Part shown: one piece after another, positions 1 through 36,049 of the stretch | Layout: every line of letters begins with the position of its first letter | Numbering within the stretch: the first letter of the stretch is position 1 | DNA from: a virus | DNA: 36,049 nt | Strand: one strand, 5' to 3' | IMG/VR virus record: IMGVR_UViG_3300013132_002191 | Location: 1 to 36,049 of that record | Position numbers and translations under genes: made by a program | The notes under the pieces: generated by a model | Database searches by the model: none | Seen by the model: the letters and a program-made list of their open reading frames with translations, nothing else | Told to the model about the DNA's origin: nothing

Positions 1-1
1 G

Positions 2-1363
2 CAGGGCTCGTCTCAGAAGGCAAGTATAGAAACTAGAGAAGAAGATGAACCTAATCAAGGTATGAAGGCTTCTGCACCAGTTTCCAAGAACAATCTTACA
101 GCACAACCACCAGGTGCTGCACCCAATTTTACCACTGTTGGAGATCCATCAATGGCAGTAAATCAACCAAACAGTAAAGGTAATGTTAATGAGGCTGCTC
201 CCAACGTTAATTACGATAATCAAATGGCGGTGGGTAGATATATTAAAGCAAAAACCGGTCATAAAGTTTATTTTGATGGTGACGATATGGTACATGAAAA
301 ATCAGGTCGAACTGTCACAAAAAATGTGTGGGAAAAGGGACATACTGCTGATGAATTAGCAGCACATGTAAATAAATTTACCAAGAATATGGCAGAAGAA
401 GTAATGAATGAGGCTGCCCCGAAAGTTAATTACGATAATCAAATGGCGGTGGGTAGATATATTAAAGCAAAAACCGGTCATAAAGTTTATTTTGATGGTG
501 ACGATATGGTACACGACAAATCAGGTCGAACTGTCACAAAAAATGTGTGGGAAAAGGGACATACTGCTGATGAATTAGCAGCACATGTAAATAAATTTAC
601 CAAGAATATGAAAGAAGACGTCGAAGACGACGCTCCTTCTCTTAAGGAACAAATTGTTTCTATTTTCGGCGATGATGTTTCTGAAGATTTTGCAAATAAA
701 GCAACATCTATTTTCGAAGCTGCGGTAGTTGCTCGTGTTAATTCCGAAATGGAAAATATCATAGAGCAATTGGAAGAGCAAAAAGCTACAGAATTAGCTG
801 AAGCTAAAGAGCAAATGGTAGAAAAACTTGATTCGTTTCTTAATTATGTCGTAGAGCAGTGGATGACTGAAAATGAAATCGCAATTGAAAGCGGATTACG
901 TACAGAGATTGCTGAAGATTTCATTGTAGGTATGAAGGCGCTATTTAAAGAGCATTACATTGAAGTTCCTGAAGAGAAGTTTGATGTTATTGGAGATCTT
1001 CAAGGTAAGACAGAAACTCTTGAATCTAAATTAGATGAAGCTGTTGAAAGCAACATTCAATTGAAGAAAGAGTTAGACACATTAAAGCGTGCTTCAATTC
1101 TAGAAAATGCTTCCAAAGATTTAGCTGACACTGAAGCTGAAAAGCTAGGTAAACTACTTGAGGGTGTCGACTTTGAAAATGAAGAACTTTTTGCAGAAAA
1201 GGTTTCTGTAATCAAAGAAAATTATTTTCCAAAGAACGGCAGCTCTACACAAGTAAGTTCAGTGATTTCTGAGGATTCAGAATCCACAGCTGAAACCCTT
1301 GTTGAAGATAGCGTTGTATCAAGATATGCAAGAGCGCTATCAAGAACAATTAAAAAGAATTAA
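2..1363 (+). CDS. 22: Prohead core scaffold protein, gp22-like (5' end outside window)
   Basis: The frame is open to the left edge, so the gene probably starts upstream; the first in-window ATG is at 62 and has only a weak ribosome site. The product is highly acidic and Glu/Lys rich, with long heptad-like helical stretches over its C-terminal half (about 790-1230). That composition, and the major capsid gene following after 17 bases, match the T4 gp22 scaffold, which fills the prohead and is degraded by the gp21 protease. The odd part is the N-terminal half. It holds two nearly identical 73-residue units (188-406 and 407-610) with a compact look (GHKVYFDGDDMVH, then SGRTVTKNVW), unlike the coiled-coil remainder. 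I do not recognise this domain. Assignment rests on context and composition; the function of the repeats is unknown. Confidence 0.75.
   Translation, partial: QGSSQKASIETREEDEPNQGMKASAPVSKNNLTAQPPGAAPNFTTVGDPSMAVNQPNSKGNVNEAAPNVNYDNQMAVGRYIKAKTGHKVYFDGDDMVHEKSGRTVTKNVWEKGHTADELAAHVNKFTKNMAEEVMNEAAPKVNYDNQMAVGRYIKAKTGHKVYFDGDDMVHDKSGRTVTKNVWEKGHTADELAAHVNKFTKNMKEDVEDDAPSLKEQIVSIFGDDVSEDFANKATSIFEAAVVARVNSEMENIIEQLEEQKATELAEAKEQMVEKLDSFLNYVVEQWMTENEIAIESGLRTEIAEDFIVGMKALFKEHYIEVPEEKFDVIGDLQGKTETLESKLDEAVESNIQLKKELDTLKRASILENASKDLADTEAEKLGKLLEGVDFENEELFAEKVSVIKENYFPKNGSSTQVSSVISEDSESTAETLVEDSVVSRYARALSRTIKKN
188..610 (+). repeat. Tandem in-frame 219-bp duplication inside the scaffold gene
   Basis: Two head-to-tail copies start at 188 and 407, a period of 219 bp (73 codons), and match until about 610. 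By eye only about six bases differ over roughly 205 bp (for example AAC to AAA near the start, and CAT GAA to CAC GAC in the middle), so the duplication is recent. The period is a multiple of three and keeps the frame. Each unit encodes a small domain with conserved YDNQMAVGRYIKAKTGHKV and HTADELAAHVNKFTKNM segments. Confidence 0.95.
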
Positions 1364-1380
1364 TTCACAGGAGTAAATAA

Positions 1381-2679
1381 ATGTTTTTATCCGAACAACT
1401 TCAAAAGAAATGGCAAGCCATTCTTGAGCATCCTGATCTTCCTGAGATCAAAGATAACTACAAGAGAATTGTCACTTCTGTTCTTTTAGAAAACCAAGAA
1501 AGAGCATTACGTGAAGAACGTATGTCTCTTTTTGAAGGTCCAGCTGCAAACAACGTTCAGTCAACAGGTGGTATTGACACATACGATCCTATTCTAATTG
1601 GATTGGTTCGTCGTTCTATGCCTAACCTAATGGCTTATGATATTTGCGGTGTTCAGCCAATGACAGGTCCTACAGGACTTATCTTCGCAATGCGTGCTCA
1701 CGTTGGTTCAGGTCGTTCAAACACAGACCCAACACTAGAAGCATTGTTTAACGAAGCCAATACAATGGTTTCTGGTGCTAATAGCCCAGCACATGCAGGT
1801 ACAAACCCAGTTGATTCTCCATATACAACTGCTGGTGGTATGTCAACTGCATATGCAGAACAATTAGGTACCACAGGTAACGCAGCATTTAACGAAATGT
1901 CTTTCAGTATTGATAAGACAACAGTTACTGCTAAGTCACGTGCATTGAAAGCAGAATACACTGTTGAACTTGCACAAGACTTGAAAGCAATTCATGGTCT
2001 TGATGCTGAGGCAGAACTTTCAAATATTCTTTCTCAAGAATTTATGTTTGAGATCAATCGTGAGATTGTTCGTTTGATCTACACGGTTGCTAAGACAGGT
2101 TCTCCTGCAACAGCAACAGCAGGTACATTTGACCTAGACGTTGATTCAAATGGACGTTGGTCTGTAGAGCGTTTCAAAGGTCTTCTATTCAATATCGAAC
2201 GCGATGCTAATCACATTGCACAAGATACTCGTAGAGGAAAGGGTAACATCATAGTTTGCTCAGCAGACGTTGCTTCCGCATTAGCGATGGCAGGTGTTCT
2301 CGATTATGCTCCAGCACTTTCAACAAGTTTGAATGTTGATGATACAGGTAATACATTCGCAGGTGTTCTAAATGGACGCTTCCGTGTTTACGTTGATCCA
2401 TATTCAGCAAACCTAGGTGCAAGCAGCCAGTTCTACGTAGTTGGTTATAAGGGTTCAAGCCCATATGACGCTGGTTTATTCTATTGCCCATATGTTCCTC
2501 TACAAATGGTTCGTGCTGTTGATCCTAACAGCTTCCAGCCAAAGATTGGCTTTAAGACACGTTATGGTCTAATTGCTAATCCATATGTTGTACAGGCAAA
2601 TGGTACAGTAGATGCTGATACATTTACCGCAAGTCGTAATCAATATTATAGACGCACCAAAGTAACAAATTTGATGTAA
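1381..2679 (+). CDS. 23: Major capsid protein gp23
   Basis: This is the hexamer-forming shell protein of T4-like heads. The N-terminus (QKKWQAILEHPDLPEI, then YKRIVTSVLLENQE) is the gp23 prohead peptide. A likely gp21 protease site lies at Phe-Glu52/Gly53 (SLFE|GPAAN), close in sequence and place to the T4 cleavage point. The central PMTGPTGLIFAMR, the insertion with Gly/Ser/Ala-rich sequence, and the C-terminal GFKTRYGL are family features. Its 432 residues are somewhat shorter than the 521 of T4. The start at 1381 follows AGGAG at about 1370. A strong terminator comes directly after the stop, which isolates this highly expressed gene from the homing endonuclease gene downstream. Confidence 0.97.
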   Translation: MFLSEQLQKKWQAILEHPDLPEIKDNYKRIVTSVLLENQERALREERMSLFEGPAANNVQSTGGIDTYDPILIGLVRRSMPNLMAYDICGVQPMTGPTGLIFAMRAHVGSGRSNTDPTLEALFNEANTMVSGANSPAHAGTNPVDSPYTTAGGMSTAYAEQLGTTGNAAFNEMSFSIDKTTVTAKSRALKAEYTVELAQDLKAIHGLDAEAELSNILSQEFMFEINREIVRLIYTVAKTGSPATATAGTFDLDVDSNGRWSVERFKGLLFNIERDANHIAQDTRRGKGNIIVCSADVASALAMAGVLDYAPALSTSLNVDDTGNTFAGVLNGRFRVYVDPYSANLGASSQFYVVGYKGSSPYDAGLFYCPYVPLQMVRAVDPNSFQPKIGFKTRYGLIANPYVVQANGTVDADTFTASRNQYYRRTKVTNLM

Positions 2680-2698
2680 TCACCGTTAGAGTGATTTT

Positions 2699-2726
2699 AA
2701 GGGAATCTTCGGATTCCCTTTTTTTT
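2699..2726 (+). terminator. Rho-independent terminator after gene 23
   Basis: The stem is GGGAATC (2701-2707), loop TTCG (2708-2711), GATTCCC (2712-2718), extended by A-T pairs, and then eight T. The UUCG tetraloop with a U run is a textbook strong terminator. It lies 20 bases after the gp23 stop. Confidence 0.95.
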
Positions 2727-2741
2727 ATTGAGCACACTAAA

Positions 2742-2781
2742 TTTATATCCTTGATATAATATATAAAATAAAGGATATAAA
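2742..2781 (+). promoter_or_regulatory. Hairpin that covers the ribosome site of the homing endonuclease gene
   Basis: A perfect 11-bp inverted repeat pairs TTTATATCCTT (2742-2752) with AAGGATATAAA (2771-2781), with an 18-nt loop. The right arm contains the only ribosome site (AAGGA, 2771-2775) and the A of the start codon. A transcript that reads through from gene 23 would therefore hide the start. The loop holds TATAAT (2755-2760) and a late-promoter-like TATAAAATA (2763-2771). A transcript begun there would lack the left arm and be free to translate. T4 intron endonuclease genes such as I-TevI are controlled in this way. The promoter part is uncertain. Confidence 0.7.
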
Positions 2782-4406
2782 TGTTAAAAGAATTCAATGC
2801 CTTAGTTTTACGTAGCAATGGGACTTTTAATGGCAAAAGGACAAATGATGAGTGGTTTTTAAAATCTAACAATAAACAATATTTAGATTGGTTCAATGAA
2901 ACTACAAAAGACCTTTTGCCTTTCTATGGATTTAGAGAAAGATTAGTTCTTTTAAATAATAATTATTATACTCCCCCATTATGTAAAAATTGTGATCTCC
3001 CTGTTAGAGTAGATCAAAAAATAATACATGAATTTTGTTCTGTAAAATGCAGTGCCAATTCACCAGATATTATGCAAAAGAGGTTCAATACTTTTCAAAA
3101 AATATATGGTGTAGCACATCCAATGCACAACACTAATGTTAAGAATAAAATTAAGCAAAATAATTTAGAAAAATATGGTGTTGAATATACCCTACAATCG
3201 CATGTAATACGGAACAAAATTAAAGTTACGGTGAAGCAAAAATATGGTGTAGAACATCCAATGCAAAATCTAGAAATAAAAGAAAAAGCCAAAAATACTT
3301 TTTTCAATAAATATCTAGATGATCCTGAAAAGAAACAAGAGTTAAAAGAAAAAAGATATGCTACGTGTTTATCTAGGTATAATCGTAAAAGTAATTCTCA
3401 GTTACTTTTATCAGATGATACTATTAGTAAATTGGAAGATAAAGAATGGTTACTTGCCGAGTATGAAACTAAATCATCTGTTGAAATTGCGGATAATTTA
3501 AATTGTTATTATGGTACTGTTATAAAATATTTACGTAGTTATGGGGCTGAAATAAAAAAATCTAGAAATTGCTCTAGATTCGAAAATTGGATTATAGAAT
3601 TTTTAAATAACAATAATATTAAAGACATAGAAGTAAAAAATAGAAAAATTTTACAAGGCAAAGAAATAGATATTCTTTTACCGAAATATAATTTAGGTAT
3701 AGAAATAGATGGATTATATTGGCACAGTGATGTTGATAAAAATTATCACCAAAATAAAACGTTGCTAGCTAAAAAGCAAGGAATCTTTTTAATTCATATT
3801 ACTGATAATGATTTATTATTCAGAAAAGAAATGGTGCATAACATTATTCTAGGAAAATTAAATCTTTTAAAAACTATATATGCTAGAAATACTGTTGTAA
3901 AAGACGTTTCACCTAAAGAAGCAAATGATTTTCTTCGCAAAAATCATTTACAAGGAGCAGGGAAGGCAAAAATTAGATTAGGACTTTATTATGAGAATCA
4001 ATTAATACAATTAACAACATTTGATACTCCTAGATTTAATAAAAATTATCAGTGGGAATTAATAAGAAGTGCATCGTTGCAAGGGTTGACTATAGTAGGT
4101 GGATTTAGTAAATTAATAAAACATTTCAGAAAAACTAATACTGGAAGTATAGTTAGTTACGTGGACATGCAATATTTTAATGGTAATTCTTATGAATCTA
4201 CTGGGTGGACTAAAGTAGGTATAACTAGTCCAGGGTATGTTTGGGTAAAGGGCAATTTAATAGTTTCTAGATATAAAGCACAAAAGAAAAATCTTTCTAA
4301 ACTATTAAATAATTATGATAAAACTAAATCCGAAAAAGAAAATATGGAACAAGAGGGTTTTATAAGATACTGGAACTGCGGAAATCTAATTTATCATCTC
4401 CTATAA
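2781..4406 (+). CDS. Free-standing EDxHD (VSR-like) homing endonuclease
   Basis: The 541-residue product has a Cys4 cluster near the N-terminus (LCKNC, then FCSVKC). Next come three repeats of the type KYGVEHPMQN (about residues 110-175), as in phage DUF723/NUMOD-type endonucleases and probably DNA-binding. A helix-turn-helix-like stretch follows (SVEIADNLNCYYGTVIKYL). The nuclease core is E295-I-D297 ... E308-I-D310-GLYWH315, the PD-(D/E)XK-related EDxHD motif of I-Bth0305I-type enzymes. It is a selfish gene cutting genomes that lack it. It sits between two structural genes and is more AT-rich than gp23. Its stop codon lies inside the late promoter of the next gene. Gene 23 is intact, so this is not an intron ORF. 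Confidence 0.88.
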   Translation: MLKEFNALVLRSNGTFNGKRTNDEWFLKSNNKQYLDWFNETTKDLLPFYGFRERLVLLNNNYYTPPLCKNCDLPVRVDQKIIHEFCSVKCSANSPDIMQKRFNTFQKIYGVAHPMHNTNVKNKIKQNNLEKYGVEYTLQSHVIRNKIKVTVKQKYGVEHPMQNLEIKEKAKNTFFNKYLDDPEKKQELKEKRYATCLSRYNRKSNSQLLLSDDTISKLEDKEWLLAEYETKSSVEIADNLNCYYGTVIKYLRSYGAEIKKSRNCSRFENWIIEFLNNNNIKDIEVKNRKILQGKEIDILLPKYNLGIEIDGLYWHSDVDKNYHQNKTLLAKKQGIFLIHITDNDLLFRKEMVHNIILGKLNLLKTIYARNTVVKDVSPKEANDFLRKNHLQGAGKAKIRLGLYYENQLIQLTTFDTPRFNKNYQWELIRSASLQGLTIVGGFSKLIKHFRKTNTGSIVSYVDMQYFNGNSYESTGWTKVGITSPGYVWVKGNLIVSRYKAQKKNLSKLLNNYDKTKSEKENMEQEGFIRYWNCGNLIYHLL

Positions 4407-4409
4407 ATA
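4402..4409 (+). promoter_or_regulatory. T4-type late promoter
   Basis: TATAAATA is an exact match to the T4 late -10 element read by gp55, and gp55 is encoded in this window. It lies 18 bases before the next start codon and overlaps the TAA stop of the homing endonuclease gene. Confidence 0.8.
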
Positions 4410-4427
4410 TTAGTGAAAGGAAGTTAG

Positions 4428-5012
4428 ATGGCGTATACAGCAAATATTTCACTATTGCAAAGTTCATATGTAAATAATAGGGTAACTACTTATGACTATC
4501 TAAGACCAAATGGTTTTAGATTCACGATTAAGGAAATGCCATACGTTGCTTATACATGTCAGTCTGCAAATTTGCCAACATTACAATTGGGTAATGCGAT
4601 ACAACCTTCTCCCTTTCTTGACATTCCTATTTTTGGTGATAAAATAAATTTTGGAGATTTCACAATTCGTTTTATTATTCAAGAGGATATGTCTAATTAT
4701 CTAGAATTATTTGGTTGGTTGGTTGCTTTAGGGTTTCCAAAAGAACATAATCAATTTACTACCTTTGTACAAAAACGAGAAAATCGTTTTCCATATTCGC
4801 AAGGGGGTAAAAGAACAGATGCTTTGGCATACTCGGATGCTACTTTAACTATTTTAGACTCGACAAACAATCCTAAAACCGATATTATATTCTATGATTT
4901 GTTCCCAGTCTCCTTAGAAGCATTGGATTTTGATGTGACCACAAACGACGTACCATACTTCATAGGTATCGCATCATTCAAATATAAGTTTTTTGATATC
5001 AAACCTTTATAA
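4428..5012 (+). CDS. Tail-tube-fold structural protein (gp3- or gp19-like)
   Basis: The 194-residue product has the pattern of the T4-like tail tube fold: an N-terminal LRPNGFRFTIKEMPYVAY strand pair, then CQSANLPTLQLG, a central FTIRFIIQEDMSNYLELFGWL, and a C-terminal PVSLEALDFDVTTNDV followed by a FKYKFFDI strand. In marine T4-like phages the slot between gene 23 and uvsY holds the tail completion protein gp3, which caps the tube and stabilises the sheath. The tube subunit gp19, or the tube initiator gp54, is the alternative. The gene has its own late promoter and the ribosome site AAGGAAG. The structural role is fairly sure; which tail protein it is remains open. Confidence 0.6.
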   Translation: MAYTANISLLQSSYVNNRVTTYDYLRPNGFRFTIKEMPYVAYTCQSANLPTLQLGNAIQPSPFLDIPIFGDKINFGDFTIRFIIQEDMSNYLELFGWLVALGFPKEHNQFTTFVQKRENRFPYSQGGKRTDALAYSDATLTILDSTNNPKTDIIFYDLFPVSLEALDFDVTTNDVPYFIGIASFKYKFFDIKPL

Positions 5013-5027
5013 ATTTTTGAGGTAATT

Positions 5028-5888
5028 ATGGCAGAAAATATTGACCCTACTGCTGAGAATACGCAGCCAACCACTATTGATGATCAAGGAAAGATTTCCA
5101 TCAGTATTGATGAACTAAGAAACAATAAGTTCTTCATTGCTACTCCTTGTTATGGTGGTGCATTGACCGAACCATATTTTAGATCAGTCATTAAAATGAT
5201 GACTTTCTTTAATCAACATCGAATTCCGCTAGCATTTGGCACTATTGCAAATGAGTCCTTAGTGACCAGAGCAAGAAATGTTCTTTTGGCGTATTTCTTA
5301 GCATCAGATTATACCCATCTAATGTTTATTGATGCAGATATTGAATTCAACGTAGACGACATTCTTAAACTCTATGCACACAATCGAGATGTTTGCGTTG
5401 GTGCTTATCCTAAGAAAGGTGTGAATTGGGATCGTATTAAAGATACTATTATCAATGATCCTGAAAAGGTCAAAGATGGTGGAGCCATTTCAGCAATGGG
5501 TGCTGATTATGCAGTAAATTTCAAATTTATTAACAAAGAAAGTAGATCTATTGCAGTGGACAGAGGTGTAGTTAAGCTACACGATGCCGGCACAGGATTC
5601 ATGATGATAAAACGTCAAGCAATTCTAAAAATGATCAAAGCATATCCTGAACTAAAATATAATAACGACGTTCAACTCAATACAGATTTATCAGATCATT
5701 TTTACGCGTTATTTGATACAATGATTGACCCAGTTGATCGTAGATATCTATCAGAAGATTATACCTTCTGTCGTAGATGGCAGGATATCGGTGGAGACAT
5801 TTGGTTAGATCCAACCATTTCCCTTAACCATTATGGTTCTTTCTGTTTCGCAGGTAACCCCTCTCTTATTATTCAATATCAGCAATAA
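5028..5888 (+). CDS. GT-A fold glycosyltransferase (paralogue of the gene at 29508)
   Basis: The product has a variable 35-residue N-terminus and then a GT-A-like domain. ATPCYGG begins the nucleotide-sugar fold, IANESLVTRARN follows, and HLMFIDADIEF carries the Asp-x-Asp that binds metal and UDP-sugar. Further along are GAYPKKGVNWD, AGTGFMMIKR, and a late SEDYTFCRRW with the likely catalytic acid. The same blocks in the same order appear in the protein encoded at 29508-30278, so the two are paralogues. It lies between a tail gene and uvsY with 15- and 3-base spacers. The acceptor is unknown: virion protein, host glycan or DNA are all possible. Confidence 0.8.
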   Translation: MAENIDPTAENTQPTTIDDQGKISISIDELRNNKFFIATPCYGGALTEPYFRSVIKMMTFFNQHRIPLAFGTIANESLVTRARNVLLAYFLASDYTHLMFIDADIEFNVDDILKLYAHNRDVCVGAYPKKGVNWDRIKDTIINDPEKVKDGGAISAMGADYAVNFKFINKESRSIAVDRGVVKLHDAGTGFMMIKRQAILKMIKAYPELKYNNDVQLNTDLSDHFYALFDTMIDPVDRRYLSEDYTFCRRWQDIGGDIWLDPTISLNHYGSFCFAGNPSLIIQYQQ

Positions 5889-5891
5889 GTT

Positions 5892-6332
5892 ATGAAATTG
5901 TCCGAACTACAGGAAATGTGGGCCGAGGACTGTAAAATTGATGAAACAAATCTTGGCAAGGAGTCAGCTCGTGTACCTACACTCCATGCCAAGTATTTGA
6001 ATTTTCTTTCCTCGACTAGACTCAATCTAAGAAAAGCTGAATCAGATTATCTTAATTGTAGAAGAAAGAAATATAGATATTATCGAGGCGAAATGTCTCG
6101 ACAAGAACTAGAAGATGAAGGTTGGTCCCAATGGCAAGGGACCAAACCATTGAAGAACGAAATAGATGAGTTTTTACAAGGTGATGCGGATCTTATTCTT
6201 TTACAGGATAAGATGGAGTATTACAAAACAGTTTTATATCAATTAGAACAAATTATACGGTCTGTAAACTCTAGAACATGGGATATCAAGTCATCCATTG
6301 AATGGACAAAATTTACTAATGGTTTAATGTGA
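5892..6332 (+). CDS. uvsY: UvsY recombination mediator
   Basis: UvsY loads the UvsX recombinase on gp32-covered single-stranded DNA. The 146 residues match the T4 protein's size (137). The family signature is seen at both ends: MKLSELQEMWAEDCKID at the start and IIRSVNSRTWDIKSSIEW with a following FTNG at the C-terminus. The middle is a basic helix (NCRRKKYRYYRGEMS). The stop codon overlaps the start of uvsW (TGATG), the same gene pair as in other T4-like phages. Confidence 0.95.
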   Translation: MKLSELQEMWAEDCKIDETNLGKESARVPTLHAKYLNFLSSTRLNLRKAESDYLNCRRKKYRYYRGEMSRQELEDEGWSQWQGTKPLKNEIDEFLQGDADLILLQDKMEYYKTVLYQLEQIIRSVNSRTWDIKSSIEWTKFTNGLM

Positions 6333-7816
6333 TGGCTGACATAAACATACGAAAAAAGAACGAAGTACATCTTATTGTAGATTCGGATCCTTCGATCGCA
6401 CAAGAATTAAATGATTATTTTTCATTTGATGTTCCTGGTGCCAAATTCCATCCGTTATATAAATCTCGTATGTGGGATGGTAAAGTTCATCTGTTTTCTA
6501 TGTTTACAAAAGAACTTTATGTAGGACTAATAGACTATGTAAATAATTTTGCCGAAGAACGAGAATATAGTGTAGATATTACTAATTATAATAAATCATA
6601 TGATGATATTACCTTAGATGATGTTAAACAATTCTGTGATTCACTACAGATTGCCTCTAAAGGGCAGTCCATTCAAATAAGAGAATATCAATTAGATGCA
6701 ATCTATCAAGCAATTGTCAACGGAAGACGCTTATTATTATCGCCAACTGGTTCGGGAAAATCTCTTATTATTTACTGTCTCATACGTTGGCACCAAAAAT
6801 ACGGAAGACGACAACTCATTCTTGTCCCTGCAACAAGTCTTGTGGAACAGATGTATTCAGATTTCCAAGATTACTCCGGATTAAATCTTTGGAGAACATC
6901 TGAGAATTGTAAACGAATTTATGGTGGTCATGAAAAAACTAATGAATATCCTGTTGTAATTAGTACCTGGCAGTCTATTTACAAATTACCCAAAAGCTTT
7001 TTTACTGAGTTTCAAGTGATTTACGGTGATGAGGCGCACTTATTTAAAGCTAAATCCTTAACAGGTATTCTGAATAAATGTACAACCTCCCCTTATAGAA
7101 TAGGTACTACTGGTACTTTGGATGGCACAAAGACTCATAAGTTAGTATTAGAAGGTTTATTTGGGTCAGTTTATAAAGTAACAACTACTAAAAAGCTTAT
7201 AACAGATAAAACACTCGCTGATCTTAAAATCTACAATCTAATTTTAGAATACCCTGATGAATTAAGAAAGATGGTAAAGGGTATGACATACCAAGAAGAA
7301 ATGGATTTTATTGTCCAGTATAATCCGAGAAATATATTCATACGTAATTTGGCATTAGACCAAAAAGGTAATACTCTTGTCCTTTTTCAATTTGTAGAAA
7401 AACATGGCAAACTGCTTCATGATATGATCTGGGCTAAATCTCAAGATAGGCAAGTCTTTTTTGTTTATGGTGGAACAGATACAGAGCAACGAGAACTTGT
7501 AAGACAATTGACAGAGAAAGAAAATAATGCTATAATAGTAGCATCTTATGGAACTTTCAGCACAGGGATAAATATCAAAAATCTTCACAATATTATTTTT
7601 GCATCCCCATCTAAATCTAGAATAAGAAATCTACAATCTATTGGAAGAGGATTAAGAACTAGTGAAACTAAGGACTCATGTAATCTATATGACATAGGTG
7701 ACGATTTAACTTGGAAATCTAAGAAAAATTTTACACTATTACATATGATTGAACGAATTAAAATATATAATGATGAACATTTTGAATACAAATTAATACA
7801 GGTATCTATTCAATGA
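6332..7816 (+). CDS. uvsW: UvsW RNA-DNA/DNA helicase
   Basis: This SF2 helicase unwinds R-loops and branched DNA and drives the switch from origin-dependent to recombination-dependent replication. Motifs are in order: a UvsW N-terminal domain (residues 1-110), Q-motif-like IREYQLDAI, Walker A SPTGSGKS (137-144), DEAH (233-236), GTTGTL (motif III), VFFVYGGTD, and IGRGLRTSE (motif VI). The length of about 494 is close to the 503 of T4. I chose ATG 6332, which overlaps the uvsY stop, over the GTG one codon earlier. Confidence 0.96.
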   Translation: MADINIRKKNEVHLIVDSDPSIAQELNDYFSFDVPGAKFHPLYKSRMWDGKVHLFSMFTKELYVGLIDYVNNFAEEREYSVDITNYNKSYDDITLDDVKQFCDSLQIASKGQSIQIREYQLDAIYQAIVNGRRLLLSPTGSGKSLIIYCLIRWHQKYGRRQLILVPATSLVEQMYSDFQDYSGLNLWRTSENCKRIYGGHEKTNEYPVVISTWQSIYKLPKSFFTEFQVIYGDEAHLFKAKSLTGILNKCTTSPYRIGTTGTLDGTKTHKLVLEGLFGSVYKVTTTKKLITDKTLADLKIYNLILEYPDELRKMVKGMTYQEEMDFIVQYNPRNIFIRNLALDQKGNTLVLFQFVEKHGKLLHDMIWAKSQDRQVFFVYGGTDTEQRELVRQLTEKENNAIIVASYGTFSTGINIKNLHNIIFASPSKSRIRNLQSIGRGLRTSETKDSCNLYDIGDDLTWKSKKNFTLLHMIERIKIYNDEHFEYKLIQVSIQ

Positions 7817-8277
7817 ACACAACTAATCTTCACTACAAATTTTTAAAGTTAACAAATGGTGATGATATTATTTGTACTACAGATAATGATTGTTCAAAAT
7901 TAAGACAAACAGATACCTTATCTGTAGTAGATCCAGTTATTTTAACACCTGTTAGATATCCAAAGGGAACATCAATTGTTGAAGGATATGTTTTTCGCCA
8001 GTGGATAAAATTTGTAACTGAAACCGTTTTTGAGATACCTGTTAGTACTATTATAGTTGCCTCGGATGTTGAAGCAAGATTAAAAGATAGTTATATAGAA
8101 TTTTTATTAAGAGAAAAAGAAGAGGAAAAAGAAGTCGAAGAAATAGGTGATTCATCTGATGAAAGAGAAAAAATCATTGAGATGCTCAACAGTATAAGCA
8201 ATTTAGATAGGGAAGATGATGAAAGTAGCGAAGAAGAAATCAAAAGATACACCCCAAACGGACACAGCATTCACTGA
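7813..8277 (+). CDS. LSm/Hfq-fold-like phage protein with acidic tail
   Basis: The first 95 residues read like the small Sm-fold proteins of marine T4-like phages: FLKLTNGDDIICTT (strands 1-2), a DPVILTPVRYP segment, then EIPVSTIIVASDV. The block K-L-T-x-G-(D/E)-(D/E)-I and the later DP-(V/A)-IL recur in the protein at 34165, so the two look related. The last 60 residues are an acidic, probably disordered tail (KEEEKEVEEIGDSSDE). The gene overlaps uvsW by 4 bases and gp55 by about 60. An Sm-like protein of probable cyanophage origin is known structurally; RNA binding here is inference. Confidence 0.55.
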   Translation: MNTTNLHYKFLKLTNGDDIICTTDNDCSKLRQTDTLSVVDPVILTPVRYPKGTSIVEGYVFRQWIKFVTETVFEIPVSTIIVASDVEARLKDSYIEFLLREKEEEKEVEEIGDSSDEREKIIEMLNSISNLDREDDESSEEEIKRYTPNGHSIH

Positions 8278-8830
8278 AGAACCTATTCCGGTATCTTCAC
8301 ATTATGTAGACAATAAAAAGTTTCTACAGGCTCTTATAGAATATAGAGCACTAATTGATGCTGCTAAAGTTGAAGGTAAAGAACATCCGCAAGTGCCCAA
8401 TTATATAGGTGAATGCTTTATTAAGATAGCCACACATCTTTCTTATAAGTCGAATTTTATCAATTATACTTTTAAAGATGATATGATTAGTGATGGAATA
8501 GAAAATTGCTTAACAGCAGTTGCTAAATTTGACCCGGCAAAATCATCTAATCCATTTGCTTATTATACTCAGATCATTTATTTTGCCTTTTTAAGACGTA
8601 TTCAAAAAGAAAAGAAACTACAGGCAACTAAATATAAAATGATAGAAAATATGGATTTAGATGCCATCATTACGCAGGAACATGATCACGGAGAATTCAA
8701 TAATCAATTCTTAGATTATTTGAAGAAACAACTTGACCAAGTCGATATTGATAAACGAGTAGTTAATCTACCAAAAAAGAACAAATTAGCTGAAGAAAAT
8801 ACTAATAATCCAATTGATTTAGATGATTAA
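8219..8830 (+). CDS. 55: Late-gene sigma factor gp55
   Basis: This is the sigma-family protein that directs host RNA polymerase to TATAAATA late promoters, three of which occur in this window. The core resembles sigma region 2: DDMISDGIENCLTAVAKFDP, then NPFAYYTQIIYFAFLRRIQKEKK, typical of gp55. The 203 residues are close to the T4 length (185). Ribosome site AGGGA (8209-8213) favours ATG 8219 over ATG 8216. The start lies inside the preceding gene. The C-terminus (NNPIDLDD) does not show an obvious clamp-binding SLxxLF tail. Confidence 0.92.
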   Translation: MKVAKKKSKDTPQTDTAFTEEPIPVSSHYVDNKKFLQALIEYRALIDAAKVEGKEHPQVPNYIGECFIKIATHLSYKSNFINYTFKDDMISDGIENCLTAVAKFDPAKSSNPFAYYTQIIYFAFLRRIQKEKKLQATKYKMIENMDLDAIITQEHDHGEFNNQFLDYLKKQLDQVDIDKRVVNLPKKNKLAEENTNNPIDLDD

Positions 8831-8843
8831 AATACTATATAAT
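8814..8843 (+). promoter_or_regulatory. Sigma70-like promoter of the deazaguanine operon
   Basis: A perfect TATAAT (8838-8843) lies 18 bases after TTGATT (8814-8819), a 4-of-6 match to the -35 box. It lies mostly between the gp55 and queE genes and would start transcription about 17 bases before the queE start codon, with ribosome site GAGG behind it. Confidence 0.6.
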
Positions 8844-8867
8844 ATAAGATATTATTGAGGATATATT

Positions 8868-9713
8868 ATGAAAAAAATCAAAGTCTCTGAACTATTCTAT
8901 TCTATTCAGGGCGAAGGCCGCTTTATGGGTGTACCGTCTGTCTTTTTAAGAACATTCGGATGCAACTTTACATGTGATGGGTTTGGAATGCCTAGAGGAG
9001 ATAAATCAGATGAGCGAAACGTCATTGCAATCAACGCGGATCAGTACAAAGATTATAAATCTTTGCCTCTTGTTACTACAGGCTGTGACAGTTACGCTAG
9101 CTGGGATGTTAGGTTTAAGCATCTTAGCCCTTTGTTGTCTATTGATGGTATTGTTGATGCCATTTTACGTATGCTACCTCATGGTAAGTGGGCAAGTGAG
9201 CATCTCGTTATTACAGGAGGCGAACCACTCCTTGGGTGGCAAAGGGCGTATCCTAGTCTCCTGTCGCATCCCGATATGGTCAATCTTCAAGAGATCACGT
9301 TCGAGACAAACGGAACACAAGAACTAACTAACGAATTTTCGGAATACCTAAAGACTCATTGGCGTAAAGGTTGGGACTGCCTTACTTTTAGTATTAGCCC
9401 AAAGCTAAGTGTTAGTGGTGAAAAATGGGAAGATGCAATCAAACCAGATGTTGTGATGCAATATCAAGAACATGGTTATGCATATCTAAAGTTTGTAGTC
9501 GCATCAGAACAAGATGTGGCAGAAGCAGCTATGGCAGTAGAATGCTATAAAGATAATGGATTTAATGGCCCTGTATACCTAATGCCAGTTGGCGGTGTAG
9601 AATCAGTATATGCTATGAATAATAAAAATGTAGCATTAATGGCTATGAAGAAAGGTTGGCGCTATAGTGATAGACTTCAAGTGCCATTATTTAAGAATGA
9701 ATGGGGGACGTAA
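8868..9713 (+). CDS. queE: 7-carboxy-7-deazaguanine synthase, QueE-like radical SAM enzyme
   Basis: QueE converts 6-carboxytetrahydropterin to 7-carboxy-7-deazaguanine (CDG). Seen: YSIQGEGRFMGVPSVFLR, the QueE N-terminus; Cys32-x3-Cys36; then Cys73-Asp-Ser-Tyr-Ala, the usual C-D-T context of the third cluster cysteine; and VITGGEP, the SAM-binding GGE motif. The oddity is that the canonical CX3CX2C is split by about 34 extra residues between the second and third cysteine. At 281 residues the protein is longer than most QueE (about 220). It is the first gene of a long operon with folE, dpdA and queD, which supports the assignment. Confidence 0.88.
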   Translation: MKKIKVSELFYSIQGEGRFMGVPSVFLRTFGCNFTCDGFGMPRGDKSDERNVIAINADQYKDYKSLPLVTTGCDSYASWDVRFKHLSPLLSIDGIVDAILRMLPHGKWASEHLVITGGEPLLGWQRAYPSLLSHPDMVNLQEITFETNGTQELTNEFSEYLKTHWRKGWDCLTFSISPKLSVSGEKWEDAIKPDVVMQYQEHGYAYLKFVVASEQDVAEAAMAVECYKDNGFNGPVYLMPVGGVESVYAMNNKNVALMAMKKGWRYSDRLQVPLFKNEWGT

Positions 9714-9913
9714 TGAAAATTATTGATAGAGATGATTTTAAAATGTTTGTCGAAATAAAAGATATGAAGTCTCCGTCCGATACTAAGGCTGTATATTTTA
9801 TAAGAGAAGAATTAGATAAAGAAGATAATGTTTTACTTACAAACACGTATGAATTTTTTATGAATAAAGATGAAATTAAAGCTTTGGCGAAGGCATTGAA
9901 TGATTATGAATGA
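9713..9913 (+). CDS. Small hypothetical protein
   Basis: The 66-residue acidic protein starts at the ATG that overlaps the queE stop (TAATG). It reads as a small alpha/beta domain (DDFKMFVEIKDM, AVYFIREEL, then an alanine-rich helix KDEIKALAKAL). No family is recognised. It overlaps folE by 14 bases and is therefore co-translated with the deazaguanine genes. Confidence 0.75.
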   Translation: MKIIDRDDFKMFVEIKDMKSPSDTKAVYFIREELDKEDNVLLTNTYEFFMNKDEIKALAKALNDYE

Positions 9914-10640
9914 TAAATTAGTTGATGACGCGCCGTATCATCCTGGTTATGAGGGAGCAGTATTTGGCCGCCCAATGAGTCAAGTAATTCGTGAACGTGT
10001 TAAAGAAGGTCAAACTAGATTTTTTGCTAATGATAATATTTCAGCATTTATTCATAATGAAGATGAAATAAATCTATTGGTTGATGAAGTAGCTGATAAG
10101 TTTCAACAAGTTCTTCATTCGTTAATTATTGATACTAACAACGATCATAATACTCAGGATACTGCGCGTCGTGTTGCTAAAATGTTTATTAAAGAAACAT
10201 TTCGTGGACGATACGCAAGTCCTCCTAAAGTTACAGCATTTCCTAATGTAACAGAATATGATGAATTATATGTGACAGGTCCAATTACTATAAGGAGCAC
10301 CTGTGCCCATCATTTTCAAAACATTGTTGGTAAAGCATATATTGGCGTATTTCCGGGCAAGAATGTTATCGGCCTTAGTAAGTTTAATCGTATCACGGAT
10401 TGGATCGCTTCTCGCCCGCAAATTCAAGAAGAAATGACTGTTCAAATTGCTGATGCTATTCAGAAAGAAACTGAAGCAGAAGGCGTTGCTGTTTTAGTAC
10501 AAGCAGAACATCATTGCATGACTCATCGAGGCGTGAAGGAACATGAGTCGGACATGACAACATCTGTTATGAGAGGTGCATTTAGAGAACACCCCCATTT
10601 AAAACAAGAGTTTTTCAACATTATTCATAAAATGAAATGA
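9900..10640 (+). CDS. folE: GTP cyclohydrolase I (FolE)
   Basis: FolE turns GTP into 7,8-dihydroneopterin triphosphate, the first step to pterins and 7-deazaguanines. The zinc ligands are visible as Cys135, His138 (STCAHHF) and Cys206 (EHHCMTHRG). Their spacing of 3 and 68 is identical to E. coli FolE (110, 113, 181). Also typical are the TARRVAKMF helix, GLSKFNRI and HESDMTTSVMRG. The N-terminal 50 residues are an extra leader. The start at 9900 is preceded by GAAGG. The operon with queE, queD and dpdA points to deazaguanine rather than folate supply. Confidence 0.96.
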   Translation: MIMNDKLVDDAPYHPGYEGAVFGRPMSQVIRERVKEGQTRFFANDNISAFIHNEDEINLLVDEVADKFQQVLHSLIIDTNNDHNTQDTARRVAKMFIKETFRGRYASPPKVTAFPNVTEYDELYVTGPITIRSTCAHHFQNIVGKAYIGVFPGKNVIGLSKFNRITDWIASRPQIQEEMTVQIADAIQKETEAEGVAVLVQAEHHCMTHRGVKEHESDMTTSVMRGAFREHPHLKQEFFNIIHKMK

Positions 10641-12010
10641 AAACATATACCAGAAGAATAGCATTTTGTATCAGTGATCAGCACCTGGTACCTCACGGGG
10701 GTATTGGGCAGTTTGCTAAAGGTTTCACCGAGATGGCAAACAAACTGGGATGGAAGGTAGATATAATAATGGATAAGGCTCCTACCGGGGGATTTAGTTC
10801 CATTGTAGAAGGATTCGGCGCATCTTTGACATACCCAATTGTATCTAATTCATATTCAGAACATACTGGGACATTTGCTTTTTCTGATTCAGTAAACTTC
10901 GAAAAGATCATTAATTTTAGACGAGCATTGATGTATGCTTTTTCTAAAAATCTATATGATATGATTATTTGTAATTCAATGGAATCTATGCCGGCGGCTT
11001 TGGCATTGGACCTTGGTAGAAATATTCCTGTGGTATTCTATACACATGAAGAATCAATGGTATTTAGAGACACTAGAAAATTCAAGGGAGTATTTACTGA
11101 GAGTTGTAATGAATTTTTTAATAGATTGATGACTGTAGATTATGCTTTTATTGGTACACAATCACAAAGAAATGTTGAAGAGCTTGTAAATAATGGTTGC
11201 CGAAATGCAGTTAAACTTCCTATGCCAATGTCAGAGCGAGAATTGCTTAAACCAAACTATGAAGAAAGGCGCGGAGTTCTTTATATTGGTCGTTGGGAGG
11301 AAAGAAAAAATCCTGAAGCATTTCTGGAAGTAATTAAAAAAACAGGATTACCTGCTAAGATTATTACTAACAGTAATGGTAAAAAGAAATTTGAAGCAAG
11401 ACTAACAGAATTAGAAATTACAGACTATGAATTAAAGGCAGGCATTGTAGGCAAAGAAAAGGTAGACTTTATTAAATCTGCTAAAGTCCACTTCAATCCT
11501 TCTTTAAGAGAAAACTATCCATTTACCTTTTTCGAGTGTATGGGACATATGCCCAGTATTGTAATAGATAAATCAGAATGGGTTACAAATTTTGATAGTA
11601 AGTATTACGGCAGAGCTCCTATGGACACTGTTGCAAATATTATAACCAAAGCATATAAAACTATGAATTCGAGAGAGTGGTATAAAACTGGTGCTTTGGA
11701 CTATATAGTTAAATTAGATGAAGGCACCTCACAATTCTGGATCGATTTTTTAGATAATTTTACACCAACAACTTTATCTAAATCTGATTCAGCAAAAATA
11801 AATGAATACACTACAGTTAAATATTTGGACTTTATAAAAGACCTAAATAGGAAAAATTTAGCGGTAGAAGATATCAAAAGTGTATTGACAAATAAGCATA
11901 AGTATAATATAATCTATACTGATGAACATACCTATCTATCAAAAGATAAGCATTTTGTACCAGATGAAAAAACTAGTAATAATTCTAGTCTAGAGGACTT
12001 GTTTGCATGA
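10637..12010 (+). CDS. GT-B glycosyltransferase (GT4-like) with clamp-motif-like C-terminus
   Basis: The N-terminal half has HGGIGQFAKGF, the glycine-rich acceptor-side loop of GT-B enzymes. The C-terminal half has VLYIGRWEERKNPEAFL and then FNPSLRENYPFTFFECMG, the donor-binding E-x7-E-like region of GT4. It starts in the folE stop (ATGA) and runs into dpdA in the same way, so the three are translationally coupled. The last eight residues, SSLEDLFA, are identical to the end of the DpdA-like protein but use different codons. They resemble sliding-clamp-binding peptides. This makes DNA a plausible acceptor, as for T4 alpha-glucosyltransferase. The fold is sure; the substrate is inference. Confidence 0.82.
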   Translation: MKTYTRRIAFCISDQHLVPHGGIGQFAKGFTEMANKLGWKVDIIMDKAPTGGFSSIVEGFGASLTYPIVSNSYSEHTGTFAFSDSVNFEKIINFRRALMYAFSKNLYDMIICNSMESMPAALALDLGRNIPVVFYTHEESMVFRDTRKFKGVFTESCNEFFNRLMTVDYAFIGTQSQRNVEELVNNGCRNAVKLPMPMSERELLKPNYEERRGVLYIGRWEERKNPEAFLEVIKKTGLPAKIITNSNGKKKFEARLTELEITDYELKAGIVGKEKVDFIKSAKVHFNPSLRENYPFTFFECMGHMPSIVIDKSEWVTNFDSKYYGRAPMDTVANIITKAYKTMNSREWYKTGALDYIVKLDEGTSQFWIDFLDNFTPTTLSKSDSAKINEYTTVKYLDFIKDLNRKNLAVEDIKSVLTNKHKYNIIYTDEHTYLSKDKHFVPDEKTSNNSSLEDLFA

Positions 12011-13293
12011 ATAAAACCTTCGAGTATCTAATTTCCGGTCCTGCATATCTGCGACTCGGCGCAGAACAATGTAATGATCCTGAGACTTTAGATATGATTA
12101 ATAATCTTATTTTAAAGACATGTCATAACCAAAACGACCATACCTTTTCTTTATTATATAATGGTTTTACAGAAAAGAACTTTGGTCCTAAATTACAAAA
12201 ATATAGACCAGCTATAAAACAGATTCATGCTGACTCTGGGGGATTGCAAATTATTACCAGAGGGCTTCAAAATACTCCGGAAGTAAGAGATAAGGTCTAT
12301 ACTAATCAAGGAACCTATGCAGATGTAGGTATGGCATTTGATGAGATTCCTGTTAAGGCTATATATGGTGGAAAATCATCTAAAATTGATACGAAACGCA
12401 GATTTTTTGATAGAGAAAATTTTAATACCTATGCTACTCAAACAGGCAAAAATGTACGAGCACAGATTGAAAAATTTGCGGAATTAAAATCTAATTGTAG
12501 ACCTTTTGTTATTATGCATGGTGCTTCTCACGATACATATCAACATTGGGCAGAGACAATTTTAAAAGAAGTATCTGAACCTTTACACAATCGTATCGGC
12601 GGTGTTGCGATGGGATCAGCAGCATTAGGTATGGGACAATTAGAAGATGTTAAACGGGCATTCTATGTAACATTAATGCCCTTTAGTAGACCCTTTCATT
12701 TACACGTTCTTGGTGTTGGAGCATTAAGACGTATGTTGCCTTATTTACTTTTTAGTCAAACAGGTTTATATGATGGTATTGATATCTCTTACGATTCTAC
12801 TACTCATTCTATGTCTCTTGATAATGGTCTTTTTTATTTTTCATACCATAAAAAGTCACCAGGATCTGCTTATGGGGGCACATCGGTTAAAATGGGAAGA
12901 GAATACTCAAACATTTATAGGACTGTTACTGAAGAAATAAATGCAGTATGTGGCACAAGCTATGATCCTGTAGAATATCATAGGCTCATGAATACTCAGG
13001 TTACTGCCTACATTGAGAGTGGAGGAAAATTTATAGATGTAATGCGAGCTAGATTATCATTCATTCTAACTAATGTCCATAACTTTACTAAAGATGTATC
13101 AGAACTTACTAGATCAAAAGAACAATTTCTAAAATTTGCTAGAGAAAAGAATTGTGAAAATGAATATTCGGCATTATTTGAGGTTTCTAATTTAGATGAT
13201 TTCCTACACTGGGAAAAGCATGTAGGATGTCATATGGATTCAGAACCAGTAGCAGACAAACCACCTTCATCATTAGAGGATCTATTTGCATGA
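12007..13293 (+). CDS. dpdA: DpdA-like DNA 7-deazaguanine transglycosylase (TGT superfamily)
   Basis: Phage DpdA proteins swap guanine in DNA for a 7-deazaguanine. TGT-type landmarks are present: HADSGGLQ (74-81; Asp76 matches the general acid/base of TGT), GGVAMGS (198-204), HVLGVGALRRML (233-244) and GIDISYDS (257-264) with Asp259/Asp263 in the nucleophile region. The TGT zinc site CxCx2C is not seen, as in other divergent members. The gene is embedded in an operon with folE, queE and queD, which fits DNA modification rather than tRNA queuosine. The C-terminus is SSLEDLFA, shared with the glycosyltransferase before it. A tRNA-acting TGT relative is the alternative. Confidence 0.85.
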   Translation: MNKTFEYLISGPAYLRLGAEQCNDPETLDMINNLILKTCHNQNDHTFSLLYNGFTEKNFGPKLQKYRPAIKQIHADSGGLQIITRGLQNTPEVRDKVYTNQGTYADVGMAFDEIPVKAIYGGKSSKIDTKRRFFDRENFNTYATQTGKNVRAQIEKFAELKSNCRPFVIMHGASHDTYQHWAETILKEVSEPLHNRIGGVAMGSAALGMGQLEDVKRAFYVTLMPFSRPFHLHVLGVGALRRMLPYLLFSQTGLYDGIDISYDSTTHSMSLDNGLFYFSYHKKSPGSAYGGTSVKMGREYSNIYRTVTEEINAVCGTSYDPVEYHRLMNTQVTAYIESGGKFIDVMRARLSFILTNVHNFTKDVSELTRSKEQFLKFAREKNCENEYSALFEVSNLDDFLHWEKHVGCHMDSEPVADKPPSSLEDLFA

Positions 13294-13673
13294 TTATTAA
13301 ACAAGATGTTCGTCCAAGAACAGAAACTTACATTAAGATTAGAACAGAATTTGAAGGATATCATCGTTATCCTATTGCAAGTCAAATCGATCCTCGTATC
13401 GCATTTCTTGAAAATGAACATAGACATATGTTTAAAGTTGAGGTGAAGATTTCGGTGTCTCATCTTGATAGAGAATTAGAGTTCTTTTTAGTAAAATGGG
13501 CACTACAAGATTTCATTAAAGGTGGCAATATGAATTATAAATCATGTGAAATGATTGCAACTGATATTCTTGAGGAACATTTGATTCCAAAATATGGGCA
13601 AAGATTTTATGAGATTGTAGTATCGGAAGATGGTGAGTCAGACGGTATTGTAACATACTATCCAGGTGAGTAA
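13290..13673 (+). CDS. QueD/PTPS-like T-fold protein lacking catalytic residues
   Basis: The start at 13290 lies in the dpdA stop (ATGA). The 127-residue product follows the tunnelling-fold pattern of QueD and pyruvoyl-tetrahydropterin synthase: HRYPIAS (His25), then ENEHRHMFKVEVKI (His44, His46), equal to the three zinc ligands H...HxH of QueD. A CEMIATDILEEHLIP helix follows, then FYEIVVSEDGESDGIVTYY, with Glu113 at the place of the pterin-binding Glu. The catalytic Cys four residues before His44 is a Leu, and no Asp-His pair is seen. It may bind a pterin or deazaguanine without acting as a synthase. The true QueD is probably the gene at 15869. Confidence 0.6.
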   Translation: MIIKQDVRPRTETYIKIRTEFEGYHRYPIASQIDPRIAFLENEHRHMFKVEVKISVSHLDRELEFFLVKWALQDFIKGGNMNYKSCEMIATDILEEHLIPKYGQRFYEIVVSEDGESDGIVTYYPGE

Positions 13674-14839
13674 TGAGAAAATTATGGTATTGCGGTCTAG
13701 AACCGTATGAGGGACGATATACTTTACAACTTCAGCATTGGAGTGAGGAAGTATTTAAACGTAGAGGTATCAATTATGAAGTAATTCATGGTGAATTACT
13801 TGATAGCTCTAAGTCTATTGTGACTGGGCAAGTATTAGATGCTCATGGTCGCAGCTACTATTCTTTGACACAGATGGCTAAACTTGTAGCAAAGATGAAA
13901 GCAGGTGAAATTACCTGGGAAGATACTATTTTCTTTGAGGATATGTTTACTCCTGGGATGGAAGTACTTCCTTATATTATGGATCAAACTACACCTGGAT
14001 ATTGCCCCGAAATTTGGGTTAGATGTTTAGCTCAAACTATTGATCCTGATGACTTTCTTCATGTGTGGCATATGGAAGAATGGATGTCCAAATATGAGCA
14101 TATGATCAACACTTTTGTAAAAGGTGTACTGGCTTCCAATGAGGAGATGGTTGCTCATATGAAGATTGCAGGTTGGAATGTCCCAATCCACAATATTTCA
14201 GGTCTCGCTTTTGGCAAAGAGGAAGTACAAGCTAGAGTACCTGTTAGAAAAGATTTTCACGATCGTAAGAGACGTGTATGTTTTGCTGCAAGATTTGATC
14301 AAGAAAAACAACCTAATTTCTATATGGATATGATAGAAAGACTTAAGCCATATCATGATATAGAATTTTGTGTTCTGTCTGGTGGACCTTTACGTAGCAA
14401 TGATGAGTTAATTCTGCAACGAGCCAGAAATCTTCAAGAAAAAGGTATGCTTAATATTCATGAAAATCTTAAGAAGACTGATTATTACGAAATTCTAGCT
14501 GATTCTCGAGTATTGTTTAATTGTGCTTTACAAGATTGGGTATCCAATACAGCGTCAGAAGCAGATGCACTTGGTACTAATTGTTTATATCCTGCATATC
14601 GTTCTTTCCCCGAGACTTTTGCTAATGATGAAGAATGTCTATATATTCCTTGGTCTACAGTAGATGCTGATACAAAGCTAATTAAAATGCTTAATAAACC
14701 AAGACAAAATCTAGGCAAATTATCTGATTGGACTAATGGTACTATTGACAGATGCTTAGATATAATGTTAGGTGAAACTGGAGAATGGTATAGAGGCGGA
14801 ATAAGGTATCGTAATCATGTCACAGAATCTAAATACTAA
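13673..14839 (+). CDS. GT-B glycosyltransferase-like protein
   Basis: The 388-residue product shows a GT-B layout. An N-terminal domain contains WSEEVFKRRGINYEVIHGE and an aromatic, acidic stretch (FFEDMFTPGMEVLPYI). The C-terminal domain has RVCFAARFDQEKQPNFYMDM, CVLSGGPLRSND and NCALQDWVSNTASEADALG, the last matching the donor-binding E-rich region of GT4-like enzymes. It overlaps the T-fold gene (TAATG) and galE (23 bases), so it is a full member of the deazaguanine operon. It lacks the SSLEDLFA tail. The sugar and acceptor are not known; a DNA base is possible from context. Confidence 0.75.
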   Translation: MRKLWYCGLEPYEGRYTLQLQHWSEEVFKRRGINYEVIHGELLDSSKSIVTGQVLDAHGRSYYSLTQMAKLVAKMKAGEITWEDTIFFEDMFTPGMEVLPYIMDQTTPGYCPEIWVRCLAQTIDPDDFLHVWHMEEWMSKYEHMINTFVKGVLASNEEMVAHMKIAGWNVPIHNISGLAFGKEEVQARVPVRKDFHDRKRRVCFAARFDQEKQPNFYMDMIERLKPYHDIEFCVLSGGPLRSNDELILQRARNLQEKGMLNIHENLKKTDYYEILADSRVLFNCALQDWVSNTASEADALGTNCLYPAYRSFPETFANDEECLYIPWSTVDADTKLIKMLNKPRQNLGKLSDWTNGTIDRCLDIMLGETGEWYRGGIRYRNHVTESKY

Positions 14840-15809
14840 AAATGTATTAGTTACAGGTGCTGCCGGTTATATTGGTGGCATGACTTGTATTGAATTAAAA
14901 CGTAAAGGATATAATGTATTTGGGGTTGACAGAAAATATGCGCCTCATCTAAATAAGTTCTTCGATGAATTTATTCAAGCAGATTTTACCGATTACGAAA
15001 CTTATCTAATGATGAAAAGAGTAAAACCTGTGGCAGTAATACACTGTGCAGCTACAAGTTTAGTTGGACCAAGTATGAATAATCCAGGTATTTACTTTGA
15101 CAATAATGTTGCCAGAACAAATAGATTCTTGTCTTTTTTAAAAGATGAATTTCCTGCAACTAAATTTATTTTCAGTAGTAGTGCAGCAGTGTATGGTAAT
15201 TGGAATAAGTATCCGTATAGAGAAACTGATGAAACTGTTCCTATGTCACCTTACGGGCAGACTAAATTAATGGTAGAGGAAATACTTCAGTGGTATAGAA
15301 AAGCATATAATATAAAATTTGTTTCTTTACGATATTTTAATGCGTGTGGTGCTGACCCTGAGGGAGAACATGGACAGGAACCAGATGCTACTCATATATT
15401 TGCTAAATTGTTTGATGCTGCTTTGAATGATAAAGCATTTGATCTTTATGGCGCAACTTTTTCCACTAAAGACAATACATGCATTAGAGATTATGTTCAT
15501 GTTACCGATATTGCCAATGCACATATTAAATGTATTGACTCCGAGGTAGAAGGGATATATAATTTAGGAAGTTCTAAAGGTACTTCAAATCTTGAATGCT
15601 TGGAGTATGTGGAAGAATTGCTTAATAAAGATATAGTAGTTAATGTGTGCCCAGCAAGAGAAGGAGATCCTGCTATTCTAATTGCTGATCCAACTAAGTT
15701 TACAGTTTCAACCAATTGGACCGCATGGAGAACTTTACCGATGGTTGTAAGTCATTTAAAAAAATGGTACAATTCTTCTATCTATAAAAATTATGTCAAG
15801 CGGTCTTAA
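14817..15809 (+). CDS. galE: UDP-glucose 4-epimerase-like SDR enzyme (GalE)
   Basis: This is an extended short-chain dehydrogenase with NAD-binding GAAGYIG (14-20), the active-site SSSAAVYG (120-127) and Tyr146-x3-Lys150 (SPYGQTK). RYFNACGADPEGEHGQ and DNTCIRDYVHVTDIA are specific for GalE-type epimerases. It would interconvert UDP-glucose and UDP-galactose (or the N-acetyl forms) and so feed the two glycosyltransferases upstream. The start lies 23 bases inside the preceding gene. The 330 residues are a full-length enzyme. Confidence 0.92.
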   Translation: MSQNLNTKNVLVTGAAGYIGGMTCIELKRKGYNVFGVDRKYAPHLNKFFDEFIQADFTDYETYLMMKRVKPVAVIHCAATSLVGPSMNNPGIYFDNNVARTNRFLSFLKDEFPATKFIFSSSAAVYGNWNKYPYRETDETVPMSPYGQTKLMVEEILQWYRKAYNIKFVSLRYFNACGADPEGEHGQEPDATHIFAKLFDAALNDKAFDLYGATFSTKDNTCIRDYVHVTDIANAHIKCIDSEVEGIYNLGSSKGTSNLECLEYVEELLNKDIVVNVCPAREGDPAILIADPTKFTVSTNWTAWRTLPMVVSHLKKWYNSSIYKNYVKRS

Positions 15810-15868
15810 GACGCTCATCCCGCTCAATAAATTCTGCGTGTCATCAAACTTACTCAAAGAGGCAAGAG

Positions 15869-16378
15869 ATGGCTTTTATCAATTTATCAAGACCTTACAA
15901 ATATACCAGCACAAAAGAATACCACGACGCATTTCCATGCGCATATAGACAATGGCGAGCTGATAGCCATTGTAACTTAATTCATGGTTATAGTTTTTCC
16001 ATGAAATTTTATTTTGGCACAGATCATTTAGATGTTCGTAATTGGGCAGCAGATTATGGTGGACTTAAGGAACTTAAAAAAATACTAGAAGATCAATTTG
16101 ATCATACCTTATTAGTAGCAGAGGATGATCCAGAACTAGAAACTTTTAAGATGCTTCAAGAAAAAAAGATGGCTAAACTTACTATTTTACCAAGACTAGG
16201 GTGTGAAGGTTTGGCAGATATGTTATACAAATATGTGAATGGAGTTTATATTCCAGATATGTGGGGACAGGGAGAAGCAGAACGTCTTTGGTGCTATAGA
16301 GTCGAAGTTCGTGAAACACAAAGCAATATGGCTTTTCGTGAAGGGCATAGAGAATGGCATGAGGATCTACTGAATTAA
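15869..16378 (+). CDS. queD: 6-carboxytetrahydropterin synthase, QueD-like
   Basis: QueD makes 6-carboxytetrahydropterin, the QueE substrate. Seen: Cys35 (SHCNLIHGY) at the catalytic cysteine position, His39, FDHTLL (Asp78-His79, the catalytic pair) and VEVRETQSNMAFR with the pterin-binding Glu149. Two zinc-ligand positions are changed: the first His of the FxAAH motif reads Tyr26 (FPCAYRQW) and the second of HxH reads Tyr41. I recall the RQWRA-SHC-HGY form from other marine alphaproteobacterial and phage proteins annotated QueD, with His34 as a possible substitute ligand. A 59-base spacer separates it from galE; the ribosome site is GAGGCAAGAG. Confidence 0.83.
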   Translation: MAFINLSRPYKYTSTKEYHDAFPCAYRQWRADSHCNLIHGYSFSMKFYFGTDHLDVRNWAADYGGLKELKKILEDQFDHTLLVAEDDPELETFKMLQEKKMAKLTILPRLGCEGLADMLYKYVNGVYIPDMWGQGEAERLWCYRVEVRETQSNMAFREGHREWHEDLLN

Positions 16379-16968
16379 TGATTAAAATTTATAATAATCT
16401 ATTAACAAAAACGGAGTTAGAAGAAATTCATGACACATTTCTTCATCTTCGTAAAATTGAAAGTCCAAAAATAGAGTCTGAAAATACAAATAAATTTTAT
16501 GTTGATAATGTTTGCGGTATACATGATCTGAATATAGTGAACAAGCATGCAGCAAAATTGACAGAAATAATTTGTAAAGATTATGGCAGCAATTATAGAT
16601 TTAATAATACCTATATTAGAATGTATTTTAATAATTCTTATCTAAGATTTCACACTGATAGAAAAGACCTAGATATTACGTTGTCTGTAAATATATTTTC
16701 TAATGTAGAATATGATTGGCCTATACACATATCCGAAACTTTATACTCTGGTGATGATTGGGATATGACACATACTATAGATGAATATGCAAAAACTAGT
16801 AAAGAATATATTACCAAAGCAGGGCAGGGTATAGCGTGTTATGGTAGAAAGAATGTACATTGGAGAGACACGTTAGTGTGTAAAGAGGGGCAGTATGTGT
16901 TACAAGCTTTTTATCATTGGAAAGAAAAGGAAACATTTGGAAAACAGGTAGAGATAAGCTATGAATAA
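16378..16968 (+). CDS. 2-oxoglutarate/Fe(II)-dependent oxygenase-like protein
   Basis: The 196-residue product has the double-stranded beta-helix signature: LRFHTDRKDLDITLSVNI gives His92-x-Asp94, and YGRKNVHWRDTL gives the distal His161 with a nearby Arg for 2-oxoglutarate. Such enzymes hydroxylate proteins, small molecules or nucleic acid bases. It overlaps the queD stop (TAATG), which makes a role in base modification possible but unproven. The next gene starts 8 bases before its stop. Confidence 0.7.
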   Translation: MIKIYNNLLTKTELEEIHDTFLHLRKIESPKIESENTNKFYVDNVCGIHDLNIVNKHAAKLTEIICKDYGSNYRFNNTYIRMYFNNSYLRFHTDRKDLDITLSVNIFSNVEYDWPIHISETLYSGDDWDMTHTIDEYAKTSKEYITKAGQGIACYGRKNVHWRDTLVCKEGQYVLQAFYHWKEKETFGKQVEISYE

Positions 16969-17143
16969 TAAGGATAGATTAGAACATCTTAAAAAAGAAC
17001 ATAAAGCATTAGATAGTTTTATTGCAGATAAACAAAAAAATTATGTGCAAGGTGAAGAGTTAAATAGACTGAAGAAAAGAAAACTTCAATTAAAAGACGA
17101 GATAACTAAATTAGAACAACATGAAAATATGCCTATTAGGTGA
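16961..17143 (+). CDS. DUF465-like helical hairpin protein
   Basis: The 60-residue product consists of two charged helices: LEHLKKEHKALDSFIADKQ and a second one with LNRLKKRKLQLKDEITKLE. This spacing is that of the small DUF465 (YdcH-type) proteins. The function is unknown. Its 3' end overlaps gene 47 by 23 bases. Confidence 0.75.
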   Translation: MNNKDRLEHLKKEHKALDSFIADKQKNYVQGEELNRLKKRKLQLKDEITKLEQHENMPIR

Positions 17144-18176
17144 TACTCATTTCGGTGTTAGAAATGATTCAAGATCATTTCATAACTATTATGAAAAATT
17201 TTATTCTGAACTATTCTTTCCATACTTACTAGAACATAATATAAAAGATATTATTCAACTAGGTGATCTTTTTGATCGACGTAAATATGTAAACTTTCTT
17301 ACACTGTCAGAATCCAAACGATATTTCTTTGATAAAGTACAACAACATAACTTTAATATGATTGCATTATTGGGCAATCATGATATTTTTTGGAAAGAAA
17401 GTCTGGCTATCAATTCGCCAGAATTGTTGTTATCAGATTATAATAATATTCACATAGTACACGATGCAGAAACTATATCCATAAAGAATGTAAATATAGA
17501 TTTTGTTCCTTGGATATGTAAAGAAAATGAAGTATCTGTATTAGAATTTATAAATCAATCTAGCTCTAATATATGTGTGGGGCACTTTGAACTTGCTGGA
17601 TTTGATATGATGAAGGGTATACCTAATCATGATGGTAAAGATAGTAATTTTTTAAATAAGTACAAACATGTATTCAGTGGGCATTATCATACATCATCGT
17701 CCAAAGGAAATATATCTTATCTAGGTACTCCTTATCAATTAACATGGATAGACTACGGAGACCCCAAAGGTTTTTATATCTTTGATACCGACACAAATGA
17801 ATTAGAATTTGTGCAGAATAATTATGAGATGTTTGTAAAATACTATTATAATGAAACTAAAGAAGATCCAAGGTCAATTGATACTTCTTTTATGGAAGAT
17901 AAGATAGTAAAATTAATTGTAGTAGATAAGAAAGATTTTTCATTATTTGATAATTTTGTAGAAAGAATCTATAAGCGAAATCCAATAGAATTAAAGATTA
18001 TAGAAGACTTATCCGATTTTGAAACATCTGCTATAGATGACAATTTAAATTTAGAAGATACCATGACCCTATTGTCTGAGTATGTAGAAGGATTGGAAAC
18101 AGATGCGGATAAACAACGTATAAAGACATTACTAAAGGAATTATATGTCGAAGCGCATGATTATGAGGATACATGA
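17121..18176 (+). CDS. 47: gp47 recombination nuclease subunit (SbcD/Mre11-like)
   Basis: With gp46 it forms the nuclease that resects double-strand ends for recombination-dependent replication. The metallophosphoesterase motifs are present: GDTHFG (7-12), GDLFDRRK (48-55), GNHD (85-88), then GHFE and SGHYHTSS near residue 190. The 351 residues compare with 339 in T4. It is followed after 6 bases by gene 46, the conserved pair. Confidence 0.97.
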   Translation: MKICLLGDTHFGVRNDSRSFHNYYEKFYSELFFPYLLEHNIKDIIQLGDLFDRRKYVNFLTLSESKRYFFDKVQQHNFNMIALLGNHDIFWKESLAINSPELLLSDYNNIHIVHDAETISIKNVNIDFVPWICKENEVSVLEFINQSSSNICVGHFELAGFDMMKGIPNHDGKDSNFLNKYKHVFSGHYHTSSSKGNISYLGTPYQLTWIDYGDPKGFYIFDTDTNELEFVQNNYEMFVKYYYNETKEDPRSIDTSFMEDKIVKLIVVDKKDFSLFDNFVERIYKRNPIELKIIEDLSDFETSAIDDNLNLEDTMTLLSEYVEGLETDADKQRIKTLLKELYVEAHDYEDT

Positions 18177-18182
18177 TAGCGA

Positions 18183-19895
18183 ATGATAAAATTTAAAAAG
18201 ATATCCTGGCGCAATTTTTTATCTACAGGAAATCAAGCTACAATAATTCAATTAGATAAAAATGCGTCCACATTAATTATTGGTGAGAATGGCGCAGGCA
18301 AAAGTACCATTCTCGATGCTATTTGTTTTGCTTTATTCGGAAAGGCATTTCGAAATATCAATAAACCGCAATTAGTTAATTCTATCAATCAAAAGAATTG
18401 TGTGGTTGATTTAGAATTCTCTATTGGTAGAAAAGAATATAAAGTAATACGAGGTATGAAGCCTGGTATTTTTGAAATTTATTTAGATGGTAATTTACTT
18501 TCTCAAGATGCAGCTTCACGTGATTATCAAAAACATCTTGAGGATAAGATTTTAAAGCTAAATTACAAATCATTTACTCAAATTGTAATACTTGGTTCCG
18601 CATCCTTTACTCCTTTTATGCAATTAGCACAGGGTTCGCGCAGGGAAGTGATAGAGGATATTCTAGATATTCAAATATTTTCTATTATGAATAACATTCT
18701 CAAAGTTCGTATGAATGAATTACGAGAACAAATACGTGATCTAGATACTAAAATTGAAATAGGCAAACAAAAGGTAAAGCTACAAAGCGAGTATATTCGT
18801 CAACTTGAGAATGATCAAAAGAAACGAGAAGAAGATGTTCTACAATCCGTTAATACCGCACAAGGAAATATACAAAGCCTACTACACCATGCAAAGGAAT
18901 ACGAAGAACAACTTAAAACGCTTAAAGGCAACATCTCGGATGAGGCAACCGCTGTACAGAGAAGAACAGAACTGGTCGGATTGCTTAAGTCGCTCAATCT
19001 ACGTATCCAAAATGCTAGGGATCAAATCGATTTCTATGAGGAACATGATAATTGTCCAACATGCGCTCAATTTCTTGCAGGAAATCTTAAAGCTTCAGCG
19101 ATTGAAAAGCACACACATAAGATCGAGGAAATCAATACAGCACTTGATTCTCTCAACAACAAAATCGAAGAAGTTGAAAACAGAATTGATGCAATTTCTG
19201 TTATTAAAAATGAAATTGCCGATATACAGGATAAAATCATTGAGGCCAAACAACAAATTATCATCGAACAAAACTTTATCAAAAAGATACAAACAGAAAC
19301 AGAAAGATATACTGATTCAGAGAACAGTTTGGTTAGCGCTAAGGGAACACTCAAAAGTCTTGCCAAAGAAGTTGTACAGACGTCAGAAAGTAAAAGTAAA
19401 CTCAAAGAGGACTCGTATTATTTTGACGCCTGTGCCACGTTACTCAAAGATACTGGAATCAAGACTAGAATTATAAAACAGTATTTGCCTGTTATTAATA
19501 AATTAGTAAATAAATATCTAACAGCAATGGACTTCTTTGTGTCATTTGAATTAGATGAAGCATTCAACGAAGTAATTAAGTCAAGACATCGAGATGAATT
19601 TAGTTATGCTTCATTTAGTGAAGGTGAAAAACAGCGTATTGATCTTGCATTAATATTTACTTGGCGAACTATAGCTAAGATGAAAAATAGTGCATCCACA
19701 AATCTTTTATTACTAGATGAAGTATTTGATTCAAGCCTTGATGCTAATGGTACAGACTATGTTATGCAATTATTGAATACAATCGGGGATGATACCAATG
19801 TGTTTATCATTAGTCATAAGGGTGATCAATTGTTAGATAAGTTTAGTAATTTAATTAAATTTGAGAAGCACCAAAATTTTAGTAGGATAGTATAA
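18183..19895 (+). CDS. 46: gp46 recombination nuclease subunit (SbcC/Rad50-like)
   Basis: This is an ABC-type ATPase with Walker A GENGAGKST (34-42), a long coiled coil interrupted by the zinc hook NCPTC (about 290-294), the signature region FSEGEKQRIDLAL, and Walker B LLLLDEVFDSSLD (about 507-519). The 570 residues match T4 gp46 (560). The stop overlaps the start of the deformylase gene. Confidence 0.97.
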   Translation: MIKFKKISWRNFLSTGNQATIIQLDKNASTLIIGENGAGKSTILDAICFALFGKAFRNINKPQLVNSINQKNCVVDLEFSIGRKEYKVIRGMKPGIFEIYLDGNLLSQDAASRDYQKHLEDKILKLNYKSFTQIVILGSASFTPFMQLAQGSRREVIEDILDIQIFSIMNNILKVRMNELREQIRDLDTKIEIGKQKVKLQSEYIRQLENDQKKREEDVLQSVNTAQGNIQSLLHHAKEYEEQLKTLKGNISDEATAVQRRTELVGLLKSLNLRIQNARDQIDFYEEHDNCPTCAQFLAGNLKASAIEKHTHKIEEINTALDSLNNKIEEVENRIDAISVIKNEIADIQDKIIEAKQQIIIEQNFIKKIQTETERYTDSENSLVSAKGTLKSLAKEVVQTSESKSKLKEDSYYFDACATLLKDTGIKTRIIKQYLPVINKLVNKYLTAMDFFVSFELDEAFNEVIKSRHRDEFSYASFSEGEKQRIDLALIFTWRTIAKMKNSASTNLLLLDEVFDSSLDANGTDYVMQLLNTIGDDTNVFIISHKGDQLLDKFSNLIKFEKHQNFSRIV

Positions 19896-20482
19896 TGATC
19901 GTACGAAAAAGTCAATTACAATTAGTGCCCTCGAATAGTCCAATTCTAAATAAAAAACCTGATGTTTATAATTTTGATGAACATAAAGATACTACAGAAA
20001 TGTTTGCCAATCTTATGTTTGAGCGAATGAAAGAATTGGGAGGGATGGGGTTATCTGCTAATCAGGTTGGTATAGATACCCAATTCTTCACTATGGGTTT
20101 AGATCTTCTTCGTATAGATGTATTTAATCCTAAAATTATTTCCTCGACAGGTGAAACTTCTTCTGAAGAAGGATGCCTATCTTTTCCAGGTATTTTTCTT
20201 CAGATTAAAAGACCATTAAATATTGAAGTAGAATATCAAAATGCACAAGGAGAAACTGTTAGAACAAAATTAACTGGACTAACAGCTAGAATTTTTCTTC
20301 ATGAATATGATCATATGATGGGGAAAACATTTAAGTCAAAAGTATCGCAATTAAAATGGGCATCGGCAGAAAAGAAACTTAAGAATGTACGTGATAAACT
20401 AAAGAAACAAATTAGACAACGTTACATAGCAGACACGTATAAGGAAATGTCAAATGTCAACAATCAATCTACAGGAGTATGA
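19895..20482 (+). CDS. def: Peptide deformylase
   Basis: The enzyme removes the formyl group from new proteins. All three motifs are there: GLSANQVGI (52-60), EEGCLSFPG (91-99) with the metal-binding Cys94, and HEYDH (136-140). Peptide deformylases are known auxiliary genes of marine T4-like phages. At 195 residues it has a basic C-terminal extension (KLKKQIRQRY) beyond the short phage form. It is coupled to gene 46 by a 1-base overlap. A tRNA with initiator traits lies 15 kb downstream. Confidence 0.95.
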   Translation: MIVRKSQLQLVPSNSPILNKKPDVYNFDEHKDTTEMFANLMFERMKELGGMGLSANQVGIDTQFFTMGLDLLRIDVFNPKIISSTGETSSEEGCLSFPGIFLQIKRPLNIEVEYQNAQGETVRTKLTGLTARIFLHEYDHMMGKTFKSKVSQLKWASAEKKLKNVRDKLKKQIRQRYIADTYKEMSNVNNQSTGV

Positions 20483-20867
20483 AAATAGTTTTGATTTTGG
20501 TTTTACAGCTGTAGACTCAGAAGAAAATATAGTAGAAAAACCTGTAGTAAATACTCAGGAGATAGTTCAACCAGTATCTGACGAAATAGCCGCACTCAAA
20601 GAAACAATTGAGGCAGTCTATGCAAAATTGGACAATCTTGAGGAAGTCATATTGGCAGGTTCTGGTGCATCGTTTGATATTGATTCTTATAAAGGTCTCG
20701 TTGACAAAGAAGCATCAACAAAACTCAAAACATTAGAAGGGTTAATTATGCCTCTTCTAGTGAATCTTATGAAAAATCCTACCAAGGATTACATCAAATG
20801 GCCGAATAGAGTACCTGTGATAGAGGCGCAGATAGCCAAAATATTAGCTATAACTAGACCATCTTAG
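20454..20867 (+). CDS. Hypothetical phage protein
   Basis: The 137-residue product has an acidic N-terminus, a short coiled coil (IAALKETIEAVYAKLDNLEE), and a C-terminal helical part with NPTKDYIKWPNRVPVIEAQI. I recall this last motif from conserved hypotheticals of marine T4-like phages. The gene overlaps the deformylase by 29 bases. No function can be given. Confidence 0.7.
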   Translation: MSTINLQEYENSFDFGFTAVDSEENIVEKPVVNTQEIVQPVSDEIAALKETIEAVYAKLDNLEEVILAGSGASFDIDSYKGLVDKEASTKLKTLEGLIMPLLVNLMKNPTKDYIKWPNRVPVIEAQIAKILAITRPS

Positions 20868-20920
20868 TAAGTCATTGATATTTAAAAATCTTTTTTCTGA
20901 TGTGTTTCTAGCAAAAAGTA

Positions 20921-20949
20921 TTGACACCTGTTACTATCTAATATATAAT
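20921..20949 (+). promoter_or_regulatory. Consensus sigma70 promoter
   Basis: TTGACA (20921-20926), a 17-base spacer and TATAAT (20944-20949) are a perfect match to the bacterial housekeeping promoter. It lies 24 bases before the next start, with GAGGAG as ribosome site. It should act early, before phage sigma factors are made. Confidence 0.9.
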
Positions 20950-20972
20950 AAGGTATATTGTGAGGAGTAGTA

Positions 20973-23114
20973 ATGTCAATCAAAAATATATCGAATCAAA
21001 AATCTGTGCTGGCAAAATTATTGGCACAAGAGAATCTCACCGTAGAACATAAAAAAGTTCCTACAGCATACTTTGATCCCAAAAATAGAGTCCTATGTCT
21101 TCCAATATGGAAAGACATGAGTTCCGACGTCTATGACTTATTAGTGGGGCATGAAGTCGGGCATGCTTGGGAAACACCGGCCGAAGGTTGGCACACTGCT
21201 ATTGAAGCTAAGGGCAAAGGGTTCAAGTCCTTTTTGAATGTTGTGGAAGATGCTCGTATAGAGAAATTAATAAAATCAAGATATCCAGGTATCAAGGCCC
21301 CAATGTATCGTGGATACAAAGAACTATTCGATCAAGACTTTTTCGGTGTCAGAGAAAAAGATATTTCAACCATTAGTTTGATAGATCGCTTAAATGTGCA
21401 CTTTAAACTTGGTTCATTGATGAATGTGCCATTTAAAGATATAGAACAAATTTTCGTAACTAGGATGGATAATCTTAAATCCTGGGATGACGTATATGCT
21501 CTAGCATCTGATTTGTATGATTATGAGAAAGCAAATCCATCCACAAATCTAGACGATCTCGAAGAAGGCGAAATGGGATTAGATGGAGATTTCGATGGAG
21601 ATTTCGATGATCTTGATGATGACGATGAAGGTACTGTCTATGGTAATAAAGGTGGCAAAGATTACGAACCTGAATCTGCAACAGATGTTGCTTTCAGAGA
21701 AAAAGAGTTAACACTTTTAACCAATGATTTTCATCCATATGTGTATGTCAATCTTAATACTGTAGATTTGAAAAAGATCATAGTTGATTACAAGACATTG
21801 TATGAGAAAACAGACTTCTCAAAGATGAATAACTATGCTGATCATTTAAAGGCTATCTTTGGATCAGACATTAGTAACGAAAAGTATGATGAAGAAAAAG
21901 ACATCTTCAATCCTACTATTCTAATGAATGACTACAAAGGTCGCAATTCAAAATTTATTGCGTATTTAGTTAAGGAGTTTGAATTACGTCGTAATGCTGC
22001 ACAATATGCAAGAGCAAGTGTATCTAAAACAGGCGAATTGGACACTGAAAAGGTATGGTCGTATAAACTTAAAGATGATCTGTTTAAACGTGTTACTAAA
22101 ATTCCTTTGGGCAAAAATCATGCTATGATTATGTTCATAGATTGGTCTGGTTCTATGAGTAACAACTTAACCAATACTATTGAACAATTTTTGATCTTAG
22201 CAGATTTTTGCAGGAAAGTAAACATTCCGTTTGAAGTTTATGCTTTTTCTGATAATGGTTTTAATTTTATGAATCGTGAAAGAGAATTAAGGAATACTGC
22301 ATTTTCTCGTAAACCAAAAGAATTATTAATTGATAATAGTCATTTTAAATTGCTTAACTTTTTGTCGTCGACTATGAGCAATTCCCAATATCGAAATGCT
22401 CAGATTAAATTGTTGCAAATTGCAAAATGTTTTGATGATGGTGATAAGTATCCTACGAGTTATTCTAGATATCGTTCAAATTTTTTACCTGCAGCAGTAA
22501 ATCTTAGTGGCACACCTCTGAATGAAGCAATTTTAGCAGCAAATTATATTGTATCTGAATATAAGAAAGTAAACAAGATTGATGTAATGAACACAATCTT
22601 TTTAACTGATGGTGATGGTGCAGACATTAATTGCATAGTAGATTCTGATAGATTATCACCAAGGTCTATTAAAGCAACCGCTGGTTCTACTTTATACAAT
22701 CTTGTTCTAACTGATAAGGCAACTAATTTATCAGTGGTTGCGAAACCTGGAGAATTAGTTACCAGTGCTCTTTTACGTATGCTTAAGGTAAAATCTGATT
22801 CAAGTATTGTAGGTTATTTTATTACCACTAGAAGTATCAAAAACACAGCTTTAAATTTAGCAGCTGCCTATGGTAGTTCAATCACTGCTGAGAAAGTACA
22901 AGAAGAAATTAGAAAAACTAAATTCTACAGTGTGAAGGATATTGGTTTTGATGAGTATTTTGTTGTTCAAACTAAAGATTTGGAAGTTCAAGAAGATAAA
23001 TTACAAGTAGAAAGTCCAAGTAAACGAGATTTCTATAAAGCATTTATGAAAAATCAAAAAGCTAAAATTATCAATCGTGTTCTTTTGAACAAATTTATTC
23101 AACAAATTGCTTGA
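20973..23114 (+). CDS. CobT-like VWA-domain protein with HExxH metallopeptidase-like motif
   Basis: The 713-residue product starts with a metallopeptidase-like region: LLVGHEVGHAWETP gives His60-Glu61-x2-His64. A helical region follows, with a strongly acidic linker around residues 196-224 (DGDFDGDFDDLDDDDEG). The C-terminal half is a von Willebrand A domain with MIDAS motif Asp390-Trp-Ser-Gly-Ser (DWSGSMS) and later TDGDGADI. It pairs with the CobS-like AAA+ ATPase next door, as CobT does in the cobaltochelatase. Such pairs are common in marine T4-like phages, mostly without CobN. A general AAA+/VWA chaperone or protease role is as likely as cobalt insertion. Confidence 0.8.
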   Translation: MSIKNISNQKSVLAKLLAQENLTVEHKKVPTAYFDPKNRVLCLPIWKDMSSDVYDLLVGHEVGHAWETPAEGWHTAIEAKGKGFKSFLNVVEDARIEKLIKSRYPGIKAPMYRGYKELFDQDFFGVREKDISTISLIDRLNVHFKLGSLMNVPFKDIEQIFVTRMDNLKSWDDVYALASDLYDYEKANPSTNLDDLEEGEMGLDGDFDGDFDDLDDDDEGTVYGNKGGKDYEPESATDVAFREKELTLLTNDFHPYVYVNLNTVDLKKIIVDYKTLYEKTDFSKMNNYADHLKAIFGSDISNEKYDEEKDIFNPTILMNDYKGRNSKFIAYLVKEFELRRNAAQYARASVSKTGELDTEKVWSYKLKDDLFKRVTKIPLGKNHAMIMFIDWSGSMSNNLTNTIEQFLILADFCRKVNIPFEVYAFSDNGFNFMNRERELRNTAFSRKPKELLIDNSHFKLLNFLSSTMSNSQYRNAQIKLLQIAKCFDDGDKYPTSYSRYRSNFLPAAVNLSGTPLNEAILAANYIVSEYKKVNKIDVMNTIFLTDGDGADINCIVDSDRLSPRSIKATAGSTLYNLVLTDKATNLSVVAKPGELVTSALLRMLKVKSDSSIVGYFITTRSIKNTALNLAAAYGSSITAEKVQEEIRKTKFYSVKDIGFDEYFVVQTKDLEVQEDKLQVESPSKRDFYKAFMKNQKAKIINRVLLNKFIQQIA

Positions 23115-23139
23115 CAATCTGTTCAATAACATATATACT
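23111..23139 (+). promoter_or_regulatory. Sigma70 promoter for the CobS-like gene
   Basis: TTGACA (23111-23116), 17 bases, TATACT (23134-23139). The -35 box overlaps the TGA stop of the preceding gene. The ribosome site GAGGAG follows, with a start codon at 23169. It is one base from consensus. Confidence 0.85.
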
Positions 23140-23168
23140 TATGTTATAACCTGAGGAGTTACTTTAAA

Positions 23169-24335
23169 ATGAAATTGTCCGATAGTCAAAAACGCGCTAT
23201 TGTTTCTGATCTAGCCAATCTGTTTGGTAAGCAAGCATCCCGTAAAGATGTTATTGACCACTTTAAAACCAAAAACGAACCTGTTCCCAATTGGTTGATC
23301 AACGGAGCACAATATCGTTTAGATAGAGGTCTTATTAATTTGTCTATGCCTATTGACACCAGTATCTCAATTAACGAAGAAGTACAATCTGAACAATTGA
23401 TACCTGCAATGCAAGCACAAGTTATATCTATTCGCCAAAAGAAAATGCTACAGGAAGTAGATAATTTAGTTCCATCTAAAGATGAGACGTATGTCCCATT
23501 TGGATTCTTCAAAGACTTAGAATCAATTGTTAAGTCTAACGCATTCTACCCTTTGTTCATTACAGGTCTATCTGGTAATGGTAAGACAACTATGGTGGAA
23601 CAAGTTTGCGCTAAGTTGAAGCGTGAATTAATTCGAGTTAATATTAGTATCGAGACAGACGAGGATGATCTAGTAGGTGGTAATACTTTGGTTGATGGTA
23701 ATGTAGTCTTTCGTGAAGGTCCAGTTATAACAGCAATGCGACGTGGTGCTATTCTATTGATTGATGAAATTGACCGTGGTAGCAATAAACTAATGTGTAT
23801 TCAAGGTATTCTTGAAGGCAAGTCATTCTTCATCAAGAAAACAGGTGAAGTAGTTTATCCCAAGAGCGGATTCAATATTATTGCGACTGCTAATACCAAA
23901 GGTCGTGGTACGGATGACGGCAAATTTATTGCAGCACAAATTTTGGATGAGGCATTTCTAGAACGCTTTCCAATCACTGTGGAACAAGAATATCCTTCGG
24001 CAGTAGTAGAACGTAAGATTATCATTAATAATATGGAAGCTGTAAATGCCGTTGATGAAGATTTTGCAGATAAGTTAGTGGGTTGGGCGGAAATTATTCG
24101 AAAGACATTTTTAGAAAGTGCTATCGACGAACTTATTTCTACTCGACGTCTTGTACATATTGTGAAAGCTTTCTCGGTGTTTAAAGATAGACAGAAAGCT
24201 ATTAATCTGTGTATCAATCGTTTTGATAGTGATACAAAAGCAGCATTTATGGATCTATACACTAAAATGGATCATGTCAAGGAAGAACAGGGGAATCAAC
24301 CAACTACGGATTCGTATGAAGAAATTCCGTTTTAA
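23169..24335 (+). CDS. cobS: CobS-like MoxR-type AAA+ ATPase
   Basis: The 388-residue product has a DNA-binding-like N-terminal helical region (1-65). The AAA+ core follows: Walker A GLSGNGKTT (133-141), EDDLVGG, Walker B LLIDEID (196-202), sensor NIIATANTKG and an arginine finger candidate in FLERF. This arrangement is CobS/MoxR. It pairs with the VWA protein upstream but has its own promoter. It is followed by a strong terminator. In bacteria CobS with CobT assists the CobN cobaltochelatase; phage versions may remodel another target. Confidence 0.87.
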   Translation: MKLSDSQKRAIVSDLANLFGKQASRKDVIDHFKTKNEPVPNWLINGAQYRLDRGLINLSMPIDTSISINEEVQSEQLIPAMQAQVISIRQKKMLQEVDNLVPSKDETYVPFGFFKDLESIVKSNAFYPLFITGLSGNGKTTMVEQVCAKLKRELIRVNISIETDEDDLVGGNTLVDGNVVFREGPVITAMRRGAILLIDEIDRGSNKLMCIQGILEGKSFFIKKTGEVVYPKSGFNIIATANTKGRGTDDGKFIAAQILDEAFLERFPITVEQEYPSAVVERKIIINNMEAVNAVDEDFADKLVGWAEIIRKTFLESAIDELISTRRLVHIVKAFSVFKDRQKAINLCINRFDSDTKAAFMDLYTKMDHVKEEQGNQPTTDSYEEIPF

Positions 24336-24353
24336 CTTAGATTAACTATTCTG

Positions 24354-24378
24354 CCCCGGTTAAAAGCCGGGGTGTTTT
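24354..24378 (+). terminator. Rho-independent terminator after the CobS-like gene
   Basis: CCCCGG (24354-24359) pairs with CCGGGG (24367-24372) across a 7-base loop, followed by TGTTTT. The GC-rich stem stands out in this AT-rich sequence. Confidence 0.85.
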
Positions 24379-24442
24379 ACTTTGAGGAATCATGGGCACA
24401 CTAATAAGTAAAGAGTGACCTATATGCAAGAGTGCGTGAGTA

Positions 24443-25324
24443 ATGAAAAAATTAAAAATTAACTTTACTGATACATGGGATTCATGTATTGAATATTTTC
24501 TAACATTATTAAGTTATCGATTTGATGTTGAAATAAGTGATGATGCAGAATATCTTCTATTCTGTGATGAAAATTTTGGAACAGAAAATAGAAAATATAG
24601 CAAAAATGATATTGTAAAAGTATTCTATACGGGTGAGAATAGAAGACCTGAGAATTATGATTGTCATTATGCTATTAGTTCTGATCATAACTTTAGTCCA
24701 TGGCATTTTAGACTGCCTTTGTATGTTGTAGATATGTGGGCTGTCGAAAATTTGCATAAGATGCATAATAGACCTTTTGGTTATCTATTCACATTGCCTA
24801 AAACCGATCTAACAACTAAAACGGATTTTTGCGCCTTTGTTCATCGCAATGGGGGCAATCCGATTCGTAACGCATTTTTTACTAAGCTAGGCAATACTTA
24901 TAAGAAAGTAAATAGTGCAGGTAAGTTACTAAACAATACTGGATTAGATTTGCCAGATGTTGCATCTAAAATAGAATATTTAAATAAACATAAGTTTAGT
25001 TTGTGTTTTGAAAATTCTTCTTATCCTGGATGGGTTACAGAAAAAATCCTACATGGATTTTATGGAAATACCATTCCCATCTATTGGGGATCTAGAACAA
25101 TTAAAAGAGACTTTAATTCTGCATCATTTATTGATTACTTCGACTATCCAACAGAAGAAGCATTAATCGAGAGAATTATTCAAATTGATAACGATGATAA
25201 GTTGTATGAAAGTATAGTTAATCAACCCAAATTTTTACATAACATTATGAATGATTGTGGAGTTCCAAACAATTTTCTTAATTGGTTTGAATCCATGGTT
25301 TACGAAAAAAGAGATCCAAGATGA
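24443..25324 (+). CDS. GT10 family fucosyltransferase-like protein
   Basis: The signature of alpha-1,3-fucosyltransferases is clear in the C-terminal half: FSLCFENSSYPGWVTEKI, then HGFYGNTIPIYWGS. Upstream blocks VKVFYTGENRRPENYDCHYA and FCAFVHRNGGNPIRNAFF also match GT10. It would move fucose or a similar sugar from a GDP donor to a glycan. It opens a glycan island in which the next genes overlap by 4-26 bases. The start has ribosome site GTGAG at 24435. Confidence 0.9.
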   Translation: MKKLKINFTDTWDSCIEYFLTLLSYRFDVEISDDAEYLLFCDENFGTENRKYSKNDIVKVFYTGENRRPENYDCHYAISSDHNFSPWHFRLPLYVVDMWAVENLHKMHNRPFGYLFTLPKTDLTTKTDFCAFVHRNGGNPIRNAFFTKLGNTYKKVNSAGKLLNNTGLDLPDVASKIEYLNKHKFSLCFENSSYPGWVTEKILHGFYGNTIPIYWGSRTIKRDFNSASFIDYFDYPTEEALIERIIQIDNDDKLYESIVNQPKFLHNIMNDCGVPNNFLNWFESMVYEKRDPR

Positions 25325-26145
25325 AAGATTTGATTATAGGCACATCCACTAGATACGGTTGGCAGCAACTTAAAAATTGGGTTATGTCAATTAAAAGTAC
25401 TTCATTTACAGGAGACGTTGTTTTAGTAGTTATGGAATGTGACCAAACAACTGTAGAGCAGTTAACTCAAGAGGGAGTTAAAGTTGTACCAGTAAATAGC
25501 ACATTAGATTATAGAAGCAAAATTCCAGTGCATGTTGAAAGATTTATTCACATGTATCATTTTTTGAAGAATAATGAATACCGTTATGTTATTTCTACAG
25601 ATGTAAAAGATGTAATTTTTCAAGCAAACCCAATTGATTGGATTGAAAAGAATATAGGTTCTGCTAAACTTATGTGCGCATCTGAAAGTTTATTGTATAA
25701 AGATGAACCATGGGGTAACGATAATCTTATGCAGACATTTGGTAAATATATTTACAACGAATTCCATGAAAAGGAAATTTTTAATGTCGGTACATTAGCA
25801 GGTGAACATAAATATATTAAAGACTTAATGCTTAGTCTTTTCCTTAGTTCTATTAATAGACCTATACCTATTGTAGATCAAGCCACTTATAATGTAATGA
25901 TGCACACTGAACCTTGGTTAACAGTAACAAAGCATTGCAAATCTGAAGATGGATGGGCGTGTCAATTGGGCACAACTGGTGATCCAACAAAACTAAGTCA
26001 CTTCAAACCTAATCTATTGGAACCTATTCCTGTAATAAAAGACGGTAAAGTGTATACTTCCCATGGAGAATCGAATCTTTTTTATATCGTACACCAATAT
26101 GATAGAGTCCCTACTCTAAAGGAAGCAATAGATGCAAGGTATTAG
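25321..26145 (+). CDS. GT-A-like glycosyltransferase
   Basis: The N-terminus (DLIIGTSTRYGWQQLKNWV) and VVLVVMECDQ look like the start of a GT-A fold. YVISTDVKDVIFQANP carries a Asp-x-x-Asp in the DxD place, and DQATYNVMM with WACQLGTTG follow. This resembles hypothetical glycan-locus transferases in bacteria and large viruses. It overlaps the fucosyltransferase by 4 bases. The sugar and acceptor are unknown. Confidence 0.65.
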   Translation: MKDLIIGTSTRYGWQQLKNWVMSIKSTSFTGDVVLVVMECDQTTVEQLTQEGVKVVPVNSTLDYRSKIPVHVERFIHMYHFLKNNEYRYVISTDVKDVIFQANPIDWIEKNIGSAKLMCASESLLYKDEPWGNDNLMQTFGKYIYNEFHEKEIFNVGTLAGEHKYIKDLMLSLFLSSINRPIPIVDQATYNVMMHTEPWLTVTKHCKSEDGWACQLGTTGDPTKLSHFKPNLLEPIPVIKDGKVYTSHGESNLFYIVHQYDRVPTLKEAIDARY

Positions 26146-26839
26146 AATTGCAGCATGTATTTCAGGCCAACCTAGATCGTTTGAAAAGGGACATGAATAT
26201 ATACACGAAAATCTTTTAAGTAAATACGATGTAGATGTATTCTTTCACACATGGCATAATAAAGATGTTGACTATGATTTACTAAAAGAATTATATCAAC
26301 CAAAAGATTTTAAGATTGAACTACCTTTAGTAGATACCTTTAGTAACTACACCAGAATACCTAGTCCAAAGTTCCCAGCATATTTTACAGTATCCGCTTT
26401 CTATTCTATTTTTCATTCATCTAGATTAAGAAAAGAATATGAATTACAAAATAATTTTACCTATGATTGGGTAGTTAGATTGCGTTTTGATTATGCTTTA
26501 AATGGCACGCCTGATTTCTCTTTAGATAATACTAAATTGTATGTACCTAACTGTAGAATGGTCCTAGAAAAAGATTTCTGTAACGATCAATTTGCTTTCG
26601 GGTCATCTTTAACCATGACAAGATATTGCTCCACCTATTTAAATTTGGATAAATTTTACAATGAAGGTGTTACCATGATTGGTGAGGATATGCTTCAAGC
26701 TAATCTAAGAAAGTATAAACTAGTGGGTGATAATTTAGTATATGTTGATGTGAACAATCCATTTCCTCCAGGCGAACACAATGGTACCTGGCATTCTTTA
26801 ATACGAGATGATTATGTTAATTGGTCCGCCAAAAAATAA
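26132..26839 (+). CDS. Glycan-locus protein, probably glycosyltransferase-like
   Basis: The 235-residue product begins IRIAACISGQPRSFEKGHEYI, then DVFFHTWHNKD, and has YDWVVRLRFDYAL in the middle. This set (SGQPR, FHTW, RxRFD) is seen in uncharacterised proteins of bacterial and viral polysaccharide loci. RxRxD may be the donor site. It overlaps both neighbours. Family membership is by recall, function by context. Confidence 0.55.
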   Translation: MQGIRIAACISGQPRSFEKGHEYIHENLLSKYDVDVFFHTWHNKDVDYDLLKELYQPKDFKIELPLVDTFSNYTRIPSPKFPAYFTVSAFYSIFHSSRLRKEYELQNNFTYDWVVRLRFDYALNGTPDFSLDNTKLYVPNCRMVLEKDFCNDQFAFGSSLTMTRYCSTYLNLDKFYNEGVTMIGEDMLQANLRKYKLVGDNLVYVDVNNPFPPGEHNGTWHSLIRDDYVNWSAKK

Positions 26840-27512
26840 TTTATTCTTAATTACAAGTTGTATTAAAACTAGTATTGGTCATTATAATGCACAAGAAAGA
26901 TTTGATCAAACTGTAGAGACAATTGAGTCTATACGAAAATATTGTCCCGATAGTAAAATTTTTATAGCAGATAATTCCACCTCCCAACTTGATGATACAA
27001 TCTATGGATTTTTCAAGCAAAAATGTGATTTTGTAGCGAATGTTAGTGGGGATAGAAACTGTAAACAGTTTAATGATGCAGGACTTAAATCTGCAGGTGA
27101 TGCATATTTGCTTATGAAAATGATTGAAATATTATTGTCTCATACCAATGCTATGAAATTAGTATCAACTTGTAACAGAATTTTTAAGATATCTGGAAGA
27201 TATAAGCTAACAAGCAATTTTGACATAGATAATTTTAATCACTTTGGAAAATTTGTAGTTAGAAAGCATAACACATGGAGAGACGATAAATCCATAGCAG
27301 GTTTGTATATTACTAGATTATTGTCATTTTGTCCATCATTACTTAAATATAGCCATCCACTATTAGACACAGTTGTGCGAACTGTTTTGAATCCCACTAT
27401 AGATTTTGAACATGCACTGTATCATCATTTAGATAAAAATTTAGTACATGAGGTGCCCTCATTAGGTCTAGAGGGCAATATCGCTCCCAATGGACAATTG
27501 CATATTGATTAA
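26814..27512 (+). CDS. Hypothetical protein of the glycan island, possibly GT-A-like
   Basis: FLITSCIKTSIGHYN, then ETIESIRKYCPDSKIFIADNST, look like the first strands of a GT-A fold. A clear DxD is not seen (VSGDRNCKQFNDAG is a weak candidate), and FKISGRYKL is typical of viral glycan-locus proteins. I chose ATG 26814, with GAGA 5 bases before it, over ATG 26808. It overlaps the upstream gene by 26 bases. Confidence 0.5.
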   Translation: MLIGPPKNNLFLITSCIKTSIGHYNAQERFDQTVETIESIRKYCPDSKIFIADNSTSQLDDTIYGFFKQKCDFVANVSGDRNCKQFNDAGLKSAGDAYLLMKMIEILLSHTNAMKLVSTCNRIFKISGRYKLTSNFDIDNFNHFGKFVVRKHNTWRDDKSIAGLYITRLLSFCPSLLKYSHPLLDTVVRTVLNPTIDFEHALYHHLDKNLVHEVPSLGLEGNIAPNGQLHID

Positions 27513-28255
27513 TGAAAAAGATAATAAAACCTTTAGAAGGATATTCTGGTAGCAAAATTTACTTAATGCAAACAGGTGATTCCTATTTTGTGAGAAAAAT
27601 AGGAAATGTTGAAAGAAACTATGAAAGATTAACAATACTTAAATCACTTGGATTGCCTGTTGTTGATGTGCTTAATTATGAAAACAATATTTTAGATTTG
27701 GAATACATACAAGGTGCAGATATGATATCGTATCTGCAAACGAGTAATCCTAAATGGTTGGCTAATTTTATTATAACCTGTATAGATCAGTTAAAAAATA
27801 CAGAAAAGAATGTGAAGGACTATACGACCACATATAACTTTAAATTAAATTGGATAAACAGTACTAATTTATCTGTTAGTTATAGTGATCTAATAGAAAA
27901 ATTACCTAAATTTTTTAATCAGTCTCAGTATTTTGGTGATCTTACTTTAGAAAATATATTGTTCAACAAGCAAAAAGGCTTTATAATTATTGATCCTGCA
28001 ACCATAGAATATGACTCTTGGATATTTGATCTAGCAAAACTTAATCAAGATCTTACGTGTAAATGGTTTTTAAGAAATAGTAACATTAATTTAGATCATA
28101 AGTTAACTTCTCTTAAGACGCATATAGAAAATAGATATGGTAAAATTGATAACTATATGACCATAGCAATGTTACTTAGAGTTTATAAACACGCATTGGC
28201 AGATAATAAAACCAAAGAATTTCTGAATAGGCATATAGAATTATTATGGAAATAA
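27512..28255 (+). CDS. APH/choline-kinase-fold phosphotransferase
   Basis: The kinase-like fold shows GDLTLENILF, the catalytic loop (normally HGDxxxxN; here Tyr-Phe precedes GD), and IIDPATIEYDSWIFDLAKL, the metal-binding D plus the family's DLAK. SYFVRKIG gives the ATP-binding Lys and LDLEYIQGADM the hinge. Such kinases phosphorylate small alcohols or sugars. The 10-base overlap with a nucleotidyltransferase gene recalls the licA/licC pair that activates phosphocholine. Substrate unproven. Confidence 0.72.
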   Translation: MKKIIKPLEGYSGSKIYLMQTGDSYFVRKIGNVERNYERLTILKSLGLPVVDVLNYENNILDLEYIQGADMISYLQTSNPKWLANFIITCIDQLKNTEKNVKDYTTTYNFKLNWINSTNLSVSYSDLIEKLPKFFNQSQYFGDLTLENILFNKQKGFIIIDPATIEYDSWIFDLAKLNQDLTCKWFLRNSNINLDHKLTSLKTHIENRYGKIDNYMTIAMLLRVYKHALADNKTKEFLNRHIELLWK

Positions 28256-29271
28256 TAGTACCTGCTGCTGGGTTATCTACTAGATTTCCTGGTACACGAC
28301 CTAAGTATTTGTTGTATGATTACTCGGGCACCTTGATGCTTAGAAAAGCACTTGAACCTTTTCTTGGCAAATATAATATAACCGTTGGTGTATTGCATCA
28401 ACACGTTGTACAGTATGATGCTCTTAAAATTATTGATAGAGAAATAGGTAACGTAAATGTACTTATCATTGATAAACCAACTAATGGTCCTGCAGAAACG
28501 GTTTATAAAATTCTTAGTAAAATTGATAAAGATGTAGAATTTCTAGTAAAAGATTGTGACAACTTTTTTGATATTGAATATGAATCAGGTAACCTAGTAT
28601 ATACGAGTAATATAAAACATCATGAAACATTGAGAAAATTGTCATCTAAATCGTTTGTAACACTTAACAGTCAAAGTCTTATTCTCGGCATAGTTGAAAA
28701 AGAAATAGTAAGTAATCATTTTTGTATTGGAGGATATAAATTTGAATCCTCGGACAAATATAAAACAGCCTATGATAACATACTTAAGAACAGTAATAAG
28801 GAGATCTTTGTTTCTCATGTTATTAGTTACTTGATAGATAATGGTTCAGTATTCATCAATAAAGATGTTAAAGATTTTGTAGATGCGGGAACTTTAGAAG
28901 ATTGGAATAAGTATAACTATAAACCAACTATATTCTGTGACATAGATGGAACACTTGTTAAATCCATGCATCGCCCGTATGATGGTGAGTATGAGGTGTT
29001 AACTAATAATTATAATATCGTTAAACGAGAATATGATAGAGGATGTCAGGTCATATTTACAACTGCAAGACCAGCATCGGCGGAAGCAGTAACAAGAATA
29101 ATGCTTCATCAATTAGGATTTAGTAATTGTAAATTAATTATGGGATTACACAATGCCCCCAGAATTCTTATCAATGACTATCATCCTACTAACAAATATC
29201 CTAGTGCTATAAGTTACAATGTAAAAAGAGACGGAGATGATTTGAATGACCTATACTATGAAACCAATTGA
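28246..29271 (+). CDS. Nucleotidyltransferase-HAD phosphatase fusion
   Basis: Residues 1-225: sugar-phosphate or alcohol-phosphate nucleotidyltransferase, with PAAGLSTRFPGTRPKYLL (the NTP-binding G-x-G-(S/T)-R and Lys), PTNGPAETVY and VKDCDNFFD (metal Asp). Residues 228-341: HAD-like domain with FCDIDGTLVKSM (motif I, Asp-x-Asp-Gly-Thr), FTTARP (motif II) and ILINDYHP (motif IV). The fusion would make an activated NDP-linked group and also hydrolyse a phosphate. Together with the kinase before it, it may supply an unusual glycan decoration. Confidence 0.8.
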   Translation: MEIIVPAAGLSTRFPGTRPKYLLYDYSGTLMLRKALEPFLGKYNITVGVLHQHVVQYDALKIIDREIGNVNVLIIDKPTNGPAETVYKILSKIDKDVEFLVKDCDNFFDIEYESGNLVYTSNIKHHETLRKLSSKSFVTLNSQSLILGIVEKEIVSNHFCIGGYKFESSDKYKTAYDNILKNSNKEIFVSHVISYLIDNGSVFINKDVKDFVDAGTLEDWNKYNYKPTIFCDIDGTLVKSMHRPYDGEYEVLTNNYNIVKREYDRGCQVIFTTARPASAEAVTRIMLHQLGFSNCKLIMGLHNAPRILINDYHPTNKYPSAISYNVKRDGDDLNDLYYETN

Positions 29272-29554
29272 TTACAAATATAACGAAAATAACCTACTAA
29301 AGGAACTACAAGAGTATGTGGACACTACATACTCTCAGCATTATGCCCATGGAAGAATACAAACTACTGAATTTATTATTGATTCTGGGCATGGTATTGG
29401 CCATACTGTTGGTAATATAGTCAAGTATTCCCAAAGATATGGGAAAAAAGACGGAAGGAATAGGAAAGACATACTAAAGATATTACACTATGCTTTAATA
29501 ATGCTTTATGTACATGACAAAGAAAATGAAGAAACAAAAAACACCAAAAGCTAA
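29246..29554 (+). CDS. DUF3310-like small phage protein
   Basis: The 102-residue product has HGRIQTTEFIIDSGHGIGHTVGNIVKYSQRYGKKDG, then RKDILKILHYALIMLY. The pattern G-N-x-x-K-Y-x-x-R-x-x-x-K followed by D-x-x-K-x-x-x-Y is that of DUF3310, found in many phages near nucleotide genes, function unknown. It overlaps genes on both sides. A second ATG at 29258 could be the start. Confidence 0.65.
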   Translation: MTYTMKPIDYKYNENNLLKELQEYVDTTYSQHYAHGRIQTTEFIIDSGHGIGHTVGNIVKYSQRYGKKDGRNRKDILKILHYALIMLYVHDKENEETKNTKS

Positions 29555-30278
29555 AATTATGGTTGGTTCGCCTATGTATGGTGGATTGTGTTATCATGGA
29601 TATGCCAGTGGTTTAGCAAGTAGCATTTTAACACTGGATAAAAACAATATAGAGCTGCATTGGCATTTTATTGCTAATGAAAGTCTAATTACACGTGGCA
29701 GAAACAATGTTGTTAAGCATTTTCTTTCAACAGACTGCACACATTTAATGTTTATTGATGCTGACATACATTTCCCTGGAGATGCAATTCTAAAATTATA
29801 TAATGCAGACGAGGACATTGTATGTGGCGCGTATCCTAAAAAGTTTATTGATTGGGATAATATTAAACGGGCTACAAGAAATCAATCTCCTGCAGAATTA
29901 GAAGGATTCGGTGCATCATATGTATTCAATTTTATTGATACAACTAAACCAACATATACCAACAGTAAAGGATTGATTGAAGTAAAACATGCAGGTACAG
30001 GATTCATGTTGATAAAAAGGCATGTATTTGAAAAATTAGAACCCACATTACCAAAGGCAAGAGCATCCAATTTTGGTAAGTTTAATGATTGGTACACTGA
30101 GTATTTTAAAACAGACATTGATGAGGAAGGCGTACTACAAACCGAGGATTGGTTCTTCTGCAATCAATGGGCGAAACTAGAAGGTAAGGTGCATTTAATG
30201 CCAAGCATCAATCTTGATCATATAGGTACCTACATCTATAGAGGTGATTTAATTAAATATGGCGCTAATATTACGTGA
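29508..30278 (+). CDS. GT-A fold glycosyltransferase (paralogue of the gene at 5028)
   Basis: Blocks SPMYGG, IANESLITRGRNN, HLMFIDADIHF (DxD), GAYPKKFIDWDNIK, HAGTGFMLIKR and TEDWFFCNQW occur in the same order as in the 5028-5888 product, with many identical residues. It lies directly before the sliding clamp gene. ATG 29514 and 29526 are alternative starts; none has a strong ribosome site. Acceptor unknown. Confidence 0.8.
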   Translation: MYMTKKMKKQKTPKAKIMVGSPMYGGLCYHGYASGLASSILTLDKNNIELHWHFIANESLITRGRNNVVKHFLSTDCTHLMFIDADIHFPGDAILKLYNADEDIVCGAYPKKFIDWDNIKRATRNQSPAELEGFGASYVFNFIDTTKPTYTNSKGLIEVKHAGTGFMLIKRHVFEKLEPTLPKARASNFGKFNDWYTEYFKTDIDEEGVLQTEDWFFCNQWAKLEGKVHLMPSINLDHIGTYIYRGDLIKYGANIT

Positions 30279-30286
30279 GGAAAAAT

Positions 30287-30943
30287 ATGCAAATTAGTAA
30301 AGAAACAATTGACGTTCTAAAGAACTTTGCAAGTGTGAATAGTAATATTCTCATTCGTAAAGGTAAAACACTTGCAACAATTAGTACTGCAAAGAATATT
30401 TTTGCAAAGGCGACAGTGACCGAAGACTTTCCGGTTGAAGTTCCGATCTATGATTTGAATTCTCTTTTGGCTCTTCTTACTCTAATGGAAAATCAAAATG
30501 TAGAATTTGGAGATAAATCTTTGACTATCTCTAAGGATGGCGGAAAGTTTGAGTATTTCTATTCGAACCCATCTGTTATTGTTTCTGCTCCAGATAAAAG
30601 TATTGAATTGGATAATCATTTTCAATTTAAATTAGCAGCAGAAGATGTTCAAATGATCGTAAAAGCTGCAGCTATTACATCTGCACCTACAATTTCTGTA
30701 GTATGTAAACACCAACAAGTTGTATTAACTATTGGTGATAAGAAGAATGATACTGCGAATACCTATAAGAAAATTATTGGTCCTGGTTTAGAAGATTTCG
30801 AATGTCACATTGCAGTTGAAAACTTTAAGATTATTCCTGATGCATATACTGTTACAGTATCCAAGAAAAAATTCTTCCACTTTAAACATGAAACAAAGGC
30901 AATTGAATATTTCATTGCAATGGAACCTGATTCGGTTGTATGA
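30287..30943 (+). CDS. 45: Sliding clamp gp45
   Basis: This is the trimeric processivity clamp for the DNA polymerase and the activator for late transcription. MQISKETIDVLKNFASVNSNILIRKGKTLATIS is the typical start and IYDLNSLLALL the conserved centre. The length of about 218 residues fits T4 (228). I chose ATG 30287, which has GAGG about 7 bases before it, over an upstream GTG. It is followed by the clamp loader genes as in T4. Confidence 0.95.
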   Translation: MQISKETIDVLKNFASVNSNILIRKGKTLATISTAKNIFAKATVTEDFPVEVPIYDLNSLLALLTLMENQNVEFGDKSLTISKDGGKFEYFYSNPSVIVSAPDKSIELDNHFQFKLAAEDVQMIVKAAAITSAPTISVVCKHQQVVLTIGDKKNDTANTYKKIIGPGLEDFECHIAVENFKIIPDAYTVTVSKKKFFHFKHETKAIEYFIAMEPDSVV

Positions 30944-31122
30944 ACGACAAATCACTAACCGTAGCTGAAGAAAACATACGGTACGTTGCTCGTATTATAA
31001 GTGAGCGCGAGTGTGGTACCCAGGATCAATGGGAATTTTATATCCCAAGAGCCTGGGAAATTATATTATTGGTTGAACAACTAGGATTTCTAAATAAAAA
31101 GAGATTCTGGGGTGAAAAATGA
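30940..31122 (+). CDS. Small hypothetical protein between gp45 and gp44
   Basis: The 60-residue product (VAEENIRYVARIISERE, then QWEFYIPRAWEIILLVEQLGF) appears to be helical. It overlaps gp45 by 4 bases and ends 10 bases before gp44. No family recognised. Confidence 0.7.
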   Translation: MNDKSLTVAEENIRYVARIISERECGTQDQWEFYIPRAWEIILLVEQLGFLNKKRFWGEK

Positions 31123-31132
31123 TGGAGTCATT

Positions 31133-32074
31133 ATGGAAATTCGTGATAATCAATTTCTCTGGGTCGAGCGTTATCGTCCACGCACATTAAAGGATTGTAT
31201 TCTGCCCGCGGATCAGAAAAAGATCTTCGAGGAAATGATTTCTAAAGGGCAGATTCAAAATATGTTACTATGTGGTTCTGCGGGGGTCGGCAAAACTACA
31301 GTGGCCCGAGCATTATGCGAAGAATTGGAAACAGATTATATCGTTATAAATGGTTCGGAAGAATCTGGTATTGATGTTCTTCGCACCAAGATTAAGCAGT
31401 TTGCTTCTACAGTCTCATTTAGTGGTAAGACAAAGGTAGTCATTTTAGATGAGGCTGATTATCTAAATCCCAATTCTACTCAACCTGCTCTTAGAGCATT
31501 CATAGAAGAATTTTCATCTAATTGTAGATTTATTTTTACCTGTAACTTTAAAAACAGAATCATTCCTCCCCTACATTCGAGATGTACTGTTATTGAATTC
31601 AAATTACCTAAAGAAGATAAACCTAAAATTGCCGCCAAGTTTTTTAAACGTGCAAGTGAAATTTTACTGCAAGAAAAGATTGACACTGATCCAAAAGTAT
31701 TGGCAAAGTTAATTGAAAAGTATTTTCCTGATTATCGTCGTATTCTAAATGAGTTACAACGATACTCTGTATCAGGAAAGATTGATGAGGGTATTCTTGC
31801 TACAGTAGGTGAAGTAAACATTCAAGAACTTACCAATGCTCTTAAAGAAAAAGATTGGAAAAGAATGCGTTCTTGGGTAGTAAACAATCTTGATAATGAT
31901 CCTGCAACTATTCTAAGAAAAGTATATGACTCGGTAACAGATCATGTAGTCCAAGTACCACAATTAATTCTTATATTAGCTGATTACCAATACAAAAGTG
32001 CTTTTTGTGCAGATCAAGAGATAAATCTTGTTGCATGTTTAACTGAGATAATGGCATCTGTAGAGTTTAAATGA
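31133..32074 (+). CDS. 44: Clamp loader ATPase subunit gp44
   Basis: This AAA+ subunit opens and loads gp45. Seen: WVERYRPRTLKDCILP, Walker A GSAGVGKTT (48-56), Walker B VILDEAD (103-109), and the HSRC arginine-finger motif (148-151). About 313 residues, as in T4 (319). ATG 31133 has GGAG five bases before it; the longer frame starting with GTG at 31112 is less likely. Confidence 0.97.
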   Translation: MEIRDNQFLWVERYRPRTLKDCILPADQKKIFEEMISKGQIQNMLLCGSAGVGKTTVARALCEELETDYIVINGSEESGIDVLRTKIKQFASTVSFSGKTKVVILDEADYLNPNSTQPALRAFIEEFSSNCRFIFTCNFKNRIIPPLHSRCTVIEFKLPKEDKPKIAAKFFKRASEILLQEKIDTDPKVLAKLIEKYFPDYRRILNELQRYSVSGKIDEGILATVGEVNIQELTNALKEKDWKRMRSWVVNNLDNDPATILRKVYDSVTDHVVQVPQLILILADYQYKSAFCADQEINLVACLTEIMASVEFK

Positions 32075-32340
32075 AACTTAGAATAGCAGGTATTGATTAT
32101 GATGTTGAATATGTTTCTTCAGATAATCTAAATGGCTTGTTAGGTACTGCTGATTTTAATAACCAAAAGATAAAGATTAATAAAGATTCAACTGATGCTA
32201 CACAGCATATTGCTGTTATTCATGAAATAATTCATATACTAGATAAATCATATAACATAAAACTGTCAGAAGAACAGGTAGTATATCTAGCACAAGCAAT
32301 TGTAGCTCTTGTGAAAGAAAATCCGGAATTTATATTATGA
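32071..32340 (+). CDS. Small HExxH metallopeptidase-like protein
   Basis: The 89-residue product has HIAVIHEIIHILDK, a zincin HExxH helix, after GIDYDVEYVSSDNLNGLLGTADF. This matches short phage proteins related to the ImmA/IrrE and SprT-like zincins. It sits between the two clamp loader genes, overlapping each by 4 bases, where T4 has nothing. Protease activity is not proven; there is no obvious third ligand other than Glu residues downstream. Confidence 0.65.
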   Translation: MKLRIAGIDYDVEYVSSDNLNGLLGTADFNNQKIKINKDSTDATQHIAVIHEIIHILDKSYNIKLSEEQVVYLAQAIVALVKENPEFIL

Positions 32341-32831
32341 AACCTAAGTCTTATAAACCTACAAGAAATGTGTCCCACGTAGTCGAGGATAATAGATTAT
32401 TCGGTGAACCGTCAGTATCATATGTCGAAGAACCTTTTAATGCGCCAAAAATTTCACCTTTTGATTTCATTAACTCTATTCATTACACAAAGGAAAATTT
32501 AATTGTAGATGATTGGTCCGAGAAACAGTATAATCCATATATTGTAAATAAAGGATTATCTTATGGAGTAGATACAGTCATACCAGCTAATGAGATGAAT
32601 AGCAGACCACATTTACCAAAAGCTCTTCAGTTTTCGTTCTTAATAAATATCATAAGGCCTAAAAAAAGATTCAATAAATGGATCAAGGCCGAAAAAATTG
32701 ATGCGCTAGAAGTAATAAAGGAATACTATGGATATAGCACAGAAAAGGCCCGCCAAGTACTTCCCCTTCTAGACGAATCCAAAATAGATTATTTAAGAAC
32801 AAAACTATATAAAGGTGGAAGAGATGTCTGA
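32337..32831 (+). CDS. 62: Clamp loader small subunit gp62
   Basis: SPFDFINSIHYTKENLIVDD, YNPYIVNKGLSYGVDTVI, ANEMN and IRPKKRFNKWIKAEK are gp62 features, and the position between gp44 and regA is that of T4 gene 62. 164 residues against 187 in T4. It completes the 4:1 loader with gp44. Confidence 0.92.
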   Translation: MKPKSYKPTRNVSHVVEDNRLFGEPSVSYVEEPFNAPKISPFDFINSIHYTKENLIVDDWSEKQYNPYIVNKGLSYGVDTVIPANEMNSRPHLPKALQFSFLINIIRPKKRFNKWIKAEKIDALEVIKEYYGYSTEKARQVLPLLDESKIDYLRTKLYKGGRDV

Positions 32832-33252
32832 CGAATTCTTCAAAATTGATTTTCCGGGTTATATGCCCTTGGAAATCAATCTTTTACAACCTGACGATTT
32901 TTTAAAGGTCAGGGAAACCTTAACTAGAATTGGCGTGGCTTCTAGAAAAGATAAAGTGCTTTATCAATCTTGCCATATACTACACAAACAAGGTAGATAT
33001 TTCATTGTACATTTTAAAGAACTCTTTGCCTTGGATGGAAAACAAGCAGACCTTACTGATAATGATCTGCAACGTAGAAATACTATTGCTAAACTTCTTG
33101 TCGATTGGGGATTAGTTAAGATCGTTGATTCGAATAAATTTTTAGATATGGCTCCTTTATCTCAAATTAAAGTCATTGCTTTTAAAGAAAAGGATGACTG
33201 GGATTTACAAACGAAGTATAATATTGGTAAGAAAAAGCAGTCTGCAATATAA
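32824..33252 (+). CDS. regA: RegA translational repressor
   Basis: RegA binds the ribosome sites of early phage mRNAs. TLTRIGVASRKDKVLYQSCHI, then RYFIVHFKELFALDGK, and LQRRNTIAKLLVDWGL are the RegA core. The gene starts at ATG 32824, inside gene 62. In T4 the DNA polymerase gene 43 follows; here the late hsp20 unit follows instead. The TAA stop is inside a late promoter. Confidence 0.94.
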   Translation: MSDEFFKIDFPGYMPLEINLLQPDDFLKVRETLTRIGVASRKDKVLYQSCHILHKQGRYFIVHFKELFALDGKQADLTDNDLQRRNTIAKLLVDWGLVKIVDSNKFLDMAPLSQIKVIAFKEKDDWDLQTKYNIGKKKQSAI

Positions 33253-33255
33253 ATA
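33248..33255 (+). promoter_or_regulatory. T4-type late promoter of the hsp20 unit
   Basis: TATAAATA is a perfect late -10 element. It overlaps the regA stop and leaves a leader of about 105 bases before hsp20. Confidence 0.75.
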
Positions 33256-33275
33256 ATTATATACCTGGGATGGGA

Positions 33276-33366
33276 ACTAGCATGCCAGCGAAGGCTAGTA
33301 AAATATCCACTGGTGCCATCGCCATTTGGGTTGGCAATTTTAATCTCGCTTACGAGGAGAACTATT
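33276..33366 (+). promoter_or_regulatory. Structured hsp20 leader with ROSE-like RNA thermometer hairpin
   Basis: Three hairpins can be drawn. ACTAGC (33276-33281) pairs with GCTAGT (33294-33299). TGCCA (33314-33318) pairs with TGGCA (33332-33336). Next to the start, TCTCGCT (33344-33350) pairs with AGGAGA (33355-33360) around the loop TACG, leaving one G (33348) bulged. The last one covers the Shine-Dalgarno AGGAG. The element UCGCU facing AGGA with a bulged G is the conserved core of ROSE thermometers, which control small heat shock genes in alpha- and gammaproteobacteria. A 4-bp alternative stem (CTCG/CGAG) is also possible. The 114-base gap holds no other supported gene. Confidence 0.6.
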
Positions 33367-33873
33367 ATGACACTATTACTAAAAAACGGACCTTTTGATA
33401 TGTTTAAAGATTTTGACAAATTATTTGTAGGGTTTGATGATACCTACAATCGCATGTTGAAATTCCATGACGATGTGACCAAAAATGTTCCTAACTATCC
33501 TCCATATAACATTCGTAAGGTAGAAGATAACAAGTATGTTATTGAACTAGCTGTTGCTGGTTTTAGCCGTAACGATGTTGAAATTACTTTTGAGGACAAT
33601 AAACTAATTATCTCTGGTCGTACTTCTGATGATAATGACAATTTTCTTTTTAAGGGAATTGCCAACAGAGCTTTTACTCGTACTTTCTTCTTAGATGACA
33701 CTATTGAGATTAATGATGCATCTATGATTAATGGTATGTTAAAAATTGCTTTGGAAAAAATTATTCCTGAGCACAAAAAACCAAAAAAAATTGAAGTTAA
33801 GGAAACAGAATCTAAAACATCTAAAAGAACTTTGTTAACGGAGAAAAACAAACAAGATGACACTAACCTTTAA
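33367..33873 (+). CDS. hsp20: Small heat shock protein Hsp20 (IbpA-like)
   Basis: This is an ATP-independent holdase, common in marine T4-like phages and possibly used in head or scaffold assembly. The alpha-crystallin domain runs from PPYNIRKVEDNKYVIELAVAGF through KLIISGRT to NGMLKIALEKIIPE, where the C-terminal GxLxI-type motif reads GMLKIAL. The start at ATG 33367 follows GAGGAG; the open frame farther upstream has no good start. A lysine-rich tail is added. Confidence 0.94.
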   Translation: MTLLLKNGPFDMFKDFDKLFVGFDDTYNRMLKFHDDVTKNVPNYPPYNIRKVEDNKYVIELAVAGFSRNDVEITFEDNKLIISGRTSDDNDNFLFKGIANRAFTRTFFLDDTIEINDASMINGMLKIALEKIIPEHKKPKKIEVKETESKTSKRTLLTEKNKQDDTNL

Positions 33874-34021
33874 TATTCAGCAAATACTTGCGCGGATTCG
33901 TTATTGGTTAGGTAAAACGTTTGCGATGCCCAACTATGCTGAATTATATCTCTCTAAAAGCATAGACCGTGCAGACTTCGATTACAGAGAAAAATGCCTA
34001 AAGAACAAGGGACTATTATGA
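33857..34021 (+). CDS. Small DUF3563-like protein
   Basis: The 54-residue product begins MTLTFNIQQILARIRYWLG, and NYAELYLSKSIDRADFDYREK resembles the short proteobacterial family with the pattern YL..s.D.aD.e.R. It starts 17 bases before the hsp20 stop and its own stop overlaps the next start (ATGA). Function unknown. Confidence 0.6.
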   Translation: MTLTFNIQQILARIRYWLGKTFAMPNYAELYLSKSIDRADFDYREKCLKNKGLL

Positions 34022-34122
34022 AAATCCTAAAAAAGATTTGGCATGTTTTAGAAAGCATCGGTGAAGGAAGACGTATGCGAGTTAATAAACAAGTACAAGA
34101 ATACGTCAAAAATCGTACATAA
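34018..34122 (+). CDS. Very small basic protein
   Basis: The 34 residues (MKILKKIWHVLESIGEGRR and a further basic helix) form an amphipathic, positively charged helix. It is coupled to the gene before it by ATGA and is followed after 4 bases by a terminator, so it is the last gene of the hsp20 unit. Support is by context only. Confidence 0.5.
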   Translation: MKILKKIWHVLESIGEGRRMRVNKQVQEYVKNRT

Positions 34123-34126
34123 TAAA

Positions 34127-34154
34127 AGGGGCACAAAAGTGCCCCTATACTTTT
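34127..34154 (+). terminator. Rho-independent terminator of the hsp20 unit
   Basis: AGGGGCAC (34127-34134), loop AAAA, GTGCCCCT (34139-34146), then ATACTTTT. An 8-bp perfect stem. Confidence 0.9.
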
Positions 34155-34164
34155 AAGGATATAT

Positions 34165-34437
34165 ATGATAAAGATTATAAAATTGACCACAGGTGAAGAA
34201 ATTGTGGGTGACGTGAACGAGGATTATGCAATTAAAGACCCAGCAATTTTACAAATGGTTCCATCAAGAAATGATCCCAATAAAGCAGCATTGGCATTAA
34301 TTCCGTATGCTCCATATACTAAGAATTCTCGTGTTGAAATTAATACAGAACATATTATTTGGGAAGGTGAACCTGTAGAAGAACTTTATAATCAGTATAA
34401 TTCTATTTTTGGTAGTGGTATTCAAATTGCAAGATGA
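34165..34437 (+). CDS. LSm/Hfq-fold-like small phage protein
   Basis: The 90 residues open with MIKIIKLTTGEEIVGDV, the first two strands of an Sm-like barrel, followed by IKDPAILQMVPSR and a last strand near IIWEGEP. Small Sm-like proteins of this shape are common in marine T4-like phages. The KLTxGxxI and DP-x-IL blocks are shared with the gene at 7813. Ribosome site AAGGA at 34155. RNA binding is inferred only. Confidence 0.6.
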   Translation: MIKIIKLTTGEEIVGDVNEDYAIKDPAILQMVPSRNDPNKAALALIPYAPYTKNSRVEINTEHIIWEGEPVEELYNQYNSIFGSGIQIAR

Positions 34438-34739
34438 AAGACTACAAAAAACCAGGACCTGTAGTTTATATTGATCCTAGCACCAATCTGCCTAAATGTA
34501 ATCCCATCATCTGTGCGGATAAGTTCAACGAATATTTTGAAATAAAAGAGACTAACTATAAATGGATAGGCGGTCCTGTTGTGCATAAGTTCTATTATTC
34601 TATTTGTAATGATTGTGGGACAAGAACTATTACAAATAACGACAAGAAAAGAACTGATGAATCATATAAACGCGGCACTAATAGTAGTGGTGTTGACCCT
34701 GACGTAAAGGAAATGTTAGATGGCAGACAAGAAGCATAA
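34434..34739 (+). CDS. Hypothetical protein with Cys pair
   Basis: The 101-residue product has a PPVVYIDPSTN-like opening (GPVVYIDPSTNLPKCNPIICAD), and YSICNDCGTRTITNN with a Cys-x2-Cys that may bind zinc together with the two upstream cysteines. It starts in the stop of the LSm gene. Function not recognised. Confidence 0.7.
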   Translation: MKDYKKPGPVVYIDPSTNLPKCNPIICADKFNEYFEIKETNYKWIGGPVVHKFYYSICNDCGTRTITNNDKKRTDESYKRGTNSSGVDPDVKEMLDGRQEA

Positions 34740-34839
34740 TTCAATAGAAAAAAGAACTAGGCAGAATGGTAGTAAAACTGCTACTATGAATAAACAAACA
34801 AAAAGAAGTTATAAGAAATATAGGGGACAGGGAAGATAA
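34720..34839 (+). CDS. Small Lys/Arg-rich protein
   Basis: The 39 residues (MADKKHNSIEKRTRQNG and onward to KKYRGQGR) are strongly basic. The start lies 20 bases inside the previous gene, typical for this genome, but no strong ribosome site is visible. It might bind nucleic acid. Existence is moderately supported. Confidence 0.5.
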   Translation: MADKKHNSIEKRTRQNGSKTATMNKQTKRSYKKYRGQGR

Positions 34840-34857
34840 TAATACTGAGAGATTGAA

Positions 34858-35586
34858 ATGAAAAGAGCACTAGTTATAACACCGACAACAGGCGCGGATG
34901 TACTTAAAGATGCAGTTCTATCTGTAAAAAATCAAGACTATTCTAATGTAGAGCATCTTTTAGTTATTGATGGTGAAAAATTTAAAGATGCAACTTATGA
35001 AACACTAAAAGATATTGATCATAATGCTACAGTAGCAACTATTCCATATAATACTGGAGGCGATGGATTTTATGGACATAGAGTAATGGCGGCATTTAGT
35101 CATCTTTGTCCTCATGATTATATTCTTTTCTTGGACCAAGATAATTGGTATGACCCCAATCATGTATCAAGTTTAATCAAAGAGATAGAAGAATTTAATT
35201 ATGATTGGGCACACAGTCTAAGAAAAATTTATAGCAAAGATAAAGAGCTTATTTGTAATGATGACTGTGAATCTTTAGGTAGATGGCCTGTTTGGGTGAA
35301 GAACACTGAGCATTTGGTAGATTCAAGTTCATATTGCTTTACCAATTCTTTTCTACGAATGGTTGGGCATATTTGGGATTTTGGATGGGGAGCAGATAGA
35401 AGATTCTATATGATCATTAAAAATCAAATGAATCATAAAAACTATGGTTGCAGTAGTAAATATACTATGAACTATAGATTAGATGGTAATGAAGGTTCAG
35501 TTAAACCTGGATTTTTTACTCAAGGTAACGAGATCATGTCTAAAAAATATGGTGAAAATTTTCCATGGGCAAAGCAAATAAAATAA
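34858..35586 (+). CDS. GT2-like glycosyltransferase
   Basis: ALVITPTTGADVLKDAVLSVKNQDYSNVEHLLVIDG is a typical GT2 beginning, and YILFLDQDNWYDP is the DxD region with the canonical flanking aromatic residues. 242 residues is a minimal GT-A domain. It lies outside the main glycan island, and a late-promoter-like element follows it. Acceptor unknown. Confidence 0.82.
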   Translation: MKRALVITPTTGADVLKDAVLSVKNQDYSNVEHLLVIDGEKFKDATYETLKDIDHNATVATIPYNTGGDGFYGHRVMAAFSHLCPHDYILFLDQDNWYDPNHVSSLIKEIEEFNYDWAHSLRKIYSKDKELICNDDCESLGRWPVWVKNTEHLVDSSSYCFTNSFLRMVGHIWDFGWGADRRFYMIIKNQMNHKNYGCSSKYTMNYRLDGNEGSVKPGFFTQGNEIMSKKYGENFPWAKQIK

Positions 35587-35594
35587 TATAAATA
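35587..35594 (+). promoter_or_regulatory. Late-promoter-like TATAAATA before the tRNA
   Basis: An exact TATAAATA directly follows the stop of the GT2 gene and ends 3 bases before the tRNA. It is too close to the tRNA to make a normal 5' leader, so it may be chance in AT-rich DNA. Confidence 0.35.
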
Positions 35595-35597
35595 AAG

Positions 35598-35671
35598 CGC
35601 GGGTTGGTGAAACGGTATCACAGAGGACTCATAATCCTCAGTCTCTAGTTCGAATCTAGAACCCGCAACCA
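35598..35671 (+). tRNA. tRNA with anticodon CAU, initiator-like (fMet)
   Basis: A complete cloverleaf of 74 nt: acceptor CGCGGGT / ACCCGCA, D stem GTGA/TCAC, anticodon stem GAGGA/TCCTC with loop CTCATAA (anticodon CAT, 35630-35632), 4-base variable loop, T stem TCTAG/CTAGA with loop TTCGAAT, discriminator A and an encoded CCA. Position 1 is C and position 72 is A. This C1xA72 mismatch is the hallmark of bacterial initiator tRNA, and both ends resemble E. coli tRNA-fMet. Against it: the third pair of the anticodon stem is A-U rather than G-C, and pair 11-24 is U-A rather than A-U. Elongator Met or Ile2 remain possible. Confidence 0.9.
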
Positions 35672-35678
35672 TCACTTT

Positions 35679-35697
35679 TTGCAGATTGATTCTGCAA
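35679..35697. other. Perfect hairpin between convergent transcripts
   Basis: TTGCAGA (35679-35685), a 5-base loop, TCTGCAA (35691-35697). It lies in the 100-base gap between the tRNA and the only minus-strand gene. It has no long T run on the right (TGTCTTTATTT), so it may be a weak terminator or a processing signal. Nothing else is seen in this gap. Confidence 0.5.
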
Positions 35698-35771
35698 TGT
35701 CTTTATTTCCCATAGTAAAATAAGGAGCGTACCAAAGCATTATCCAGTACGCTACCCAAACATCAATAACA

Positions 35772-36047
35772 CTATTTGCTGTCATCTTTCTTTTCTTTAT
35801 CAGCTGCTCTTTGTGCAGCTGCTCCGGCCATTGCTGCTTCCTTGCCTGTTCCTGCTAACATTATACCTGATAATGTACCGCATAGGAATGTAGCTACCGG
35901 GATAATTAGTTCAAAGAATTTTTGATCAATTGGGCTGATTGCATTAAGTGGTTGCGTAACAAACATTATACTATAAAGAACTGTGAATACGATTCCGATG
36001 AGAGTAAATGCAAGACAACAACCTATAATGAACTTCAATCTAACCAT
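35772..36047 (-). CDS. Small two-helix membrane protein
   Basis: The 91-residue product has two hydrophobic helices, LKFIIGCCLAFTLIGIVFTV and a second starting FFELIIPVATFLCGTLSGIML, followed by an Ala-rich, charged tail (AAQRAADKEKKDDSK). A holin would have this shape, but so have many phage membrane proteins of unknown role. I recall similar hypotheticals from marine T4-like phages. It is the only minus-strand gene here, and its ribosome site is beyond the window edge. Confidence 0.7.
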   Translation of the reverse strand: MVRLKFIIGCCLAFTLIGIVFTVLYSIMFVTQPLNAISPIDQKFFELIIPVATFLCGTLSGIMLAGTGKEAAMAGAAAQRAADKEKKDDSK

Positions 36048-36049
36048 TA

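Follow-up and report, generated by a model that had tools for sequence, protein, structure and literature searches.

The leader of the hsp20 gene in a 36,049-base stretch of viral DNA (the window) carries two hairpins, P3 and P4, which, judged from their sequence, act on a late phage gene as a short RNA thermometer of the ROSE type, with a probability of about 0.8. The preliminary description had reported a single ROSE-like hairpin over the Shine-Dalgarno (SD) sequence; the element observed is larger, since it consists of two hairpins and not of P4 alone. The ROSE-like reading is supported by the UYGCU/SD core, by the position at hsp20, by a second hairpin whose bulged G is conserved, by reciprocal matches with ROSE elements and by deep conservation. 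Because a thermometer-type RNA on hsp20 was kept by almost every related phage examined, these viruses probably switch the chaperone on under heat stress of the host.

Anatomy of the hsp20 leader

The window is a fragment of a T4-type virus with the gene order clamp-loader genes, regA, hsp20. The following features were located in the region:

32815-33252, + strand: regA, translational repressor and upstream neighbour of hsp20 (PF01818, E 4e-48)
33248-33255, + strand: T4-type late promoter, TATAAATA, an exact match to the T4 late consensus, overlapping the regA stop and beginning the leader
33276-33299, + strand: stem S1 of an H-type pseudoknot, ACUAGC (33276-33281) with GCUAGU (33294-33299), with compensatory changes across relatives
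33285-33313, + strand: pseudoknot stem S2, CCAG (33285-33288) with CUGG (33310-33313), with an A-rich loop (33300-33309) between
33315-33335, + strand: hairpin P3, GCCAUC-(G33321)-CC-AUUU-GG-GUUGGC, with a conserved bulged G and, in the window, one U-U mismatch
33344-33360, + strand: hairpin P4, the ROSE core UCUC-(G33348)-CU / UACG / AGGAGA, predicted to sequester the hsp20 SD
33355-33359, + strand: SD of hsp20, AGGAG, 7 nt ahead of the ATG at 33367
33367-33873, + strand: hsp20, a class A small heat-shock protein of 168 aa (PF00011, E 1.4e-17; phrog_432, E 7e-41)
34127-34146, + strand: probable intrinsic terminator closing the hsp20 transcript, an 8-pair stem followed by a T-rich tail

The leader measured about 105 nt from the late promoter to the ATG, as first described, and comparison of loci placed a late promoter at the equivalent position in the relatives. 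Between hsp20 and the terminator lie two small ORFs (33857-34018 and 34020-34121), the first of which overlaps the hsp20 end and had no Pfam family.

Hairpin P4, the 3' half of the element, was re-inspected and has exactly the six pairs first drawn (U33344-A33360, C33345-G33359, U33346-A33358, C33347-G33357, C33349-G33356 and U33350-A33355), with G33348 bulged and a UACG loop. Within it UCGCU (33346-33350) pairs imperfectly with AGGA (33355-33358), and the Y position of UYGCU is C or U among relatives. Four uridines pairing with the SD, the fourU signature, were not found in the window, where the anti-SD is UCUCGCU. The G of UYGCU was unpaired opposite the SD in all 73 non-redundant leaders inspected; these had been selected with a looser pattern, [CT]T[CT]GC[TG], that itself demands the G, so the independent evidence for the bulged G comes from the survey of 110 loci and from visual reading of the leaders of 13 named phages (see below). 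Among the 73 leaders the anti-SD positions varied only between C and U, one top pair was lost and the loop ranged from 3 to 9 nt; the top pair is broken in leader L108. In 45 distinct leaders fetched through regA, eight cells of the anti-SD side had changed from C to U with G-U pairing kept. Overall the P4 anti-SD always reads YUYGC(U), and nearly every change in it preserves the pairing. The P4 core barely covaries, because its SD side is fixed by the ribosome. A compensatory change in the outer pair, C-G to G-C, was seen in phage S-CAM4 (L345, about 256-273), which has GUCgCU with AGGAC and not CUCgCU with AGGAG.

The main caveat on the exact P4 structure first drawn is a competing register in the model folds: a register-shifted, bulge-free hairpin of the window, CUCG-CUUA-CGAG, in which G33348 can pair, was calculated from nearest-neighbour energies to be ~1.2 kcal/mol more stable than the ROSE register. 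It was also favoured in other leaders with UUACGAGG; most relatives lack that alternative. In the nearest-neighbour model the stability of P4 is marginal and resembles that of the E. coli ibpA and ibpB hairpins: typical phage P4 hairpins came to -0.6 to -3.3 kcal/mol at 37 C (-0.3 to -4.1 for E. coli), with predicted melting near 43-64 C (39-67 C for E. coli). Variants of the UUGCU type came out unstable, the energy model being unable to score non-canonical pairs. Removal of the bulged G raised the model melting temperature to about 80 C, which would lock the hairpin. Melting curves computed with ViennaRNA showed a shallow temperature dependence for the phage leader and likewise for the proven E. 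coli ibpA leader, and such curves fail to discriminate even proven thermometers.

The stem sequence of P3 is nearly free (GCUAC/GUAGC, CUCUAUC/GAUAGAG, GUGUC/GACAC, AGCACGUU/GACGUGCU and many more), and its layout is nearly constant: one bulged G, then C or CC, four loop bases, and G or GG. A simple search found this layout in 102 of 121 non-redundant leaders, and in 87 of the 121 when hairpins with any bulge or none were allowed to compete. The preliminary description held that a lack of covariation in related phages would speak against the element. In the 45 leaders fetched through regA, 99.4% of the P3 cells were paired and covariation was strong, with 80 double-changed cells against 19.4 +/- 3.3 after shuffling; the covariation score was 0.448, against 0.136 when shuffled and at most 0.072 when slid. 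The alignment behind these values was fitted to the model, and the raw stem lists serve as a check. At the level of comparative evidence, this massive covariation proves P3 to be a real hairpin.

Of the two further hairpins first placed upstream of P4, P3 was confirmed, and the other corresponded not to a plain hairpin but to a conserved, covarying H-type pseudoknot (33276-33315). This was seen in the clade of the window (the window, L002-L028, L060 and L070). Both stems occur in compensatory versions: ACUAGC/GCUAGU, AAUAGC/GCUAUU, ACUAGG/CCUAGU and AACUGG/CCAGUU for S1, and CCAGUGAA/UUCACUGG, CCGAGGAA/UUCCUCGG, UGGCA/UGCCA and GGUGGU/ACCACC for S2. The loop connecting them is A-rich in this clade. 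Taking the S2 strands from the inspected list, own strands were complementary in 10/10 cases and swapped strands in 11/90. MAFFT alignments of all leaders and of the pseudoknot misaligned the variable loops and were therefore left out of the counts. In the window and two large relatives the pseudoknot was present in single copy, in the hsp20 leader, with one more chance-level match in the second relative. It may protect the 5' end of the mRNA, assist correct folding of the thermometer or provide an extra signal. With the pseudoknot, P3 and P4, the full leader fits the range of ROSE elements, i.e., two to four hairpins in 60 to over 100 nt.

Conservation among phages and restriction to hsp20

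The hsp20 loci were gathered by similarity of the Hsp20 and RegA proteins and not by motif. Of 110 distinct loci, 101 had the core in its strict form, CTYGCT followed after 2-14 bases by the SD; it stood directly at hsp20 in 68 of them and at the gene that opens the hsp20 operon in 33. Of the remaining nine, three were truncated contigs, two were artefacts of the script and four had variant cores (CUCGCG, UUCGCU twice and UUUGCU); by sequence, all scorable loci among the 110 fit the element. Comparison across relatives excluded a chance origin.

A covariance model of P3 and P4, named R1, was built from 22 leaders. It scored 56.9 bits (E 1e-13) on the window, which is one of its 22 source sequences. 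R1 found one strong copy each in nine out of ten independent phage records (109-162 kb), always at hsp20, and the next best match had E 0.09 or worse; the tenth record, S-T4 (181 kb), was missed by the pre-filter, and its leader matched in a direct search (E 8e-4). All 13 named phages were positive, 12 of them at E 0.003 or better: Syn19, Syn9, S-ShM2, P-SSM4, P-HM1, S-CAM4, ACG-2014f, DSL-LC02, HTVC115P, Mosig, Melnitz-3, C48C1 and phi30-2. HTVC115P and Mosig are pelagiphages, and phi30-2 is a Pseudomonas jumbo phage of Arenbergviridae. A thermometer had been called unusual for a phage; within this group an element of this type is the rule. A scan of IMG/VR with the core alone gave, among the matches listed, many chance matches in GC-rich coding DNA; those listed with a P3-like hairpin upstream had Hsp20 or its operon next. 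In the phage genomes scanned the element is single-copy and exclusive to hsp20 or the hsp20 operon.

In many relatives (L029, L033, L039, L041, L085 and others) the hsp20 operon opens with a small gene of 65-98 aa, and it is this gene that carries the ROSE leader; the one such gene tested had no Pfam match. In other loci a rubredoxin gene stands ahead of hsp20 in one operon, each gene with its own UYGCU-SD core (L037 at 2282 and 2452, L113 at 2260 and 2432, and L232), an arrangement that recalls E. coli ibpAB. Note that in P-HM1 (L343, GU071101.1, position 244) the GTG start of hsp20 (PHM1_148) given in GenBank falls inside P3; translation very probably begins at the ATG that follows AGGAG, in which case the deposited protein is too long.

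Kinship with bacterial ROSE elements

On the E. coli ibpAB region R1 matched the ibpB leader (CUUACUCGCUU...AGGAGAAAUGACUAUG, E 5e-4) and, more weakly, the ibpA leader (UUCUCGCUGA...AGGAG, E 0.12), both of them textbook ROSE elements. A hairpin of the P3 type with a bulged G, GGACGC-G-CC-UGAU-GG-GUGUUC, occurs farther upstream in the E. coli ibpA leader (L296), and a hairpin of this kind may be common to ROSE elements in general.

Searching with the Rfam ROSE models, a check proposed in the preliminary description, gave a divided answer. ROSE_3 aligned over its full length to leaders of relatives, including the bulged G of the first hairpin, with scores of 20-35 bits where the cut-off is 43; in 7 of 24 records it matched the leader with E 0.002 or better, the remaining matches having E 0.06 or worse. 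Rfam scans of the window at the gathering cut-off and at E 10 yielded no ROSE match, and RF00435 and RF01832 had no match at its hsp20 leader. One match of ROSE_2 on the minus strand (21062-21128, 18.4 bits) was far under its cut-off and was taken as chance.

Bacterial counterparts were sought in two samples, of 274 and 289 genomes, drawn from two classes of proteobacteria (those of a Methylococcaceae MAG and of an Alphaproteobacteria MAG). Six matches of R1 with the full layout, all at E 1.2e-4 or better, were found in genomes of 1.2-1.4 Mb at the start of bacterial hsp20 genes (HMM E 3e-48 or better): L312, L313, L315, L316 and L317 in alphaproteobacteria and L304 in a gammaproteobacterium. 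These leaders, which Rfam misses, share the bulged-G P3 and CUUGCU..AGGAG. A seventh match (L314) lies ahead of a more distant Hsp20-like gene. A protein scan of genome contigs gave only four distant MAG matches, none of which matched R1. In the Hsp20 tree phage and bacterial sequences interleave, and that of pelagiphage Mosig stands beside a bacterial sequence (95/88); in published trees the cyanophage small heat-shock proteins group with bacterial class A, apart from cyanobacterial ones (PMC3827213). The homologous leaders on hsp20 of small alpha- and gammaproteobacterial genomes, together with the interleaved tree, make a proteobacterial-type origin of gene plus leader plausible, as had been proposed for a proteobacterial host source. 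The acquisition of the leader would be old and widespread, and not a recent oddity of this phage.

Proposed function, alternatives and known systems

In the proposed thermometer the phage sigma factor would transcribe the hsp20 mRNA late in infection, a timing read from the promoter. At normal temperature P4 would hold AGGAG and little chaperone would be made. Once the host is warmed, P4, weakened by its bulged G, would melt while P3 stays folded, presumably as a support, and the 30S subunit could then bind and Hsp20 be made. The chaperone would protect proteins, perhaps those of the virion, during assembly.

The serious alternative, to which we give appreciable weight while holding it less probable than the thermometer, is that Hsp20 oligomers bind P3 and P4 and keep translation repressed until they are titrated by misfolded proteins, so that the leader would sense aggregation and not temperature directly. 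In E. coli, IbpA acts as a repressor of its own ROSE leader: no other residue can replace R93, basic residues are required in the places of R97 and K98, and an aromatic one in that of Y34 (PMC10474464). The equivalents of R93 and R97 were Arg in all 63 phage Hsp20 sequences, the tyrosine of YPPYN, corresponding to aromatic residue 34, was present in the displayed alignment rows, and IbpB, which does not repress itself, has Q and L at the two Arg positions. Among the phage rows displayed, the non-basic T, S or E takes the place of K98, which is needed in E. coli, and the conserved Arg residues may serve dimerisation. That P3 and its bulged G are so strongly conserved points to more than a role in stability and would fit a protein-binding role equally well. 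Self-repression and the thermometer are not mutually exclusive, and binding of phage Hsp20 to the leader, relieved by misfolded protein as for E. coli IbpA, would be a likely second layer.

Three other explanations fared much worse. The hairpins could be those of a generic T4-type late leader, i.e., ordinary mRNA stabilisers or translation enhancers, as the late promoter upstream and the common protection of mRNAs by 5' hairpins would allow; this is very unlikely and was rejected because the element is single-copy and hsp20-specific, and moreover UYGCU was missing ahead of other AGGAG-led genes, with a single loose exception in the largest of the scanned genomes, and bacterial hsp20 genes bear the identical core. 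Slightly less likely still is a site through which the neighbouring RegA would repress by binding the hsp20 initiation region: in the window, as in many relatives, hsp20 follows directly on regA, but the element is kept without an adjacent regA in Melnitz-3, Mosig, HTVC115P, the Pseudomonas jumbo phage and Syn19, and also occurs on bacterial hsp20 genes. Least credible of all, practically negligible, is a coding leader. A frame of 42 codons (MGTSMPAKASK...) that starts at an ATG near 33270 and overlaps hsp20 is open in the window, but relatives show frameshifts and stops there with the RNA stems kept, and this small ORF was rejected on that comparison.

Returning to the thermometer reading, a broader and more speculative version, which we consider rather doubtful, would make the ROSE hairpins a virus-wide leader with several inputs, responding to heat and to free Hsp20, to which the pseudoknot of one clade would bring either a further input or a role in stability; such a leader would long have been carried by T4-type phages of marine and fresh waters and by at least one Pseudomonas jumbo phage. 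If true, the phage would adjust chaperone synthesis to the protein-folding stress that arises while virions assemble. The gene hsp20 belongs to the cyanophage core genes (PMC3037559); in Kyanoviridae and beyond it keeps a ROSE-type element, and the Hsp20 proteins themselves are deeply diverged. If the proposed function is true, some of the most abundant viruses of the sea sense temperature, or proteotoxic stress, while infecting, and cultured phages (Syn9, S-ShM2, P-SSM4 and Pseudomonas phages of the PA5oct type) are candidates for testing this. ROSE elements are also extended to small-genome proteobacteria. In the open-access literature, which our search covered, we found no description of a ROSE element in phages or of a thermometer on phage hsp20.

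The closest known systems are the proven short ROSE-like thermometers of Pseudomonas ibpA, in which deletion of a single G strongly reduces induction (PMC3669281). They share with the phage leaders two hairpins, the first of them stable, a U(U/C)GCU-SD pairing around a G in the second, and a class A small heat-shock gene (PMC3669281). They differ in having a sigma-32 promoter and a host gene, where a T4 late promoter and a phage gene are found here, and in the sequence of the first hairpin; the clade of the window also adds the pseudoknot. ROSE_3 (RF02523) resembles the phage leaders in its bulged-G hairpin AUGCC...GGGU and in ACUCGCU..AGGAG, and differs in that its cut-off leaves them, and the window above all, unrecognised. 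The E. coli ibpA and ibpB leaders have the identical core CUCGCU..AGGAG, whereas their P4 has a longer upper stem and the upstream part of ibpA is longer and more complex. Phage-leader RNA thermometers are represented by lambda cIII, an alternative-fold switch, and SPbeta blyA, a fourU element on a lysis gene (PMC10586365); the temperature-controlled translation proposed for the present leader is like theirs, but neither is a ROSE element or on a chaperone gene. The cyanobacterial hsp17 thermometer likewise acts on a small heat-shock gene, and does so in the host type of many of these phages (PMC4477652, PMC4166951).
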